Assembly: GCF_030540825.1 (NCBI RefSeq)
Contig: NZ_JAUOEO010000002.1
Location: forward strand, 372,001 to 436,000
Length of the DNA stretch: 64,000 nucleotides
Direction of reading: 5' to 3'
From: Flavivirga spongiicola
GTDB lineage: Bacteria > Bacteroidota > Bacteroidia > Flavobacteriales > Flavobacteriaceae
Below are positions 1 to 64,000 of this stretch, one piece after another. A model generated the notes under the pieces. That model was not told where the DNA came from. It worked only from the letters and a program-made list of their open reading frames with translations, and ran no database searches. The translations under genes were made by a program, and so were the position numbers. The stretch's first letter is position 1; every line of letters begins with the position of its first letter.

Positions 1-33
1 TCAAAATTTGAAATAAACTATATCAAATCAAAA

Positions 34-255
34 ATGCGAACGAGTAATTTTGAAAAAATCCAAAATGAATTTAAGAAAGATAATGACTATCAAAGTATCA
101 AAAGAATCCAATTATTGATTAAAGATCATGGTTATACTAATGATGACATAAATACGTTATTTAAAGAAATAAAGACTCTTTTTTTAAGTGATAATAAATA
201 TGATTTTTTGGAAAAAAATCTAAATAGAGGTTTAAAACGTATTTTAAATAATTAA
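34..255 (+). CDS. Hypothetical protein, possibly C-terminal part
   Basis: Encodes 73 lysine- and asparagine-rich residues with predicted helical character and no motif I recognise. The reading frame stays open upstream to base 1 of the window, so the ATG at 34 may be internal and the true start may lie outside. The TAA stop is at 253-255. No signal peptide or membrane segment is visible. Function unknown. Confidence 0.45.
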   Translation: MRTSNFEKIQNEFKKDNDYQSIKRIQLLIKDHGYTNDDINTLFKEIKTLFLSDNKYDFLEKNLNRGLKRILNN

Positions 256-336
256 GGTTTACTAACAAAAAATAAAAATCTACAAGTCAAACAAATATTT
301 GTTTAGAGTTAAGGCTCTTTGAGTATAGTTGCACTA

Positions 337-434
337 GAATACAGAGTAGAAACTGCTTTAATAAAGGTTAAAATATTTCAGAAGGGGCTTTCTGCTTAAT
401 ATGAAACCAAAAAAGCAGTTTCTACTCTGTATTC
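337..434. repeat. Inverted repeat, 23-bp perfect arms
   Basis: Bases 337-359 and 412-434 are exact reverse complements (left arm begins GAATACAGAGTAGAAACTGC), separated by 52 bases. It occupies most of the 318-bp gap between the first two genes. There is no T-run directly after the hairpin, so it looks more like a small repeat element or mRNA-stabilising structure than a simple terminator. Confidence 0.7.
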
Positions 435-573
435 AAGTTAAAACCATTTGAGAGTGTAAAATATCGCATGTCGACTCGTTTATTTAAAATCTAAATGCCT
501 TAGATAATCTACAATACTTAAAAATATATCAATTGTTACCCGATTCTAAGAATTCATTTTCTAAATTTATGGC

Positions 574-1707
574 ATGCAAAAATATATCACACTATTGTTA
601 GTAGCTATTTTATTTAGCTGTAATACTTCAAAAGAAGAAAAACAAAAAAATAAACCTGTTTTAAGTACTGCTTCACTTTCCGATAATACAAAAGTTCTAG
701 AGGTTCCAAAACTCAATTTAAAAGGTGCCAATACTTTAGCAGAATTGCCTTTGCATTGTATGAATACTGAGTATCCAAACAAATTATCTCAAACATTAGG
801 AGGTGATGCCGATTTAAAATCACCCAGCGTATTGCACCCTGCTTTTTATGGTTGTTTTGATTGGCACTCTGCAGTTCATGGGCATTGGAGTTTAGTAAGT
901 TTGCTAAAATCCTTTCCCGAAATGGATAAAGCAGAAACCATTAGGCAAAAATTACTTCATAATATATCAAAAGAAAATATAGGAATAGAAGTGGCTTATT
1001 TTTTTGGTAAGCATAATAAATCTTATGAACGTACCTATGGATGGGCCTGGTTACTAAAACTGGCAGAAGAAATACATGGTTGGGATGCGCCAATAGCAAG
1101 AGAATTAGAAGCTAATCTTCAGCCTTTAACCGATTTAATTGTTAGTAAATATATAGAGTTTCTTCCTAAACTAAATTATCCAATCCGCGTAGGAGAGCAT
1201 CCAAATACAGCTTTCGGGCTCAGTTTTGCATGGGATTATGCTAACACATTAAATAATAGTACATTAAAAACTTTAATAGAACAGCGTGCTAAAGAATTTT
1301 ATTTAAAAGATGTAGGTTGTCCAATAATCTGGGAGCCTGGCGGCTTCGATTTTTTATCACCTTGTTTAGAAGAAGCTGCTTTAATGAAACGGGTGTTAGT
1401 TCCGTCTGAATTTAAAGTATGGATAAACTTATTTTTGCCACAGTTAAGTAAGGAAAACTTTGTATTAGAAACTGGAAAAGTATCTGATAGGAAAGATGGA
1501 AAACTAGTACATTTAGATGGCGTTAATTTTTCACGTGCCTGGAGTTTAAATAAGATTGCGGAAGGATTACCCGAATATGCACACCTTAAGGACATGGCAA
1601 ATCATCATATTAATTATTCGTTATCAGGTATTGTAGACGATAGCTATGAGGGAGGGCATTGGTTAGGTAGTTTTGCTATTTACGCGTTAAATTCTGTTAC
1701 AGAATAG
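574..1707 (+). CDS. DUF2891 family lipoprotein
   Basis: 377 residues starting with a lipoprotein signal; the lipobox cysteine is residue 16 (LFSC), so the protein is probably anchored in an envelope membrane. The body matches the DUF2891 family in my memory: a block around residues 88-105 containing HPAFYGCFDWHSAVHGHW, a FGLSFAWDY block and the C-terminal GGHWLGSFAIYAL. The family is predicted all-helical with a toroid-like fold; its reaction is not known to me. It stands alone, 151 bp before the next gene on the same strand. Confidence 0.85.
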   Translation: MQKYITLLLVAILFSCNTSKEEKQKNKPVLSTASLSDNTKVLEVPKLNLKGANTLAELPLHCMNTEYPNKLSQTLGGDADLKSPSVLHPAFYGCFDWHSAVHGHWSLVSLLKSFPEMDKAETIRQKLLHNISKENIGIEVAYFFGKHNKSYERTYGWAWLLKLAEEIHGWDAPIARELEANLQPLTDLIVSKYIEFLPKLNYPIRVGEHPNTAFGLSFAWDYANTLNNSTLKTLIEQRAKEFYLKDVGCPIIWEPGGFDFLSPCLEEAALMKRVLVPSEFKVWINLFLPQLSKENFVLETGKVSDRKDGKLVHLDGVNFSRAWSLNKIAEGLPEYAHLKDMANHHINYSLSGIVDDSYEGGHWLGSFAIYALNSVTE

Positions 1708-1858
1708 AAAATGGAGTGGTAATAATAAAATGAATTCTCCAAGGTTTTGACTCAGAAGCTCCTTTGAAATTCCTTTATTTGTTAAAGAATACCTAATAAT
1801 AAGCTTATAAAATATAAATATTTTAGATTTGATGTGTTTTAACTAATTAATCATCAAA

Positions 1859-4800
1859 ATGAAGTTATTTTTAAAGTTTGTATTAGTATTTGGTTTTCTT
1901 TTTACTAATAACATTTTTGCTCAAAGTCCCTTAATCAATTTTCCTTCAATAAGTCCAAACGGACAGTCTATAGCCTTTAATTATCAAGGGGATATTTGGA
2001 CTTCAGATAGAGACGGACAAAACACAAAGCGACTCACTATTCATGAGGCAAATGATACGAATCCAATTTGGAGTTTTGATGGAAAATCAATAGCATTCAC
2101 AAGCAATAGATATGGTAATAATGATATATATGTTATAGCATCAACGGGGGGAGCCCCAAAGCGAATAACCTATCATTCAACAAGTGATAATATTACAGAT
2201 TATACTAAGAATGGGGACATCCTTTTTTCAACACGTAGAGATTTTGCTCAGGTAGAATGGGAAAATGAAACGCATATTGTTAACGAAAAAGGAGGAACAC
2301 CCTATAGATATATGAATGCGTTTGGGCTTCATGCGACCTTATCGCCTAACGGAAAGTTTATTGCCTTTGTTAAAGGGAGTTGCAGGATTCAACGTGAAGA
2401 TTATAAGGGGGCAGCAAATAATGATATTTGGATCTATAATATTGAAAAAGATACTTATATTCAGTTAACAACTTTTGAAGGACAAGATTTTTATCCGCAA
2501 TGGGGTGATGATACAACTATTTATTTTCAATCAGCCAGAAGTGGAAGGTACAATGTACATAAACTAGATATTAATAGTGCAGGAGAAAAGCAAGGTAACA
2601 TCACTTCAATAACGTCATTTAAAGATATGGGAATCTTTTCATTTCACATAAGTAGGAATGGCAAAGATTTGGTTATGATTAAAGGTGATAAAGTGTATTT
2701 AGTAAATGCTATTTCAAAAAAACAACAGGAAGTTAAAATAAATATTGCTTCAGATTATAGGTTGGATCCCATAGAGCATAAAACGTATAGTAATAATATT
2801 AGAGATATAGCCTTGTCTCCTAATGGCGATTATAGCGCTTTAGTAATTCGGGGCGAAATTTTTATAAGAGAAAATAAAAAAGAAAAATCTAGAACAGTTA
2901 ATGTTTCTAAGTCGTCTTATAGAGATCGAATGCCCGTATGGTTAAGTGATAGCACACTCGTTTTTGTATCGGATAGAGATGGGCAAAACGATTTATATTT
3001 AGCGAAATCTGATGACGATAAAGAGGGTGATTTATTCAAAACATTGAAACATAAAGTAGTAAGACTGTCGAAAACTAATGAACAGGAGTCTAATCCAGTA
3101 CTATCACCCAATGGAAAATCACTTGTTTTTAATAGAGGTAGAGGGAAATTAGTTGTAGCAAATATTGATACCAATGGAAAATTGTCAAAAGAAACAATGT
3201 TATTAGACGGTTGGAATAATGCTAGTAATGTGTCTTGGTCTCCAGATTCAAAATGGTTAGCATATAGCTTACAAGATTTAGATTTTAATGCCGAAATATA
3301 TATCCATAAAGCAGATAATAGTAGAAAACCAGTTAATATTTCTATGCATCCCAAACAAGATAGAGGCGCCATTTGGAGCTCGGATGGAAAAAAACTCATG
3401 TTTTCATCTAATAGAAATAATAGTGATTTTGATATTTGGTTTACTTGGTTGAATAAGAAAGATTGGGAAAAAACGAAGCGTGATTGGGATGAAGACCCGG
3501 ATGATTCTTCAAAGAAAAAAGACAAAAAGGATAAAGATGACAAAGAAAAGGAGAAAGATATTGTAGAAGATGTTGTTATCGATTTTCAAGATATTCATGA
3601 ACGTCAGGTTCAGGTAACATCATTTGTAGGAGGTGAGTTTGGTGCAGCATTTTCAAAAGACGGGAAAACTATTTATTATACAACAGGAAATGGTAATAGA
3701 GGAGATGCTAGTGTAGAATCTGATTTATTCAAAATTTCATGGGAAGGGAAAGATAAAAAGGCAATAACAACAAAAAATAGCAGGCCGTCTAATATAATTC
3801 TAGATAAAAAATATTCTAAGTTGTTTATGACGAAAGGACCTGGAAGCCTTAATAGTATAAATTTATCGAGTGATAAATCAGAAAACCTCCCTATATCTGC
3901 TAAGTTAGATATTGATTACAATTTAGAATCCAATCAAATATTTGAAGAAGCATGGAAAGCTATTAATGATGGATTCTACGACCCTAATTTTCATGGAAAA
4001 AGCTGGGAAAACCTTAAGAAAGTGTACAAACCTTTAGCAATGAAGGCCTCCACTCGTAGCGATTTTCAAAACATGTTCAATTGGATGTTAGGGCAAGTAA
4101 ATGCTAGTCATATGGGCTTTAGAAGTGGAGAACAAAGAGACCACTTGCAAAGAGAAAGAACAGGCTTGTTAGGCTTAGAATTATTTCCAGATAAAAACGG
4201 AAGCCTTAAAGTATTATCAGTAGTAAATAACATGCCAGGAGATAGAAGTGTAAGTAAGCTTTATGTTGGTGATATTATTACGGCTGTTAATGGTACTAAA
4301 CTTACTAAAAACCTAAATATTTATAGTTTGTTAGAAGGTACTTCGGACGAAAAAATTTATTTAGAAGTCAATAGAAGTGATGCTATTAAAGAAATAGTTA
4401 TTAGACCAAAAAGCAGCAACCGAGTTGAAAATTATAATGCTTGGGTAAAAGAGCGCAAGCAGTTAACTAATAAGTATTCTAATGGAAAGTTAGGGTACAT
4501 TCATATACAGGGTATGAACTGGTCAAGTTTTGAGCGTTTTGAGCGAGAGCTTACAGCAGCAGGACATGGAAAAGAGGGGGTTGTAATAGATGTACGTTTT
4601 AATGGCGGTGGCTGGACAACCGATTATTTAATGGCAGTACTCAATGTAAAACAACATGCATATACGGTGCCTAGAGGCGCGGCAAAAGACTTAGAAAAGG
4701 AACATAAAAAGTTTAAGAATCACTATCCTTTTAGTGAGCGTTTGCCTTTAGCGTCTTGGACAAAACCATCGATAGCATTATGTAATCAATCAAGTTATTC

Positions 4801-5086
4801 TAATGCCGAAATATTTTCACATGCTTATAAAGCATTAAACATAGGAACTTTAGTTGGTGTACCTACGTTTGGAGCTGTTATTTCTACCGGAAGCGCATCT
4901 CTAATTGATGGTTCTAGAGTCAGAATGCCTTTTAGAGGTTGGTACGTAAAAGAATCTCAGTCCAATATGGAGTTGGGACCTGCAGTACCAGATGTTTTAG
5001 TATTCAATAACCCGGATGATAAGTCTAAAAAAGAAGATACGCAACTTAAAAAAGCAGTTGACGTTTTACTAACTCAAATAAAATAA
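1859..5086 (+). CDS. Secreted tricorn-like S41 family peptidase
   Basis: 1075 residues with a Sec signal peptide ending near NNIFAQ. Residues 25-600 hold repeated beta-propeller (PD40) blades such as SPNGKFIAF and SPDSKWLAY, broken by a very basic/acidic linker near residue 550-570. Then follow the core, a PDZ domain (about 780-860) and an S41 protease domain with DVRFNGGGW and NQSSYSNAEIF, where Ser979 is the likely nucleophile by comparison with tricorn. The expected role is peptide breakdown outside the cytoplasm. Its stop lies 19 bp before the Nramp-like gene, so it may share a transcript with the 5-oxoproline genes. Confidence 0.9.
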   Translation: MKLFLKFVLVFGFLFTNNIFAQSPLINFPSISPNGQSIAFNYQGDIWTSDRDGQNTKRLTIHEANDTNPIWSFDGKSIAFTSNRYGNNDIYVIASTGGAPKRITYHSTSDNITDYTKNGDILFSTRRDFAQVEWENETHIVNEKGGTPYRYMNAFGLHATLSPNGKFIAFVKGSCRIQREDYKGAANNDIWIYNIEKDTYIQLTTFEGQDFYPQWGDDTTIYFQSARSGRYNVHKLDINSAGEKQGNITSITSFKDMGIFSFHISRNGKDLVMIKGDKVYLVNAISKKQQEVKINIASDYRLDPIEHKTYSNNIRDIALSPNGDYSALVIRGEIFIRENKKEKSRTVNVSKSSYRDRMPVWLSDSTLVFVSDRDGQNDLYLAKSDDDKEGDLFKTLKHKVVRLSKTNEQESNPVLSPNGKSLVFNRGRGKLVVANIDTNGKLSKETMLLDGWNNASNVSWSPDSKWLAYSLQDLDFNAEIYIHKADNSRKPVNISMHPKQDRGAIWSSDGKKLMFSSNRNNSDFDIWFTWLNKKDWEKTKRDWDEDPDDSSKKKDKKDKDDKEKEKDIVEDVVIDFQDIHERQVQVTSFVGGEFGAAFSKDGKTIYYTTGNGNRGDASVESDLFKISWEGKDKKAITTKNSRPSNIILDKKYSKLFMTKGPGSLNSINLSSDKSENLPISAKLDIDYNLESNQIFEEAWKAINDGFYDPNFHGKSWENLKKVYKPLAMKASTRSDFQNMFNWMLGQVNASHMGFRSGEQRDHLQRERTGLLGLELFPDKNGSLKVLSVVNNMPGDRSVSKLYVGDIITAVNGTKLTKNLNIYSLLEGTSDEKIYLEVNRSDAIKEIVIRPKSSNRVENYNAWVKERKQLTNKYSNGKLGYIHIQGMNWSSFERFERELTAAGHGKEGVVIDVRFNGGGWTTDYLMAVLNVKQHAYTVPRGAAKDLEKEHKKFKNHYPFSERLPLASWTKPSIALCNQSSYSNAEIFSHAYKALNIGTLVGVPTFGAVISTGSASLIDGSRVRMPFRGWYVKESQSNMELGPAVPDVLVFNNPDDKSKKEDTQLKKAVDVLLTQIK

Positions 5087-5105
5087 TGGGCACAATAGAT
5101 AAGAT

Positions 5106-6353
5106 TTGTTATTTTTGAGTCCTTTGAAAAACATTTTTAAAAATATAGGTCCAGGTCCGTTAGTAGCTGCCGCATTTATTGGGCCGGGAACTGTAACGGT
5201 CTGTACACTAGCAGGTGTCGGTTTTGGCTATTCATTACTATGGGCCATGCTATTGTCCATAATAGCTACTGTAGTGCTTCAAGAAATGTCTGCGCGTTTG
5301 GGGATTATCTCTCAGAAAGGTTTATCAGAAATTATACGAACAGAAATCAAGAACCCTATTTTAAAAGGGCTGACCATTGTATTAATTCTATCTGCTATTG
5401 TGATTGGTAATGCGGCTTACGAAGCGGGTAATATTAGCGGTGGCGTTTTAGGTTTACAAACAATTTTTGGAAATCCGAATATAGAAATTGGTGGATTTTC
5501 TATGAATACTTTAAGTATCGTTATTGGGGTAATAGCCTTTGTTTTGCTGTATATAGGAAATTATAAGCTGCTGGAAAAGGTGTTGGTTGGGTTGGTGATA
5601 TTAATGAGTTTGGCATTTTTAATCACAGCGATTATAACGAAACCTGATATATCACAAATTTTCAAAGGCCTTTTCATTCCAAAGTTTTCAGGCGATAGTA
5701 TATTAACCGTTATTGGATTAATTGGAACAACAGTAGTGCCATATAATTTGTTTTTACATGCATCCTTAGTTAAAGAAAAGTGGCATAAAACGAGTGATTT
5801 AAAATATGCGCGAAAAGATACTGTTATTGCCATTGTGTTAGGAGGCTTGGTGTCTATGTGTATTATTATTTCGGCAGCAGCCATTCAGTCTCAGGATATA
5901 AATAGTGCATCAGATTTAGCAAAAGGATTAGAACCTCTATTTGGAAGTTTTGCCAAATACTTTTTGGCTATGGGGCTATTTGCTGCGGGTATTACCAGTG
6001 CGATCACTGCACCTTTAGCTGCAGCCTATGTAGCGAGCGGTTGTTTAGGTTGGAATTCTAATTTAAAATCTAAAAAGTTTAGAGGTGTATGGATGTTCAT
6101 TTTATTGCTAGGCGTTTTGTTTTCGTCTTTAGCTATAAAGCCTATCGATATTATTAAATTTGCTCAAGTGGCTAATGGTATTCTATTACCTATCATTGCG
6201 GGCTTTTTAATTTGGATTATGAATAAACCATCCATTTTAGGGATATATAAAAATAATATAAAACAGAATATCTTCGGGTTTATAATTCTAGGAATTAGTA
6301 TCTTGCTATCTGTAGCAACACTTAACAAAGTTTTTCAGTTAAATATTTTTTAG
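5106..6353 (+). CDS. Nramp-like transporter without canonical metal ligands
   Basis: 415 residues, about 11 membrane segments, Nramp/SLC11 fold. The TM1 signature DPGN reads GPGT here (residues 26-29), and the TM6 MPHN reads VPYN (Val211, Tyr213). The Asp, Asn and Met that bind Mn/Fe are therefore absent, and metal transport should not be assumed. Bacillus subtilis places a similar gene (ycsG) beside its 5-oxoprolinase genes, and here it overlaps pxpA by one base. The start is a TTG at 5106; another TTG at 5115 is possible, and no ATG is available upstream in frame. Confidence 0.8.
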   Translation: MLFLSPLKNIFKNIGPGPLVAAAFIGPGTVTVCTLAGVGFGYSLLWAMLLSIIATVVLQEMSARLGIISQKGLSEIIRTEIKNPILKGLTIVLILSAIVIGNAAYEAGNISGGVLGLQTIFGNPNIEIGGFSMNTLSIVIGVIAFVLLYIGNYKLLEKVLVGLVILMSLAFLITAIITKPDISQIFKGLFIPKFSGDSILTVIGLIGTTVVPYNLFLHASLVKEKWHKTSDLKYARKDTVIAIVLGGLVSMCIIISAAAIQSQDINSASDLAKGLEPLFGSFAKYFLAMGLFAAGITSAITAPLAAAYVASGCLGWNSNLKSKKFRGVWMFILLLGVLFSSLAIKPIDIIKFAQVANGILLPIIAGFLIWIMNKPSILGIYKNNIKQNIFGFIILGISILLSVATLNKVFQLNIF

Positions 6354-7093
6354 TGATACCAAATGCCATTGATATTAATGTAGATGTAGGCGAGGGGATT
6401 GGTAATGAGTCACAACTCATGCCGTATATTTCCTCTTGCAATATTGCATGTGGTGGACATGCAGGTGATATAGATACGATGCGCAACGTCATTAAGTTAG
6501 CTAAAGAGCATCGCGTTAAAATTGGTGCACATCCGTCATTTCCGGATAAAGTGAATTTTGGTCGCATGAACATGGAAATGTCTTGTGCTGCTTTATTTAA
6601 AAGTATTAAAGGACAGGTTGATGATTTAATACATGTTCTTCGTGAAGAACATAGAAATTTACATCATATAAAACCGCATGGCGCTTTGTATAATTTGGCT
6701 GCGGTTGATGAAAAGGTAGCCGATGTTATTATAGAAGTCATGAAAGCGATGGTGTTGCCAGTCAAGCTTTATGTACCCTTTGGGTCGGTTATTGAAAAGA
6801 AAGCCATATCTCAAAATATTCCAATTATTAATGAAGCCTTTGCAGATAGGAATTACAATGATGATTTAACACTTGTTTCAAGAAAGGAAGCATCTGCATC
6901 TATACACAATGAAGATGATTTGTTTGCCCATATTTTTAATATGATTTCAAAACAAAAGGTAAAAACAATTACAGGTAGCTATATTGAAATAAAAGCTCAA
7001 ACATTTTGTATTCATGGAGATAATCCAAATGCTGTAAATTTGATAAAGAATTTAGGAATTCGTTTAAAAAGTCATGGTATTCAAATAAGGTGA
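6353..7093 (+). CDS. pxpA: 5-oxoprolinase subunit A (LamB/YcsF family)
   Basis: 246 residues, close to the usual length. The N-terminus DINVDVGEG and the IACGGHAGD block are the LamB/YcsF signature, followed by HIKPHGALYN. With PxpB and PxpC it forms the prokaryotic ATP-dependent 5-oxoprolinase that converts 5-oxoproline to glutamate in the cytoplasm. The start is a GTG at 6353 overlapping the stop of the transporter gene (TAGTG), and its stop overlaps pxpB by 4 bases, so translation is probably coupled. Confidence 0.93.
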   Translation: MIPNAIDINVDVGEGIGNESQLMPYISSCNIACGGHAGDIDTMRNVIKLAKEHRVKIGAHPSFPDKVNFGRMNMEMSCAALFKSIKGQVDDLIHVLREEHRNLHHIKPHGALYNLAAVDEKVADVIIEVMKAMVLPVKLYVPFGSVIEKKAISQNIPIINEAFADRNYNDDLTLVSRKEASASIHNEDDLFAHIFNMISKQKVKTITGSYIEIKAQTFCIHGDNPNAVNLIKNLGIRLKSHGIQIR

Positions 7094-7821
7094 CTTATAA
7101 ACTCACATATATACCCTTTAGTGAACGGTCTGTTTTAATTCAATGGCCTGCGATTATTGATGAAAATATCCTTTCTGATGTTGTATTGTTTAAAGAGAAA
7201 ATCAAAAATAACAATATTAAAGGTATAGTTGAACTAAAGTCCGCATATAATTCATTATTAATTGTCTATGATGATTTTTTTGTTTCTTTTGAAAATACTA
7301 TAAGTGAGCTTCAAAAGTTATATAGTGAAAAAAAACAAAATACCAAATTTACATCTAAGCAATGGGAAATACCCGTGTGTTATGATGATATTTTTGCTAT
7401 AGATCTGGACGAGATGGCTCTTGAGAAAGACCTATCTAAAGAATTCATTATAGAGCTCCATTCCAAAACAATTTATACGGTTTATTTTATCGGTTTCTTA
7501 CCAGGGTTTATGTATCTGGGTGGATTAAATAAAAAACTTCATACGCCTCGAAAATCAACACCCAGACTTAAGATGGCTAAAGGAGCTGTGGCCATAGGAG
7601 GTGAACAAACAGGGATTTACCCTAGTGATAGTCCAGGTGGGTGGAACGTTATAGGTAATTCACCTATAGAACTTTTTAACCCCAAAAGTAACATACCTTG
7701 TTTTGCAAATGCCGGGGACAAAATTATTTTTAAACGGGTATCGCTTAAAGAGTATAATGATATTAAAACACTGGTGGACGCCGGTGTTTATCAATTAGAA
7801 AGTGAGGTGATTGATGATTAA
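7090..7821 (+). CDS. pxpB: 5-oxoprolinase subunit B (KipI family)
   Basis: 243 residues with the family blocks GFLPGFMYLGGL, TPRKSTPRLKMAKGAVAIGG and QTGIYPSDSPGGWNVIG. It works with PxpC as the part of 5-oxoprolinase related to biotin-dependent amidohydrolases. The start is a GTG at 7090 inside GTGA, overlapping the pxpA stop, as expected for translational coupling. The B. subtilis homologue KipI is also an inhibitor of the KinA kinase; no such kinase is seen here. Confidence 0.93.
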   Translation: MTYKLTYIPFSERSVLIQWPAIIDENILSDVVLFKEKIKNNNIKGIVELKSAYNSLLIVYDDFFVSFENTISELQKLYSEKKQNTKFTSKQWEIPVCYDDIFAIDLDEMALEKDLSKEFIIELHSKTIYTVYFIGFLPGFMYLGGLNKKLHTPRKSTPRLKMAKGAVAIGGEQTGIYPSDSPGGWNVIGNSPIELFNPKSNIPCFANAGDKIIFKRVSLKEYNDIKTLVDAGVYQLESEVIDD

Positions 7822-8659
7822 GGTTTTAAAAACAGGTTTATATTCTACCATTCAAGATTCAGGCCGTCATGGGTATCAGGACTACGGCGTGCCGTATTCA
7901 GGAGTGATGGATGCCTATTCGGGATCTATGGCTAATGTGCTGTTGGGAAATAATGAGGATGCTGCAGTTATAGAAATGACAATGACTGGACCAACTCTTG
8001 AATTTAACTGTGATACCAGTATTTGCATTTCTGGAGCAGATATATCACCTGAATTAAATGAAATCCCTATAAAATTAAATAAACCTGTTCAGGTAAAAAG
8101 TGGTGATATCGTATCTTTTGGTAAACTTATTTCTGGGTTTAGGTCTTATTTGGCTGTTTTAGGTGGTTTTAAGACCGAAAACGTTATGAATAGCTATAGT
8201 ATGTATCAAGGTGTGACAAAACAATCCAGGTTATCTAAAAACAATGAATTGTTAGTGAATGCACCATTGAAAGACTTTACTATGAAGCATGCCGTGATTA
8301 AAGTAAGAGACAGACATTTTACAACTAAGCATATTGAAGTTTTTAAAGGACCAGAATTTCAAAAGCTTTCAAAAGTGCAACAAGATTCACTATTTGCAAC
8401 AAGTTTTACTATTTCTAAAAAAAATAATAGAATGGCTTATCAATTAGAAGAATCTTTAGGGAATGATTTAGAACCCATTATTACATCCTCAGTATTACCA
8501 GGAACTGTACAATTGACACCCTCAGGAAAACTCATTATTTTAATGAGAGATTGTCAAACTACCGGAGGGTATCCAAGAGTTTTGCAATTAAAAGAAACTG
8601 CTATTAATATTTTAGCGCAAAAGTTCACGGGAGGTACAATTCATTTCAATCTTAAATAG
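7814..8659 (+). CDS. pxpC: 5-oxoprolinase subunit C (KipA family)
   Basis: About 281 residues, with LYSTIQDSGRHGYQDYGVPYSG at the N-terminus (quoted as consecutive family blocks) and DCQTTGGYPRV near the C-terminus, both typical of the biotin-dependent carboxyltransferase-like family. The ATG at 7814 is preferred over the adjacent TTG at 7811 because AGGTGA at 7805-7810 is a fair ribosome site. The gene overlaps the end of pxpB and closes the operon. Homologues are often about 300 residues, so this copy is slightly short. Confidence 0.92.
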   Translation: MIKVLKTGLYSTIQDSGRHGYQDYGVPYSGVMDAYSGSMANVLLGNNEDAAVIEMTMTGPTLEFNCDTSICISGADISPELNEIPIKLNKPVQVKSGDIVSFGKLISGFRSYLAVLGGFKTENVMNSYSMYQGVTKQSRLSKNNELLVNAPLKDFTMKHAVIKVRDRHFTTKHIEVFKGPEFQKLSKVQQDSLFATSFTISKKNNRMAYQLEESLGNDLEPIITSSVLPGTVQLTPSGKLIILMRDCQTTGGYPRVLQLKETAINILAQKFTGGTIHFNLK

Positions 8660-8730
8660 TAAAGAATATGATTTCGATTTAAAAAATTGAGTTATATCAT
8701 AGAAATGACATTAAACATTAAGATAATTTT

Positions 8731-8750
8731 ATACTTACAGTAGTAAGTAT
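8731..8750. promoter_or_regulatory. Perfect short palindrome upstream of DUF6503 gene
   Basis: ATACTTAC-AGTA-GTAAGTAT has 8-bp perfect arms and ends 33 bp before the ATG of the next gene. It could be a protein-binding site or a weak 3' hairpin for the pxp operon, 71 bp upstream. No T-run follows. Confidence 0.4.
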
Positions 8751-8783
8751 TCGTTAGCTTTACGACTTACAACAAAAAAGTAT

Positions 8784-9521
8784 ATGAAATTCTTTAAACA
8801 GATAGTATTATTTTCTTTTGTTGTGGCTACCCTCTTAAGCTGCGAAAACAATGATGCACAATTTATTATAGATAGAGCTATTGAGGTTTCAGGAGGCGCA
8901 TTATTAGATTCATCAAGCATCCATTTTAATTTTAGAGATAAACATTATCTGGCTAAGCGTAATAAAGGCGATTTTTTATACGGGCGTTTGTCTACAAATA
9001 CCACCGATTCAATTTTAGATATTTTAACAAATAAGGGTTTTGAGCGTTTTGTAAATGACGATTTTGTTGATACACCAGATAGTATGGCTGTAAAGTATAG
9101 CAGTTCTGTAAACTCAGTCCATTACTTTTCAGTATTACCATATGGTTTAAATAACCCTGCGGTAAATAAAGAATATTTGGGGAGAATCGATATTAAGAAC
9201 AAAGAATATCATAAAATAAAAATCACCTTTAATAAAGATGGCGGTGGTGAAGATTTTGAAGATGAGTTTATCTATTGGGTAGATACTAAAACTTTTAAAG
9301 TAGATTATTTGGGGTATTCTTATGCCGAAGATGATGGTGTAGGCTTACGTTTTCGAGAGGCTTATAACGAACGTTATATAAAGGGGATAAGGTTTGTAGA
9401 TTATATTAATTTTAAACCTCTTAGTAAAAATGCAAATTTGTTGTCTTTGGATAGTTTATATGGAATTAACAGTTTAAAAGAGCTATCAAGAATTAATCTT
9501 GAGCAGGTAAAAGTTGAATAA
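8784..9521 (+). CDS. DUF6503 family lipoprotein
   Basis: 245 residues with a lipoprotein signal and lipobox LLSC (Cys20). The body starts with an AIEVSGG block and an HFNFRDKHY block, then a beta-rich region with DEFIYWVDTKTFKVDYLGY, resembling the outer-membrane carrier-type DUF6503 fold. As I recall, relatives in flavobacteria have sometimes been labelled deoxyribose-phosphate aldolase; nothing in this sequence supports an aldolase. It is convergent with the GNAT gene (14-bp gap). Confidence 0.75.
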   Translation: MKFFKQIVLFSFVVATLLSCENNDAQFIIDRAIEVSGGALLDSSSIHFNFRDKHYLAKRNKGDFLYGRLSTNTTDSILDILTNKGFERFVNDDFVDTPDSMAVKYSSSVNSVHYFSVLPYGLNNPAVNKEYLGRIDIKNKEYHKIKITFNKDGGGEDFEDEFIYWVDTKTFKVDYLGYSYAEDDGVGLRFREAYNERYIKGIRFVDYINFKPLSKNANLLSLDSLYGINSLKELSRINLEQVKVE

Positions 9522-9535
9522 TGAATATGGCTTTT

Positions 9536-10075
9536 CTACAATGCTTTACTCATAAGCAACATCCCTCTTAGATGTTTATGAATGCGATCAAATTCTAATG
9601 TCATATTTTTAATTGTTTTATAACCTTGCTTATTGTAGAATTTCAGAGCTTGATCTTGAGTATCCATAGCCTCTAACCAAATAAGTTTGTTGTCGTTTTG
9701 TTTTGCTATTTTTTCAGACCAATTAAATAACTGTTGTGCAATACCTTTTCCTTGCACTTCTTTACTTAAATATATGCGGTGTAAATATGTCGTTAATTGA
9801 TTAGGGAACTCTTTTAATGGTTGGTTGATAACCAGCCTTAAGATCCCCACGGTTTTTGAATTATTAATTACAAAATAGTAAAATGCATCCCTATTATTTA
9901 ATTCTTTTTTTAAGTTGATTAAACCGTAACACTTATTTAAATACCAACGACAGTCTTCATTTTTCCATAAATGTTTGTATGGAGGCGGGTAGATACGGGC
10001 CATGAGTTCAACTAATTCTGAATGGTTTTCAAATTTAATATTTTGAAGAAGAAGTGTCTTAGAAATTACTATCAT
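9536..10075 (-). CDS. GNAT family N-acetyltransferase
   Basis: 179 residues. The acetyl-CoA binding motif A is visible as HRIYLSKEVQGKGIAQQLF (V-Q-G-K-G-I-A loop), followed by WLEAMDTQDQALKFYNKQGYK, the usual beta5-alpha4 region. The substrate cannot be told from sequence. It begins only 4 bp after the deoD stop, so it is probably the last gene of a deoC-deoD-GNAT transcript. Confidence 0.85.
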   Translation of the reverse strand: MIVISKTLLLQNIKFENHSELVELMARIYPPPYKHLWKNEDCRWYLNKCYGLINLKKELNNRDAFYYFVINNSKTVGILRLVINQPLKEFPNQLTTYLHRIYLSKEVQGKGIAQQLFNWSEKIAKQNDNKLIWLEAMDTQDQALKFYNKQGYKTIKNMTLEFDRIHKHLRGMLLMSKAL

Positions 10076-10079
10076 AAAA

Positions 10080-10778
10080 TTATGCTAGTTCTAATGCAAT
10101 TTCTATCATTTCTTTAAAAGTAGTTTCTCGTTCTTTATTAGAAGTGCGTTCTCCGGTCACTAAAGAATCAGAAATTGTTAAAATGGTTAAAGCTTTTACA
10201 CTATGTTTCGCAGCTATAGTATATAAACCGGCAGTTTCCATTTCTACACATAGTATTCCAAATTTCGACCATTTTTTATAAGATTCGAAATCGTCTTCAT
10301 AAAACTCATCTGAAGTGAAAACGTTTCCAGCCTTTAAAGGTATACCCTTAGATTTAGCTGCTTCTACTGCTTTTTGAAATAACTCAAAATTAGCAGTAGG
10401 GGCATAGTCGGCACCGCCAAATCGTAATTCATTCACACCAGAATTTGAAGAAGCAGCCATAGCCAATACAATATCCCTAATTTTTACATGTTTTTGGTAG
10501 GATCCGGCACTACCTACACGTATTAAGTTTTTAACGTCATACTCGGTAATAAGCTCGTGTGCATAAATAGAAATAGAAGGCACTCCCATACCTGTTCCCA
10601 TTACAGAAACTCGTTTCCCGTTATAAATCCCAGTATATCCATACATGCCTCTTATTTTATTGAAGCACACGGGGTTTTCAAAAAAGGTTTCCGCAATCCA
10701 TTTAGCTCTTAAAGGGTCACCAGGAAGTAAAATAGTTTCAGCAATGTCTCCCTTTTTCGCTTCTATATGTACGCTCAT
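10080..10778 (-). CDS. deoD: Purine-nucleoside phosphorylase DeoD
   Basis: 232 residues from the ATG at 10778; an upstream TTG would add nine residues not seen in the family and overlap deoC. Diagnostic blocks are [50 protein letters not shown] and [10 protein letters not shown], whose Asp is the catalytic acid in E. coli DeoD. It cleaves purine (deoxy)nucleosides with phosphate, yielding deoxyribose-1-phosphate. It starts one base after the deoC stop, so the two salvage steps are translated together. Confidence 0.95.
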
Positions 10779-10779
10779 T

Positions 10780-11445
10780 TTAGTAGTTTGAATTTGAAGA
10801 AGCACCTTTTAGAATGGCAATCCCAGATGAAGTACCTAAACGATCAACACCTAAATTAATATATTCCATAGCTGTTTTATAATCTCTTATGCCTCCAGAG
10901 GCTTTTATTTTAGTACCATTTGAACAAACACTTTTCATAAGTTTCACGTCATGTAATGTAGCTCCACCTGGCCCAAAACCTGTTGATGTTTTTATAAAAT
11001 CTGCACCGCTTTGTATAGCTAATTCACTGGCTTTGATTATTTCTAATTCTTCAAGATAGCATGTCTCTAAAATAACTTTTAAGATATTATTTGGCATACA
11101 CTTTTTTACAGCTTCAATATCTTTCCATACACCATCAAAGTTTTTACTTTTTAATAAACCAAGATTAATGACCATGTCAATTTCATCTGCTCCATTATTT
11201 AAAGCTAAGGTTGCTTCTGCTACTTTGGCTTTAGTGCTCATTGATCCTAAAGGAAAACCAACAACGCTACAAATTTTAACGTCACTGTCTTGTAATTTTT
11301 CTTTGGCTAAAGCCACATGGCAGCTATTTATACAAACAGAGAAAAACTTGTGTATTTTTGCCTCTTCACAAAGCATAGCAATATCATTTGTTGTGGCAGT
11401 TGCTTTTAGAAGTGTATGATCTATATATTGATTGATTGGTCTCAT
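10780..11445 (-). CDS. deoC: Deoxyribose-phosphate aldolase (active-type copy)
   Basis: 221 residues, class I aldolase. The Schiff-base lysine is Lys152 (IKTSTGFG), the second catalytic lysine is Lys181 ([10 protein letters not shown]), Asp90 lies in DEIDMVIN, and the phosphate loop is RLGTSSG. It splits deoxyribose-5-phosphate into glyceraldehyde-3-phosphate and acetaldehyde. It leads the deoC-deoD-GNAT run. A second deoC-like gene 203 bp upstream on the same strand appears to be a diverged duplicate. Confidence 0.95.
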
Positions 11446-11583
11446 ATGGCTAGTTAAAGTTAATACTATTATTCAAATAAACTTTGAATAAGTTAAGATG
11501 TCATTTAATTTATATACGAACAATGACTTTAATCAGTTTTTAAGACTTGTAAAAATTTAACTTTTTTCCGCTTGTCTAAAAAG

Positions 11584-11621
11584 AAAAAGGCTTTGAAAAC
11601 GTGCATTTTCAAAGCCTTTTT
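11584..11621 (-). terminator. Strong intrinsic terminator of the second deoC
   Basis: Arms 11584-11599 and 11606-11621 are 16-bp perfect complements (AAAAAGGCTTTGAAAA) with a 6-base loop. Read on the minus strand it follows the stop of the upstream deoC-like gene by 27 bp and ends in a T-run, so the two deoC genes are likely separate transcripts. Confidence 0.85.
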
Positions 11622-11648
11622 TTGTCGTTTTTATACTGAAATTTGTTT

Positions 11649-12293
11649 TTACACGGATTGTTTTATTTTAAATTCTGATGAAGTAGCAACTCTACTAACG
11701 CCTATGTCAACATATTTTGTAGCAGTTTCAACGTCATTAATACCACCAGATGCGCAAATTTTAATAAAATCTTTAACTGTTTTTTTTATAATTTTAACAA
11801 CAGTTAATGTTGCTCCACTTTTTGAAAACCCGCTAGATGTTTTAATGTAATCTACATTGGCGTCTAGAGAAATTTCACAGGCTTTTATGATTTCATTTTT
11901 GTTTAACTCAGAAACTTCTAAAATAACTTTTAAAGGTTTATCTCCCATGGCAAGTTTAACATCGGTGATATCTTTTAAAACAGACACATAATTTTTACTT
12001 TTAAGAAATCCAAGATTAATAACCATATCAATTTCATCTGCTCCATCACTAATAGCTTGCTTTGCTTCGTAAACTTTTGAAGCTGTTGCCATAGACCCAA
12101 GAGGAAAACCAATAACTGAACAAATTTTAACATCTGTTTTTTCTAATAGTTGTTTTGCTAATGCTACGTATGAACTATTAACGCAAACAGCATAGAAGCT
12201 ATTTCTTTTTGCCTCATGACATAGATCTATAATATTACGTTCTGTAGAAGTAGGGTCTAAAAGTGTATAATCAATATACTTGGATATATCCAT
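11649..12293 (-). CDS. DeoC-like protein with altered active site
   Basis: 214 residues, clearly homologous to the deoC product next to it over its whole length ([32 protein letters not shown]). Lys151, the Schiff-base lysine, is kept, but the second lysine is Cys180 (KICASGGIN; TGC codon at 11754-11756), the following Arg is Asn186, and the phosphate loop GTSSG has become ATSSE. E. coli Lys201, at the position of Cys180, is needed for efficient catalysis. The reading frame is intact. It may be an aldolase of changed specificity, a weak enzyme, or a non-catalytic paralogue. Confidence 0.85.
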   Translation of the reverse strand: MDISKYIDYTLLDPTSTERNIIDLCHEAKRNSFYAVCVNSSYVALAKQLLEKTDVKICSVIGFPLGSMATASKVYEAKQAISDGADEIDMVINLGFLKSKNYVSVLKDITDVKLAMGDKPLKVILEVSELNKNEIIKACEISLDANVDYIKTSSGFSKSGATLTVVKIIKKTVKDFIKICASGGINDVETATKYVDIGVSRVATSSEFKIKQSV

Positions 12294-12347
12294 CGTTATA
12301 AGTAGGTTTTAAGAGTTTATTAAGGGGATAAACCAGAATTATTACTA

Positions 12348-12377
12348 TTTGTGTATAGTTTTGGTGCTATACACAAA
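12348..12377. promoter_or_regulatory. Perfect 11-bp inverted repeat upstream of deoC paralogue
   Basis: TTTGTGTATAG (12348-12358) and CTATACACAAA (12367-12377) are exact complements with an 8-base loop. It sits 54-84 bp upstream of the start at 12293, in a 404-bp gap that otherwise holds only AT-rich sequence. Spacing suits an operator or promoter-proximal site; no regulator can be named. Confidence 0.5.
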
Positions 12378-12697
12378 AACAAATTTACATATTTATAATG
12401 ATATAAAATTTACATAAAAACATATTTTTATTAACAATAATCATACCATAGCTAACTAATTTATCTTCATATTACTGTATTAAAATTGATTTGTAGGAAT
12501 TTTCAAAAATACATCTGATGATTATTTATACAAATTTATAAATATCACATGTTGTATTGGTTTATACAGGTTTTTGTCAGATTAATATATTGGTTATATC
12601 AAATGAGAAATAGTATAGTTTATAAATAAATTTTATAAAAACGATGTTTTTAGTTTAAACGAGTTCATTAAGTGTAACAAAGTAAATATTGGTTGAA

Positions 12698-13192
12698 TTA
12701 AGTTTTTACGATTGCATTCGATTTTAATTGATTTAAACGTTCTTCAAATGTAAATACGTTGACAGGATTCTTAACATTTTCAAAAAGTTGCATTAAATCT
12801 TCTGTGTGTATTTCTCGTTTTTGTGTCAATAAATTAAAATGAACAAAACCGCACCAGATGATGGCCTTTAAATGGCTTTTGTCTTCGTTATACATGCGCA
12901 TTTCTACATGTAATTGACTGTTTGTGAAACGTATTAATTGAGACTCTAAAACGACAGTTTCCATTAAAAATGCGGGTTTTAAGTAAGCAATTTGGTTGCT
13001 GCTAGAAACCCATCCCTTACCTTCTTTTTTTGCCATTTTAAAAATATCTATATCATAATTATCTATCAAAGCATCTTCACGATGATTCATAAAATAATTG
13101 ATATAACTTCCATTGTTTAAATGATTAAATGGGTCGCAGTCTTGAAATCTGATTTTTGTTTTGCTTCGTAAAACGTCTAATAATTGATTCAT
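12698..13192 (-). CDS. Acyl-CoA thioesterase, hotdog fold (4HBT)
   Basis: 164 residues. The N-terminal block IRFQDCDPFNHLNNGSYINY is the 4HBT signature with Asp in the usual catalytic place. It is likely a cytoplasmic thioesterase on an acyl-CoA; the chain preference is unknown. A palindrome 15-34 bp upstream of its start matches one upstream of the adjacent tetR gene, which points to common repression by that regulator. Confidence 0.85.
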   Translation of the reverse strand: MNQLLDVLRSKTKIRFQDCDPFNHLNNGSYINYFMNHREDALIDNYDIDIFKMAKKEGKGWVSSSNQIAYLKPAFLMETVVLESQLIRFTNSQLHVEMRMYNEDKSHLKAIIWCGFVHFNLLTQKREIHTEDLMQLFENVKNPVNVFTFEERLNQLKSNAIVKT

Positions 13193-13206
13193 ATGTATGT
13201 TATTTA

Positions 13207-13226
13207 ATATACCAAATGGTATATTT
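13207..13226. promoter_or_regulatory. Predicted TetR operator, thioesterase promoter
   Basis: AATATACC-AAAT-GGTATATT has perfect 8-bp arms. A near-identical 20-mer lies upstream of the tetR gene at 13859-13878. Two copies placed before the only two genes of this pair are strong circumstantial evidence for an operator. Confidence 0.75.
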
Positions 13227-13241
13227 TTGGTTAAAAAAATA

Positions 13242-13838
13242 TTATATTTTTAGTTCTTTGCCTATGATATCATCTATCAAATCCATAGTATCTTGGATAT
13301 AAAAATCATCATCCATGGTGTAGGTCATAAATATGGCACCTTGTATCATGGTATCTAATCGTTTAGCAAAATACATAGCATTTACTTCTGACGAGATTTC
13401 TCCCGCTTCAATACCATCCTCAATTATGGTTGCTACTTGGTCTTGAATACGTTCAATAACTTGTCTTACTTTTTGAAGTAAAAGAGTATTTTGATTATTT
13501 GCATCTACACCAATATTTAAAACTGGACAACCACCAAGTTGCTTGCTGTAGTCATAGTAGTTTCTATAAAAATCGGTTATGAGAAATAACTTTTCGATAG
13601 GAGAATCGCTAATAGACAAATGATCTGCAATTCTTTTCATCATAGCTTTAACAGTGAATTTAAAAGAGGCTATTGCTAAATCTTCTTTGTTTTTAAAATT
13701 ACCATATATAGCACCTTTAGTTAGACCTGTAGCATTAGTTATATCACTTAAACTGGTTGCTGCGTAACCATTTTTGTTGAAAATGGGAGCAATAGTTTCT
13801 AAAATATATTGCGAAGTAAGCTCTGCTTTTGTAGTCAT
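13242..13838 (-). CDS. TetR/AcrR family transcriptional regulator
   Basis: 198 residues. The N-terminal helix-turn-helix is typical: YAATSLSDITNATGLTKGAIYGNFKNKEDL. The C-terminal part is the variable ligand and dimer domain. It sits directly upstream of the thioesterase gene (49-bp gap, same strand), and both genes carry the same palindromic site, so it probably represses itself and the thioesterase in response to an acyl-type ligand. The ligand is an inference from the neighbour. Confidence 0.9.
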   Translation of the reverse strand: MTTKAELTSQYILETIAPIFNKNGYAATSLSDITNATGLTKGAIYGNFKNKEDLAIASFKFTVKAMMKRIADHLSISDSPIEKLFLITDFYRNYYDYSKQLGGCPVLNIGVDANNQNTLLLQKVRQVIERIQDQVATIIEDGIEAGEISSEVNAMYFAKRLDTMIQGAIFMTYTMDDDFYIQDTMDLIDDIIGKELKI

Positions 13839-13858
13839 GATGATACAAATATATAAAA

Positions 13859-13878
13859 AATATACTAAATGGTATATT
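13859..13878. promoter_or_regulatory. Predicted TetR operator, tetR promoter
   Basis: AATATACT-AAAT-GGTATATT, one arm mismatch from perfect symmetry, 21-40 bp upstream of the tetR start. Matches the site at 13207-13226 at 19 of 20 bases. Confidence 0.72.
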
Positions 13879-13898
13879 TATATATATGCTATTTAAAA

Positions 13899-13929
13899 TA
13901 AGGTGATTGCTTAAAGAACAATCACCTTA
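13899..13929 (-). terminator. Hairpin after clpB
   Basis: TAAGGTGATTG (13899-13909) and CAATCACCTTA (13919-13929) pair over 11 bp with a 9-base loop. On the minus strand it follows the clpB stop by about 60 bp and is followed by T-rich sequence, so it probably ends the clpB transcript before tetR. Confidence 0.7.
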
Positions 13930-13988
13930 AATTTCAAATAAAAGGATTAACTTATTGATTTTTGTTGTAATTTATAAGTATTTGATTT

Positions 13989-16589
13989 TTAGCGTTTTGT
14001 TTCTAATACTTGATTTCTAAAAACTAATTTATCATCAAAGGCGTCTAATAAAATAATACTATCTGTAGTCACTTTTCCTGCTAGTATTTCTTTACTTAAA
14101 GCATTTAAAACCTCTTTTTGAATAACACGTTTTACTGGTCTTGCACCGTATTCCGGATTATACCCTTTTTCTGCTAAATAAGCTATGGCTTCTTGTGTGG
14201 CATCAAAAGTAATACCTTGTTGCCCTATCATTTTTGTAAGTGCTTTTAATTGTAACCCAACAATAGCCGTAATATGTTCTTTGCTTAAAGGCGTAAACAT
14301 GATGATATCATCAATTCTATTTAAAAACTCAGGACGTACACTTTGTTTTAATACCCCTAAGACATCTATTTTTGCCGATTCAATGGCAGAATCCATGTCT
14401 TTAGTAGCTTCAAAACGATCTTGTATTAAATGACTTCCAATGTTGGAGGTCATTATAATAATCGTGTTTTTAAAGTCTGCTACACGTCCTTTATTATCGG
14501 TTAAATGTCCTTCATCTAATACTTGTAATAAAATATTAAAAGTGTCGGGATGCGCTTTTTCGATTTCATCTAAAAGCACCACAGAATATGGTTTGCGCCT
14601 TACAGCTTCGGTTAATTGGCCACCTTCATCATACCCAATGTAGCCTGGAGGTGCTCCAACCAATCTGCTTACCGCATGCCGTTCTTGGTATTCGCTCATA
14701 TCAATACGAGTCATGGCATTTTCATCATCAAAAAGGTATTCTGCTAAAGCTTTAGCTAATTCTGTTTTTCCAACACCGGTTGTTCCTAAAAAAAGGAATG
14801 TACCAATCGGTTTTTTTGAATTTTGTAAACCTGCTCGACTTCTTCTAACGGCATCACTAACGGCAACAATGGCTTCTTCTTGACCAACCACACGTTTATG
14901 TAACTCATTTTCAAGTCTAAGCAATTTTTCACGCTCACTCTGAACCATTTTTGTCACTGGAATTCCTGTCCATTTTGCAACGACTTCTGCAATATCATCA
15001 TAAGTTACTTCTTCTTTAATCAAAGAGTTTTCAGGTTGTGCTTGTAATTGTTTTTGAAACGTTTCAAGTTGTTCTTGAGCATCTTTGATTTTTCCATAGC
15101 GTAATTCTGCTACTTTTCCATAATCACCATCCCGTTCTGCACGTTCTGCTTCTAATTTATAATTTTCAATATCTTGCTTTGTATTTTGGATATTATCAAC
15201 AACCTCTTTTTCACTTTTCCATTTTGCATTAATGTCGTTCCTAGTTTCTTTTATATTGGCTAAATCCAATCTGAGTGATTTTAATTTAGATTCGTCCTTT
15301 TCTCGTTTAATAGCTTCAATTTCAATTTCTAATTGCATAATCTTTCTATCTAAAACATCCAGTTCTTCTGGTTTAGAGTTGATTTCCATGCGTAATTTAG
15401 AAGCAGCCTCATCCATTAAGTCAATAGCTTTGTCCGGTAGAAAACGATTGGTAATATAGCGTTCTGATAATTCAACAGCCCCAATAATGGCTTCATCTTT
15501 TATACGAACTTTATGATGTGTTTCATATTTCTCTTTAATACCTCGTAATATGGAGATGGCACTTTCTGTATCTGGCTCATCGACCATTACTTTTTGAAAG
15601 CGACGCTCTAAAGCTTTGTCTTTTTCAAAATATTTTTGATACTCGTCTAAGGTCGTTGCTCCAATGGCACGAAGTTCGCCTCGGGCTAAAGCCGGTTTTA
15701 AAATATTTGCTGCGTCCATAGCGCCTTGCCCGCCACCAGCGCCGACAAGGGTATGGATTTCATCTATAAATAAAACAATATCGCCTTCACTTGTGGTAAC
15801 TTCTTTAATGACGGCTTTTAAACGTTCTTCAAACTCCCCTTTATATTTAGCCCCTGCAATTAAGGCACCCATATCTAAAGCAAAAATTTGTTTGTCTTTA
15901 AGGTTTTCAGGAATATCCCCGTCAATAATTCTATGTGCTAAACCTTCGGCGATAGCTGTTTTACCAGTTCCTGGTTCACCAACAAGTATGGGGTTGTTTT
16001 TGGTTCTACGTGATAAAATCTGAAGGATACGTCGTATTTCTTCATCACGACCAATAACTGGGTCTAATTTCCCGTCTTTTGCTAATTGATTTAAGTTTTT
16101 TGCGTATTTGTTTAATGAATTATAAGTATCCTCCTGACTTTGTGAGGTCACATTTTCACCTTTGCGTAATTCCTCAATAGCGCTTTTCAAGCCTTTTTCA
16201 TTTATTCCTTGGTCTTTTAGCATTTGCGCTATTTTGCTGTTCGATTTAAAAACAGCCAAAATGAGATGTTCTATGGAAACGAAGTCATCTTTCATCTTTT
16301 TAGCAATGATTGATGCTTCATTAAGGCTTTTTCCCGCTTCACGTGATAGCATGAGTTCGCTACCAGAAACTTTTGAAAAACTTTCCAATTGTTTGTCTAA
16401 AGCTTGTTGAAGTATGGCGATATTTACATTCAATTTTTTTAAAATGAATGGTAAAACGTTTTCATCAACTTCAAAAATGCCTTTAAAAATATGTTCATTT
16501 TCAATTTGTTGATGTGAGAAGCCTTGAGCAATTTGCTGTGCTTGTTGAATGGCTTCTTGGGATTTTATTGTATAATTATTTAAATTCAT
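13989..16589 (-). CDS. clpB: ATP-dependent disaggregase ClpB
   Basis: 866 residues from the ATG at 16589 (an adjacent TTG would add one). Domain order is standard: N-terminal Clp repeats (1-145), AAA-1 with Walker A GEPGTGKT, a coiled-coil M-domain (about 400-525), and AAA-2 with [17 protein letters not shown] and the sensor region. It works with DnaK to rescue aggregated proteins after heat stress. It is monocistronic here, with a hairpin after the stop. Confidence 0.97.
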
Positions 16590-16599
16590 CAATATATTT

Positions 16600-16850
16600 T
16601 TTTTGTCATTCCCTCGACCTGTGCTGAACTTGTTTCAGTAAGGAGGAAATCTTAATTAATCTTTTTATTGTTTTACTTTTACAACTTCATTTAGTCAATA
16701 ATCTTACCAATACATTTTAAGAGACAAAATGTCGGTTCAAGCCTTGTTTTTAGTGACTTTTTGTCGGTTTGTAAGGTTGGAGAAATGATTCGACTTATTT
16801 ATTCAATTAACAATTATAATAAGATTCCTGTTTTCACGGGAATGAAAAAG
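16600..16850. other. Intergenic region with degenerate dispersed-repeat pieces
   Basis: The 275-bp gap between the divergent clpB and ytxJ genes carries fragments of repeats seen elsewhere in this window: GACCTGTGCTGAACTTG near 16617, comparable to copies near 35260 and 51900, and TTTTCACGGGAATGA near 16832. No ORF is supported. It must contain both divergent promoters, but I cannot place them with confidence. Confidence 0.4.
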
Positions 16851-16864
16851 ATAAAATATTTGCA

Positions 16865-17254
16865 ATGGGATTATTAAATAAAATATTTGGAGGGACTAAT
16901 GAAACTAAAGAAGAGAAGGTGATACCTTGGATTCCTTTAAATCAGATACCTCAATTGGATTTTATAGAAAAAAAGTCTGCTAACAAAACACAGGTTATTT
17001 TTAAACATTCTACGCGCTGTGGTATTAGTAGTATGGTTATAAGGCAATTTGTTAGTAGTTACGATTTAACCGAAAAAGATTTAGATTTATATTATTTGGA
17101 TTTGCTAAACTATCGAGACCTTTCTAATGAAGTAGGATATAAATTTCAAGTGATGCACGAATCACCTCAGTTAATAGTCATTAAAAATGGGGTAGTGGTT
17201 GCACATGCGTCTCATAGTGCTATTAATGAGATTGATTTAAGTAGATTTGTATAA
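16865..17254 (+). CDS. ytxJ: Bacillithiol-system redox protein YtxJ
   Basis: 129 residues, thioredoxin-like fold. The single active cysteine is Cys52 in HSTRCGIS, and the cis-proline loop reads ESPQLIVIKNG. This monothiol arrangement matches YtxJ, a proposed bacilliredoxin that removes bacillithiol from proteins. Starts at ATG 16865. A decayed second copy, including upstream sequence, lies about 1 kb downstream at 17853. Confidence 0.88.
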   Translation: MGLLNKIFGGTNETKEEKVIPWIPLNQIPQLDFIEKKSANKTQVIFKHSTRCGISSMVIRQFVSSYDLTEKDLDLYYLDLLNYRDLSNEVGYKFQVMHESPQLIVIKNGVVVAHASHSAINEIDLSRFV

Positions 17255-17281
17255 ATAAATATACAATAAAACTCCAAGAGG

Positions 17282-17674
17282 CTATTCTTTTAGATACCAT
17301 GTGGGGTCTAAATATTTCATAGCATGTTCTCCAAACGACAATTGCCTTTCTTCAGAAAGTTGATAAGTTGACTTTTCGCCAAATATAGCAGAAAAGATTA
17401 CGGTATGTTCTTCTCCTTTTTCGTCTGTTTTGAAAATTCGAACTTTATTCTGGTCTTCTTTAAACTGAAGGGATTTAGAACAGCAGGGGCAATAAAATTC
17501 ACTTTTTTCCCCTTCTTCGAATTTTAGATCAGGATTAAGGTAGACAGTATAATTACCGAGTTCTTCACTCATCAAAATAACACCGTTTTTACCATGCTTC
17601 TTTTTGAAAGAAAGTACAATGTATCCATTAACGTTTAAATGTGCTGAACAATATGTACATTTATAATGATTCAT
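17282..17674 (-). CDS. Hypothetical protein with two Cys pairs
   Basis: 130 residues. An N-terminal CTYC pair and a central CPCC cluster (about residue 62-65) suggest a zinc ribbon. The rest is mixed beta with no family I can name. It has no signal peptide, so it is probably cytoplasmic. It lies between ytxJ and its pseudogene copy, convergent with ytxJ (27-bp gap). Confidence 0.7.
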   Translation of the reverse strand: MNHYKCTYCSAHLNVNGYIVLSFKKKHGKNGVILMSEELGNYTVYLNPDLKFEEGEKSEFYCPCCSKSLQFKEDQNKVRIFKTDEKGEEHTVIFSAIFGEKSTYQLSEERQLSFGEHAMKYLDPTWYLKE

Positions 17675-17852
17675 AGTGTAACAAATTTAGTGAAAATCTA
17701 TAAAAATAACTGTATGAAATTCAAAATAAGCATGTTAAATGATTAGTGTAGAGCTACTTTAATTGTTTTAATGCTTAACAATTATGATGAAATTCTCTTC
17801 TTCCTGCACGTTCGATAGGCAACGAAGGAATGAAAAAAATAGAACATTTGCT

Positions 17853-18040
17853 ATAGGATTATTAAATAAAATATTTGGAAGAAATAGTGAAACGAAAGAC
17901 GGGAAGGTGATGCCTTGGATTCCTTTAAATCAGATACCCCAATTAGGTTTTATAGAAAAATAATCTGCTACTAAAGCACAAGTTATTTTTAAACATTCTA
18001 TGCGCCGTGGTATTAGTAATATAGTTATAAGGTAGTTTGT
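17853..18040 (+). pseudogene. Decayed duplicate of ytxJ
   Basis: Base-by-base this follows the first 60 codons of ytxJ (16865 onward), including LLNKIFG and PWIPLNQIPQL. The start codon is ATA instead of ATG, TAA interrupts after the FIEK segment, the active Cys codon TGT is CGT (Arg), and CAA has become TAG near 18033. Similarity stops near 18040, while some similarity extends upstream of the start (GGAATGAAAAA). It is a partial tandem duplication now inactive. Confidence 0.88.
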
Positions 18041-18129
18041 TTCGAAAACATGTTCGTTTAATTGAAAACTATTGAATAATTTTTTGTTAGATTTTCCATC
18101 TTAGTATATATCAAATTACAAAATAAATG

Positions 18130-18137
18130 TAACTTTG
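18130..18137 (+). promoter_or_regulatory. Bacteroidota -7 element TAACTTTG
   Basis: TAACTTTG fits the TAnnTTTG consensus and lies about 30 bp upstream of the ATG at 18167. No clear TTG is seen at the -33 spacing, so this is a partial promoter match, likely serving the small ORF and the two LuxR genes. Confidence 0.45.
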
Positions 18138-18166
18138 AGTGCTTTTGTCGTTAATGCCCCAAACAA

Positions 18167-18367
18167 ATGGACATAAAACTAATTTTAATATTTCTATACA
18201 TTATTGGTCAAATATCTTGGATTCAAAATTGTGATTTTGAAATTCGAGATTTGACGAATATACCAAATGGAGAATCTGTACGTATTGATAAATCAAAATA
18301 CAATCCGATTAGCTTTACAATGGGAAAAAAATATTCAATGAATGTAGCTTATATTCAGCAAACATAA
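18167..18367 (+). CDS. Small hypothetical protein with N-terminal hydrophobic segment
   Basis: 66 residues. Residues 4-20 are hydrophobic (signal or anchor), followed by a polar tail with no recognised motif. It ends 10 bp before the first LuxR-type gene and is preceded by a TAnnTTTG element, so it may be the leader gene of that transcript. It could also be a remnant of a longer exported protein. Function unknown. Confidence 0.4.
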   Translation: MDIKLILIFLYIIGQISWIQNCDFEIRDLTNIPNGESVRIDKSKYNPISFTMGKKYSMNVAYIQQT

Positions 18368-18377
18368 AAAGCCTATT

Positions 18378-19049
18378 TTGAATAATTTTAGTATTACAGA
18401 AATTAGCAGGCAAATTTTATCTAAAGACAAGTCTATTGAAGAAATCAGTGACTTACTTCCATGTTTTTTGCATATCAACTCTTTGGATGATTTTAGGGTT
18501 TTAGAAGCTGATAATCAAATCTTAAGTTATTTTGATTTAAATATTGCCGAAATAAATACCTTAGGATTTCCTCTTTTAGAAAAATATGTTAATTCGAGTG
18601 ACTTGTTAAATGCCATTGATCTCAATATCAAATATTTAAAAAACAAGGACACCCAATCTCACGTTTCTTTTGTGCAACGCATTAATTTCCATACATCAAA
18701 ACAAGAAAAAATGTTCTATACAAGAGGAAAGGTTTTGGATGATAAACGTATTTTAAATTTAAGTGTTCCTATACAAGATCTTCAAGTGTTTAATTATGAT
18801 GCTTTAAAACTGTTTGATAATGCTTCTTTTATAAAATCGAATTTAAGCAAATTCAATGCTTTAACTCCAAGAGAAATATTGGTGTGTAAACATTTGTCTC
18901 AAGAAAGTACATTGAAAGAAGTTGCATTACGTTTAAACATATCAGAACATACTGTTAAAAACCATCAAATAAACATTTATAAAAAATTAGAAGTAAAAAA
19001 CTTTTATGCTTTTTACTTTTTTTGTTCCAAATTTAAAATCCATTTATGA
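18378..19049 (+). CDS. LuxR-type regulator with PAS-like N-terminus
   Basis: 223 residues. The C-terminal helix-turn-helix is a clear LuxR/FixJ type: LTPREILVCKHLSQ then ALRLNISEHTVKNHQINIYKKL. The N-terminal 140 residues resemble a PAS-like sensor. No phospho-acceptor receiver domain is present. The only usable start is TTG at 18378. Its stop overlaps the ATG of the next regulator (ATGA), so two related regulators are translated together and may form a pair. Confidence 0.82.
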   Translation: MNNFSITEISRQILSKDKSIEEISDLLPCFLHINSLDDFRVLEADNQILSYFDLNIAEINTLGFPLLEKYVNSSDLLNAIDLNIKYLKNKDTQSHVSFVQRINFHTSKQEKMFYTRGKVLDDKRILNLSVPIQDLQVFNYDALKLFDNASFIKSNLSKFNALTPREILVCKHLSQESTLKEVALRLNISEHTVKNHQINIYKKLEVKNFYAFYFFCSKFKIHL

Positions 19050-19720
19050 ATACAGATAATGTCATAGAGTCTTCTATAACCGTTTTAAAAAATCAAATAG
19101 CAAAAAACAATGAAGAACCAGAAAATTTTCTCGGATTTTATCATGAAAACCATATAGAAACGATTGAGCTATTATATTTAGAAGATAGGGGATGTAAAAT
19201 ATATGGAAAAACGATAGAGGAAATTAGAAAAGCTGGATCAAAATTTCTTGAAGAGATCATGTATCCTGATGATATTCCGCGCTGTGTTAATTTGTTGCTT
19301 GATTTTGCTACTAAAAAGAATGAAACAGAAATATTAACATATAACCAACGCTTAAAAATGTTGGATGAAACAGAATACATTACTTATTTTACTTGCGCCA
19401 AAATTGATATTGAAAAAGGCGTATTTCAATGTGTAACAACTCCTATGACCAATATAGATGAGTTTTATTCTGAAGTAAATACGATTTTGGAATCATCAGA
19501 GTACTTAGAAACGCATTTAGAGTTGTATACTTCATTCTCAAAACGAGAACGCGAAGTGATAAAATGGGTATGTAAAGGGTTAAATGTTTATGACATAGCA
19601 AACAAATTGTTTCTATCTCACCATACCATTGTAAAACATAAAAAAAACATTTACAAAAAAAGTGGTTTTGAGAATAAAATAAAGTTAATTGAGTTTGCTT
19701 TAAATTTTAATATTATTTAG
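19046..19720 (+). CDS. LuxR-type regulator, second of an overlapping pair
   Basis: 224 residues with the same plan as its neighbour: a PAS-like N-terminus (YPDDIPRCVNLLLDF region) and a C-terminal LuxR helix-turn-helix, FSKREREVIKWVCKGL and KLFLSHHTIVKHKKNIYKKSG. It starts inside the stop codon of the upstream gene. The two proteins differ much in sequence, so this is an old duplication or an association of paralogues. Target genes are not evident nearby. Confidence 0.85.
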   Translation: MNTDNVIESSITVLKNQIAKNNEEPENFLGFYHENHIETIELLYLEDRGCKIYGKTIEEIRKAGSKFLEEIMYPDDIPRCVNLLLDFATKKNETEILTYNQRLKMLDETEYITYFTCAKIDIEKGVFQCVTTPMTNIDEFYSEVNTILESSEYLETHLELYTSFSKREREVIKWVCKGLNVYDIANKLFLSHHTIVKHKKNIYKKSGFENKIKLIEFALNFNII

Positions 19721-19752
19721 AATGAGAGTATCTAATAAAATGTATGAATAAT

Positions 19753-19940
19753 AAAAAAGAGGCTGTCTAAAAAGTGTCATTCTGAATATTACCGAGAAAC
19801 AAAATATATTTTGTTTAGAAGGTAGCAGCGAAGCTGTGAAGAATCTCTTTAAAATATAATGTGTTGATCTATAGAACTATAAGATTCTTCGCTACGCTCT
19901 GAATGACAAAACATATTACTTTTTAGACAGCCTCTTTTTT
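19753..19940. mobile_element. MITE-like inverted-repeat element, copy 1 (188 bp)
   Basis: Perfect 23-bp terminal inverted repeats at 19753-19775 and 19918-19940 (AAAGAGGCTGTCTAAAAAGT core). The inside has further self-complementary parts (GTCATTCTGAA / TTCTGAATGAC and GAAGAATCT / AGATTCTTC), so the whole unit folds as a long cruciform. A second full copy is at 36217-36397 and a fragment at 23297. No transposase is encoded; a non-autonomous element or a bifunctional terminator are both possible. Confidence 0.8.
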
Positions 19941-20182
19941 GCTTAATTTTTATGACACAGTTTGATACAGATCACTAAAAAATGGAAGGCGAGAATCTCC
20001 ATAACTGGAGGGTTGATACTTAATTAGTTCTTAACTATATATTTGAAAAACGGGTTCAACTATATAAGTTAAACCCGCTGAAATTTTATTATAAAATTTT
20101 TTTGATGCTATCCTAAAAATTGTGAATGATTCAACTATAGCTGAATCATAATAATTTACATAATCTGCATTTGTGTTTTAAG

Positions 20183-20215
20183 AGACCTGACAGGTTTTTA
20201 AAACCTGTCAGGTCT
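20183..20215 (-). terminator. Perfect 16-bp hairpin after delta-60 gene
   Basis: AGACCTGACAGGTTTT and AAAACCTGTCAGGTCT (20183-20198 and 20200-20215) are exact complements around one base. It follows the minus-strand stop at 20247 by about 31 bp. The loop-less, very strong palindrome is also of a type dispersed in related genomes as I recall, so it may be repeat-derived. Confidence 0.65.
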
Positions 20216-20246
20216 GCTCTCTCTATGATATTTTATCTTAATTTAA

Positions 20247-22745
20247 CTATATAATCTTTTTTGTTACTCTATTTTTATGAGTATCAATAACTTCTATTAT
20301 TAAAAGTTTATTTTCTGTATTAAAACCTGGTATTTCTAATATAGAATTGTTAACATTTCTATTATTATAAATACGCTTTCCTGTAATATCAAATATCGTT
20401 ACAGATTCAATTTCACTCTTTGCGTTTTCAATATATAGTATGTTATTGTTTTTTGATACTTGTATACTATGAGGTGTTATAGTATTGTCTTCTGTACTTA
20501 ATGAGCCGCTTGACGTATTAATTCTTGCAAGTCTATTTCTTCCAGTGGTATTATAGCTGGTAAAATCTCCACCAATAATAACCTTTCCATCGCTTTGAAC
20601 AGTTGTTGAATAAAGGGTGCCATTAACTCCTGTACCTATATTAAAACTCGTATCTAAACTGCCATTACTATTTAAGCGTGCTAGTCTATTTCTTCCAATA
20701 CCATTGTAGTTGGTAAAAACGCCACCGATAATAATCTTCCCATCGCTTTGAATAGCTGTTGTTCGAACTCTACTATTGGCTCCAGTGCCAATATTAAAAC
20801 TCGTATCTAAACTACCATCGCTGTTTAATCGAGCTACTCTAGTAACTCCTGTGCCATTATACGCTCCGAAATCTCCACCGATAATAATCTTTCCATTGCT
20901 TTGTATACTTATTGTTAAAATGTTACCAGCTGACCCTGTACCAATATTAAAACTCGTATCTAAACTACCATTGGTGTTCAATCGTGCTATTTTATTAATT
21001 CCTGTGCCATTAAATGCTGTAAAATCTCCACCGATTATAATCTTTCCGTCGCTTTGAATAGCTGTTGTTAAAACACCTGCATTATTTGCTCCAGTACCAA
21101 TATTAAAACTCGTATCTAAACTACCATTGGTGTTCAATCGTGCTACTCTATTAACTAAAGAGCCATTAAAAGCTGTAAAATAGCCGCTTATAATAATCTT
21201 TCCATCACTTTGAACAGCTGCTGTTAAAACTAAACTATTAGCTCCTATGCCAATATTAAAACTCGTATCTAAGCTACCATCGCTGTTTAATCGGGCTACT
21301 TTATTAACCCCCGTGCCATTATATGCTGTAAAATCTCCACCTATAATAATCTTTCCATCACTTTGAACAGCGGTTGCATAAATGGTACCATTAGCTCCAG
21401 TACCTATATTAAAACTCGTATCTAAACTACCATCACTGTTTAATCGAGCTATTCTATTAACTGTGGTGCCATTATATATTGAAAAAGAGCCACCGATAAT
21501 GATCTTTCCATCGCTTTGAACTGTTGTTGAATGAACTATGCTATTTGATCCTGTGACCTTATTAAAGCTCATGTCTATACTACCATTGCTATTTAATCGG
21601 GCTATTTTATTGAATCTTGCGCCATTATATGCTGTAAAACGTCCACCGATAATAACCTTTCCATCACTTTGAATAGCGGTTGTATTAACGACATCATTTA
21701 TTTGTGTACCAATATTAAAACTCATATCCAAACTACCATTGCTATTTAATCGCGCTACTTTACTAACTCCTGTGTTATTATATGATGTGAAACCTCCACC
21801 GATAATAATCTTTCCATCGCTTTGAATAGCCGTTGTTAAAACTATCGCATTAACTCCTATGCCCATATTAAAACTCGTATCTAAACTACCATCACTGTTT
21901 AAACGGGCCATTCTACTAGTAACCGCGCCATTATATGCTGTTAAAAAGCCGCCGATAATAATTTTTCCATCGCTTTGAACAGACGTTGTTAAAACTAAAC
22001 TATTAGCTCCAGTGCCTATATTAAAACTCGTATCTAAACTACCATCACTGTTTAATCTGGCTACTCTATTAACTCCTGTGCCATTATATGATGTAAAACC
22101 TCCACCGATAATAAGTTTTCCATCACTTTGAAGGCTGATTGTATCAATTCTACCATTTGCACTTGCCCCTGTATTAAAACTCGTATCTAAACTACCATCG
22201 TTGTTTAATCGAGCTATTCTATTAACTATTGTGCCATTGTATGTTGTGAAATCTCCACCAATAATAACTTTCCCATCACTTTGAGAGCTTATTGTTTTAA
22301 CGATACCATTTGTTCCTGTACCTATATTAAAACTTGTATCTAAACTACCATCGCTGTTTAATCGAGCTATTCTGTTAACTCCTGTGCCATTATAAGATGT
22401 AAAATCTCCACCGATAAAAATCTTTCCGTCACTTTGAATAGCTGTTGATAGTACTTTATTACTTGCTCCTGTACCTGTATTAAAACTTGTATCTAAATTG
22501 CCATTGCTATTTAAGCGGGTAAGGTAATAAGCTGATGCGCCATTATATAATCTGAATTCTCCAGTGATAATGATCTTTCCATCATTTTGAACAGCCGTAG
22601 CTAAAACGGTATCACTTGCACCATCTCCATGACCAAAACCAGTATCTGTAGGATTAAAAGTGGTATCTATAGACCCGTCATTTTGAGCGCCCAAACTGGC
22701 AAATGAGATTATTAAATAAATGATTAAAATGTAATAATGTTTCAT
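20247..22745 (-). CDS. Delta-60 repeat protein with T9SS sorting tail
   Basis: 832 residues with a Sec signal peptide ending near SLGAQ. The body is 14 repeats of about 50 residues, each containing SDGKIIIGGDFTAYNG and RLNSDGSLDTSFN-type blocks (delta-60 repeats, DUF5122, probably a large beta-propeller). The last 70 residues (SVTIFDITGKRIYN, ending VTKKII) form a T9SS type A sorting domain, so it should be exported by T9SS and attached or released at the surface. Repeats are near-identical at DNA level, which favours recombination and assembly error. Confidence 0.9.
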   Translation of the reverse strand: MKHYYILIIYLIISFASLGAQNDGSIDTTFNPTDTGFGHGDGASDTVLATAVQNDGKIIITGEFRLYNGASAYYLTRLNSNGNLDTSFNTGTGASNKVLSTAIQSDGKIFIGGDFTSYNGTGVNRIARLNSDGSLDTSFNIGTGTNGIVKTISSQSDGKVIIGGDFTTYNGTIVNRIARLNNDGSLDTSFNTGASANGRIDTISLQSDGKLIIGGGFTSYNGTGVNRVARLNSDGSLDTSFNIGTGANSLVLTTSVQSDGKIIIGGFLTAYNGAVTSRMARLNSDGSLDTSFNMGIGVNAIVLTTAIQSDGKIIIGGGFTSYNNTGVSKVARLNSNGSLDMSFNIGTQINDVVNTTAIQSDGKVIIGGRFTAYNGARFNKIARLNSNGSIDMSFNKVTGSNSIVHSTTVQSDGKIIIGGSFSIYNGTTVNRIARLNSDGSLDTSFNIGTGANGTIYATAVQSDGKIIIGGDFTAYNGTGVNKVARLNSDGSLDTSFNIGIGANSLVLTAAVQSDGKIIISGYFTAFNGSLVNRVARLNTNGSLDTSFNIGTGANNAGVLTTAIQSDGKIIIGGDFTAFNGTGINKIARLNTNGSLDTSFNIGTGSAGNILTISIQSNGKIIIGGDFGAYNGTGVTRVARLNSDGSLDTSFNIGTGANSRVRTTAIQSDGKIIIGGVFTNYNGIGRNRLARLNSNGSLDTSFNIGTGVNGTLYSTTVQSDGKVIIGGDFTSYNTTGRNRLARINTSSGSLSTEDNTITPHSIQVSKNNNILYIENAKSEIESVTIFDITGKRIYNNRNVNNSILEIPGFNTENKLLIIEVIDTHKNRVTKKII

Positions 22746-22928
22746 AGGTTAAAAATTTAAATGTTAAGATTTGTAACGTTTTTTTGAAATTTGATGCAAA
22801 GAATAACAAAAAAGTAGTCTGAAAAAATAGGGCAAAATGGGTATTTTTATATTTATATAGGATAAGTATTACATATATAACTCCTTATGATTGTAACAAC
22901 AATGACCCTTTTCTTTTCTTTTCTTTAG

Positions 22929-23123
22929 TTTTTTATTAATGATCAGGCCTTTAGATTTGAGAGCGTAATCTTATTAAAGAATAAGTACTTGTTTCCTAGT
23001 GCATTGATTGATGAGAAGAAATTATTTATTAGAGAGGATGAAATTTTTCAACCTTCTTTCAATAACGACGAAAAGTGGGCAATTATATTAATTTCCTTAA
23101 GTAAAGGAAAAGGGAAGTACTAA
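22929..23123 (+). pseudogene. Possible relic ORF without start codon
   Basis: A 64-codon stretch open between TAG at 22926-22928 and TAA at 23121-23123 has protein-like composition (PSALIDEKKLFIREDE, NNDEKWAIILISLSKG) but no ATG. It may be the 3' remnant of a lost gene. It is the only coding-like signal in the 730-bp gap 22746-23477, which otherwise is AT-rich with a MITE fragment. Confidence 0.25.
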
Positions 23124-23296
23124 AAAAAATGTTTTATAGCAATAAATGACTCTATAGCCCTTCGTCACTCGAATTCAAATAAGTCTTTTTTTATGAAGGT
23201 TTAAAATTTGGTGCTTTAAGCCATGTAACTAATCTGATATGAGTACGATAAGCTTAGCCTTAAAAAACTTGTGTAAAACAAGGCTGCTTAATAAGT

Positions 23297-23344
23297 AAAT
23301 ATATTTTGTTTCGAAGGTAATATTCAGAATGACATTTTTTAGAC
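23297..23344. repeat. Fragment of the MITE-like element, inverted
   Basis: The reverse complement of this stretch reads TCTAAAAAATGTCATTCTGA followed by ATATTACCTTCGAAACAAAA (quoted in two pieces), matching the left part of the copy at 36217. The right end and the terminal repeat are missing, so it is a broken copy in the opposite orientation. Confidence 0.65.
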
Positions 23345-23477
23345 CTTTAGCTAATTAGTATAAGCCTATTATATTTAAAAGATAAAAGAATAGTTGAACT
23401 ATTTTTCAGACTAAGAAAAGTTTTAAGATCTAAAAGGCTGGGCTGGATTAGATCTATTTCTTTTCCAGCCTCTTTAA

Positions 23478-23640
23478 CTAACCTCTAACCTTATAGGAGC
23501 TAATAATATCTTTTAGCTTGAGTTTTAAACCCTCTCCGGTATCATAAACCATTTGTTCATTACTAGGGAAGGGGACTCTTCTATTATTCAATATTTTTCG
23601 ATCTTTAGATTCTAAAGCTCTTTTATCACCTCTCATTCAA
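23478..23640 (-). pseudogene. Duplicated 3' end of the 26612-27793 lipoprotein gene
   Basis: On the minus strand it encodes about 53 residues closely matching the C-terminus of the lipoprotein at 26612-27793, including MRGDKRALESKDRKIL, RRVPFPSNEQMVYDTGE and SSYKVRG plus stop. The alignment to 26612-26772 needs no gaps and is roughly 85% identical by eye, with the final 60 bases nearly unchanged. Similarity ends just past 23640. It forms the left direct repeat around the three-gene cassette at 23696-26255. Confidence 0.88.
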
Positions 23641-23695
23641 GCAGAGCAGAACAAGAACTTTTTGGGGTTTTTGAGAAGAGATAAATAATTGTTAA

Positions 23696-24328
23696 TCAAC
23701 GCCATAATTGATATCCAAAAAAACTTGTCATAACTAACACATATACTATTAATACATACACCCACTTTCCTGTAAATTTGGGTATTGGTATGGAGGATAA
23801 ATTAAGAGCCGATAGAATAATTATAATGATATAAAGAAGTATCGAAAAAGTAGCATGTTGGAAGAGGTTTTCGAATAAAAAGATAAAAGCAAGGATGATT
23901 GCGTTGTTGTCAACAGAAAGTCCCATATAAGTTTTACCATCAATAAGACCATAAATATTAAAATAGCTTAGCCGAATGGCATTGGCAGCAATAATTAAAA
24001 AAGCGCCTGGTATAAACCATATATTATAATTTCCATAACTTAAAAGTAATATTGCTGGTAAAAGACCAAAACTTACAATGTCTATCATAGAGTCGAGCTG
24101 AACTCCAAAGACACCTTGTTCTTTTGTTCTTCCTTTCATTTTACGTGCTATAATTCCATCATACCAATCGAATAATACGGCCCATAACATGCCAATAATT
24201 GATGCTGGAAAATTTCCTTTTATGGCAAAATAGATGGCTAATACAGTACAGAACAACCCTAATAAAGAGCAAATATTCGGTAAATCCTTGGCAAAAGTAA
24301 GCATGCCTAATTGTTTTTTTTCGTTCAT
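23696..24328 (-). CDS. CDP-alcohol phosphatidyltransferase family protein
   Basis: 210 residues with about six membrane segments. The catalytic signature is present: D54-x2-D57-G-x2-A-R, then G75-x3-D79-x3-D83 (stretch DWYDGIIAR and GVQLDSMID). Family members transfer an alcohol or phospho-alcohol group between CDP-linked and free alcohols in the inner membrane. It starts one base after the stop of the PLP enzyme and is third in a cytidylyltransferase-PLP enzyme-transferase operon, which implies it uses the CDP-amino-alcohol made by the first gene. Confidence 0.88.
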   Translation of the reverse strand: MNEKKQLGMLTFAKDLPNICSLLGLFCTVLAIYFAIKGNFPASIIGMLWAVLFDWYDGIIARKMKGRTKEQGVFGVQLDSMIDIVSFGLLPAILLLSYGNYNIWFIPGAFLIIAANAIRLSYFNIYGLIDGKTYMGLSVDNNAIILAFIFLFENLFQHATFSILLYIIIIILSALNLSSIPIPKFTGKWVYVLIVYVLVMTSFFGYQLWR

Positions 24329-24329
24329 C

Positions 24330-25436
24330 TTATTTGTCCTTTACATACATGACATCTTTCAACGCTTCAATAAGTTTAGCGTTTTCCTCATTAGTGCGAC
24401 TAGCAATCCGAATATATCTGTTGGCCTCGGGTTGGGTTTTTCCAGCACTGTCTTTTATATAAATATTGTGCTCAATGAAAAGTCGTTTTGTTACTTCAGG
24501 GCCACTTAAAGCTGTATCGGGTAAACGGCAATAGATATAGTTTGCATCGGGTTTAAAAACTTGCATTCCAGAAATAGCACATAGTTTTTTGTAAAAAAGG
24601 TCTCTATCAGATTTAACTATTTTACAACTATCTTCAAATTCTTGTTTGTATTTAGGAAGTATCCGAAGAAATTCTTCAGCAAACCCGTTAATATTCCAAA
24701 TATGAACTCCATTACGAACAGACTGAGCAAAATCTATATTAGCCGTTAACAGATATCCAATTCTAAGCCCACATATTCCATAGGCCTTACTCATACTTTT
24801 AAGAATAGCGATATTTGGATATTTCTCAATATCCTGCTCCAGACTTATTTGCTCTTTGTTGTCTGCAAAATCAAGAAATGATTCATCGATAATAAGCATG
24901 CAATTGTGATGCTTAAGCTTTTCAGCCAGTCGAATTAAATCACCCTTTGGAACTAATATCGATGTCGGATTATTAGGTGTAACCACCACTGCCATATCTG
25001 CACCAACTTTTATAGCTTCGTCTGCAAATTTGTCTACATCGAGTTGGAAAGAAGGGAATTCAAGTGGAAACTCCACAGCTTGTCCATTCGGTACCGCATT
25101 AGCATACTCATTAAAAGATGGTACGGGAATAATTATTTTTTTTGCTAAACTTCCTGACAGTATTTTTATAATTTCTGCACCCCCATTTCCTACAACAATT
25201 CTTTCGGTAGGTTGATCTATAATTTCACCAATAAGTTCGGCAAGTGCATCTTGTGCCATTGGATAATTCAGAACGAGGTTGTGAATATTATCTTTTAGAT
25301 GTGTAAATACGGCTTTTGGTGGAAAATATAGGTTATACAAGTATGCATGGTCAGTAAAATTGTGCCGATAATAACCTCCATGTTGTTTAGATATATATTC
25401 GTATTTTTCTTTTTGTGTTTTGTATCTGCTTTCCAT
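24330..25436 (-). CDS. HisC/CobD-like fold-type I PLP enzyme
   Basis: 368 residues, class I/II aminotransferase fold. PLP-binding features are VTPNNPTS, Asp184 in IDESFLDF and Lys217 in SMSKAYGICGLRIGY. Closest by eye are histidinol-phosphate aminotransferase and threonine-phosphate decarboxylase (CobD). No his or cobalamin genes are nearby. Between a LicC-type cytidylyltransferase and a CDP-alcohol transferase it more likely makes a phospho-amino-alcohol (by transamination or decarboxylation). The 21-bp and 1-bp gaps to its neighbours indicate one operon. Confidence 0.87.
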   Translation of the reverse strand: MESRYKTQKEKYEYISKQHGGYYRHNFTDHAYLYNLYFPPKAVFTHLKDNIHNLVLNYPMAQDALAELIGEIIDQPTERIVVGNGGAEIIKILSGSLAKKIIIPVPSFNEYANAVPNGQAVEFPLEFPSFQLDVDKFADEAIKVGADMAVVVTPNNPTSILVPKGDLIRLAEKLKHHNCMLIIDESFLDFADNKEQISLEQDIEKYPNIAILKSMSKAYGICGLRIGYLLTANIDFAQSVRNGVHIWNINGFAEEFLRILPKYKQEFEDSCKIVKSDRDLFYKKLCAISGMQVFKPDANYIYCRLPDTALSGPEVTKRLFIEHNIYIKDSAGKTQPEANRYIRIASRTNEENAKLIEALKDVMYVKDK

Positions 25437-25457
25437 AGTATTTTTATCCTAACATTA

Positions 25458-26255
25458 TTATGCAAATGCATTTTCAAATTTTGCAAACTTTCTAACTTCA
25501 CTGGGGAAAAGTAATTCAGCTTTAGCTAAATCTTTCATGTTATCAATTTCATACCATGGTTTATTGTCAAACGAAACCGATTCAAATCTCAGACTTTTAT
25601 TATCCACCATTTCAGAAAAAACGGTTTCATAATAACAGTTAACACTGCCCGCACTAATATATTTATTCAAGTTTTTGACAATTGCCAGCCAAGATGAAAG
25701 TGAAAAGCTGTATATATTAACAGTTTTATATCGGATATCGGAATAAGATTCTGTAGTTCCTTTTTGAAATTGAGTAACATTATTGGTATGATCAATAGAA
25801 ACTGTTGTTCCATTTAGCCAAGGTTGCATAAGAGCTACAGCCATCCTATCGGGATAAACCATATTATCAAGTAAAGTAGAGTTCAATACCAAATCACTTT
25901 CAAAAAGCACAAAAGGCTCATTTATTATATTACGAGCCATCCAAAGCGAATAAATGTTGTTTGTTGTTTTATATAATGGACTGTGAACGTATTCAATACA
26001 AATGTCTCCTGATTTTTCACCAAGAAAATTCATGATACATTCTTGTTCATGACCTGTTACAATAACAAGTCGTTTAAATCCTTGGGTTTTTAAATTATTG
26101 ATAAGTCTTTCAAGAATCGATTTATCGTTTACAAGAGTAAGGCATTTGGGAGCGTTTTGTGTTAAAGGAAAAAGGCGGCTTCCAGTACCAGCCGCAAGAA
26201 GTAATGCTGTGGTTATGCGATTTTGACCACAATCATTGTCTGAATCACTATTCAT
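25458..26255 (-). CDS. LicC/PntC-like nucleotidyltransferase
   Basis: 265 residues. The nucleotide-binding loop LLLAAGTGSRLFPLT (residues 18-32) with Lys37, the block YKTTNNIYSLWMAR, the metal-site ESDLVLN and the late WYEIDNMKDL are typical of CTP:phosphocholine or CTP:2-aminoethylphosphonate cytidylyltransferases. It should activate a phospho-alcohol or phosphonate as a CMP derivative. First gene of the cassette. In some bacteria such a domain is fused to an aminotransferase; here the two are separate adjacent genes. Confidence 0.85.
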   Translation of the reverse strand: MNSDSDNDCGQNRITTALLLAAGTGSRLFPLTQNAPKCLTLVNDKSILERLINNLKTQGFKRLVIVTGHEQECIMNFLGEKSGDICIEYVHSPLYKTTNNIYSLWMARNIINEPFVLFESDLVLNSTLLDNMVYPDRMAVALMQPWLNGTTVSIDHTNNVTQFQKGTTESYSDIRYKTVNIYSFSLSSWLAIVKNLNKYISAGSVNCYYETVFSEMVDNKSLRFESVSFDNKPWYEIDNMKDLAKAELLFPSEVRKFAKFENAFA

Positions 26256-26309
26256 ATAAAATGTTTAGATACCATCAAAAAAAACTAAGAGCCCATATAG
26301 GCATCTAGT

Positions 26310-26326
26310 GTACTAATTATTAGTAC
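26310..26326. promoter_or_regulatory. Palindrome upstream of the CDP-alcohol cassette
   Basis: GTACTAAT-T-ATTAGTAC is a perfect 17-base odd palindrome, 55-71 bp upstream of the cytidylyltransferase start. It is the clearest regulatory candidate in the 356-bp gap 26256-26611; the rest of that gap shows no ORF or known site apart from the terminator at its end. Confidence 0.45.
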
Positions 26327-26578
26327 TCTGATGTATGGACTAGTTTCCTAATAATTCAACTATAAGTACGAAGTCTGCTAATGAGATTAATTACCAACAA
26401 AAATGATAGTGAATGATTGATACTAAAAGATTAGTAATCCTTTTGCAAAGGTACTCATAATAAATATGATTAACTAATGTTCCTGTTTTTGTACATAAAT
26501 AAGGAATGAAAGGTAGAAGTACGAAAACCTAACAATGTAATATCAAGTCGATAAGCATAACCTCCAAAAATTCCATAA

Positions 26579-26608
26579 AAAAACTCCCAACTTAAATTGG
26601 GAGTTTTT
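26579..26608 (-). terminator. Intrinsic terminator of the 393-residue lipoprotein gene
   Basis: AAAAACTCCCAA and TTGGGAGTTTTT pair over 12 bp with a 6-base loop and give a T-run on the minus strand, 3 bp past the stop at 26612. Confidence 0.85.
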
Positions 26609-26611
26609 TAA

Positions 26612-27793
26612 TCAGCCCCTAACTTTATAAGAGCTAATAATATCTTTAAGTTTTAGTTTTAGATCTTCGCCAGTATCATAAACCATTTGCTCGTTACTGG
26701 GGAAGGGGACTCTTCTGTTTCCCAGTATTTTTCGATCTTTAGATTCTAAAGCTCTTTTATCACCTCTCATTCTAGCAAAAAGGTTTCTAAAAACAAACTC
26801 ACTATCAATGGTGAAAGTGTCTAACAGCTGCTTTGTTTTTATATCTAGATACACGACATCTGCAATGACTTGTGTGGATTTTATTTGAGTAAACTCGTTA
26901 AATCGTGCTTTTACTCTAACTATTTTGTCAACCTTTATATCGTTACCTAAACTATCTTTTACAACATTACCATTGCTGTCTAATTCATATTCCCAACCAT
27001 CTGCAACGTCTTTTTCTCTAATATACTCACGTTCTTTAATACGTTCTGGTGAAATATTAATTTGTTTTAATTGTAATTGCATGGCATAGTCATACTTAAC
27101 ATCTTTATTCGGTTGCGCATGATATACCGTCCAGAATTGATTTAATCCATAGGTATCAAAATTTAGCAAATCGTCTTCTAAACGTTGCGGAATAATTTGA
27201 TTAGTACGATTTTCAATCGTTACACTTACATAGGCAGTACCTCGTTCGTGAGCCTCTTTCATTAAATCTCTGGTCTGCTCATAATTTGGGTTTATAGCTT
27301 CTATATAACTTAAAACATTGTAAGCTTCTCTAATTTGTGATTTGTCGTCTAATTCTAATAAATCTAAACCTTTTTCATAGAAATAATCTGAAACATTTTC
27401 ACGAGATTGTACAATGTCATTGCTATAATCATTGAATTTAAAAGGAATATTTTTGCCATTTACAACTAGAGGTAAAACAGGCTTTATAGCTTCCTGACGC
27501 GCATCTAAATCCAAATAAGCTTCATAAATTTCTCTATATAACTCAGGGTTCTTATCTTTTTTTAAGTGCGATATGTCATTTAAATCACGTTCAGCCGCCT
27601 TGTAATAAGCGTCTTGCAACATTAAAACATAATCGTATTTACGTTTTTTGTTTTTATTAGTCTTAAGCTTATTTAACGCTGTTGTAATAGCCTGATCATA
27701 GTTACCAGAGTTAACAGCAGCCTCAACTTGCTTTTTTCCGCCACAAGCGACAAGCATAGAAAGGCCTATTATAAAAAGTAGTAGTTTTTTCAT
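26612..27793 (-). CDS. Conserved lipoprotein with TPR-like N-terminus
   Basis: 393 residues. Lipobox LVAC gives Cys17. Residues 25-185 look like helical tetratricopeptide-type repeats (NSGNYDQAITTALNKL, YEAYLDLDARQEA), and the C-terminal half is beta-rich (VIADVVYLDIKTKQLL). The role is unknown to me; the family appears to be widespread in flavobacteria. The last 53 codons occur a second time at 23478-23640, on the other side of the three-gene cassette. Confidence 0.8.
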   Translation of the reverse strand: MKKLLLFIIGLSMLVACGGKKQVEAAVNSGNYDQAITTALNKLKTNKNKKRKYDYVLMLQDAYYKAAERDLNDISHLKKDKNPELYREIYEAYLDLDARQEAIKPVLPLVVNGKNIPFKFNDYSNDIVQSRENVSDYFYEKGLDLLELDDKSQIREAYNVLSYIEAINPNYEQTRDLMKEAHERGTAYVSVTIENRTNQIIPQRLEDDLLNFDTYGLNQFWTVYHAQPNKDVKYDYAMQLQLKQINISPERIKEREYIREKDVADGWEYELDSNGNVVKDSLGNDIKVDKIVRVKARFNEFTQIKSTQVIADVVYLDIKTKQLLDTFTIDSEFVFRNLFARMRGDKRALESKDRKILGNRRVPFPSNEQMVYDTGEDLKLKLKDIISSYKVRG

Positions 27794-27978
27794 GGGATGA
27801 ATGTTATTGGTTACTTAGGGAGTTAACCCAATAGTTGTGCCAAAATACTAAAAAAACAGATAAAATGCCAATAAACACGTTTAAATGAATTTATTTTTAT
27901 TTATTGTAAGTTTTTTATTTCAAAAAAATAATTTCAAATATAGCCAGTAATGGGCTAGAAAAACAGATTAAGTTTTTG

Positions 27979-29271
27979 TTATTTGTTTTTTTTAGGATTA
28001 AAAACCGGAAGCAGTTTTGTAGAAACTTCACCAAAACCAATCCGTGTCCCTTCTTTTTCACAAAAACCTCTCATAATAACAGTATCGTGGTCGTTGATAA
28101 ACTTACGTTCTGAACCATCCTTCATTTTTAGTGGCTTTTCACCTTTCCACGAAAGTTCCAGCATAGATCCATAAGAATCTGGTGTAGGTCCAGAAATAGT
28201 ACCACTTCCCATCATATCACCAGAGTTTACAGGACAACCATTAACAGTATGATGTGTTAATTGTTGTGCCATATTCCAATACATATATTTAAAATTAGAC
28301 TTACTAACCACTGTTTCTTTGGCACCTTTTGGTTGTATAGCAACTTCTAAATTAATATCGAAGCTCTTTTTTCCCTTGTATTTAAGGTATTCAAGCTGTG
28401 GTTTTATAGGTTTAGGACCTTCAACTCTGTAAGGCTCTAAAGCATCAAGTGTTACAATCCATGGTGAGATTGAAGATGCGAAGTTTTTAGCTAAAAATGG
28501 ACCTAAAGGTACATATTCCCATTTTTGAATATCTCGAGCACTCCAATCGTTAAATAAGACGAGTCCAAAAATGTATTCTTCGGCTTCTTCTATTGGAATA
28601 GATTCTCCTAAATCGTTGGCATCCGTAGTTATAAACGCCATTTCTAATTCAAAATCAACTAATTTACTGGGTCCGAAAACAGGCTCTTTAGCATCACCAG
28701 GCAATGTTTGTCCTTGTGGTCTGTGAACTGGAATGCCAGAAGGAATAATAGAAGAACTACGGCCATGGTACCCAACTGGAATGTGTAACCAATTTGGTAA
28801 TAAGGCATTATCAGGATCTCTAAACATGGTTCCTACATTAGTAGCGTGTTCTTTACTTGAGTAAAAATCTGTATAATCTCCAATATGCACAGGTAATTGC
28901 ATTTCAATTTCATCTAAACGAAATAATACAATTTCTTTATGTTTTTTGTTGTTTTTAAGTGATGTGTTTTCAGAATCAAAAATATCTGCAATTCTATTAC
29001 GAACCAAACGCCATGTTTTTCTACCATCTGCAATAAAATCATTTAAAGTATCTTGAAGAAAAATATCCTCTGTTAATGGAATATCCTTAAAATAACCTAA
29101 TTGATGTAAAGCCCCAAGATCTATGGCTGTATCACCAATACGTGTTCCTATGGTTATGATATCATCTCGAGTTAAGAAAACGCCGAAAGGAATATTCTGA
29201 ATAGGAAAATCTGAATTCTTATCTACGTGTAACCACGACTTTCTATCTGGATTGTTAGCTGATAACGGCAT
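27979..29271 (-). CDS. fahA: Fumarylacetoacetase
   Basis: 430 residues, usual length. The block IGDYTDFYSSKEHATNVG holds the catalytic His and metal ligands; GYHGRSSSI, PVHRPQGQ, LVDFELEMAFI and the later FNDWSARDIQKWEY are all typical. It cleaves fumarylacetoacetate to fumarate and acetoacetate, the last step of tyrosine catabolism. The other tyrosine genes are not in the window. It is divergent from glyA. Confidence 0.96.
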   Translation of the reverse strand: MPLSANNPDRKSWLHVDKNSDFPIQNIPFGVFLTRDDIITIGTRIGDTAIDLGALHQLGYFKDIPLTEDIFLQDTLNDFIADGRKTWRLVRNRIADIFDSENTSLKNNKKHKEIVLFRLDEIEMQLPVHIGDYTDFYSSKEHATNVGTMFRDPDNALLPNWLHIPVGYHGRSSSIIPSGIPVHRPQGQTLPGDAKEPVFGPSKLVDFELEMAFITTDANDLGESIPIEEAEEYIFGLVLFNDWSARDIQKWEYVPLGPFLAKNFASSISPWIVTLDALEPYRVEGPKPIKPQLEYLKYKGKKSFDINLEVAIQPKGAKETVVSKSNFKYMYWNMAQQLTHHTVNGCPVNSGDMMGSGTISGPTPDSYGSMLELSWKGEKPLKMKDGSERKFINDHDTVIMRGFCEKEGTRIGFGEVSTKLLPVFNPKKNK

Positions 29272-29474
29272 AACTTAAATGTATTTATAGTTTATTAAAT
29301 TCTCATCAAACCTACACATTTTTTTTATTTTAAATGAAAAAATGGGTGAAAATATAGATTAAATATAACCGTTAATAACATGGTTAAAAAACTTCAAAGT
29401 AAATAAACCTTTTTTGATGTAATTAATTATTCTATTTCCTATTTTTACCGAATATTTAACCATAATTTAATTTT

Positions 29475-30749
29475 ATGCAACGCGACGAACAAATTTTTGA
29501 ACTTATACAAGCTGAAAAAGAACGCCAACTACATGGTATTGAACTTATTGCATCAGAGAATTTTGTAAGTGACCAGGTTATGGAAGCTGCTGGCTCTGTG
29601 TTAACTAATAAATATGCTGAAGGCTATCCTGGAAAAAGGTATTATGGAGGTTGTGAAGTCGTTGATGAAGTTGAGCAAATTGCTATTGATAGAGCGAAAG
29701 CATTGTTTGGTGCTGCATACGTAAATGTGCAACCACATTCAGGAAGTCAAGCTAATACTGCTGTGTATCATGCATGTTTAAAGCCGGGTGATAAAATTTT
29801 AGGGTTCGATTTATCTCATGGAGGTCATTTAACACATGGATCTCCAGTAAATTTTTCAGGTAAACTTTACAATCCTGTATTTTATGGGGTAGAGCAGGAG
29901 ACTGGTCTTTTAAATTATGATAAAATACAAGAAATAGCGACTGAAGAGCAACCAAAATTGATTATTGCTGGTGCTTCTGCATTTTCTCGTGATATCGATT
30001 TTAAACGTTTTAGAGTGATTGCTGATAGTGTTGGTGCTATTTTAATGGCAGATATTTCACATCCTGCCGGATTAATAGCTAAAGGGATTTTAAACGATCC
30101 GTTACCACATTGTCATATTGTAACCACGACAACGCACAAGACACTAAGAGGCCCAAGAGGTGGTATCATCATGATGGGGCAGGATTTTGATAACCCGTTT
30201 GGAATTACTTTAAAAAATGGAAATCTTCGTAAAATGTCATCGTTATTAGACTCCGCTGTTTTTCCTGGAAATCAAGGGGGGCCTTTAGAGCATATTATTG
30301 CGGCTAAAGCGATTGCCTTTGGAGAAGCGTTAACAGATGATTTTTTAAACTACCAATTACAAGTAAAACAGAATGCTGCAGTTATGGCTGAGGCTTTAGT
30401 TTCTAAGGGTTATAATATTATCTCTGGCGGGACTGATAATCACTGTATGTTGATTGATTTACGTAACAAAAATCTTTCTGGTAAAGATGCTGAAAATGCT
30501 TTAGTTAAAGCAGATATTACAGTAAACAAAAACATGGTGCCTTTTGATGATAAATCACCGTTTGTAACATCTGGAATTCGTTTAGGGGTTTCTGCGGTTA
30601 CAACTCGTGGTTTAAAAGAAGATGATATGCTAGCTATCGTGGAATTAATTGATGAAGTTATTGTTAATTATGAAGATGAATCAGTTTTAGAAGCTATTAA
30701 AGATAAAGTGAATACCATGATGAAGGACAACCCTTTGTTTGTGGCATAG
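29475..30749 (+). CDS. glyA: Serine hydroxymethyltransferase
   Basis: 424 residues. [28 protein letters not shown], the PLP lysine in [14 protein letters not shown] and [11 protein letters not shown] are diagnostic. It interconverts serine and glycine with tetrahydrofolate in the cytoplasm. It is monocistronic, with a clear terminator 50 bp after the stop. Confidence 0.97.
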
Positions 30750-30800
30750 TACCATGCTGAAATGAATTCAGCATCACAACATCAATACATTATAAATAAG

Positions 30801-30825
30801 AACCCTGCTTTATGCAGGGTTTTTG
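30801..30825 (+). terminator. Intrinsic terminator of glyA
   Basis: AACCCTGC-TTTAT-GCAGGGTT followed by TTTTG, 50 bp downstream of the glyA stop. Confidence 0.88.
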
Positions 30826-31015
30826 TTTATAACACGTAAATGCTGCTAATCAAATATTTTAGATGTTTGTTTAATATGTTTGTGTATAGTTAGTTGCATT
30901 TGCTAGGACTAAGTTCGTAAATGGAAAACGAACCAGAGAAAAATCTGTAAGATTTTCCGAGTACACACAGAATAAGCAATTGATTATACGAGTCTTTGTT
31001 GGGCTTATTATTTTT

Positions 31016-31894
31016 TTATTTAGAATCTACATCAGGTCTTTTTCCTAATTGCCACATTAAAATTCCTCCAGTTATAAACATCCAAATAGAATATGCTCCA
31101 GTTGGAATACCCATTTCTACATTATTTAATATTGAAGTAGCAATTACAAATGCTAACGTACCGTTTTGTATACCACTTTCGATTGTAATTGAGATAGCGT
31201 TTTTTAAATTCAATTTAAACAATTTGGCAGTCAAGTACCCTAAGCCCATAGTTGCTATATTAAGTACCAATGTAACTAATCCAGCTGCTTTCATTCCATC
31301 AACTAGCTTATCAGCATTGGCAGCTAATACTGCAATAAATACTAGTATGAAAATCACTGTTGAGGCAGTGCGCATTGGTTTTTCCATCCGTTTTGCAAAA
31401 TTGGTTTTGTATTTACGAATAAGCATTCCTATCGAAATAGGAATAACTGTGATTCCCATTATTTGTATAATAGTATCTATTATGGGTAATTTAATTGTAA
31501 CATCTGTGTTACTACCAAAATATTCTAATGCATAAGACAGAATAAAGGGTATTGTCAAGATACTTATAATGCTAGCAATAGCAGTTAGTGTGACCGATAA
31601 TGCAATATTCCCTTTACAAACCTGTGTTATTAAATTACTAGTTGGGCCACCAGGGCAAGTAGCTAAAATCATTAATCCAACTGCCATTACAGGATTTAGA
31701 TTAAAAGCTATAGCTAGTGAAAATCCAATAATAGGTAAAAAGATAAGTTGATTGGTAAGACCAATTAAAATTGCTTTAGGATATTTTATAATTCTAGTAA
31801 AATCGGCAAGAATTAAAGTCATTCCCATACCTAGCATTATGATAGCAAGAGATAATGGTAAGAATACTTTACTTATAAGTTCGGCTGCATTCAT
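31016..31894 (-). CDS. Bile acid:sodium symporter (BASS) family transporter
   Basis: 292 residues with nine to ten membrane segments. The block MILATCPGGPTSNLITQVCKG carries the conserved core of BASS transporters, with the crossing helix around residues 90-110. Substrates in this family are organic anions such as bile acids, pyruvate or pantoate; none can be chosen here. It is flanked by short GTTGGGC / GCCCAAC motifs described separately. Confidence 0.87.
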   Translation of the reverse strand: MNAAELISKVFLPLSLAIIMLGMGMTLILADFTRIIKYPKAILIGLTNQLIFLPIIGFSLAIAFNLNPVMAVGLMILATCPGGPTSNLITQVCKGNIALSVTLTAIASIISILTIPFILSYALEYFGSNTDVTIKLPIIDTIIQIMGITVIPISIGMLIRKYKTNFAKRMEKPMRTASTVIFILVFIAVLAANADKLVDGMKAAGLVTLVLNIATMGLGYLTAKLFKLNLKNAISITIESGIQNGTLAFVIATSILNNVEMGIPTGAYSIWMFITGGILMWQLGKRPDVDSK

Positions 31895-31928
31895 AGGTTG
31901 ATTAATTATTTATATGCGTCGTTAGTGT

Positions 31929-31940
31929 ATTAAGCCCAAC
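31929..31940. repeat. ATTAAGCCCAAC motif, copy 1
   Basis: The 12-base string ATTAAGCCCAAC recurs exactly at 32730-32741, and its near reverse complement GTTGGGCTTATTA is at 30998. The motifs delimit the BASS gene and the next gene like cassette boundaries. They resemble the short recombination core of integron attC sites only at the GTTRRRY level; no integrase is seen. Confidence 0.45.
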
Positions 31941-31987
31941 AATTGGATATTGATAATTGTCCTTATCCACATTTTTGGCATAGTATT

Positions 31988-32686
31988 TTATTTATCTAAT
32001 TTTGATTTTTTTATTAAATGAATTCCGCCAATTTCATAAGCAACACTAATGGGAATCGACTTTCCTTTTAGTTGAAAACTTCCGTTTTGAAAAGATGTAA
32101 TTCTTTCGTCAATTAAGAAAAAATATTCTTCTTTATTTGTCAATACATTTAAATTGTTGTTCGTAAGTTCTATTTGTTCAAAATATTCAACTATTCCAAG
32201 TTTGTTTAATTCAGGAATTGTCACTTTTTGAGAATTTAGTTCACACACATGTTTTTCTCCAAGTCCAGGCATTCCAAACCAAGGAGCTGCTTGACCAACT
32301 TGTAATGAAACTTTTGAAGTGTCTCCTTCGAAAAGGAAGTGTCTAGTCTTAAAAGTCTCAAATTCTGGTGGTAAAGATTTTTTAGGGAATGGTTCTTCGG
32401 CTTTCCAAAAAAACATGACTTTGTTTTGCCAAGCTTGGTCATTAGGGTCTTCGCAAATCAAATTGTCAGTCCAATAATGCATATAAAGTTGACTCGCACG
32501 TAAAAATATGGTTGATTTTTCAATACTATCTTTTTGTTGATCAGTTAAAGATCTAATTCTTTTAAACCCAGAGTTTTCGTTCACAGCAATAAAAGTATCT
32601 CCTTTATTCAATTGAATTGTTTCACTTTCAACTTTTTCTTCAGTTTTCGATTCTTTTTTACCAAATAGTTTATCAAATATTCCCAT
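31988..32686 (-). CDS. Hypothetical protein with TNT-like C-terminal half
   Basis: 232 residues, no signal peptide. The C-terminal part (PFPKKSLPPEF, QVGQAAPWFGMPGLG, IPELNKLGIVEYFEQIEL) resembles the TNT NAD+ glycohydrolase fold, where FGQPGGGxQ is usual; here it reads FGMPGLGEK, without the conserved glutamine. The N-terminal 70 residues match nothing I know. It might be an inactive homologue or have another role. It is isolated, with no obvious immunity or secretion partner. Confidence 0.6.
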   Translation of the reverse strand: MGIFDKLFGKKESKTEEKVESETIQLNKGDTFIAVNENSGFKRIRSLTDQQKDSIEKSTIFLRASQLYMHYWTDNLICEDPNDQAWQNKVMFFWKAEEPFPKKSLPPEFETFKTRHFLFEGDTSKVSLQVGQAAPWFGMPGLGEKHVCELNSQKVTIPELNKLGIVEYFEQIELTNNNLNVLTNKEEYFFLIDERITSFQNGSFQLKGKSIPISVAYEIGGIHLIKKSKLDK

Positions 32687-32729
32687 TGACTAAATTCAGT
32701 TTAATTATTGTTTATCGCTATTGTTTTAT

Positions 32730-32741
32730 ATTAAGCCCAAC
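32730..32741. repeat. ATTAAGCCCAAC motif, copy 2
   Basis: Exact second copy of the 12-mer at 31929-31940, 801 bp away, on the other side of the gene at 31988-32686. A related GTTGGCAAA lies at 32802. Confidence 0.45.
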
Positions 32742-32814
32742 GGTTTTGTACAACTTAGTTTCATGTTTAAGCACTTAATTTAGAATTATTTTATACATTG
32801 TTGGCAAATCGTTT

Positions 32815-33321
32815 TTATTCAGTTTTACTGTTTTCTACCATTTTAGTCTGTTCATTGAACCAAGGGTCAGTCAGTTCAATTGCTTTATTTACATAATTTG
32901 CAATCGGAATTGGTGGTCCCATTGATTCTGAACCATAATTATATCGAACTCCTTTAGTTTCTTTTCCGTCAGAGAGCGTTATTTCAAGCGTGCAAATTTT
33001 GCCTTTTTTGTCTGGATAATCATATACTCTATTGAGCAAAGATTGGAAATCTGGTGTCATTGATTTAGTCAGTTCGGATAAAAGGCTGTCTTTCTGAATT
33101 CCTATATAGAAGTTATTATCAATTTCTTCTGTTCCTCTTCCTTTTCGGTTCATTGTTCCGTCTTCATGAAGCAAAATCATTAGAGAAGGTTCTCCTTCAA
33201 TATTCAGTTCGATAGTTGTTGCCTCGTAATTATTTCTAATGTCTTTGTGGGTTTTTTGCGATTTATTTTTTCCGCATCCGAAAAATGAAAACATAATTAT
33301 CAATATTAAAATTCGGTTCAT
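32815..33321 (-). CDS. Hypothetical lipoprotein
   Basis: 168 residues with a lipoprotein signal (SFFGC, Cys16). The mature part has beta-strand patterns (YEATTIELNIEGEPSLMILLHEDG and CTLEITLSDGKETKGVRYNYG as predicted strands) but no family I can name. It lies in a group of isolated genes of unknown function between the BASS transporter and the beta-helix lipoprotein. Confidence 0.65.
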   Translation of the reverse strand: MNRILILIIMFSFFGCGKNKSQKTHKDIRNNYEATTIELNIEGEPSLMILLHEDGTMNRKGRGTEEIDNNFYIGIQKDSLLSELTKSMTPDFQSLLNRVYDYPDKKGKICTLEITLSDGKETKGVRYNYGSESMGPPIPIANYVNKAIELTDPWFNEQTKMVENSKTE

Positions 33322-33503
33322 TGGGAGTTCTTCTTAAATGTTTGCCAATGCAAAGATAAAGTTCCGTTTCAATAAACATTTATCGATTGTTACCTGCCTG
33401 TCGGCAGACTGGAACGAAGTTAGTTGAATTTTTTTTACAAAGTCAAGATTAAAAAAGTATTTTTTTAGATAAAAATTGTGTTGCTAACAAAAGATATTTA
33501 AGA

Positions 33504-35072
33504 TTAGTTGTCTTCCTCTGGAAATGTAATATGCTGATAAGCTCCCAAATCTGGAGCCCCCGTTCTATTCACATTCAAAATATCAAAAGGAACTTGAGTG
33601 GCAGAAGCCGGAAGCCCTTTGTTAATGGCAGCAGATCCATCACCAATAATGAGCATATTAGCATCAGTATCCTTAAAATTAGGATCTTCATTAAAAATAT
33701 TACCTTCATAATGATTGGTATCATTTAAATCATAATTAGGCCCAGAAAAGTTGTTGTTTCTATCTTCAAAACGAATTAAGCAGTTCGTGAATTTAAAATT
33801 AAATACCACAGCATCATCTTCAATTTCATCAAGTAAAATTTCGGGATTATCATTTCCGTAGATAATACAGTTATTAAAATTAGCTTCGGTTAAATCTGCA
33901 ATGGTCGCATTGTTATCTTCATCTAACACAAAATTATTAATTAAAACAGAAGGGAATTGTCTAAATCCATTATTCCAATAGTTTGCAATGGTACTATGTG
34001 TAAAGTTATATTTACCGCCTAAAGTTCCTGCAAATGATACTAATCCTGTATTATTGATAACTATATTTTCACCAGCAATGGAAGTGTTTCTTCCAAAAAT
34101 ACCGTAATTACTGGAATTATAAATTTGTGAATTGGTTATAGTTAGTTTGTCTGAAATAGCATTTGGATTACCATCACATAAGATACCAACTGATGCATTT
34201 TTAATGGTGGCGTAGTTTACCGAATTATTGATACTACCATCCAATAACCAAATGGTGCCCCATTGTCCCGGTGTATTAGCAAAATTGGGTTCTAAACGAT
34301 CGCCTTCAAAAATGACTTCGTTTTCTAATAGATCTTGATCGTTACTAAACGCGCCATTAACTTGTAATGACCCATTATTAGATACGATGATTCCCGAATT
34401 GTTATGAAAATGTATTCTGGCTCCTGCATCAATAGTTAAGGTTTCTCCGTTTGGTACGGTGGCAAAACCATAAATAACATAAGGCTTTTCATTTGTAAAA
34501 GTAAGCTCTGTAGGTAGTAATTCGCGTCCTTGTAATTCGGTTTCAATTAATTCACCAGCAATATCAAGTGTTAAGGTTTCAACGACTTTTGTCGTGTTAT
34601 CCCGATTAGGATAAATAAATACGGCATCTTGTACTAAGGTAACAAGTTCTACTTTCTGAAGGTTTGAATTAGCATCAAACTCAATTTGATCGGTATATAA
34701 AAAATTGCCGTCAGGGTTTGGGAAATTATTAATATCTATGGTCGATTCAATAAAAATAAATAAGCTATCCTTGGCTAATATTTCTACATTTTCAAAAATT
34801 TCACCAGCAACACCGTCTACATTTAATCTGTAATTGGAAGATTGACCTAAGGCTAACCTTAGTGAAGGTATAGAAATATCATCATTACTTCTGTTATAAA
34901 CCTTTAGGTTGTATGTGCTGGAACCAATGTTGGTGAAAATAGTATCCAGGTAAACAGTGTCTTTTGAAAACTCAAGATTACCAGTACTTGGAGAAAACTC
35001 AAAATCTTTACGGCATGAACTCCAAAGCATTAAAAATCCTATGGTTAAAATAAAGTATAAGTAACGTTTCAT
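33504..35072 (-). CDS. Beta-helix lipoprotein (choice-of-anchor Q-like)
   Basis: 522 residues with lipobox WSSC (Cys20). The N-terminal third is an immunoglobulin-like domain (FTNIGSSTYNLKVYNRSN). Residues 190-470 form short Asn/Ile-rich repeats of a right-handed parallel beta-helix (NNSVNYATIKNASVGILCDGN region), and the end INKGLPASATQVPFDILNVNRTGAPDLGAYQ is a common C-terminal block of such surface proteins. Probably an outer-surface lipoprotein binding a polymer; ligand unknown. Confidence 0.82.
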   Translation of the reverse strand: MKRYLYFILTIGFLMLWSSCRKDFEFSPSTGNLEFSKDTVYLDTIFTNIGSSTYNLKVYNRSNDDISIPSLRLALGQSSNYRLNVDGVAGEIFENVEILAKDSLFIFIESTIDINNFPNPDGNFLYTDQIEFDANSNLQKVELVTLVQDAVFIYPNRDNTTKVVETLTLDIAGELIETELQGRELLPTELTFTNEKPYVIYGFATVPNGETLTIDAGARIHFHNNSGIIVSNNGSLQVNGAFSNDQDLLENEVIFEGDRLEPNFANTPGQWGTIWLLDGSINNSVNYATIKNASVGILCDGNPNAISDKLTITNSQIYNSSNYGIFGRNTSIAGENIVINNTGLVSFAGTLGGKYNFTHSTIANYWNNGFRQFPSVLINNFVLDEDNNATIADLTEANFNNCIIYGNDNPEILLDEIEDDAVVFNFKFTNCLIRFEDRNNNFSGPNYDLNDTNHYEGNIFNEDPNFKDTDANMLIIGDGSAAINKGLPASATQVPFDILNVNRTGAPDLGAYQHITFPEEDN

Positions 35073-35154
35073 TAAAAGGAAAAGTTTTGATGGCTAAAAA
35101 TATAACTTTTGAAGCTAAGATTTAGTATAATACTCTTTATTTTAATCGAAGAAA

Positions 35155-35350
35155 AGTTCTCCGAGGCCCTGCCTTGGGGTTTCCGTTGAAATTGTCATTC
35201 CCGTAAAAACGGGAATCTAAATAAAAGAATTTTGATTTTTGACCAGAAAGGTCAAAACCTGTGCTCAACTTGATTGGGTATAAAACGAGCGAAATACCTC
35301 TATGACTCTGCCTCGAGGATAGTTCGTTTCAAGAAATTCTTTATTTGAAA
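35155..35350. repeat. Dispersed intergenic repeat, copy A
   Basis: TTCTCCGAGGCCCTGCCTTG, CATTCCCGTAAAAACGGGAA, CCTGTGCTCAACTTGATTGG and CTCTATGACTCTGCC occur in this order; the same blocks recur in the same order at 51779-52014. The internal TTCCCGT/ACGGGAA pair forms a hairpin. It fills the 289-bp gap after the beta-helix gene. Confidence 0.8.
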
Positions 35351-35361
35351 AAAAAGGGGAC

Positions 35362-36093
35362 TTACTTTTTTTTAGATGCTTCAATTATTTTTAGAAATGA
35401 GTTGCTATAGTTTACCAAGCTATCTAAAAGTATGATTTCACTTTCGTTTTTGAGTAATTCTTTATCTAGATTTTTAGTTTCGCAATATTCAAAAAAGAGT
35501 TGTTTGCGGTCTTTGGGTATTGTTAAATTATTAGTAAGCAATTCATCATTGAAAAAGGGGCTATTGGAAAATAAGGAATCTAAGGCTTTATGTGATATAG
35601 GAACTATAGATACGTTTTTTCCTTTTTTCTTGAAAAGTTTACCAATTAATCCTATGACTCTAACAACATCAAGCCCATATTTAGAAGAGGTGCCGTATAG
35701 ATGAGGGTTAGATTTTATGTCTTTAGCGATTTGTTCTTTTAGCCCGGCTTTTTCTTTGGAGGGATTAAACGCTTTCGGTTTTATATTATTTTGTATTAGT
35801 ATTTCATTAAGTCTGTTTATGGTTTTTCTCAACTCAATAACCATAATACCATTAAAATGAGACTTGGTAAGTTTTATAATTTTTTTATTATGGAATATAG
35901 AATGAAATGAAAGGGTATCACCCATATTCGCTTGAATGGTAAAGCTGCCATAGTTATCTGTATACGTCCTTGTTTTTTTACTAAGGTTAAAAACGTCTAT
36001 GCCTTTAACGGTTGTGTCGCTATCATAGACTTTTCCTGTTATATTTTGAGAAAATATTGAAAATGGCAAAAGAATAAAAATGAAGTATTTCAT
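35362..36093 (-). CDS. Secreted protein with CarboxypepD_reg-like domain
   Basis: 243 residues with a Sec signal ending at SIFSQ. Residues 18-95 form a carboxypeptidase regulatory-like beta domain (NITGKVYDSDTTVKGIDVFN, YGSFTIQANMGDTLSFH). The rest is helical and charged. Such proteins are frequent in flavobacterial envelopes and their function is mostly unknown. It stands alone between a dispersed repeat and a MITE-like element. Confidence 0.78.
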   Translation of the reverse strand: MKYFIFILLPFSIFSQNITGKVYDSDTTVKGIDVFNLSKKTRTYTDNYGSFTIQANMGDTLSFHSIFHNKKIIKLTKSHFNGIMVIELRKTINRLNEILIQNNIKPKAFNPSKEKAGLKEQIAKDIKSNPHLYGTSSKYGLDVVRVIGLIGKLFKKKGKNVSIVPISHKALDSLFSNSPFFNDELLTNNLTIPKDRKQLFFEYCETKNLDKELLKNESEIILLDSLVNYSNSFLKIIEASKKK

Positions 36094-36216
36094 TTTTGTT
36101 TTAATGATTGTCGTTTCTCAAATTAAAGTGTTTTATAACTTAAATAGTTGGCATTTAAGATACTTTAACTATAGTTTTAATGAACTCTTAACGTTTCATA
36201 CCATAAAATGAAATAA

Positions 36217-36397
36217 AAGAGGCTGTCTAAAAAATGTCATTCTGAATATTACCTTCTAAACAAAATATATTTTGTTTAGAAGGTAGCTGCGAAGCTGTGA
36301 AGAATCTCTTTAAAACATAATATGTTGATTTATAAAATGATAAGATTCTTCACTATGTTCTGAATGACAAAATATATTACTTTTTAGACAGCCTCTT
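36217..36397. mobile_element. MITE-like inverted-repeat element, copy 2 (181 bp)
   Basis: Terminal repeats of 17 bp (AAGAGGCTGTCTAAAAA) at 36217-36233 and 36381-36397. Inside is a perfect 34-bp palindrome at 36251-36284 centred on AAAATATATTTT. The order of internal blocks is the same as in copy 1 at 19753, roughly 85-90% identical by eye. It separates the 35362 gene from galT. Confidence 0.82.
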
Positions 36398-36425
36398 AAA
36401 AACTTCGCTATTAATCGAGAGAAAA

Positions 36426-37448
36426 TTAAACCAAATCCTTAATCATTTTTGTTGCAATTTCAGCGGTAATATCACGTTGCGGAGAGCCAAACATTTCATA
36501 GCCTACCATAAATTTCTTTACAGTGGCACTTCTTAACAACGGTGGATAAAAACTCATGTGCCAATGCCAGTGTATATTTGCGTTTCCATCGGTTGGAGCT
36601 TGGTGTATACCACTAGAATAGGGGAACGATGTGTTAAATAATTTATCGTATGCTTTTGTTATTACTGATATAGCTTCAGCGTAGTCTAAAGCTTCAGCAT
36701 CATTTAGTTCTAAAATATTTGATTGTTGCTTTTTAGGTACAATCATAGTCTCGAACGGCCATACTGCCCAAAAAGGAATTAATACAACAAACGAATCATT
36801 TTCAAAAATAATACGCTCTTGCTTTTCTAATTCTTGTGCTAAATAATCACCTAGAAGGCTGCTACTATTTTTGTTGTAATAGGCTAGCTGCTGTGTGTTT
36901 TTTTTATCAACTTCATTGGGAAGTGTAGACTGGCTCCAAATTTGTCCATGTGGGTGTGGGTTACTACATCCCATCACAGCGCCTTTGTTTTCAAATATTT
37001 GAACGTAATTAATATTGGGATTTTCTGAGAGTTCTTTGAATTCTTTTTGCCAAGCGAAAACGACTTTCAGAATGTCTTTAGTATCCATATTTGCTAAGCT
37101 TTTTGAGTGATCCGGACTAAAGCAAATAACTTTGCATATTCCGGTTTCACTTTCGGCTACTAACAAGCCATCTTGTACTGAAAAAGATTTAGAATCTTTT
37201 TGCAAGGCAGCAAAATCGTTTGTAAAAACAAATACATCTTGATACTTTGGATTTATTTCGCCATTAATTCTGGTATTGCCTGCACATAAATAACAGGTTT
37301 CATCATAAGTTGGTCTAACAGTATTAGATATTGCTTCATTTTGTCCTTGCCATGGTCGTTTTGCACGATGTGGCGATACTAGAACCCATTCACCAGTAAG
37401 TATATTAAAACGTTTATGCGAATAGTCTTGTAAATCTGTATGGTTCAT
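36426..37448 (-). CDS. galT: UDP-glucose-hexose-1-phosphate uridylyltransferase
   Basis: 340 residues, standard length. CYLCAGN supplies the zinc pair, SNPHPHGQIW contains the uridylylated His (HPH), and HWHWHMSFYPP is the C-terminal zinc/His block. It moves UMP from UDP-glucose to galactose-1-phosphate (Leloir pathway). It is the last gene of the regulator-galM-galK-galT run, 20 bp after galK. Confidence 0.96.
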   Translation of the reverse strand: MNHTDLQDYSHKRFNILTGEWVLVSPHRAKRPWQGQNEAISNTVRPTYDETCYLCAGNTRINGEINPKYQDVFVFTNDFAALQKDSKSFSVQDGLLVAESETGICKVICFSPDHSKSLANMDTKDILKVVFAWQKEFKELSENPNINYVQIFENKGAVMGCSNPHPHGQIWSQSTLPNEVDKKNTQQLAYYNKNSSSLLGDYLAQELEKQERIIFENDSFVVLIPFWAVWPFETMIVPKKQQSNILELNDAEALDYAEAISVITKAYDKLFNTSFPYSSGIHQAPTDGNANIHWHWHMSFYPPLLRSATVKKFMVGYEMFGSPQRDITAEIATKMIKDLV

Positions 37449-37468
37449 TTTTAATAAATTGTAATTTA

Positions 37469-38617
37469 TTATTTTACTAAGTGTGTGCCTTCAGATAGTT
37501 TTATAAAGTATACAGAACAGGCTTTGTTAAATTCCCTTTTATAAGCTATAGATGCGGCTTCTCCAAAAGCTTTGGCTTCACTTTTTGTTACTAAATTAAT
37601 GGTACAACCACCAAATCCGCCACCCATCATTCTGGCTCCCAAAACCTGATCGTCTGCTTTTGCTAAGTTTACTAGAAAATCCAATTCATCACAACTTACT
37701 TTGTATTGATGTTGTAAGCCATCATGTGATTGAAAAATCAAAGCCCCTAATGTGTCCAAATCATTATCTTCAATAGCTTTTGACGCCTTTATAGCTCTAT
37801 TGTTTTCTTGGATGACATATAGTGCCTTTTGATAATTTTCGGGGGTTACTTTGTCTTTTATGGCTTCTAAATCAGTTTCGGTAGCATCTCTTAATGCTTT
37901 TATTCCAAGTAATTCTGCGATGCTTTCACAAGCAGAACGTCTGTCATTATAGGCACTATCGGATAAACTATGCTTTACATTAGTATTAATGAGCATGAGT
38001 TGATGGTCTTTAAAATCTATCTTATAAGGTTTAGATTCTACCGTTCTACAATCTAAAAGTAATGCGTTGTTTTTGATGCCGAACATACTGGCATATTGAT
38101 CCATAATCCCACATTTTACACCCACATAATTATGCTCTGCTTTTTGTGATATTAAAATCATTTCGTGCTTTGTTAATCCTAAATCAAATAACTCATTTAA
38201 GCCAAAAACAACGCTGTTTTCTAATGCTGCAGATGACGACATGCCAGCACCTCCTGGGATATCTCCCTTAAAAACAATATTAAAATTACCTACGACTTTG
38301 TTTCTATTTTGTATTTCGGAAACAACACCAAATACATAATTTTCCCAGCTGCCTTCAGCAGATGGTTTTAATTTATCTAATTCAAACTCAATACGACTGT
38401 TCATATCCAATGCATATGCGGTAGATCTATTTGTGTCGCTCTTTTGTATAGCAGCAGCAATACCTTTATCTACTGCTGCAGGAAACACAAACCCATCGTT
38501 ATAATCTGTATGCTCCCCAATAATATTAATTCGCCCTGGGGAAAAAATAAGAATAGGTTCGGTTTTAAATGTTTCTATGAATGTTGTTTTTACATCATTA
38601 ATCAATATAGCACTCAT
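37469..38617 (-). CDS. galK: Galactokinase
   Basis: 382 residues, GHMP kinase. PGRINIIGEHTDYNDGFVFP is the galactokinase signature, DIPGGAGMSSSAALE the ATP loop and RMMGGGFGGCTI the third motif. It phosphorylates galactose with ATP. It lies 11 bp after the epimerase gene in the galactose operon. Confidence 0.97.
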   Translation of the reverse strand: MSAILINDVKTTFIETFKTEPILIFSPGRINIIGEHTDYNDGFVFPAAVDKGIAAAIQKSDTNRSTAYALDMNSRIEFELDKLKPSAEGSWENYVFGVVSEIQNRNKVVGNFNIVFKGDIPGGAGMSSSAALENSVVFGLNELFDLGLTKHEMILISQKAEHNYVGVKCGIMDQYASMFGIKNNALLLDCRTVESKPYKIDFKDHQLMLINTNVKHSLSDSAYNDRRSACESIAELLGIKALRDATETDLEAIKDKVTPENYQKALYVIQENNRAIKASKAIEDNDLDTLGALIFQSHDGLQHQYKVSCDELDFLVNLAKADDQVLGARMMGGGFGGCTINLVTKSEAKAFGEAASIAYKREFNKACSVYFIKLSEGTHLVK

Positions 38618-38628
38618 TTTAGTATATG

Positions 38629-39513
38629 TTATTTTATTTTTAAACTCCAGTTAATATGATAAGTATCATTTGCATCTAAAACCTCTAGCCCTATATTATT
38701 ATTAAAACTGTCTGAAACTCCTGTTGTAGGTTCAATAGCTATTGTATTTAATTTAGAAGGGGTATAAGCCTGGAGGAAATTATTCTTTGCAGAAGATCTC
38801 ATTATTAATTGATATTTTGGAGTGTTGAATGTCACCTCATTTGAATTCAAAATCCAACAATCATCCAATGGTTTATCTTCAATATTAAATGCATCTTTTA
38901 ATTCGAAATCTTCAACACCAGTAGTGATGTTTCTTTCACCTAAAACTATTTTTTTAGTACTATTAAAATCTAGTGAGCTATTGAATAAGTTGTCACTTAA
39001 AAAATAAGGATGCCATCCTAAAGTATAAGGAAATGCTTTCGAATCTGTATTTTTTACAGATACATTTAAACTTAAGTTATTTGAAGTGAAAATATATTTT
39101 AACTGAATAGTATAGGTATAAGGAAATCCAATAGATAATTCAGTTTCGTTGTATTCTAGTAAAATAGATGCTGAATCATTACTAGTTTCTTGATTTATAA
39201 TTTGAAACGTTTTATTGTAAACCAATCCATGAAGTGCATTATTTTCTTCTTTTTGGTTTATCTCAAATTGAAACGCTTTATTGTTAAAAGTATATACGCC
39301 ATCTTTAATTCTGTTAGCAAAAGGAAATAAAATTGAAGAAGCATAGGTGTTGGCATAAGTTAATGGCGATAAATCTTTTATAATGGCATGCCCTTTTAAT
39401 GTTAACTCTTGCAAACTGGCCCCGGAATTAAGGTGGATTTTTCCATATACCTTGTTTTCGGAGTTTTCAACCTCTAAAAGATTTAAAGCTTTATTGTGAT
39501 TAATTTTGTACAC
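38629..39513 (-). CDS. galM: Aldose 1-epimerase family protein
   Basis: 294 residues, all-beta galactose mutarotase fold. NALHGLVYNK carries the first catalytic His and YTLGWHPYFL the second. It converts beta- to alpha-galactose to feed GalK; it is somewhat shorter than E. coli GalM and belongs to the broader aldose-epimerase group, but the gene context supports the role. It starts 8 bp after the regulator. Confidence 0.88.
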   Translation of the reverse strand: MYKINHNKALNLLEVENSENKVYGKIHLNSGASLQELTLKGHAIIKDLSPLTYANTYASSILFPFANRIKDGVYTFNNKAFQFEINQKEENNALHGLVYNKTFQIINQETSNDSASILLEYNETELSIGFPYTYTIQLKYIFTSNNLSLNVSVKNTDSKAFPYTLGWHPYFLSDNLFNSSLDFNSTKKIVLGERNITTGVEDFELKDAFNIEDKPLDDCWILNSNEVTFNTPKYQLIMRSSAKNNFLQAYTPSKLNTIAIEPTTGVSDSFNNNIGLEVLDANDTYHINWSLKIK

Positions 39514-39521
39514 TATTTTTT

Positions 39522-40514
39522 TTATAATGAGTTTCTGATAATTAGTCTGTTAGGATTCTCTATCTTAACTTTTTCTTTATTAGTTATCATTTCTGCTAAA
39601 CGTTGTCCCATCCTATTAAAATCTGTAGAAATGGTTGTAATACCACCTTCTACAATTTCTTTAAGTAAGGTGTCATTGTACGAAATAATACCAATATCTT
39701 TTGCCAGTGAAAAGTTTTTACTTTTCATTTTTTTTATAATTTGGAGTAAGCTTTTATCATCTGGCATGATGTATAATTCTCCCTTTATTAAAACTTTATT
39801 TGTTAGTGAATTTATAACTTCAAAAGGTATTTCATTTTCTTTACAAAAGGAACTAAACCCTTTTAGCATACCTTGAGGTTGTTTGTCTTCAGAAAAAATT
39901 AGAATTATTTTTTCGTATTTCCTTATGAGATGTAATGCTTTAGTGAGATTATTAAAAATGGCTTTTTCAAAGTTTTGATAAATGGCCGAATATTCTAATA
40001 AGTCTTTATGTACTTGGTCTAAAATATAGACCTTATCGCTTGGTAATTTTTTTATATCCTTGTTTGTATTTGTCAAGTTTGCTGGCATGATTACATAATA
40101 GTTGTAGTCACCAACGTTATCATTAATTAACTTGCTAAAAAAGTTTTCGTTGAAATGATGGAAAAAAATATCTACTTGAATATTACCTCCTAAATTTTCT
40201 AAAAACGAATTATATAAATCTTCTTTAAAGGCATTTAATTCATCAAAAAGCAAAAATATCTTTTGGGTAACGTTTATATTTTCACTAGCTATATAATATC
40301 CTTTTCCAACTACAGATTGAATGATACCTCTGTTTTTTAACTCATTAAACGCCATTAAAACAGTATCTCTCGAAAGCTTATGGGTGTCTTTAATACTATT
40401 AATAGAAGGAATTTGATCTCCTTTTTTTAAAGCACCAGAAAGGATAGCATCTTCAATGGAGTTGATTATTTGCTTGTATTTTGGAACGCCTATTTTTTTC
40501 TTGATCTTTATCAT
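39522..40514 (-). CDS. GntR-type regulator with sugar-binding domain
   Basis: 330 residues. Residues 8-75 are a GntR winged helix (IINSIEDAILSGALKKGDQIPSI, LSRDTVLMAFNELKNRGI), and the rest is a LacI/periplasmic-binding-like effector domain (KDIGIISYNDTLLKEIVEGGITTIS). It heads the galM-galK-galT operon and is divergent from the symporter, so it likely controls both in response to galactose or a derivative. The 148-bp divergent gap has a direct repeat that may be its site. Confidence 0.9.
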   Translation of the reverse strand: MIKIKKKIGVPKYKQIINSIEDAILSGALKKGDQIPSINSIKDTHKLSRDTVLMAFNELKNRGIIQSVVGKGYYIASENINVTQKIFLLFDELNAFKEDLYNSFLENLGGNIQVDIFFHHFNENFFSKLINDNVGDYNYYVIMPANLTNTNKDIKKLPSDKVYILDQVHKDLLEYSAIYQNFEKAIFNNLTKALHLIRKYEKIILIFSEDKQPQGMLKGFSSFCKENEIPFEVINSLTNKVLIKGELYIMPDDKSLLQIIKKMKSKNFSLAKDIGIISYNDTLLKEIVEGGITTISTDFNRMGQRLAEMITNKEKVKIENPNRLIIRNSL

Positions 40515-40551
40515 ATACCACTACAAATGTATCATTATTTTTTTAAAAAAA

Positions 40552-40570
40552 CCTACTAGACCCTACTAGT
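40552..40570. promoter_or_regulatory. Candidate operator: CCTACTAG direct repeat
   Basis: CCTACTAGA-C-CCTACTAGT: the 8-mer CCTACTAG occurs twice, 10 bases apart, about 40 bp upstream of the regulator start and near the middle of the divergent gap. One helical turn spacing suits a dimer on one DNA face. Confidence 0.5.
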
Positions 40571-40615
40571 TTGGTTTTTTTAAGGCAAGCATGCATTATT
40601 TCTAAATTTAATCTT

Positions 40616-40623
40616 TATATTTG
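40616..40623 (+). promoter_or_regulatory. Bacteroidota -7 element of the symporter gene
   Basis: TATATTTG matches TAnnTTTG, 40 bp upstream of the ATG at 40663. No TTG is present at the ideal -33 spacing, so the site may need activation. Confidence 0.5.
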
Positions 40624-40662
40624 AGTCTTAAATATTAATTAATCAAAATAATTTATTTTACT

Positions 40663-42291
40663 ATGACAGCAGGATTCGAAATGTGGGACTATGTAGTCTT
40701 TATAGCCTACGCCATTTTAATTTTAGGAGTAGGGTTGTGGGTATCTAGAGATAAAGAAGGGCATCAAAAAAATGCCGAAGATTATTTCTTAGCAAGTAAA
40801 TCTTTGCCATGGTGGGCCATTGGTACATCACTAATTGCAGCAAATATTTCAGCAGAACAGTTTATTGGAATGTCAGGATCCGGATTTGCTTTAGGGCTTG
40901 CGATTGCGTCTTATGAGTGGATGGCAGCTTTAACTCTAATCATTGTCGGTAAATATTTCTTGCCAATTTTTATAGAAAAAGGCTTATATACGATTCCCGA
41001 GTTTGTTGAAAAACGATTTTCAACGAATTTAAAAACGATACTAGCTGTATTTTGGTTAGCACTTTACATTTTTGTAAATCTAGCTTCAGTGCTATATTTA
41101 GGAGGGTTGGCTATAGAAACTATTATGGGGGTTGATATGATGTATGCTATTATTGGTTTAGCGTTATTTGCCGCAGCCTATTCTTTATATGGAGGCTTAT
41201 CCGCTGTTGCCTGGACCGATGTTATACAAGTTGTATTTTTAGTATTAGGAGGTTTGTTTACTACTTATTTAGCATTGAATACGGTATCTGGAGGCGAAGG
41301 TGTTTTAGCAGGGTTCTCTAAAGTTGTAGAAGCGGCTCCCGAAAAATTTCATATGATACTAGAAGAAAGTAATGACAACTATATAAATCTACCTGGTATA
41401 TGGGTATTAATAGGGGGCTTATGGGTCGCTAATTTATACTATTGGGGTTTCAATCAATATATTATACAAAGGACTTTAGCAGCTAAATCTTTAAAAGAGT
41501 CTCAAAAAGGGATTTTATTGGCAGCGTTTTTAAAACTTATCATTCCATTAATTGTAGTTGTTCCTGGTATTGCAGCTTATGTTATGGTAAACGATCCTTC
41601 GATTATGGCTAATTTGGGAGAGGCAGGAATGTTAAATTTGCCAACAACAGAGCAAGCAGATAAAGCATATCCTTGGTTGTTACAGTTTTTGCCAACAGGA
41701 CTTAAAGGTATTGCTTTTGCTGCTTTAGCTGCTGCTATTGTATCTTCTTTAGCTTCTATGTTAAATTCAACATCAACCATTTTTACTATGGATATATACA
41801 AGCAATATGTTAATAAAAATGCTGATGATAAAACGACCGTAAATGTTGGACGTATTTCTGCAGCAGTAGCTTTAATAATTGCCGTCATTGTTGCGCCGCT
41901 TTTAGGAGGTATCGATCAGGCATTTCAGTTCATTCAGGAATACACGGGCATTGTGAGTCCGGGTATATTAGCCGTGTTTATTTTAGGTTTATTCTGGAAA
42001 AAAACCACGAATAATGCTGCCATTTGGGGAGCCGTCTTATCTATTCCAATTGCATTGGCACTTAAATTCTTACCTATTCCAATATTTGAGCCATGGATGC
42101 ATCAAATGGGGATAACAACGTTATTAACGATGCTAGTTATAGTCGTATTAAGTAATATGCAAAATAAAGGAGCAGAAGACCCTAAAGGTATTCCGCTTAC
42201 TAAAGAATTATTTAAAACGACACCATTATTTAATATTGGTTCGTTTGCAATTATGATTATACTAACCGTTTTATACGCTTTATTTTGGTAG
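40663..42291 (+). CDS. Sodium/sugar symporter (SSS family)
   Basis: 542 residues, about 14 membrane segments. The block WAIGTSLIAANISAEQFIGMSGSGF and LYGGLSAVAWTDVIQ are typical of SGLT-like Na+/glucose-galactose carriers; LASMLNSTSTIFTMDIY contains the Na+-site serines. It is expected to import galactose with Na+. Divergent from the regulator-galMKT operon, completing a galactose uptake and Leloir unit. Confidence 0.93.
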   Translation: MTAGFEMWDYVVFIAYAILILGVGLWVSRDKEGHQKNAEDYFLASKSLPWWAIGTSLIAANISAEQFIGMSGSGFALGLAIASYEWMAALTLIIVGKYFLPIFIEKGLYTIPEFVEKRFSTNLKTILAVFWLALYIFVNLASVLYLGGLAIETIMGVDMMYAIIGLALFAAAYSLYGGLSAVAWTDVIQVVFLVLGGLFTTYLALNTVSGGEGVLAGFSKVVEAAPEKFHMILEESNDNYINLPGIWVLIGGLWVANLYYWGFNQYIIQRTLAAKSLKESQKGILLAAFLKLIIPLIVVVPGIAAYVMVNDPSIMANLGEAGMLNLPTTEQADKAYPWLLQFLPTGLKGIAFAALAAAIVSSLASMLNSTSTIFTMDIYKQYVNKNADDKTTVNVGRISAAVALIIAVIVAPLLGGIDQAFQFIQEYTGIVSPGILAVFILGLFWKKTTNNAAIWGAVLSIPIALALKFLPIPIFEPWMHQMGITTLLTMLVIVVLSNMQNKGAEDPKGIPLTKELFKTTPLFNIGSFAIMIILTVLYALFW

Positions 42292-42310
42292 TCAAATAAA
42301 TAGATATCTA

Positions 42311-42340
42311 TAAAAAACACCATTTAAATGGTGTTTTTTA
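42311..42340. terminator. Perfect palindromic terminator after the symporter
   Basis: TAAAAAACACCATTT and its exact complement AAATGGTGTTTTTTA form a 30-bp palindrome 20 bp after the stop, with T-runs on both strands. Confidence 0.85.
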
Positions 42341-42443
42341 TTATATATTAATTTGAAAATAATTAGAATAAATGAATAATTAAAGCTAGAACCAAGGTTT
42401 TTAAAGTATTATGAATTATTGATAAAATTTATGAACATTTCTT

Positions 42444-42474
42444 TTGGTTAGATATGTAGTTAATTTTATATTTG
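42444..42474 (+). promoter_or_regulatory. tRNA-Arg promoter (-33 TTG, -7 TAnnTTTG)
   Basis: TTG at 42444-42446 and TATATTTG at 42467-42474 are 20 bases apart, the spacing of the Bacteroidota primary-sigma promoter. The tRNA begins 30 bases further on. Confidence 0.75.
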
Positions 42475-42504
42475 CACACCAGAAATCGGAAATGTTTTCT
42501 TTTA

Positions 42505-42578
42505 GGGCTCTTAGCTCAGCTGGATAGAGCACCTCCCTTCTAAGGAGGCGGTCGAAGGTTCGAATCCTTCAGGGCTCA
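42505..42578 (+). tRNA. tRNA-Arg (anticodon TCT)
   Basis: A complete cloverleaf: acceptor GGGCTCT/AGGGCTC, D-arm GCTC/GAGC, anticodon stem CCTCC/GGAGG with loop CTTCTAA (anticodon TCT), T-arm GAAGG TTCGAAT CCTTC. 74 bases with discriminator A; CCA is not encoded. Reads AGA codons. Confidence 0.96.
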
Positions 42579-42580
42579 CG

Positions 42581-42613
42581 AAAAGCTTCACTTGAAAAGG
42601 TGAGGCTTTTTTG
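42581..42613 (+). terminator. Terminator after tRNA-Arg
   Basis: AAAAGCTTCAC and GTGAGGCTTTT pair with one mismatch and an 8-base loop, followed by TTGTTT, starting 3 bases after the tRNA. Confidence 0.75.
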
Positions 42614-42675
42614 TTTAATATATTTTGTAGTACTTGACAAGCTTTTATAAGAAATAACGTATCAAAAACAAAAGA

Positions 42676-42718
42676 GATCATGCCTAATTGTTGTGTTTAA
42701 GCAAAAATTCTAGTTAAT
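42676..42718. repeat. Short dispersed repeat, related to 58548-58591
   Basis: GATCATGC, then TTGTGTTTAA, CAAAAAT and GTTAAT occur in the same order and spacing as at 58548-58591, about 80% identical by eye. Origin unclear. Confidence 0.4.
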
Positions 42719-42925
42719 CTAACGTGTTTTTAAATTAAATGGGATCAATCCAAAAGTTGTGTGTGAATTGAAATAAGAATAATATTTTTGCACAAAAAAG
42801 CCTCTTGGATCCATACATTGACCTACTGAAAGTTCTCTTGGGATTGATCCATCATTAGGTTGGTTAATAGTAAATTCTAGTACTACTTCTTTTGGAGGTA
42901 AATATTTTTCATCATCGTATACCAT
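42719..42925 (-). CDS. Small hypothetical ORF
   Basis: 68 residues with no recognised motif (KEVVLEFTINQPNDG at the N-terminal half, FGLIPFNLKTR at the end). No signal peptide. The preceding bases are poor for ribosome binding and the ORF lies in a region of repeat fragments and a truncated gene, so it may be a remnant. Kept because its composition is protein-like and its frame is free of rare codons. Confidence 0.3.
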   Translation of the reverse strand: MVYDDEKYLPPKEVVLEFTINQPNDGSIPRELSVGQCMDPRGFFVQKYYSYFNSHTTFGLIPFNLKTR

Positions 42926-43308
42926 AAATTCTACCTTAGTGTTTATAGAAAAGTTGTTCGTCGTTTCAAGCTCAATCCTCTATTTAAACTCAACTTTGTC
43001 GGATAAATACTTAATACACTTTTTAGAGCGTTTTATCATATACGGTTATACCCTTTCTCTTCTTTTGTATCCTTTTTTTTAGATAATTCTTATAACTTTC
43101 AAATGCGAAAATTGCTGGTGTGGCCTATCTTCTAGAACTGTTTGAGAATATAAATGCCATCCTTCTTTAATTGTGGCGGTAGCTATTAATTCATACTCAG
43201 TTTACGAAATTTTTTTGTAGATGTTTCCTGTTTAACAGGATCAAAAACCTGAGAAAATTATTAAATTACTACTCTAAGGAATTTTATAAAAATAGATTAA
43301 TTTAGTGA
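42926..43308. other. Non-coding gap upstream of truncated T9SS gene
   Basis: 383 bp of AT-rich sequence with stops in all frames. No promoter, RNA or repeat that I can support. It joins abruptly to the repeat array: an in-frame TGA at 43306-43308 directly precedes the first DCDGDG codons, so no signal peptide or start is present for that protein. Confidence 0.5.
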
Positions 43309-44415
43309 GACTGTGATGGAGACGGTGTAACAAACGGAGATGAACTGACCCCACCAGATGGCGAGAGTGCAACAGATCCAAATGATCCATGTGACTTTAT
43401 CACTAGCGATATCACCTTAACACCAGATGCAGCCTTTTTAGCGGCAGACTGTGATGGAGACGGTGTAACAAACGGAGATGAACTGACCCCACCGGATGGT
43501 GAGAGTGCAACAGATCCAAATGATCCATGTGACTTTATTACTAACGATATTACCTTAACACCAGATGCAGCCTTTTTAGCGGCAGACTGTGATGGAGATG
43601 GTGTGACTAACGGCGATGAACTGACCCCACCGGATGGCGAGAGTGCAACAGATCCAAATAATCCATGTGACTTTACTACTAACGATATTACCTTAACACC
43701 AGATGCAGCCTTTTTAGCGGCAGACTGTGATGGAGACGGTGTAACAAACGGCGATGAACTGACCCCACCGGATGGTGAGAGTGCGACAGATCCAAATGAT
43801 CCATGTGACTTTATTACTAACGATATTACCTTAACACCAGATGCAGCCTTTTTAGCGGCAGACTGTGATGGAGACGGTGTGACTAACGGCGATGAACTGA
43901 CCCCACCAGATGGAGAGAGTGAAACAGACCCAAATGAGCCATGTGATTTCATTACTAGCGATATCACCTTAACACCAGATGCAGCCTTTTTAGCGGCAGA
44001 CTGTGATGGAGACGGTGTAACAAACGGAGATGAACTGACCCCACCAGATGGCGAGAGTGCAACAGACCCAAATGAGCCATGTGATTTCATTACTAGCGAT
44101 ATCACCTTAACACCAGATGCAGCCTTTTTAGCGGCAGACTGTGATGGAGACGGTGTGACTAACGGCGATGAGTTAACGCCACCAGATGGCGAGAGTGCAA
44201 CAGACCCAAATGAGCCATGTGATTTCATTACTAGCGATATCACCTTAACACCAGATGCAGTGTTTTTAGCGGCAGACTGTGATGGAGACGGTGTAACAAA
44301 CGGAGATGAATTAACTCCACCAGGCGGAGGAACACCAACGGACCCATTAGACCCATGTTCATACAGGCCAACAGATATCACCGTAGCAGTAACGACAACA
44401 GCTAATTGTATTGGA
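43309..44415. repeat. Tandem array: eight 138-bp units
   Basis: The TGTGATGGAGACGG block begins at 43312, 43450, 43588, 43726, 43864, 44002, 44140 and 44278, exactly 138 bp apart (46 codons). Units differ by only a few synonymous bases; the last unit diverges after the GGCGGAGGAACACC junction. Confidence 0.93.
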
Positions 44416-45102
44416 GCACTGGAAGTAACCAAACTGGCCGATGATTCCGACACAGGATTAGGTGATACCATTACGTATACCATCGAGGTAGAAAACACTG
44501 GAAATGTAACCATAACCAACATAACATTGGTAGATACATTTACAGATATAAACGGTAATCCTCTGATATTAACAGAAGGGCCGGTATTTGATGACGCTGA
44601 TCTAGGTAGTGTTGAAGGGACCTTATTAGTAGGAGAGATAGCAACCTACACAGCAACTTTTGAAATTAGCCAACTGGCGATCAATGCAGGAGGTTTAATC
44701 AATAGTGCAGAGGTCTCAGGAATCACTCCAAGTTTTGAAACCATAAGCGATGTAAGTGATGATGGTGATGATGTTGATGGCAATACAGAGGATGATCCTA
44801 CAGAGACGGAATTAGGTTGTTTAATAGTGATTAATGAATTCTCACCAAACGGAGACGGTGTTAATGAATTCTTAGTGATAAACTGTATCACTAACTATCC
44901 GAATAACAGATTAGAGATTTATAATCGCTGGGGAAATATCGTCTATAAAAAGAACAATTATGATAATGACTTTGACGGGACCTCAAATGGTAGATCAACA
45001 ATAAACGGCACAGAAAAGTTACCAGTAGGTACGTACTACTACGTATTAGACTTAGGAGACGGATCCAAGCCAAAAGTAGGTTGGTTATACATAAATAGAT
45101 AA
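43309..45102 (+). CDS. 5'-truncated T9SS surface protein with Ca-binding repeats
   Basis: 597 codons open from a TGA at 43306 to the stop, with no plausible start; the first GTG available is in the third repeat (43603). Eight 46-residue repeats (DCDGDGVTNGDELTPPDG, thrombospondin type 3-like calcium loops) are followed by a DUF11-like domain (LGDTITYTIEVENTGNVTI) and a gliding motility-associated C-terminal (T9SS type B) domain, EFSPNGDGVNEFLVINC to GWLYINR. Such proteins normally start with a signal peptide and exceed 1000 residues, so the 5' part is lost by deletion or by repeat collapse in assembly. PorP/SprF follows, as usual. Confidence 0.85.
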   Translation, partial: DCDGDGVTNGDELTPPDGESATDPNDPCDFITSDITLTPDAAFLAADCDGDGVTNGDELTPPDGESATDPNDPCDFITNDITLTPDAAFLAADCDGDGVTNGDELTPPDGESATDPNNPCDFTTNDITLTPDAAFLAADCDGDGVTNGDELTPPDGESATDPNDPCDFITNDITLTPDAAFLAADCDGDGVTNGDELTPPDGESETDPNEPCDFITSDITLTPDAAFLAADCDGDGVTNGDELTPPDGESATDPNEPCDFITSDITLTPDAAFLAADCDGDGVTNGDELTPPDGESATDPNEPCDFITSDITLTPDAVFLAADCDGDGVTNGDELTPPGGGTPTDPLDPCSYRPTDITVAVTTTANCIGALEVTKLADDSDTGLGDTITYTIEVENTGNVTITNITLVDTFTDINGNPLILTEGPVFDDADLGSVEGTLLVGEIATYTATFEISQLAINAGGLINSAEVSGITPSFETISDVSDDGDDVDGNTEDDPTETELGCLIVINEFSPNGDGVNEFLVINCITNYPNNRLEIYNRWGNIVYKKNNYDNDFDGTSNGRSTINGTEKLPVGTYYYVLDLGDGSKPKVGWLYINR

Positions 45103-45133
45103 AATAGAAAACAAATAACTAAAGAAATTAAAA

Positions 45134-46066
45134 ATGATAAAACAATCATCATTAACGAAAAGCTTAATTTTAGTAGTGTTTGCATTACTATTATCTATGG
45201 AGCTAAGCGCACAACAAGACCCACAATACACACAATACATGTATAATACAATGAGTGTAAACTCAGCTTATGCAGGTCAGCGAGACGTTTTAAGTATTAC
45301 AGGTTTATATCGCACCCAATGGGTTGGTATCGAGGGTGCTCCAAAGACGATCACCTTTGGAGCCCATTCTCCATTAAGAAACAAGCGTTTGGGATTGGGA
45401 TTAAACCTAGTAAGTGATAAATTAGGTCCATCGAGTGAAACCAATGTGGATGTTAATTTCTCATATACAATCCCTATAGATGAAATAAGAGGTACAGAAC
45501 TATCATTTGGATTAAAAGGAGGCTTTCATTTACTAGACACAGATTGGAGCAAAGGCGTATTTCAATACCCGGACCGAGTTTTTAATGACAATCTAAATTT
45601 GTTTTCGCCAACCATAGGTGCCGGTTTATATTTACATTCAGAACAATGGTATTTAGGAATGTCTGTCCCGAACTTTTTTACAACAGAACATTATGATGGT
45701 GTACAAGAATCCATAGCCACCGAACGCTTACACTATTTTTTAATAGGAGGTTATGTATTTGATGTGAGTGAAAACACAAAGTTAAAACCAGCTGTTTTAG
45801 TAAAAGGTGTATCAGGAGCTCCACTAATAGCAGACTTATCGATAAATGCCTTATTTCATGAAAAACTAACCCTGGGTTTAGGCTATAGATGGGATGATTC
45901 CATTAGTGGCTTAGCAGGGTTTCAAATAAGCGACGACCTTTTTATAGGATACGCCTACGATTTAACGACCACAGATTTGAATAGTTATAATAGTGGTTCA
46001 CATGAAATCATGTTAAGATTTGAATTGCAACGAATAGGAAGAATATTATCACCAAGATTCTTCTAA
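45134..46066 (+). CDS. PorP/SprF family T9SS membrane protein
   Basis: 310 residues with a signal peptide ending near LSAQ. QDPQYTQYMYNTMSVNSAYAG (two adjoining blocks) and GLYRTQWVGIEGAPKTITFG are the PorP/SprF signature; the rest predicts an outer-membrane beta-barrel. These proteins act with T9SS type B substrates to hold or export them. It lies 31 bp after the repeat protein and 13 bp before the OmpA gene, forming the common flavobacterial triad. Confidence 0.93.
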   Translation: MIKQSSLTKSLILVVFALLLSMELSAQQDPQYTQYMYNTMSVNSAYAGQRDVLSITGLYRTQWVGIEGAPKTITFGAHSPLRNKRLGLGLNLVSDKLGPSSETNVDVNFSYTIPIDEIRGTELSFGLKGGFHLLDTDWSKGVFQYPDRVFNDNLNLFSPTIGAGLYLHSEQWYLGMSVPNFFTTEHYDGVQESIATERLHYFLIGGYVFDVSENTKLKPAVLVKGVSGAPLIADLSINALFHEKLTLGLGYRWDDSISGLAGFQISDDLFIGYAYDLTTTDLNSYNSGSHEIMLRFELQRIGRILSPRFF

Positions 46067-46079
46067 AAAGCCAAAGGCC

Positions 46080-47972
46080 ATGAAAAAAAGAATATTCATA
46101 CTACCGTTATTAACATTACTATTAGTTAATGTAGCCTTTTCTCAAAAAGGTATAACCAAACGAGCAAAGAAGACATACAATAATCTGTCTTATGTAAAAA
46201 CGACAGAGCAATTATTAGCAGCAGCAGAGTCAGGTAATAAATCACCACGGTTATTAGAAAGTTTAGCAAATTCCTTTTACTATAATAGTAAAATGGAAGC
46301 CGCTTCAAAATGGTATGGCGAATTAATAGATTTAAAAGAAGAAAACTTAGATCCTGAAAATTACTTTAGATACTCACAAGCCTTAAAAGGGATAGGTGAT
46401 TACGATAAAGCCGATAAAGTACTAAGAGAATTTATAGCTTTAAAACCAGAAGATACCAGAAGTAAATTGTTTAAATCAGATTATTTAAAAACAATAGATA
46501 AGCGCTCTGATAATTTTGAGATGAATAATTTAGAAATCAATACAGAATTTTCAGATTTTGGAACCTCCGTTTACCAAGACCATTTAGTTTTTGCATCCTC
46601 AAGAGGAGAGAATGAGGATCTATATAATTGGAATGAACAACCCTTTTTAGATATCTATGAGTTAAAAACTGATGACACAGCATCAGAAATAAAGGGATCA
46701 GTAAATACGAAGTATCACGAATCATCAACAACCTTTACCAAAGATGGTAAAACCGTATACTTTACAAGAAACAATTACTACAAAGGAGAATTTAAGAAGA
46801 ATTCAAAAAGACTCCACGGGCTAAAAGTATATAAAGCAACATTAAAAGAAGGCTTATGGACAAATATAGAACCCTTATCCTTTAATAGTGATGACTACAA
46901 TGTAGCTCACCCAGCACTGAGTGTAGATGAGACTAAGTTGTATTTTTCATCAGATATGGAAGGTACCCTGGGTGCCTCAGATATCTATGTAGTAGAGATA
47001 AAAGAAGACGGAAGCTATGGTGAACCAAAAAATCTGGGTTCAAAAATAAACACAGAAGGCAGAGAAAATTTTCCTTATATAAGTGATAAAGGAACACTTT
47101 ATTTTTCATCCGATGGCCATCCAGGATTGGGAGGCTTAGATGTATTTGCATTTAAAAATATAGGTAACATAAGCAACTCAAATAATAAAGTAATTAATGT
47201 TGGGAAACCAATCAATAGTCAAAAAGATGATTTTGAGTATATTATAAACGAAGAAACGCTAAATGGTTATCTTTCGTCAAATAGAGAAGGGGGAAAGGGT
47301 GATGATGATATTTATAAATTTACAAGAAACCCATATCAGCAATACATAACAGGTAAGGTATTAGATAAGAAGACCGATCAAATTATAGCAGATGCAGATG
47401 TGGTGATTTATAACCATGCAAATGAGGCAGTAAAGACTTTAAAGTCAGATACAAACGGAGCATTTAGTTTGAAATTATCAGGAAGCCATAGTGAGTATAA
47501 ATCACAGGCAACAAAAGTTAATTATAAAGAAGGCATTCAGTCTTTTAATATCGATACAGAAGAACTAGAATTAAAATTAGTCATAAAACTAGCACCAAAT
47601 GAAGTAGATTTATTTAAAGTACTAAATTTAAAAGCTATCTATTTTGATTATGATAAATCAGATATAAGGCCAGAAGCCGAAATAGAATTAGCGAAGGTTA
47701 TAAATTACCTTAAAGAGTTTCCGGAAACAAAGGTAGATGTAAGGTCACATACGGATTCCAGAGGATCCAAAAGATATAATCTCGCATTATCCAATAGAAG
47801 AAATAAATCTACGATAGACTACCTTATAAAAGGAGGGATAAATGCCAGTAGATTAACAGGAAAAGGATATGGAAAAACGGAGCTTATAAATAAATGTTCA
47901 AAAGGTGTTAAATGTAGCGAAGAAGAACATCAAGCCAATAGAAGAAGTGAGTTTATATTGGTTATAGACTAG
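46080..47972 (+). CDS. OmpA family protein with TPR and PD40 repeats
   Basis: 630 residues. Order: signal peptide (ending VAFSQ), TPR region (about 30-135), PD40 beta-propeller blades (LYFSSDMEGTLGASDIYV, LYFSSDGHPGLGGLDVFAF), a carboxypeptidase regulatory domain (about 415-490) and an OmpA peptidoglycan-binding domain (IYFDYDKSDIRPEAE, HTDSRGSKRYNLALSNRR). It resembles SprE/PorE-like accessory proteins that link T9SS parts to peptidoglycan. Third gene of the T9SS triad. Confidence 0.92.
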   Translation: MKKRIFILPLLTLLLVNVAFSQKGITKRAKKTYNNLSYVKTTEQLLAAAESGNKSPRLLESLANSFYYNSKMEAASKWYGELIDLKEENLDPENYFRYSQALKGIGDYDKADKVLREFIALKPEDTRSKLFKSDYLKTIDKRSDNFEMNNLEINTEFSDFGTSVYQDHLVFASSRGENEDLYNWNEQPFLDIYELKTDDTASEIKGSVNTKYHESSTTFTKDGKTVYFTRNNYYKGEFKKNSKRLHGLKVYKATLKEGLWTNIEPLSFNSDDYNVAHPALSVDETKLYFSSDMEGTLGASDIYVVEIKEDGSYGEPKNLGSKINTEGRENFPYISDKGTLYFSSDGHPGLGGLDVFAFKNIGNISNSNNKVINVGKPINSQKDDFEYIINEETLNGYLSSNREGGKGDDDIYKFTRNPYQQYITGKVLDKKTDQIIADADVVIYNHANEAVKTLKSDTNGAFSLKLSGSHSEYKSQATKVNYKEGIQSFNIDTEELELKLVIKLAPNEVDLFKVLNLKAIYFDYDKSDIRPEAEIELAKVINYLKEFPETKVDVRSHTDSRGSKRYNLALSNRRNKSTIDYLIKGGINASRLTGKGYGKTELINKCSKGVKCSEEEHQANRRSEFILVID

Positions 47973-47990
47973 ACTTAGCGCATAACACAT

Positions 47991-48028
47991 AAAAAAGGCA
48001 TTCATAATAATTTATGGATGCTTTTTTA
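47991..48028 (+). terminator. Terminator of the T9SS triad
   Basis: AAAAAAGGCATTCATA and TATGGATGCTTTTTT pair with one or two mismatches, followed by Ts, 19 bp after the OmpA stop. Confidence 0.65.
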
Positions 48029-48062
48029 TTTTATAGCTAAGCTTTAACTTAAAATTCTAATT

Positions 48063-48224
48063 ATACCAAATAAACCTCAAAATGACACGCATAATTCGTT
48101 TCTTTTTTACTTATACTTCTTCAAAAAACAGAACCATAACTTTGGCTATGCTTAGATTTTTTGACTTATCTAAGCAAAAAATAATTCAAATTATTTATGA
48201 GTCATTTTGAAATTCAATTGGTAT
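48063..48224. repeat. Inverted-repeat element ending in ATACCAA / TTGGTAT
   Basis: Ends at 48063-48086 and 48201-48224 share ATACCAA and TCAAAATGAC as inverted copies (17 exact positions in two blocks of 24). Inside, TGCTTAGAT (48149) and ATCTAAGCA (48168) form a second hairpin. The 162-bp unit fills the gap between the OmpA gene and idi and looks like a non-autonomous element. Confidence 0.65.
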
Positions 48225-48267
48225 TAGAATATGTTTTTTAATATTTACTTGGTATTTTTGCTATTCT

Positions 48268-48792
48268 ATGGAAGAAGAGAAAGTAATTCTTGTTAATGAT
48301 AGAAATGAGCAAATTGGATTGATGCCAAAAATGGAAGCTCATGAAAAAGCTTTGTTGCATCGCGCATTTTCAGTTTTTATTTTTAATAATAAAAATGAAT
48401 TAATGCTACAACAACGGGCTTTAGGAAAATACCATTCTCCAGGACTTTGGACCAATACTTGTTGCAGTCATCAACGTGATGGAGAAACTAATATTGAGGC
48501 AGGAAAAAGACGTTTGAAAGAAGAAATGGGATTTGTAGTAGACTTACAGGAATCGATTTCATTTATTTATAAAGCGCCATTTGATAATGGGTTAACCGAG
48601 CATGAGTACGATCATGTTTTACTGGGTAATTATAATAATGAACCCATTATTAATCCAGATGAAGTAGCAGATTGGAAATGGATGCCTTTAGAAGAAGTTA
48701 AGGCAGATATTTTGCTTCAACCGGACTTGTATACAGCATGGTTTAAGGTGATTTTTGATAAATTCTACGAACATATAAACATTTCCAAATGA
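48268..48792 (+). CDS. idi: Isopentenyl-diphosphate delta-isomerase, type I
   Basis: 174 residues, Nudix fold. WTNTCCSHQRDGE holds the catalytic Cys and metal His, and the Nudix-like helix is AGKRRLKEEMGF; YDHVLLGNY is also conserved. It interconverts IPP and DMAPP. A TATTTTTG (TAnnTTTG) element ends 8 bp before the ATG, suggesting a very short leader. Its stop overlaps the queD start by 4 bases. Confidence 0.95.
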   Translation: MEEEKVILVNDRNEQIGLMPKMEAHEKALLHRAFSVFIFNNKNELMLQQRALGKYHSPGLWTNTCCSHQRDGETNIEAGKRRLKEEMGFVVDLQESISFIYKAPFDNGLTEHEYDHVLLGNYNNEPIINPDEVADWKWMPLEEVKADILLQPDLYTAWFKVIFDKFYEHINISK

Positions 48793-49199
48793 GAGTAACT
48801 GTTAGTAGAAAGGCACATTTTAATGCAGCACACCGTTTGTATAGAAAAGATTGGAGTTTTGAGAAAAATGACACTATTTTTGGAAAATGTAATAACCCAA
48901 ACTTTCATGGTCATAATTATGAACTCATTGTTAGCATTACAGGAGAGATAGATGAAGAAACGGGTTATGTTATTGACATGAAAATCTTAAAAGATATTAT
49001 TAAATCTGAAGTAGAAGACGCTTTCGATCATAAAAATTTGAATGTAGAAGTACCGGAATTTAAAGATTTAAATCCAACGGCTGAAAATATAGCTGTCGTA
49101 ATCTACAATAAAGTGAAGCCAAAATTGGCTGCATATTTAGAATTGGAGATTACTCTTTTTGAAACACCTCGTAATTTTGTAACCTATTCAGGAAAATAA
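48789..49199 (+). CDS. queD: 6-carboxytetrahydropterin synthase-type protein
   Basis: 136 residues, T-fold. FNAAHRLY, CNNPNFHGHNYEL (Cys plus zinc His pair), DMKILKDI and FDHKNLN are PTPS/QueD motifs. The length and bacterial context favour QueD, which makes the queuosine precursor; a pterin role cannot be excluded. Overlaps idi (ATGA) and is followed without gap by manA, an operon order I associate with flavobacteria. Confidence 0.9.
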   Translation: MRVTVSRKAHFNAAHRLYRKDWSFEKNDTIFGKCNNPNFHGHNYELIVSITGEIDEETGYVIDMKILKDIIKSEVEDAFDHKNLNVEVPEFKDLNPTAENIAVVIYNKVKPKLAAYLELEITLFETPRNFVTYSGK

Positions 49200-50171
49200 A
49201 TGAACAATACCTTATACCCTCTCAAATTCAGCCCAATTTTAAAAGATAAAATCTGGGGCGGACAAAAATTAAAAACCATCCTAAATAAAGAAAGTGATTT
49301 GCCAAATATTGGTGAAAGTTGGGAAATTAGTGATGTAGAAGGAGATACATCCATAGTATCAAATGGCAGTTTAGCAGGACATTCGTTAAAAGAACTTTTA
49401 GAAACTTTTAAAGGCCATTTAATAGGAGATAAAAACTATAGGATATTTGGAAATAAATTCCCCTTGCTTATTAAATTTATTGATGCTCGAGAAGACCTAT
49501 CAATACAATTACACCCTAATGATGAGTTAGCAGCTAAGAGACATAATTCTTTCGGAAAAACAGAAATGTGGTATACACTACAAGCTGATGAAGGCTCCAA
49601 TTTAATTGTTGGCTTTAATCAAGACATGGCTCCGGAAAAATATTTAAGTCATTTAGAAGATAAAACACTTACCGATATTTTAAATTTTGATGAAGTAAAA
49701 GTTGGAGATACTTATTTTATTGAAGTTGGCCGTATTCATGCAATAGGAGCTGGGGTTATGGTAGCTGAAATACAACAAACAAGTGATATTACATATCGCG
49801 TTTACGATTGGGATCGCGTAGATGATGCTGGTAATGAAAGAGAATTACATAATGATTTAGCAATTGATGCATTCGATTTTAATATGCCTGATAATTTTAG
49901 AGTAACATATTCTAAAACAGAAAATCAATCTAATGAAATGGTGAGTTGTCCTTATTTTACAACGAGCTATTTAAAGGTCACTGAAACACTTAAAAAGAAA
50001 AATGAATACGATTCATTTGTAATCTATATGTGTGTGGAAGGCGATGCAGAGATTTTGGTTGACGGTATTTCTGAGTCTATTAAAAAAGGAGAAACAATAT
50101 TACTTCCTGCAGCAATTATTGATTATGAAATTGCCGCTAAAAATGCTACACTATTGGAAGTTTATGTTTAA
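49200..50171 (+). CDS. manA: Type I mannose-6-phosphate isomerase
   Basis: 323 residues, cupin fold. WGGQKL, SIQLHPNDELA (zinc His), KTEMWYTL and the later RIHAIGAG are family blocks. It interconverts mannose-6-phosphate and fructose-6-phosphate. It begins on the base after the queD stop, so the three genes idi-queD-manA are one transcript. It is the short bacterial form, like B. subtilis ManA. Confidence 0.93.
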   Translation: MNNTLYPLKFSPILKDKIWGGQKLKTILNKESDLPNIGESWEISDVEGDTSIVSNGSLAGHSLKELLETFKGHLIGDKNYRIFGNKFPLLIKFIDAREDLSIQLHPNDELAAKRHNSFGKTEMWYTLQADEGSNLIVGFNQDMAPEKYLSHLEDKTLTDILNFDEVKVGDTYFIEVGRIHAIGAGVMVAEIQQTSDITYRVYDWDRVDDAGNERELHNDLAIDAFDFNMPDNFRVTYSKTENQSNEMVSCPYFTTSYLKVTETLKKKNEYDSFVIYMCVEGDAEILVDGISESIKKGETILLPAAIIDYEIAAKNATLLEVYV

Positions 50172-50198
50172 TTTTGCAATCAAATAAAAATACAGATT

Positions 50199-50468
50199 AT
50201 GGCAAATGTTAGAGACCTAAAAAAAGACATTAATTATGTTTTAGGTGATATTATTGAAGCAGTTTACGTTTGGGAATATGCAAACACAGACAAAGATACA
50301 AAGAAGAGTGAAGCAATTATTGATGAAGCAATTGCCGTTTTTGATGAATTAATAGCTAAAGTAAATGCTAAAGATGTAGATAATGCAAAAACGCATTTTA
50401 AAGCAATTAATGCTGAGCTAGAAACTAAAGGCAGAGCCTTAATTGAAAAAATCAATAAATTGGGATAA
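50199..50468 (+). CDS. Small conserved hypothetical protein
   Basis: 89 residues, almost wholly alpha-helical and acidic (IIEAVYVWEYANTDKDTKKSE, then repeated Ala/Lys-rich heptads). No Cys, signal or membrane segment. I believe close relatives occur throughout flavobacteria, but no function is known to me. It is 27 bp after manA and likely cotranscribed. Confidence 0.8.
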   Translation: MANVRDLKKDINYVLGDIIEAVYVWEYANTDKDTKKSEAIIDEAIAVFDELIAKVNAKDVDNAKTHFKAINAELETKGRALIEKINKLG

Positions 50469-50485
50469 ATTTTTTAACGGACGCC

Positions 50486-50515
50486 TTGTAAATATTAATT
50501 TAGATATTATATTTG
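50486..50515 (+). promoter_or_regulatory. tRNA-Thr promoter (-33 TTG, -7 TAnnTTTG)
   Basis: TTG at 50486-50488 and TATATTTG at 50508-50515 are 19 bases apart; the tRNA starts 14 bases later. Same layout as the tRNA-Arg promoter. Confidence 0.78.
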
Positions 50516-50529
50516 CAACCGTTAAATAA

Positions 50530-50606
50530 GCCGATGTAGCTCAGCTGGCTAGAGCAGCTGATTTGTAATCAGCAGGTCGTGGGTTCGAGTCCCTCCATCG
50601 GCTCCA
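50530..50606 (+). tRNA. tRNA-Thr (anticodon TGT)
   Basis: Complete cloverleaf: acceptor GCCGATG/CATCGGC, D-arm GCTC/GAGC, anticodon stem GCTGA/TCAGC with loop TTTGTAA (anticodon TGT), T-arm with TTCGAGT. Discriminator T at 50603, followed by an encoded CCA. Its last 18 bases recur 111 bp downstream. Confidence 0.96.
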
Positions 50607-50697
50607 AAGAAGTTAATTGCGTAAAAGAAGTTAATGAATAGTTTTAAAGCTGTTTTTTGACTTGGGAGAAGAAGTTTATCCTGAGCGCAGTCGAAGG

Positions 50698-50715
50698 GAG
50701 TCCCTCCATCGGCTC
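50698..50715 (+). repeat. Direct repeat of the tRNA-Thr 3' end
   Basis: GAGTCCCTCCATCGGCTC is identical to 50587-50604 in the tRNA T-arm/acceptor. A duplicated tRNA 3' end is the usual footprint of site-specific integration, but only 93 bp, carrying a GAGCGCAGTCGAAGG repeat piece, lie between the copies, so any element is gone. Confidence 0.8.
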
Positions 50716-50720
50716 TTTGT

Positions 50721-50756
50721 AAAAAAAAGACTGTCTTTTTAGACAGTCTTTTTTTT
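50721..50756 (+). terminator. Perfect 16-bp terminator after tRNA-Thr
   Basis: Arms 50721-50736 and 50741-50756 (AAAAAAAAGACTGTCT and its exact complement) with loop TTTT, ending in eight Ts. Confidence 0.9.
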
Positions 50757-50824
50757 GAAGTAATAGCAACTTAAATTACAAACCATTATTACTTAAATAG
50801 GTTGTCAGCAAACGTTTATTATAA

Positions 50825-51295
50825 TTAATTATGAGTTTTACTTAGCTTAACCCAATTCTTATCAGCGGTGTTTTTTAATTTACCATAATTGCTCTCCGCC
50901 AACCATAGCTGTTTAGCATCTAATTCTACATTATTTAAAAATAAAAAATACTTTCCGTCATGAACTAAAAACTTATTTGAGTCAATTCTAAACTTAGCTC
51001 CTGCATAAGTTCCAAATGCACAGAAGCCTCCGTATTGTGGTAAATACTTTGTTGGGTTTTTATCAAATGTTGATTTTTGTTCAGCTGATGTAAAATAGTA
51101 TACTACTTTTTTGTGTTCAGATTTGTAATTTTTATTTCCTCTTTGAGCCAAGCCTAAGTCCAAATACGATACAGGGCTATAGCCTTTAAGTGCAATATTA
51201 CTATTGTCAATATTGTTTGCCATTTTATCTTGAGAAAATAGATTAGTGGTTAATAAAATTGTGAATGCTATTAATGTTGTTTTTAAAATTTTCAT
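50825..51295 (-). CDS. Secreted YHS domain protein
   Basis: 156 residues with a Sec signal ending near NLFSQ. The YHS-like part reads LKGYSPVSYLD, then YYFTSAEQKSTFDKNPTKYLPQYGGFCAFG with the single conserved Cys. YHS domains are linked to metal binding (copper or heavy metals); the ligand here is unknown. It follows the NTF2-like gene by 30 bp and is probably cotranscribed. Confidence 0.85.
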   Translation of the reverse strand: MKILKTTLIAFTILLTTNLFSQDKMANNIDNSNIALKGYSPVSYLDLGLAQRGNKNYKSEHKKVVYYFTSAEQKSTFDKNPTKYLPQYGGFCAFGTYAGAKFRIDSNKFLVHDGKYFLFLNNVELDAKQLWLAESNYGKLKNTADKNWVKLSKTHN

Positions 51296-51325
51296 CTTAT
51301 ATTTTTTTAATTGTTAATATTCGTT

Positions 51326-51679
51326 TTACTCTGCGTTAAAATATTCCTCATGGGTTACTTTTCCTTCATCATTCCAAATTCTACGAATGATTTCGTGCCA
51401 GTAAATTTTATTACCATCTTTCATGTCGAAATTGAATGTGAATTCGGATGCAGAAACATTTCCATCTACTATAGAATGATGATGGGTAATCTCATTTACT
51501 TTGTCAATTGCTCCAGCAAAACCTTCCATTTTTGTAATCATTTCTAGCTTTCCTTTTGTTCCACCATTTCCATAATCCGATGTGTTTGCATTGTCAGCAA
51601 AGAATTCTTTTAGGGCATCTACAATAGCACCTTGAGAAACTATTGTATCTATTTTTTGTACTTGTTCTTTAATATTCAT
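51326..51679 (-). CDS. NTF2/SnoaL-like protein
   Basis: 117 residues, single small alpha+beta-cone domain: IVDALKEFFADNANTSDYG, then strands ending NKIYWHEIIRRIWNDEGKVTHEEYF. The family includes isomerases, hydrolases and non-enzymatic binders; no catalytic set can be named. First of a two-gene unit with the YHS gene. Confidence 0.8.
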   Translation of the reverse strand: MNIKEQVQKIDTIVSQGAIVDALKEFFADNANTSDYGNGGTKGKLEMITKMEGFAGAIDKVNEITHHHSIVDGNVSASEFTFNFDMKDGNKIYWHEIIRRIWNDEGKVTHEEYFNAE

Positions 51680-51774
51680 TTTTTTTATTTTATGTGATTA
51701 ATACACTGCAAAAATGGATGAAAATTAAAGTTTAGGTGCTACAAAAAAAGGACTAAGAATTGTACTTTTTTAAT

Positions 51775-52014
51775 CGAAAAAAATTCTCCGAGGCTTTGCC
51801 TCGGTGTTTCCGTTGAACCTGCCTGCCGGCAGGATTGTCATTCCCGTTTTTACGGGAATCTAAATAACAAAATTTCGATTTTGACCATAAAGGTCGAAAA
51901 CCTGTGCTCAACTTGATTGGGTATGAAACGAACGAGATCTGTGCTGAGCCTATCGGATACGCTCAAGACAGGCTAAAGCAAAGTATATCTCTATGACTCT
52001 GCCACGAGGATAGT
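51775..52014. repeat. Dispersed intergenic repeat, copy B
   Basis: Same ordered blocks as 35155-35350: TTCTCCGAGGCTTTGCC, CATTCCCGTTTTTACGGGAA, CCTGTGCTCAACTTGATTGG, CTCTATGACTCTGCC and GAGGATAGTTTATTTCGAGA. This copy carries an insertion of about 55 bp after the AACGAGAT block, with a GCTGAGCC/AGGCTAAAGC segment. It reaches the last codons of the AraC gene. Confidence 0.8.
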
Positions 52015-53073
52015 TTATTTCGAGAAATTCTTTATTTTAAAATCGGTTGGAGTAGTTCCTGTGTAGTGTTTAAAAAACCTTGTAAAGTGATTAGACTCTT
52101 CAAAGCCTAGTCTTCTCGATATTGAAGATATAGTTTCTCCTTCAATAAGCATTAATTTGGCAGTGTTTATTAATTCTAACCTAATTAATTGACCTAAAGA
52201 AGTGCTCATTTTAGCTTGTACTTTGTTAGATAACGCTTTTATCGAAAGATTCATCTTATTAGCATAAAACCCAAGGGATCTTTCCTGCGTATGATATTTT
52301 TGAAGAAGTTCTATAATATTCTGGGAAAACAAATCACGATTTTCGAAATCAAAATGCTCTCTAAATTGCTTTGGTGTTTGACCTGTTGAATTTTTAAAAA
52401 CACGATTAAAATAGGCATCATCTTTAAAGCCTAATTCATAAGATACCTCTTGAATATTCTTATTTGTAAACGCAACTTCCTTTAGACTTTCTTGAAGCCT
52501 TTTTGAGTTCATTAAATTCTTAACAGATAAGCCAATTTTATTTTTAATTAAAGCCTGAGCGTTATAACCACGATCATTAATTAAACTAACTAAATCATTT
52601 CCTGTTAAATGATTTGAATATTCTTTGTCAATAATTTCTTTTGTATCAAAAATAACTTGATATTCTTCTTTGTTGGCTTTAAAAGGGTTTTGCCAATACC
52701 ATTGTTTAGAAGATATATCAATAATATCTGCAGAATTATCTGTTAATGTCGATTCAGATAGAAAAGTATTGCAGTCCTCACATTCTAACAAATCGATATA
52801 GCCTAATGAAATCAAATGTTTGAATAGCACTCTAACTTCACTGTTATAAAATTTACTTTCATTAGAAAATACAATTTTTCTAACTGTAAAATCGTCAGAT
52901 AAAAATTTAATGTATTGTCCCTTTTCTAAAAAGATGGCTTTTTCTTGCCAATCAAAGTAATTTTTAAAATCTACCTGAATGCTACCTTTACCTGATAGAA
53001 TATGAATGAGAGTATGCTTTTCTATAAAGTAAACTTTGTTAATCTCTGGTGAGAACTTTTCAACTTTTTGCAT
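52015..53073 (-). CDS. AraC-family regulator with two DNA-binding domains
   Basis: 352 residues. The N-terminus (1-90) is cupin-like as in AraC sensors (HTLIHILSGKGSIQVDF). Two complete AraC helix-turn-helix domains follow: about 165-245 (AFTNKNIQEVSYELGFKDDA, RVFKNSTGQTPKQFRE) and about 260-350 (ISSISRRLGFEESNHFTRFF, HYTGTTPTDFK). Normal AraC proteins have one such domain of about 100 residues. It is upstream of the NTF2/YHS unit on the same strand, though a dispersed repeat separates them. Confidence 0.88.
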   Translation of the reverse strand: MQKVEKFSPEINKVYFIEKHTLIHILSGKGSIQVDFKNYFDWQEKAIFLEKGQYIKFLSDDFTVRKIVFSNESKFYNSEVRVLFKHLISLGYIDLLECEDCNTFLSESTLTDNSADIIDISSKQWYWQNPFKANKEEYQVIFDTKEIIDKEYSNHLTGNDLVSLINDRGYNAQALIKNKIGLSVKNLMNSKRLQESLKEVAFTNKNIQEVSYELGFKDDAYFNRVFKNSTGQTPKQFREHFDFENRDLFSQNIIELLQKYHTQERSLGFYANKMNLSIKALSNKVQAKMSTSLGQLIRLELINTAKLMLIEGETISSISRRLGFEESNHFTRFFKHYTGTTPTDFKIKNFSK

Positions 53074-53274
53074 TCAGTTTTGTAATGTTTGCTAACATGT
53101 TCCTTTAGTTTATAGTAACTAATTGGAATATCTGGTCTTTGAGAACTCGTTAAAGGAAATAATTTTTGCAACCTATTTATTAGCTCTAATTGTAAAAATA
53201 TAAAAAATTATAATGAAGCAGTCTATATTGATATATCAAAAAAAGTACCAGATGCTACCATATGACATTAACTT

Positions 53275-53895
53275 TTATACATTGTTTCCTGCTGATTTTT
53301 CTTCATATTCAGGACAATCCAATCGAATATCAGGAGTCAATAATTCTTTTTCCATCAGGTTACAATAATTCCTGTTTTCAGATTTGTCATAAAAATTACA
53401 GCTAAAACAGGTTCGCTGAACAGTTAAGATTCTATTGTTATTCAACTGATGAATTAACTTACTCAATGTTTCAAATACATTTTCTAAATCTGCTGTTTCA
53501 ATATTTTTTAGTTGTTTTTCGATTGGGTTTGCAAAATTTTCAGTTTCTGAAACCATCTTCTTACCTAAATCAGATAATAAAATTGAATAACTCCGACTAT
53601 CTGATAAAGAATAATCTTTAGTGATATATTTCTTTTTATCCAGCATTCGAATGGCATCACTTACTGTTGGTTTTGTAATATTGAATTCCTTTGCTAAATG
53701 ACTAACATTGCAAAGTTCGGATTTATGATAAGCAATGAAAATTAGTATTTGAATTTGAATAGGGCTTAAACCAATAACTTTTGCGTGCTCCCAAAGCAAA
53801 CTTTTAAACACTTCTGATATACGCTCCAAACCAACAACAATTTTACTTGTGATGCTTTTCTGTTGAAATTCTATATTGAAAACACTTTTTTCCAT
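53275..53895 (-). CDS. MarR-type regulator with C-terminal Cys4 motif
   Basis: 206 residues. Residues 25-150 form a MarR winged helix (HLAKEFNITKPTVSDAIRML, LSDSRSYSILLSDLGKKM). The C-terminal extension has C163-x2-C166-x11-C178-x15-C194, a likely Fe-S or zinc site giving redox or metal sensing. Palindromes of one type (TTAGGAATCCTAA-like) lie before this gene, the DUF2024 gene and the thioredoxin-like gene, so it probably controls all three. Confidence 0.88.
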   Translation of the reverse strand: MEKSVFNIEFQQKSITSKIVVGLERISEVFKSLLWEHAKVIGLSPIQIQILIFIAYHKSELCNVSHLAKEFNITKPTVSDAIRMLDKKKYITKDYSLSDSRSYSILLSDLGKKMVSETENFANPIEKQLKNIETADLENVFETLSKLIHQLNNNRILTVQRTCFSCNFYDKSENRNYCNLMEKELLTPDIRLDCPEYEEKSAGNNV

Positions 53896-53937
53896 TGATA
53901 AAAATACCTGCCGAATTATTTAGTTCTGCAGGTAAAG

Positions 53938-53950
53938 TTAGTAATCCTAA
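53938..53950. promoter_or_regulatory. Predicted MarR operator, own promoter
   Basis: TTAGTAATCCTAA, one position from symmetric TTAGGAATCCTAA, 43 bp upstream of the regulator start. A further inverted repeat, TACCTGC (53905) / GCAGGTA (53928), lies between it and the start. Confidence 0.6.
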
Positions 53951-53967
53951 TTATTTTATTCAAATAG

Positions 53968-54231
53968 TTAATTACAATTTTCCATTTCGATTATGTAATA
54001 ACCTTTTGTTTTAATTTCTTTTATAACTAATTCTGATGCATTTTCAATATGACAGAATACACATTTTTTTGATGTCAATGCTTCACTTTTAAATGATTTG
54101 TTTTTCAAATAATTCTTGCCAAAATCAAGTATTTTGGTTTCATCAGTCAATTTATTGTCAACAAGAATATCAAAATGCATAATTAATCCATTTTCTCTTT
54201 TCAAATAGGTGTCCCAAACTGATACTTTCAT
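53968..54231 (-). CDS. DUF2024 family protein
   Basis: 87 residues from the ATG at 54231; a longer frame from 54303 would place the start inside the operator region and lacks homology. The N-terminus KVSVWDTYLKRENGLIMHFDILV and CVFCHIE are characteristic of DUF2024 as I recall. Function unknown; the CxxC suggests redox or metal binding. It lies between the MarR regulator and the thioredoxin-like gene and has two operator-like sites upstream. Confidence 0.82.
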   Translation of the reverse strand: MKVSVWDTYLKRENGLIMHFDILVDNKLTDETKILDFGKNYLKNKSFKSEALTSKKCVFCHIENASELVIKEIKTKGYYIIEMENCN

Positions 54232-54255
54232 AATTTCTATTTTTTCTAAGTTTTT

Positions 54256-54294
54256 ATAGTTAGGAATTCTAAAATAAGTAGGATTCCTAACTAT
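54256..54294. promoter_or_regulatory. Predicted double MarR operator, DUF2024 promoter
   Basis: ATAGTTAGGAAT (54256-54267) and ATTCCTAACTAT (54283-54294) are exact 12-bp complements. Each arm extends into a site like TAGTTAGGAATTCTAA and TAGGATTCCTAACTA. The pair spans 25-63 bp upstream of the DUF2024 ATG. Confidence 0.72.
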
Positions 54295-54308
54295 AAACAG
54301 CAAATTTT

Positions 54309-54542
54309 TTACCCTTTAACATCTTCCATAGATGCCCCAAAATTGATATGAAGAACATTTCCATTTGGAGTTACCAATGCAGGAACAGATTTTACACCTG
54401 TTTTTTCGGCTTCATTTATTCGAGATTTATCATCAGCGAAATTTACAACTTCAACATCTGAAGGGTTAATAAGGTTAAGTATGTCTTGTTCTGCACTTAT
54501 GCATACTGGACATCCGGCGTGATAAAAGATTGATTTACTCAT
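54309..54542 (-). CDS. Small thioredoxin-like protein (CPVC)
   Basis: 77 residues from the ATG at 54542. IFYHAGCPVCISAEQ places the CxxC at Cys11 and Cys14, followed by the short thioredoxin fold with VKSVPALVTPNG (cis-Pro). It resembles glutaredoxin-like thiol reductases. An operator-like palindrome lies 45-63 bp upstream, so it belongs to the putative MarR regulon. Confidence 0.82.
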   Translation of the reverse strand: MSKSIFYHAGCPVCISAEQDILNLINPSDVEVVNFADDKSRINEAEKTGVKSVPALVTPNGNVLHINFGASMEDVKG

Positions 54543-54586
54543 AATTAATTGTTTAAATGGTTTAAGCAAAATTGCTGATGCAAATA

Positions 54587-54605
54587 TAGTAAGGAATCCT
54601 AACTA
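54587..54605. promoter_or_regulatory. Predicted MarR operator, thioredoxin promoter
   Basis: TAGTAAGGAATCCTAACTA, a 19-base palindrome with one mismatched pair, sharing AGGAATCCTAACTA with the sites at 54256-54294. Confidence 0.72.
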
Positions 54606-54849
54606 ATAAAAATATTTCATAATAATTTTATGATTCTGTTTTCAGTTTTGTGGTGCTTGCAGTAATAGTTAGTATGCTACATTGTCGTCCTATAGGGCAG
54701 CTGTATCATACATTTTTTGTTACAAGTAGGCTTTCTGTTCTTTATATATTTTCATCTTATATATTTATCAATTCAGAAAAAGTACTATGAATCTGTTTTG
54801 AATATTGGCTAGCTTTTTAATGCTTCTAAACACTATTCTATTACTCTAA

Positions 54850-55341
54850 TTAATAATAAAGCCCGTTTTTTAGAATAGAATTTATGGCGCTTTTTTCGTG
54901 CTGTATGAGCGCATTATATGCTTCTTGTTCCAAATGACTTTCTACACCAATAAAATCCATAGTGTAGCTTTTTAGTATTTCATTAAAAATTAGTTTCACT
55001 CTTTTTAAATGATAATCAGAAGTAATTATTGTTAATTTGATTTTTCCCAATTTTGATATAATCGGTTTTATTTTTACAGCGTCGTCAACCGTATTTCCTG
55101 ACAAAGCAAAATCTAAAAAATCTTCTTCTAAAAGTCCATTTTTAATTAAATATTGTTTCGCAAATGATGCATGTGAATTTTTTGAGAGGTTAAAATGTTT
55201 ACCCCATCCGCCAGTACAAAGTATTAGGTTCCGCTTCTGATAGCGATTGATGCAGTAATTCAATCTGCTTATTGAAATATCACTTAACTTACCGGAAGGT
55301 GAATTAGGACTACCTAAAATTACTAAAACCTCTTTTTTCAT
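54850..55341 (-). CDS. YdcF/ElyC-like DUF218 protein
   Basis: 163 residues. VLVILGSPNSPSGKLSDISISRLNY starts the fold; TGGWGK, SGNTVDDAVKI and TSDYHLKRVKLIF match the DUF218 blocks. There is no membrane segment, unlike ElyC/SanA. Relatives may bind nucleotides or act on envelope precursors; the role here is unknown. Monocistronic. Confidence 0.8.
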   Translation of the reverse strand: MKKEVLVILGSPNSPSGKLSDISISRLNYCINRYQKRNLILCTGGWGKHFNLSKNSHASFAKQYLIKNGLLEEDFLDFALSGNTVDDAVKIKPIISKLGKIKLTIITSDYHLKRVKLIFNEILKSYTMDFIGVESHLEQEAYNALIQHEKSAINSILKNGLYY

Positions 55342-55556
55342 AAATATCCAATTTCTTATCTAACTTTCAGATTACTATTTGCCTACAAGAACGGTAGCGT
55401 ATAAGAATAGTTACGAGTTTACGTGCGAGGATTTTTTACAAGAAAATCAAACATATCAAACGAACGTGTAATTACCTTTGGTTAAGTCCAAAATTAGGTA
55501 ATTGTTTTTATGCATCTTCGTTGTGTTTTTGCTTTTTATTTTCTAAATCCCCACTA

Positions 55557-55958
55557 CTATTTTGACTTCTTCTTTGATGAATTTTTGGTCTTTTTTTCTT
55601 CTCGTAAAATTTTATCCATTTTTCGCCCTTTAGCCAATTCATCTACCAACTTGTCCAAAAACCTGACTTGTTGAGTTAACGAATTATTTATTTCCTCAAT
55701 TCGATAACCACATATCACTCCCTTAATAAGGTGAGCGTTCGGATTCAATTTAGCGTTTTGGAAGAATGTTTGAAATGTTACCTTTTCATTAATGAATTTT
55801 TGTGTTTTTAATTCATCAAAACCAGTTAGCCATTCAATTACTTGGTGTAATTCTTCCTTTGTTCTTCCTTTCTTCTCCACCTTTGTGACATAATGAGGAT
55901 AAACTGAGCTAAATGTTATTTTGGCTATTTGTTCATTGTGTTCAGCTGTAACTTTCAT
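55557..55958 (-). CDS. DUF2200 family protein
   Basis: 133 residues from the ATG at 55958; an ATG at 55988 would add ten residues not typical of the family. The block KITFSSVYPHYVTKVEKKGRTKEELHQVIEWLTGFD (seen as consecutive conserved stretches) and VICGYRIEEI are diagnostic of DUF2200. It is an alpha-helical YdhG-like cytoplasmic protein of unknown function with a lysine-rich tail. Confidence 0.85.
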   Translation of the reverse strand: MKVTAEHNEQIAKITFSSVYPHYVTKVEKKGRTKEELHQVIEWLTGFDELKTQKFINEKVTFQTFFQNAKLNPNAHLIKGVICGYRIEEINNSLTQQVRFLDKLVDELAKGRKMDKILREEKKTKNSSKKKSK

Positions 55959-56099
55959 TTCTTGTTTTTTTTCAAATGGTGCTAACATAGATATATAGTT
56001 AATATTAATATATCTATTATATAAACACTAAGATAACGAATCTTTATATCTTTATAAACTAGCTTGTTAAAGATTATATAAAAGCTTTTTGGCTAAAGA

Positions 56100-56131
56100 A
56101 AAAGCCTCAACATTAATATGTTAAGGCTTTT
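56100..56131 (-). terminator. Terminator after rho
   Basis: AAAAGCCTCAACAT and ATGTTAAGGCTTTT pair over 14 bp with one mismatch and loop TAAT, 26 bp past the rho stop, ending in Ts on the minus strand. Confidence 0.8.
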
Positions 56132-56157
56132 GTATTTATTTTATTTATATATGAATG

Positions 56158-57837
56158 TTATCCATTCATAGATATTAAAAACTCTTCGTTATTTCGTGTT
56201 TGCTTGAAACGATCGTTAATAAATTCCATAGCTTCAACTGGGTTCATATCTGCAAGATACTTACGCATGACCCACATACGTTGAATCGTACTTTCGTCTA
56301 GTAGTATATCGTCACGACGTGTACTTGATGATGTAAGATCGATAGCTGGGAATATTCTACGGTTAGAAATTTTTCTATCTAACTGTAATTCCATGTTACC
56401 AGTTCCTTTAAATTCTTCGAAGATGACTTCGTCCATTTTAGAACCAGTTTCAGTTAATGCTGTTGCGATAATGGTTAAAGAACCACCATTTTCGATATTT
56501 CTGGCAGCACCAAAGAAACGTTTTGGCTTATGGAGCGCATTGGCATCTACACCACCACTTAATATTTTTCCTGAGGCTGGTTGAACCGTATTGTAGGCTC
56601 TTGCTAAACGCGTAATAGAATCTAATAGAATAACAACATCATGACCACATTCAACTAATCGTTTAGCTTTTTCTAGTACGATGTTCGCAATTTTCACGTG
56701 TTCATGAGCTTCTTTATCGAAGGTGGAAGCAATAACTTCGCCACGTACATTACGTTGCATATCTGTTACCTCTTCAGGACGTTCATCAATTAGTAAAATC
56801 ATTTGATATACTTCAGGATGATTGGCTGCTATAGCATTTGCAACATCCTTTAATAACATCGTTTTTCCTGTTTTTGGCTGTGATACAATCATACCACGTT
56901 GTCCTTTTCCTATTGGAGAGAACAAATCCATTATCCTGGTAGAAATAGTACTCTGCTTTTCGGCCAAAGTAAACTTCTCTTGTGGAAATAATGGTGTTAA
57001 ATGTTCGAAAGACACTCGGTCTCTAACAACATTAGGGTTTTGTCCATTAATCCTGCTTACTTTAATTAATGGAAAATATTTTTCACCTTCTTTTGGAGGT
57101 CTTACATGACCAAGAACGGTATCACCAGTTTTTAAACCGAATAATCTAATTTGTGATTGCGAAACATAGATATCATCTGGTGATGATAGATAGTTATAAT
57201 CTGAAGATCGTAAAAAACCGTAACCATCTTGCATAATATCTAAAACACCTTCACTTTCTATAATCGCATCAAATTCAAAATCTGGCTCTCTGTAGCGGTT
57301 TCTACCATCTTTATTACCAGAATCAACATTACCATTTTTTTGATTTCTATGCTGATTTTTGTCCCTTCTTTGATGCGGTTTTTGCTGATTATCGTTTTGG
57401 TTTCTTTGTTTGTTTGGGTTGTTGTCTTGTTTTTGCTCATCTTTATTCTGTTTAGGAACAGGGTTAGGAGCGTTAACCTTTTCAACTGCTTTAGGGGTTT
57501 CTGTCTTTTCTGTAGTTTTAGGAGCTTCAACCTTTTTATCTGTTGAATTTTTTGCTTCGTTTTTTACAGGAGTACTTTTAGCAGGTTTTTGAACACGTTG
57601 TCTAGGTTTTCTTGCTGCTGGTTTATTTTCAGTTGGCTTACTTGCTGTTTTATTTTCTGTTGATTCAGCTGGTAAAACAGCAGCTTTAACCGCTTTTGGA
57701 TCAGCAGCTTGTTGATCTAGTATTTGGTAAACTAAATCTAGTTTTTTTAGTGAACGGTATTTAGGAACGTTCATTTTTTTTGCAATCTCTTGTAAATCAG
57801 AGAGTTTCTTTTCTTTTAATTGTGAAATTTCAAACAT
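56158..57837 (-). CDS. rho: Transcription termination factor Rho
   Basis: 559 residues, longer than E. coli Rho (419) because of a low-complexity insertion rich in Lys, Asn, Gln and Arg at about 55-180 between the Rho N-domain ([18 protein letters not shown]) and the RNA-binding cold-shock-like domain ([18 protein letters not shown]). Walker A is SQPKTGKT and Walker [32 protein letters not shown] is also conserved. Such insertions are usual in Bacteroidota and may phase separate or aid RNA binding. Confidence 0.97.
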
Positions 57838-58033
57838 TTATGCTTTAATTGAATATATTTTGAATACAAATTTTGAGTAATTCTGAAAAATGATTTCTTA
57901 TTTTCTGAAGAATTAACCACTTGTAATAGCGGTTGTTGAGAATTATTACTGCAATTATACAACTTTATTTTAAGTTTTAAGAGTATTTTTATAAAAGAAA
58001 CTATTATTTTTGCTTTCAGGTTTTTAAAACTAT

Positions 58034-58444
58034 ATGTTACAGCGTATTCAAACTATATACCTTTTAATGGCGGCAGGAATTTCTGTTGGTCTAATTTTTG
58101 TCTTTCATTTGTGGATTACGGATGAAGGTATTACGATGTTTGCTAAAGATGATATTCTATACTTAGGATTCTTTTTAGGCTCTGCAATATTATCTTTAAT
58201 AGCTATATTTATGTACAAAAATAGGAAGTCTCAATTTGTTTTGGGGCGACTTAACATCATATTAAACTTTATTTTACTAGGATTTTTTGTATATCAATCT
58301 CTAAACATATCTGGAGAAACGGCGGTTTCTGAGAAAGGTATTGGGATGATTCTTCCTATTGTTTCTATCGTGTTTTTGGCATTAGCCAATAAGGCCATCA
58401 AAAAGGATGAAGATCTCGTAAAATCTGTAGATCGATTACGATAA
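58034..58444 (+). CDS. DUF4293 membrane protein
   Basis: 136 residues, four membrane segments. MLQRIQTIYLLMAAG is the family start, followed by RKSQFVLGRLNIILNFILLG. Inner-membrane protein of unknown function that lies next to rho, divergently, in this window and, as I recall, in many flavobacteria. A TATTTTTG element at 58005-58012 precedes it. Confidence 0.88.
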   Translation: MLQRIQTIYLLMAAGISVGLIFVFHLWITDEGITMFAKDDILYLGFFLGSAILSLIAIFMYKNRKSQFVLGRLNIILNFILLGFFVYQSLNISGETAVSEKGIGMILPIVSIVFLALANKAIKKDEDLVKSVDRLR

Positions 58445-58474
58445 ACCTAACATCTTAGTAGTATTAGTGCGTTA

Positions 58475-58505
58475 AAACCCAAAGTGAAAGCTTTGGGTTT
58501 TTTTA
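58475..58505 (+). terminator. Terminator of the DUF4293 gene
   Basis: AAACCCAAAG-TGAAAG-CTTTGGGTTT followed by TTTT, 30 bp after the stop. Confidence 0.88.
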
Positions 58506-58799
58506 TAAGCCTCCCTTAATCCCTCCAAAGGAGGGAAACACTCAACGGATCATGCTCAAAAGTTGTGTTTAATCAAAAATCATTGGTTAATATAAGAAGC
58601 ATAGAAAATGAAGGTTTAGGCTTAGGGTGCCTGTTAGAAATTAAGAAGTTTCAGCTGAATGAATAAATGATTCAACGCCACACAACAATTGCTCTTGACC
58701 CCACTCAACTCTATATAAAAATATGTAAAATATGCTTGAAGCATTATATGTAGCAATAGTGAGTTAGTCCTTCTCTTTGGGAAGAGATTTAGGAAGGCT
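58506..58799. other. Intergenic repeat remnants
   Basis: Carries CTTAATCCCTCCAAAGGAGG near 58515, the 44-bp segment related to 42676-42718, and CACAACAATTGCTCTTGACC near 58682, which is roughly the inverse of GCTCAAAAGTTGTG at 58554. No ORF is supported. Looks like accumulated small-element debris. Confidence 0.4.
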
Positions 58800-59294
58800 T
58801 TAACGTTTATTAAATTCGATGACTTCTAAATTGTCAATTTTACTACCATCAATAGTAAAACGCAGCATCGTACGTGTTTTATGAAAACCATGTTTACCAA
58901 CAGCTCCAGGATTCATATGTAATAAACGTAATTTTTTGTCGGGCATTACCTTTAATATATGTGAATGGCCACAAATAAAGAGCTTAGGTGGGTTTAGCTT
59001 TATTTCGTCTCGAACCCTTATGTTATAAGCATTTGGATACCCTCCAATATGTGTTATCCAAACATCAACACCTTCACACATAAAACGATTGTTTTCTGGA
59101 AATTCCATTCTCACTTTATTATCATCAATATTACCAAAAACAGCACGCAAAGGCTTTAATTTTTTTATAGTATCCGTTACTTCTAGGTCGCCAATATCTC
59201 CTGCATGCCAAACTTCATCTACTTGTTTTACATATTTTAAAATATCGTTGTCGATATAACTATGGGTATCGGAAAGTAATAATATTTTTATCAT
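58800..59294 (-). CDS. YfcE/MJ0936-family metallophosphoesterase
   Basis: 164 residues. Metal ligands are visible in order: LLLSDTHSYID, VWHAGDIGD, FGNIDD, THIGGYP and CGHSHI. Members hydrolyse phosphodiesters in the cytoplasm; the natural substrate is unknown. Divergent from truA (155-bp gap). Confidence 0.93.
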   Translation of the reverse strand: MIKILLLSDTHSYIDNDILKYVKQVDEVWHAGDIGDLEVTDTIKKLKPLRAVFGNIDDNKVRMEFPENNRFMCEGVDVWITHIGGYPNAYNIRVRDEIKLNPPKLFICGHSHILKVMPDKKLRLLHMNPGAVGKHGFHKTRTMLRFTIDGSKIDNLEVIEFNKR

Positions 59295-59449
59295 AGTTGA
59301 TTTTAAAATCTTTTAATATATAATTAAGATGTCTGTCTTCGCAGGAATAACAAAACTATCTATCTTTGCATACCAATATGTTGTTTAAATAGACTGTAGA
59401 GTAAATTTAAATAGGTATGGTATTCATTTTACAAAAGTATTAAATCAGA

Positions 59450-60199
59450 TTGAGGTATTTTATAGAACTTTCTTATAATGGTAGTGCATATCACGGTTGG
59501 CAAAATCAACCAAAAGATATTTCAGTACAGGAAGTTATGGAAAAAGCATTGTCAATGCTTTTAAAAGAAACTATTTCTATTATGGGGGCAGGGCGTACAG
59601 ATACGGGTGTACATGCTTCCCAAATGTTTGCTCATTTTGATACCCATGCTGTTTTTAACAAAACGAATTTAGCTTATAAATTGAATTCTTATTTACCAAA
59701 AGATATTGCTGTTCATAATATTTTTAATGTAAAAGATGAAGCCCATGCTCGTTTTGATGCAGTAAGTAGAACTTATTTATATAGAATAGCACTAAAAAAG
59801 GATGTGTTTTCGTTTGATAATAGTTTTTTTGTGAAGCAAGATTTGGATGTCGAAAAAATGAACAAAGCTGCAGGGATTTTATTTAAGTATAAAGATTTTC
59901 AATGCTTTTCAAAAAGTAATACCGATGTAAAAACGTATTATTGTGATATCATGAAAGCAACATGGACTTTAAAAAATGATGAGCTTCATTTTGTAATAAA
60001 AGCCGATAGATTTTTGCGTAATATGGTACGTGCCATTGTGGGTACCATGATTTATATAGGTTTGGGTAAAATGGATGTTGAAGATTTACACACCATTATT
60101 AAATCTAAAAATAGGAGTGAAGCCGGGTTTTCTGTTCCCGCGCACGGGTTATATTTAACAGAAGTAACATATCCTAACGATATAAAGATAAATGAGTAA
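59450..60199 (+). CDS. truA: tRNA pseudouridine(38-40) synthase
   Basis: 249 residues. YNGSAYHGWQNQP, GAGRTDTGVHA (catalytic Asp), DAVSRTYLYRI and RADRFLRNMVRAIVGTM (with Phe/Arg) are TruA motifs. The start must be the TTG at 59450, since a TAA is in frame three codons upstream and no ATG fits. A TATCTTTG element lies at 59361-59368. It overlaps the next gene by 8 bases. Confidence 0.96.
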   Translation: MRYFIELSYNGSAYHGWQNQPKDISVQEVMEKALSMLLKETISIMGAGRTDTGVHASQMFAHFDTHAVFNKTNLAYKLNSYLPKDIAVHNIFNVKDEAHARFDAVSRTYLYRIALKKDVFSFDNSFFVKQDLDVEKMNKAAGILFKYKDFQCFSKSNTDVKTYYCDIMKATWTLKNDELHFVIKADRFLRNMVRAIVGTMIYIGLGKMDVEDLHTIIKSKNRSEAGFSVPAHGLYLTEVTYPNDIKINE

Positions 60200-61958
60200 A
60201 AAACAAGAGAAAATATTCGACGTTACTTTGTTTAAACGTCTTTTTCAATATATAAAGCCTTATAAATTCGTTTTTTTAGGGCTGGTGCTTTTAGTTATTC
60301 TATTGGCTGTTTTTAGTGCTGCCACGCCTCGCGTAACTCAATTGGCTATTGATGATAGTATTACAGGCGAGAACTCTAATGAGTTTCTCTTTTACATTAT
60401 GATCATGTTTGCTATTTTAATTTTTCAAACAATATTTCAATTAGCCTTTATTTATTATGCGGCCTGGTTAGGACAAAGTTTAGTCGTAGATGTTCGTATA
60501 AAATTATTCGATCATTTATTGCGTTTTAAAATGAAGTATTATGATAATTCTTCAGTAGGAGTACTCATTACGAGAGCGGTGACCGATATGGAACGTATTG
60601 CCGATATTTTTGGTCAGGGTTTATTCATGATCTTTAGAGATTTACTTACCATGGCGGCAGTTTTTGGGGTTATGGTTTATACGAATTGGAGATTGAGCTT
60701 GATTGTATTTATCATGTTGCCTTTATTATTATATGCAACGCGTATTTTTCAAAAGTATATGAAGAAAGCTTTTGAAGAGGTGAGAACAGAAGTCTCTAAT
60801 TTAAATTCTTTTGTGCAAGAACGGTTAACAGGTATGAAGATTTTGCAATTATTTACCCGTGAAGCTGTTGAATATAAAAACTTTAAAAAAATAAACGAGA
60901 GGCACAAAAAAGGTTGGCTAAAAACCGTTTGGTACAACTCTATTTTCTTTCCTATAGCAGACCTTTCGTCGTCAATTACCATTGGTTTGATAGCTTGGTA
61001 CGGGGGGTTAAATGTTGTGCTGGAGGGAAAAGTTACTGAAGGTGTTTTGGTGGCATTTATCATGTATGTCCCTATGTTATTCAGACCATTACGCCAAATA
61101 GCTGATAAGTTTAATACACTACAAATGGGAATGGTAGCTGCAACTAGAGTGTTCAAAGTTATAGATACCACTTCGCAAATTGATGATACAGGAACGCATG
61201 TTGCAGCGCATTTTAAAGGCCATATAAAATTTGATAAGGTCTTTTTTAGCTATGTGGAAGATGAAGAAGTTTTAAAAGGAGTTTCTTTTGATGTGAATGC
61301 GGGTGAAACTGTTGCTATCGTTGGTGCAACAGGAGCAGGTAAATCCACCATTATTAATTTATTAAATCGTTTTTATGAAATTAAGGATGGTGTTATTTAT
61401 GTTGATGGTATTGATATTAAACAAGTTACTTTAGAATCGTTGCGTACTCAAATAGCTGTGGTATTACAAGATGTATTTTTATTTGCAGATACTATTTTAA
61501 ATAATATTACATTAAATCATCCGGAAATTACAGAAACACAAGTTCAACAAGCGGCTAAAGATATTGGTATTCATGATTTTATAATGAGTTTACCAAAGGG
61601 GTATCACTATAATGTAAAAGAAAGAGGTGTTATGTTATCTTCTGGTCAACGACAACTCATATCGTTTTTAAGAGCTTATGTTACGAATCCTAGTATTTTG
61701 GTGTTAGATGAAGCGACATCATCTGTCGATTCATATTCAGAACAACTCATTCAAAATGCCACAGATAAAATTACTAAAGGCAGAACCTCAATTGTTATTG
61801 CACACCGATTGGCAACCGTTAAAAAAGCTGATAAAATTATAGTTATGGATGCTGGTAATATAGTAGAGCAGGGAACTCATAAAGAGTTACTCAAAAAAGA
61901 AGACGGATACTATAAAAATTTATACGAAGTTCAGTTTTTGCAGAAGGAAGTTGTATAA
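60192..61958 (+). CDS. ABC exporter, fused permease and ATPase
   Basis: 588 residues. Residues 1-320 have six membrane helices; the ATPase has Walker A GATGAGKSTI, signature LSSGQRQLISF, Walker B ILVLDEAT and the H-loop AHRLATV. It is a half-transporter of the MsbA/multidrug type that dimerises. Lipid or drug export cannot be chosen from sequence. It overlaps truA and is convergent with DUF3667 (4-bp gap). Confidence 0.93.
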   Translation: MSKKQEKIFDVTLFKRLFQYIKPYKFVFLGLVLLVILLAVFSAATPRVTQLAIDDSITGENSNEFLFYIMIMFAILIFQTIFQLAFIYYAAWLGQSLVVDVRIKLFDHLLRFKMKYYDNSSVGVLITRAVTDMERIADIFGQGLFMIFRDLLTMAAVFGVMVYTNWRLSLIVFIMLPLLLYATRIFQKYMKKAFEEVRTEVSNLNSFVQERLTGMKILQLFTREAVEYKNFKKINERHKKGWLKTVWYNSIFFPIADLSSSITIGLIAWYGGLNVVLEGKVTEGVLVAFIMYVPMLFRPLRQIADKFNTLQMGMVAATRVFKVIDTTSQIDDTGTHVAAHFKGHIKFDKVFFSYVEDEEVLKGVSFDVNAGETVAIVGATGAGKSTIINLLNRFYEIKDGVIYVDGIDIKQVTLESLRTQIAVVLQDVFLFADTILNNITLNHPEITETQVQQAAKDIGIHDFIMSLPKGYHYNVKERGVMLSSGQRQLISFLRAYVTNPSILVLDEATSSVDSYSEQLIQNATDKITKGRTSIVIAHRLATVKKADKIIVMDAGNIVEQGTHKELLKKEDGYYKNLYEVQFLQKEVV

Positions 61959-61962
61959 TTAT

Positions 61963-62748
61963 TTACTTTGCAGCTTTTTGAGCTTCAATCAATTCTTGAA
62001 GGCTACCATTGCTATACATGATGCCTAGCATAATTATTTCAATTACAAAAAAGGTAATACCCAGAATGACCAAAAATAAAAGCGTTCGCAAAAAAATATT
62101 TCGGAAGTTTAGGTTATATAGTCGTTTTAAACAAAATGCTGAATATAATATCATCAAGGGGATAGAAACGACACTAACGATACCTTGATTGATTCCAACG
62201 GAAGAAAAAAGAACACTAGTTATGGCAGTTATTATTGACATTTGAGCTTGCAAGTATAAAAATACAACAAGTAATTCTGTAAAGTTAAATTTTTTAATAC
62301 CGATAAATGTCATTCGAGCCATTACCGCATAAAGAGGAACATAAAGCATCATTAAAAGCGACATATACTCTTGTACAAAGCTTATGCTTTTTTTATTAAA
62401 TTCTTCTTGACCAGCAGCTGCGAACATGGAATAGTCCAAGGTTTTAGGAAAAAAATTATTTAGGATAAAAAGATATAATCCAGATACCGTTATGGCAATA
62501 GCAAAATAGCTAATAACATCCACATACTTTTTGCGAGTCCCATTGATGTAGCTTCCAATAACATCTTCAGGTTTCTTAAAGAGCATAATAAAAGTTTGAA
62601 GTAATTTATTATCATAATTAAGAAACGTTTCACTAAAATGTTCAAATAAATTTTTTATGGTTAATCTATTTCTGATAACCTTCGCACCACAGATATGGCA
62701 AAAATCACTTTCCGCAGATAACGAAGTATCACAGTTTTTACATGTCAT
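61963..62748 (-). CDS. DUF3667 membrane protein with zinc ribbon
   Basis: 261 residues. An N-terminal zinc ribbon CKNC-x10-CHIC is followed by a FNYDNKLLQTF-type block and five membrane helices. The function is not known to me. Its ATG overlaps the cdaA stop by one base, so it is translated with the diadenylate cyclase and may act in the same envelope pathway (inference). Confidence 0.85.
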   Translation of the reverse strand: MTCKNCDTSLSAESDFCHICGAKVIRNRLTIKNLFEHFSETFLNYDNKLLQTFIMLFKKPEDVIGSYINGTRKKYVDVISYFAIAITVSGLYLFILNNFFPKTLDYSMFAAAGQEEFNKKSISFVQEYMSLLMMLYVPLYAVMARMTFIGIKKFNFTELLVVFLYLQAQMSIITAITSVLFSSVGINQGIVSVVSIPLMILYSAFCLKRLYNLNFRNIFLRTLLFLVILGITFFVIEIIMLGIMYSNGSLQELIEAQKAAK

Positions 62749-63533
62749 TAGGATAGATCTTCTTTAATCATTAAGTTAAGTTGACTAATATCATCAAAAA
62801 CGACAAACTCACCATCTTTAAAATAAGAAATATGCCCCGTTTCTTCACTGACAACAAGGGCTAGAGCATCTGTTTTTTCAGTAACTCCAATGGCGGCTCT
62901 GTGACGGAGACCAAAACGTAATGGAATATTTTTTTCATTATTTACAGGAAGAATAACCCGTGTTGCTTTTACAATGTTGTTATTAACTATAATGGCACCA
63001 TCATGCAACGGACTATTTTTAAAAAAGATACTTTCTATAATAGGCTGAGTCACTTTTATATTCATTTCATCTCCAGACGATGATAAAAAATCCAGATTAT
63101 TATTTTTCTCAAAAACTATTAAAGCACCAGTTTTAGACATGGCCATTTTATTGCAAGCCGAAATAATAGCATCTATATCGGTTTCGTCACTAGTTTCGGT
63201 TTTTAAAAACTTCAACTGTTTTAAAAATTTGCGTCGCCTATTAAAATTGGTAGAGCCCACCATTAATAAAAATTTGCGGATCTCTGGTTGGAATACAACG
63301 ATTAAAGCAATAAGTCCCACTTTCATAAAACCACCAAAAATACCAGTTAGCAATTCCATATCAAGGAATTCGGTAAGTTTCCAAACTAAATAAATAATAA
63401 TAATACCTATAAAAATATTAATGGCCACAGTACCTTTTACAAGCTTATAAATATAATAAAGTAAAAGGGCTACAAGAACAACATCAACATAATCGATGAG
63501 GCGTAAGTCTAGAATGTCTTTAAAAATATCCAA
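62748..63533 (-). CDS. cdaA: Diadenylate cyclase CdaA
   Basis: 261 residues with three N-terminal membrane helices and a DAC domain. The catalytic motifs are LHDGAIIV (DGA) and RFGLRHRAAIG (RHR), as in CdaA/DisA. It makes cyclic di-AMP, which controls potassium, osmotic and wall homeostasis. No CdaR is present; DUF3667 is the downstream partner. The gene is preceded by the partial gene at the window edge. Confidence 0.95.
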   Translation of the reverse strand: MDIFKDILDLRLIDYVDVVLVALLLYYIYKLVKGTVAINIFIGIIIIYLVWKLTEFLDMELLTGIFGGFMKVGLIALIVVFQPEIRKFLLMVGSTNFNRRRKFLKQLKFLKTETSDETDIDAIISACNKMAMSKTGALIVFEKNNNLDFLSSSGDEMNIKVTQPIIESIFFKNSPLHDGAIIVNNNIVKATRVILPVNNEKNIPLRFGLRHRAAIGVTEKTDALALVVSEETGHISYFKDGEFVVFDDISQLNLMIKEDLS

Positions 63534-63568
63534 CAGTAGTGGGTTTTGGTAAATTTAAGAAAATATGG

Positions 63569-64000
63569 TTAATTAGTAATGAATTCGTCATTTAGGATTG
63601 ATACATTTTGTTTTGCTATTTTTAGTAAGTGAGATTTTAAAGTTATATATGATTGAAAAGTTATACTATCTTTAATTTCTATAACGATTTCTATATCTTC
63701 AGTACTATTCAAAAAACTTTTGACATCGCTTAAGAACTCTTTATCGTTTGATACTTTAAAAGTTAAGTTTTTATTGAACCCATGAATTTCTATTTTTTGG
63801 GAAGCATTATAAATAATATTGACTCTTTTCTTTGTTGGAATATCTGAGATTTTTGAAAAATAACTAATAGAATTACCTTCATGATAAACCACATTCGTAA
63901 ACTCAATAAATCCTAAATTTTTTCTACTAGTATCATTACAAGTAAAGTAGTTTTTAGCATCTTTGTTTTTATGACTTGAATTCTGTTTTTTGTCTTGAAG
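63569..64000 (-). CDS. Hypothetical protein, N-terminus beyond the window
   Basis: The frame is open from the stop at 63569 to the window end (144 codons), including a Lys/Asn-rich stretch and YFTCNDTSS upstream of the first GTG at 63892, so the true start is outside. The visible part is alpha/beta with TFQSYITLKSHLLKIAKQ. No family recognised. It ends 35 bp before the cdaA start and may be cotranscribed. Confidence 0.65.
   Translation of the reverse strand, partial: LQDKKQNSSHKNKDAKNYFTCNDTSRKNLGFIEFTNVVYHEGNSISYFSKISDIPTKKRVNIIYNASQKIEIHGFNKNLTFKVSNDKEFLSDVKSFLNSTEDIEIVIEIKDSITFQSYITLKSHLLKIAKQNVSILNDEFITN

Follow-up and report, generated by a model that had tools for sequence, protein, structure and literature searches.

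We think it rather probable that three adjacent genes of Flavivirga spongiicola form a horizontally moving and probably RNA-controlled operon, which makes a CDP-activated amino-alcohol and attaches the phospho-amino-alcohol to a membrane lipid. The genes lie in a stretch of 64,000 nucleotides that was analysed as a whole (henceforth the window; Table 1). In the proposed pathway, the PLP enzyme would decarboxylate a hydroxy-amino acid that carries a phosphate; the likeliest is O-phospho-L-serine, which would yield ethanolamine phosphate, and a less likely one is O-phospho-L-threonine, which would yield 1-aminopropan-2-ol phosphate. The LicC/PntC-like enzyme, acting either ahead of the decarboxylation or following it, would couple the phosphate to CMP. 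The CDP-alcohol transferase would then take the head group off the CDP-compound and place it on the hydroxyl of diacylglycerol, ceramide or another lipid, freeing CMP. If this is true, bacteria of apparently several phyla trade a compact membrane head-group pathway that runs parallel to the textbook pss/psd route and starts at a phospho-amino acid, not at free ethanolamine. A single unit would then join CobD/SMUL_1544-like decarboxylases, LicC/PntC-like cytidylyltransferases and CDP-alcohol transferases. Since it does so mostly without PEP mutase, labels such as 'phosphonate' or 'histidinol-phosphate aminotransferase' would be misleading.

Table 1. Features of the cassette and its flanks (positions in the window).
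Feature	Position	Strand	Length	Remarks
NTP (cytidylyl-)transferase, LicC/PntC-like	25458..26255	(-)	265 aa	
PLP enzyme, CobD/SMUL_1544-like, probable phospho-amino-acid decarboxylase	24330..25436	(-)	368 aa	
CDP-alcohol phosphatidyltransferase, PS-synthase-like fold	23696..24328	(-)	210 aa	Motif DxxDGxxAR-x12-GxxxDxxxD
Conserved structured RNA leader	26256..26444	(-)	~190 nt	Alignment, RNA structure support
Promoter, Bacteroidota-type	26445..26482	(-)		Conserved in upstream alignment
Direct repeat, copy 1	26607..26777	(-)		In 3' end of upstream gene (26612-27793)
Direct repeat, copy 2	23473..23643	(-)		Orphan copy of upstream gene 3' end, downstream of cassette

The three genes occupy 23696-26255 as one minus-strand operon, just as initially annotated, with gaps of 21 bp between NTP and PLP (25437-25457) and 1 bp between PLP and CDP (24329). 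The proposed families also held, because the products match Pfam profiles above the curated cut-offs: PF00483/PF12804 (NTP transferase), PF00155 (aminotransferase fold) and PF01066 (CDP-alcohol transferase). The gene-neighbourhood survey that the initial annotation had proposed recovered the order NTP-PLP-CDP in 33 of 39 loci from other genomes; among these 33, L019 and L029 have a CDP gene cut by a contig end, and the PLP match of L038 covers residues 144-364 only. Relatives' genomes carry all three genes in the same order (5/5). Five of the six remaining loci begin (L011, L027, L032, L033) or end (L037) at a contig end, which leaves L040, with a contig-cut PLP gene and no adjoining CDP gene, as the sole true exception. 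The three genes form a unit, and their co-occurrence exceeds chance. Related proteins of Rahnella (5e-71) and Priestia (4e-59) have the NTP and PLP parts fused, as in FrbH, and those of Erwinia and Agrobacterium vitis have partial NTP parts, which ties the two enzymes together.

The solved structures nearest to the NTP protein by sequence are LicC (1jyk, 1e-15) and PntC (6pd1, 2e-11), and its family is shared with LicC and with the PntC of Treponema denticola and Atopobium rimae. PntC activates a small amino-phosph(on)ate with CMP (PMC6697681), a logic that matches the one proposed for the cassette. However, PntC is tied to PEP mutase, Ppd and AEPT, which mostly do not accompany the cassette, and the PLP partner in the cassette is CobD-like, unlike the class V AEPT of 6pd1. 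A further parallel is FrbH, characterised as a cytidylyltransferase-decarboxylase of FR-900098 biosynthesis in which CMP coupling precedes decarboxylation (PMC8976061, PMC6697681). By description, FrbH applies these two activities to one amino-acid substrate (PMC8976061, PMC6697681), as the cassette would. The substrate of FrbH is a phosphonate and FrbH is a single protein, whereas the cassette has separate NTP and PLP genes, unlike an FrbH-type fusion, adds a membrane transferase and lacks pepM in 29 of the 32 genomes tested.

Sequence comparisons favour a decarboxylase of the CobD/SMUL_1544 type over an aminotransferase for the PLP enzyme. Its best solved match by sequence is 6oux (4e-41), titled SMUL_1544. 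Next comes 3ftb, whose deposition names it a histidinol-phosphate aminotransferase, and after it CobD (1lc5). SMUL_1544 is the closest by sequence, profile and fold, the last with a poor fold model (pLDDT 68.5), and CobD comes close behind. The best NCBIfam match is the CobD model TIGR01140, at 176.9 bits and under the cut-off of 290.55; the annotated serine-phosphate decarboxylase scores likewise low (174.2 bits). The initial annotation had named an ordinary HisC as the finding that would undo its scheme, and this identity can be discarded. On the HisC model TIGR01141 (cut-off 276.55), the cassette enzyme obtains 141.9 bits and the genome's true HisC, encoded separately between hisD and hisB, 357.6 bits. 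Moreover, the motif D-E-S-F is found in all 13 cassette rows, in relatives and in the Sulfurospirillum decarboxylase, whereas the genome's own HisC has D-E-A-Y. We also inspected positions picked from the CobD and HisC literature and compared these, and only these, with the Sulfurospirillum homologue annotated as serine-O-phosphate decarboxylase. Residues Y58, N156, D184, F187, K217, R225, W247-N248-I249-N250, R343 and R347 are invariant in 42 of 42 family sequences and in that protein. Kinship to an L-serine-O-phosphate decarboxylase of the SMUL_1544 type, the nearest solved relative, thus has a mixed record at the inspected positions, because several others differ (cassette/serine-phosphate decarboxylase: H19/N, G20/A, Y22/S, M60/S, S107/T, K328/R). 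SMUL_1544 itself is presumed to act in the synthesis of norpseudo-B12 (PMC4585668). The Sulfurospirillum homologue sits among corrinoid genes, whereas the neighbours of the cassette vary (differing positions again: H19/N, G20/A, Y22/S, M60/S, S107/T, K328/R).

A decarboxylase makes phosphoserine or phosphothreonine a likelier substrate than the keto-phosphate that the initial annotation had also offered; its succession of PLP enzyme, cytidylyltransferase and membrane transferase remains the best-supported reading. An aminotransferase aminating a keto-phosphate, for example dihydroxyacetone phosphate to serinol phosphate, is unlikely. It would suit the HisC-family fold, the score on the HisC model and the deposition of the second-best solved match, and the CobD and HisC families do overlap in score, as the genome's own HisC reaches 196 bits on the CobD model. 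Yet a decarboxylase is the best match in four out of four comparisons, the cassette enzyme has D-E-S-F rather than D-E-A-Y, and 3ftb itself carries D-E-A-F, as CobD does, despite its deposition. The HisC/CobD-like enzymes Cj1436/Cj1437 of Campylobacter supply CDP activation with ethanolamine or serinol phosphate. They serve a capsule glycan pathway and are likened to the cassette by description only. A phosphonolipid pathway, in which the cassette would put AEP (2-aminoethylphosphonate) or phosphonoalanine on a lipid with PEP mutase encoded elsewhere, is quite unlikely. The NTP gene does resemble PntC, and a separate pepM-ppd-AEPT-like cluster exists on a different contig of the window's genome, invisible from the window. 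Among distant relatives (34-43% identity), six of the 16 plasmid regions examined (out of 24 records found) have aepX close to the PLP gene, with no ppd annotated near it in these six, which suggests phosphonate substrates in those relatives. However, PEP mutase is above the cut-off in just 3 of the 32 cassette genomes tested, and in none of five near-complete relatives (four congeners and one genome of another genus, the window's own excluded). The initial remark that no PEP mutase or decarboxylase lies nearby proved correct, as neither the window nor any of 44 cassette loci gave a tblastn match (E 1e-5) to PEP mutase, Ppd or AEPT. These counts rule out a general dependence of the cassette on PEP mutase, and its rarity among the genomes makes phosphoserine or phosphothreonine the best-fitting substrate. 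A constant company of pepM/ppd, which the initial annotation had held against its own scheme, is therefore contradicted for the cassette and partly borne out in its distant relatives.

The acceptor would be a glycan, a polyprenyl carrier or a secreted metabolite, instead of a membrane glycerolipid or sphingolipid, in a reading that we find decidedly improbable. Related modules do occur in natural-product-like clusters of Rahnella, Erwinia and Priestia, and L021 and L022 have an ATP-grasp-like gene after the cassette. Against this, glycan or natural-product genes do not recur around the cassette (at most 4 of the 128 neighbour proteins match any one Pfam family, among the 25 of 175 families listed), and the CDP transferase belongs to a lipid-synthesising family. 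Its nearest solved structures by sequence are PS synthases (7pow/7b1k, 2e-10), and its model is nearest to PS synthase, with CEPT1 far below. The motif DxxDGxxAR...GxxxDxxxD is complete in 43 of 43 cassette transferases. The spacing AR-x12-G of the cassette contrasts with AR-x8-G in the PssA-like protein of the window's genome; three of seven distant relatives have the x12 spacing, and the pattern was not found in the other four. On the PssA model TIGR00473 (cut-off 107), the cassette transferase scores 79.3 bits and the genome's other PF01066 protein 91.3 bits, both under the cut-off; on the archaetidylserine synthase model (cut-off 240), the cassette transferase scores 103.2 bits. Enzymes of the PS synthase and archaetidylserine synthase type use a CDP-lipid as donor, and these are the nearest to the cassette transferase, so the direction of the last step could be reversed.

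The predicted transfer to a lipid resembles the last two steps of the eukaryotic Kennedy pathway, from CDP-ethanolamine/CDP-choline to PE/PC, as outlined in PMC8027125. The Kennedy pathway employs an ethanolamine kinase, whereas the phosphate ester of the cassette is predicted to come from the phospho-amino acid. The cassette does not replace psd: of the 32 cassette genomes tested, 31 have it, one of them as a fragment at a contig end; the psd and PEP mutase tests took in the genomes of 26 of the 39 loci. The cassette route would therefore be additional. The initial idea of an aminophospholipid pathway can be kept, but not as an 'alternative' one, because both psd and a pssA-like gene exist.

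Upstream of the operon, the promoter has ATTAG near -33 and TACCTTTGC (26445-26453) as the -7 box; the Bacteroidota promoter consensus is TAnnTTTG. The upstream alignment was made without L014, which is short, and without L038, set aside by hand. Between promoter and NTP gene lies the leader, whose 3' end is a hairpin with a U-run shortly upstream of the gene. Leader identity is 78-89%, while fourfold sites show 31-62%. This comparison counts identity at aligned positions alone, which make up 85-93% of the longer sequence, and used 26 of the 28 rows of alignment A1, which includes L035 and L038, left out here, and does not contain L014, L021, L022, L031, L034 and L041; one leader analysis across loci left out L032, L033 and L040. 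On the transcribed strand, the structure is conserved and shows compatible changes, as in structured cis-regulatory RNAs. Most copies of the cassette carry the same leader, and in the sequence searched it precedes this operon alone, bar one weak partial match. Single-sequence folding is weak in L007 (z -0.74) and moderate in the window (z -2.45), so that the argument for a structure comes from the alignment. The leader is an RNA structure under strong selection and an independent discovery; Rfam gave nothing above gathering score in 23000-28000.

A coding leader is ruled out by its longest ATG stretches, of 1-46 codons (most commonly 17, in 7 of 29 leaders), and indels of 1 and 2 nt in the alignment also count against coding. 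A switch by pairing of CAUCA with an upstream UGAUG is unsupported: 93.6% of cells pair, yet without covariation. A simple scan found no classical terminator in L007 or in the window, so attenuation via the U-run is only a suggestion. The leader would probably regulate expression of the operon. More tentatively, it might represent a new class of riboswitch or attenuator, responding to a metabolite or to a signal from the membrane and governing a mobile, kinase-free bacterial counterpart of the Kennedy pathway. This would make CDP-ethanolamine (or CDP-aminopropanol) by decarboxylation of phosphoserine (phosphothreonine) or its CMP conjugate, and pass the head group to a lipid, possibly ceramide, beside pss/psd; we regard this fuller version as doubtful. 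Both the leader and the flanking repeat had been missed in the first reading of the window.

The genomes that carry the cassette are assigned to several bacterial phyla; its insertion sites are unrelated, and its neighbours almost so between loci. The distribution is patchy, with taxa that for many loci are MAG labels open to binning errors. An adjacent integrase does not account for the movement, as Phage_integrase matches just 2 of the 128 neighbour proteins; the tRNA search covered 25 loci. Of the 35 loci whose flanks are long enough, 6 have flanking repeats and 29 have none at the threshold used; among control intervals, 4 of 268 have them (Fisher p = 2e-4, a rough value because the control intervals overlap). 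Those of L023, and perhaps of L005, may be dispersed repeats and not target copies. In the window, the repeat pair is 171 bp long and marks the insertion of the cassette: six congeners without the cassette at this site have a single copy in 14-kb stretches.

The three cassette genes form a unit. The initial annotation had delimited them exactly, with intergenic gaps of 21 and 1 bp (Table), and all three proteins score above the curated Pfam cut-offs. Scanning genome contigs with the PLP enzyme as query, we found 39 loci (72–89% identity in the best segment), which by their record titles are 31 Bacteroidota and 8 others (Chlorobiota, Melioribacteraceae, Calditrichota, Desulfobacteria or Deltaproteobacteria, Rhodospirillales), with MAGs in the majority. 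The three-gene order is identical in 33 of the 39, counting loci L019 and L029, where the CDP-alcohol transferase gene leaves the contig, and L038, where only residues 144–364 of the PLP enzyme are matched. One gene is missing, at a contig end, in L011, L027, L032, L033, and L037; in L040, the PLP gene is cut by the contig and the CDP-alcohol transferase gene is absent beside it. Five further loci from the relatives' genomes also have all three genes. Neighbour families are each shared by at most 4 loci (333 neighbour ORFs, 44 loci), and any one Pfam family is matched by at most 4 of the 128 near-neighbour proteins. The methyltransferase genes adjoining the cassette in three loci are related to one another and might serve head-group methylation. 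In L022, the cassette and the ATP-grasp gene that follows it are enclosed by a 48-bp repeat pair.

Coordinates of the cassette, its leader, and associated features
Feature	Source	Position (strand)	Content
NTP transferase	window	25458-26255(-)	
PLP enzyme	window	24330-25436(-)	
CDP-alcohol transferase	window	23696-24328(-)	
RNA leader	window	26256-26444(-)	
Weak partial leader match	window	58000-58065	
Beta-propeller-like protein	window	20247-22745(-)	
Methyltransferase gene beside cassette	L032	1794-2687	
Methyltransferase gene beside cassette	L035	7978-8832	
Methyltransferase gene beside cassette	L041	9782-10633	
Gene immediately 3' of cassette	L021	7789-9069	ATP-grasp, amino-acid-ligase-like
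Gene immediately 3' of cassette	L022	4456-5739	ATP-grasp, amino-acid-ligase-like
Phosphonate cluster of the window's genome (G000)	L066	5734-13782 (contig C1, ~4039.7-4047.8 kb)	PEP mutase with N-terminal cytidylyltransferase-like domain; Ppd; cytidylyltransferase-AEPT-like fusion; CoA-ligase-like gene; ATP-grasp-like gene

The solved structures closest by sequence are LicC and PntC for the NTP transferase, PS synthase for the membrane enzyme, and 6oux, then 3ftb and CobD, for the PLP enzyme. The title of 6oux is SMUL_1544, a decarboxylase of Sulfurospirillum multivorans, and 3ftb was deposited under the name histidinol-phosphate aminotransferase. Whether the comparison uses a single sequence, a profile, or the fold, SMUL_1544 comes out nearest and CobD a close second, although the fold model is poor (pLDDT 68.5). 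One publication presents SMUL_1544 as an enzyme that might supply ethanolamine phosphate for norpseudo-B12 (PMC4585668). Among the positions inspected, Y58, N156, D184, F187, K217, R225, W247-N248-I249-N250, R343, and R347 are invariant in 42 of 42 cassette-family sequences and are also found in the Sulfurospirillum protein annotated as serine-O-phosphate decarboxylase, from which the cassette enzyme differs at H19, G20, Y22, M60, S107, and K328. The role of SMUL_1544 in supplying ethanolamine phosphate for norpseudo-B12 was reportedly proven later. The motif D-E-S-F is common to the cassette rows (13/13), their relatives, and the Sulfurospirillum decarboxylase; it reads D-E-A-F in CobD and 3ftb and D-E-A-Y in the genome's own HisC. 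We rejected the PLP enzyme as this HisC; the true one sits between hisD and hisB.

All 43 cassette membrane enzymes have the complete CDP-alcohol transferase motif, whose spacer is 12 residues long in the cassette enzyme versus 8 in the genome's PssA-like protein, and the model of the membrane enzyme is PS-synthase-like (pLDDT 82.8). Since 31 of the 32 cassette genomes tested have psd, the cassette is additional to the canonical route. The predicted products are most likely CDP-ethanolamine and a phosphoethanolamine lipid, with ceramide a possible candidate for the lipid acceptor.

An alternative is a phosphonate substrate. More distant PLP relatives occur in 24 plasmid records (28–43% identity for the 20 listed), 16 of which we examined. 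The PEP mutase gene aepX lies near the PLP gene in 6 of these 16 regions (34–43% identity), those of Rhizobium 007, M. loti, Bradyrhizobium 187, S. meliloti AK83, S. garamanticum, and S. fredii CCBAU 83666; the M. mediterraneum region has a GHMP kinase nearby in its place. None of the 16 regions has an annotated ppd, but their gene table is incomplete. An aminotransferase plus the decarboxylase-like enzyme of the aepX clusters would, we infer, let AEP arise without ppd by decarboxylation of phosphonoalanine, a possible alternative route. Among the cassette genomes tested, PEP mutase is above the cut-off in 3 of 32 (the set comprises 26 of the 39 locus genomes plus 6 others, the window's own among them; many are MAGs and may be incomplete), and besides the window's own genome it is found in none of five near-complete ones (four congeners and G028, from another genus). 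This low incidence counts against a phosphonate substrate for the cassette itself. In the window's genome, a phosphonate role with the cassette may exist because a pepM-ppd-AEPT-like cluster is present on a different contig.

The distant relatives show other arrangements. Rhizobial plasmid clusters with PEP mutase and a cassette-type PLP enzyme (L048, L052, L055, L047 with L090, L092, L093) also have an NTP and/or CDP-alcohol transferase gene, and ppd is unannotated in them. NTP-PLP fusions occur in Rahnella and Priestia; in Erwinia and A. vitis the NTP part is partial. Erwinia also has a PLP-CDP fusion, in a region that looks decayed. The characterised precedent is FrbH, a cytidylyltransferase-decarboxylase whose substrate is 2-amino-4-phosphonobutyrate (PMC8976061, PMC6697681). 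The cluster around the fusion of Priestia megaterium pBM700 (L049) also includes two ATP-grasp genes and a copy annotated as dxr, a gene content suggestive of a DXR-targeting phosphonate.

The cassette moves between sites and genomes. The PLP gene is present in 5 of the 12 genomes of the window's genus, with the leader in the same five, and the sites differ. In the other four congeners the PLP protein is 84–90% identical to the window's, and those of Labilibaculum, which belongs to the Marinifilaceae, not the window's family, and probably to another order, are about as close (87–88%). In the PLP tree, the window and one congener cluster with two Labilibaculum rows (support 100/98). Among 395 genomes sampled from the class, only the window's has the cassette enzyme (E 1e-60), with one distant relative besides (32% identity). 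The window's cassette lies between 171-bp direct repeats, 87% identical to each other, consisting of the upstream gene's 3' end and an orphan copy downstream of the cassette; in six congeners that lack a cassette at the window's site, the 14-kb stretches compared contain this 3' end once. Repeats of different, locus-specific sequence bracket the cassette in five further loci, and overall they are found in 6 of 35 loci versus 4 of 268 control intervals, which overlap. In L025, the end of a tRNA-Thr gene forms the repeat; a tRNA is also close in L018, L030, and L068, where the cassette lies 3' of it. Integrase-family matches account for 2 of the 128 near neighbours.

The NTP gene is preceded by a promoter-like element, TACCTTTGC, and then by a conserved non-coding leader of ~190–220 nt. 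Leaders of 26 loci are 78–89% identical to the window's (mean 83%, aligned positions only); fourfold degenerate PLP-gene sites of the same pairs are 31–62% identical (mean 45%). The consensus structure (42 pairs, 7 helices) is paired in 96.5% of cells, a value biased in its favour because the structure was derived from the alignment used to score it, and slid-partner controls in 29–45%. Seven pairs changed on both sides, matched by 0 of 500 shuffles; slid versions have such changes in 4–10 pairs, similar to the real 7, and we therefore put weight on the pairing level and the kind of change. On the transcribed strand, 238 of 1,213 cells are G-U and only 8 are A-C, which is what G-U pairs of the opposite strand would give, so the structure belongs to the RNA read in the operon direction. 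The final hairpin and the U-run that follows it, immediately ahead of the start codon, suggest possible attenuation at the leader; simple scans of L007 and the window found no terminator.

The covariance model of the leader found 35 leaders in 50 sources, every one ahead of the cassette; 29 were its training rows, and those of L014 and L067–L071 were not. It gave one extra weak partial match in the window (E 0.06) and recognised no leader beside the cassette in L021, L022, L031, L034, and L041. In 60 relatives and the 395-genome class sample, matches occurred only in cassette genomes, with filters set more strictly and thus missing weak hits. No Rfam family reached the gathering score, and in the open-access literature we recognised no publication on the cassette or leader, most subscription papers being outside the search. 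The window's leader is without a stretch in and beside the helix 4 loop that the other aligned leaders have. The window also encodes a long beta-propeller-like protein with delta-60/DUF5122 repeats and a type IX secretion C-terminal signal.
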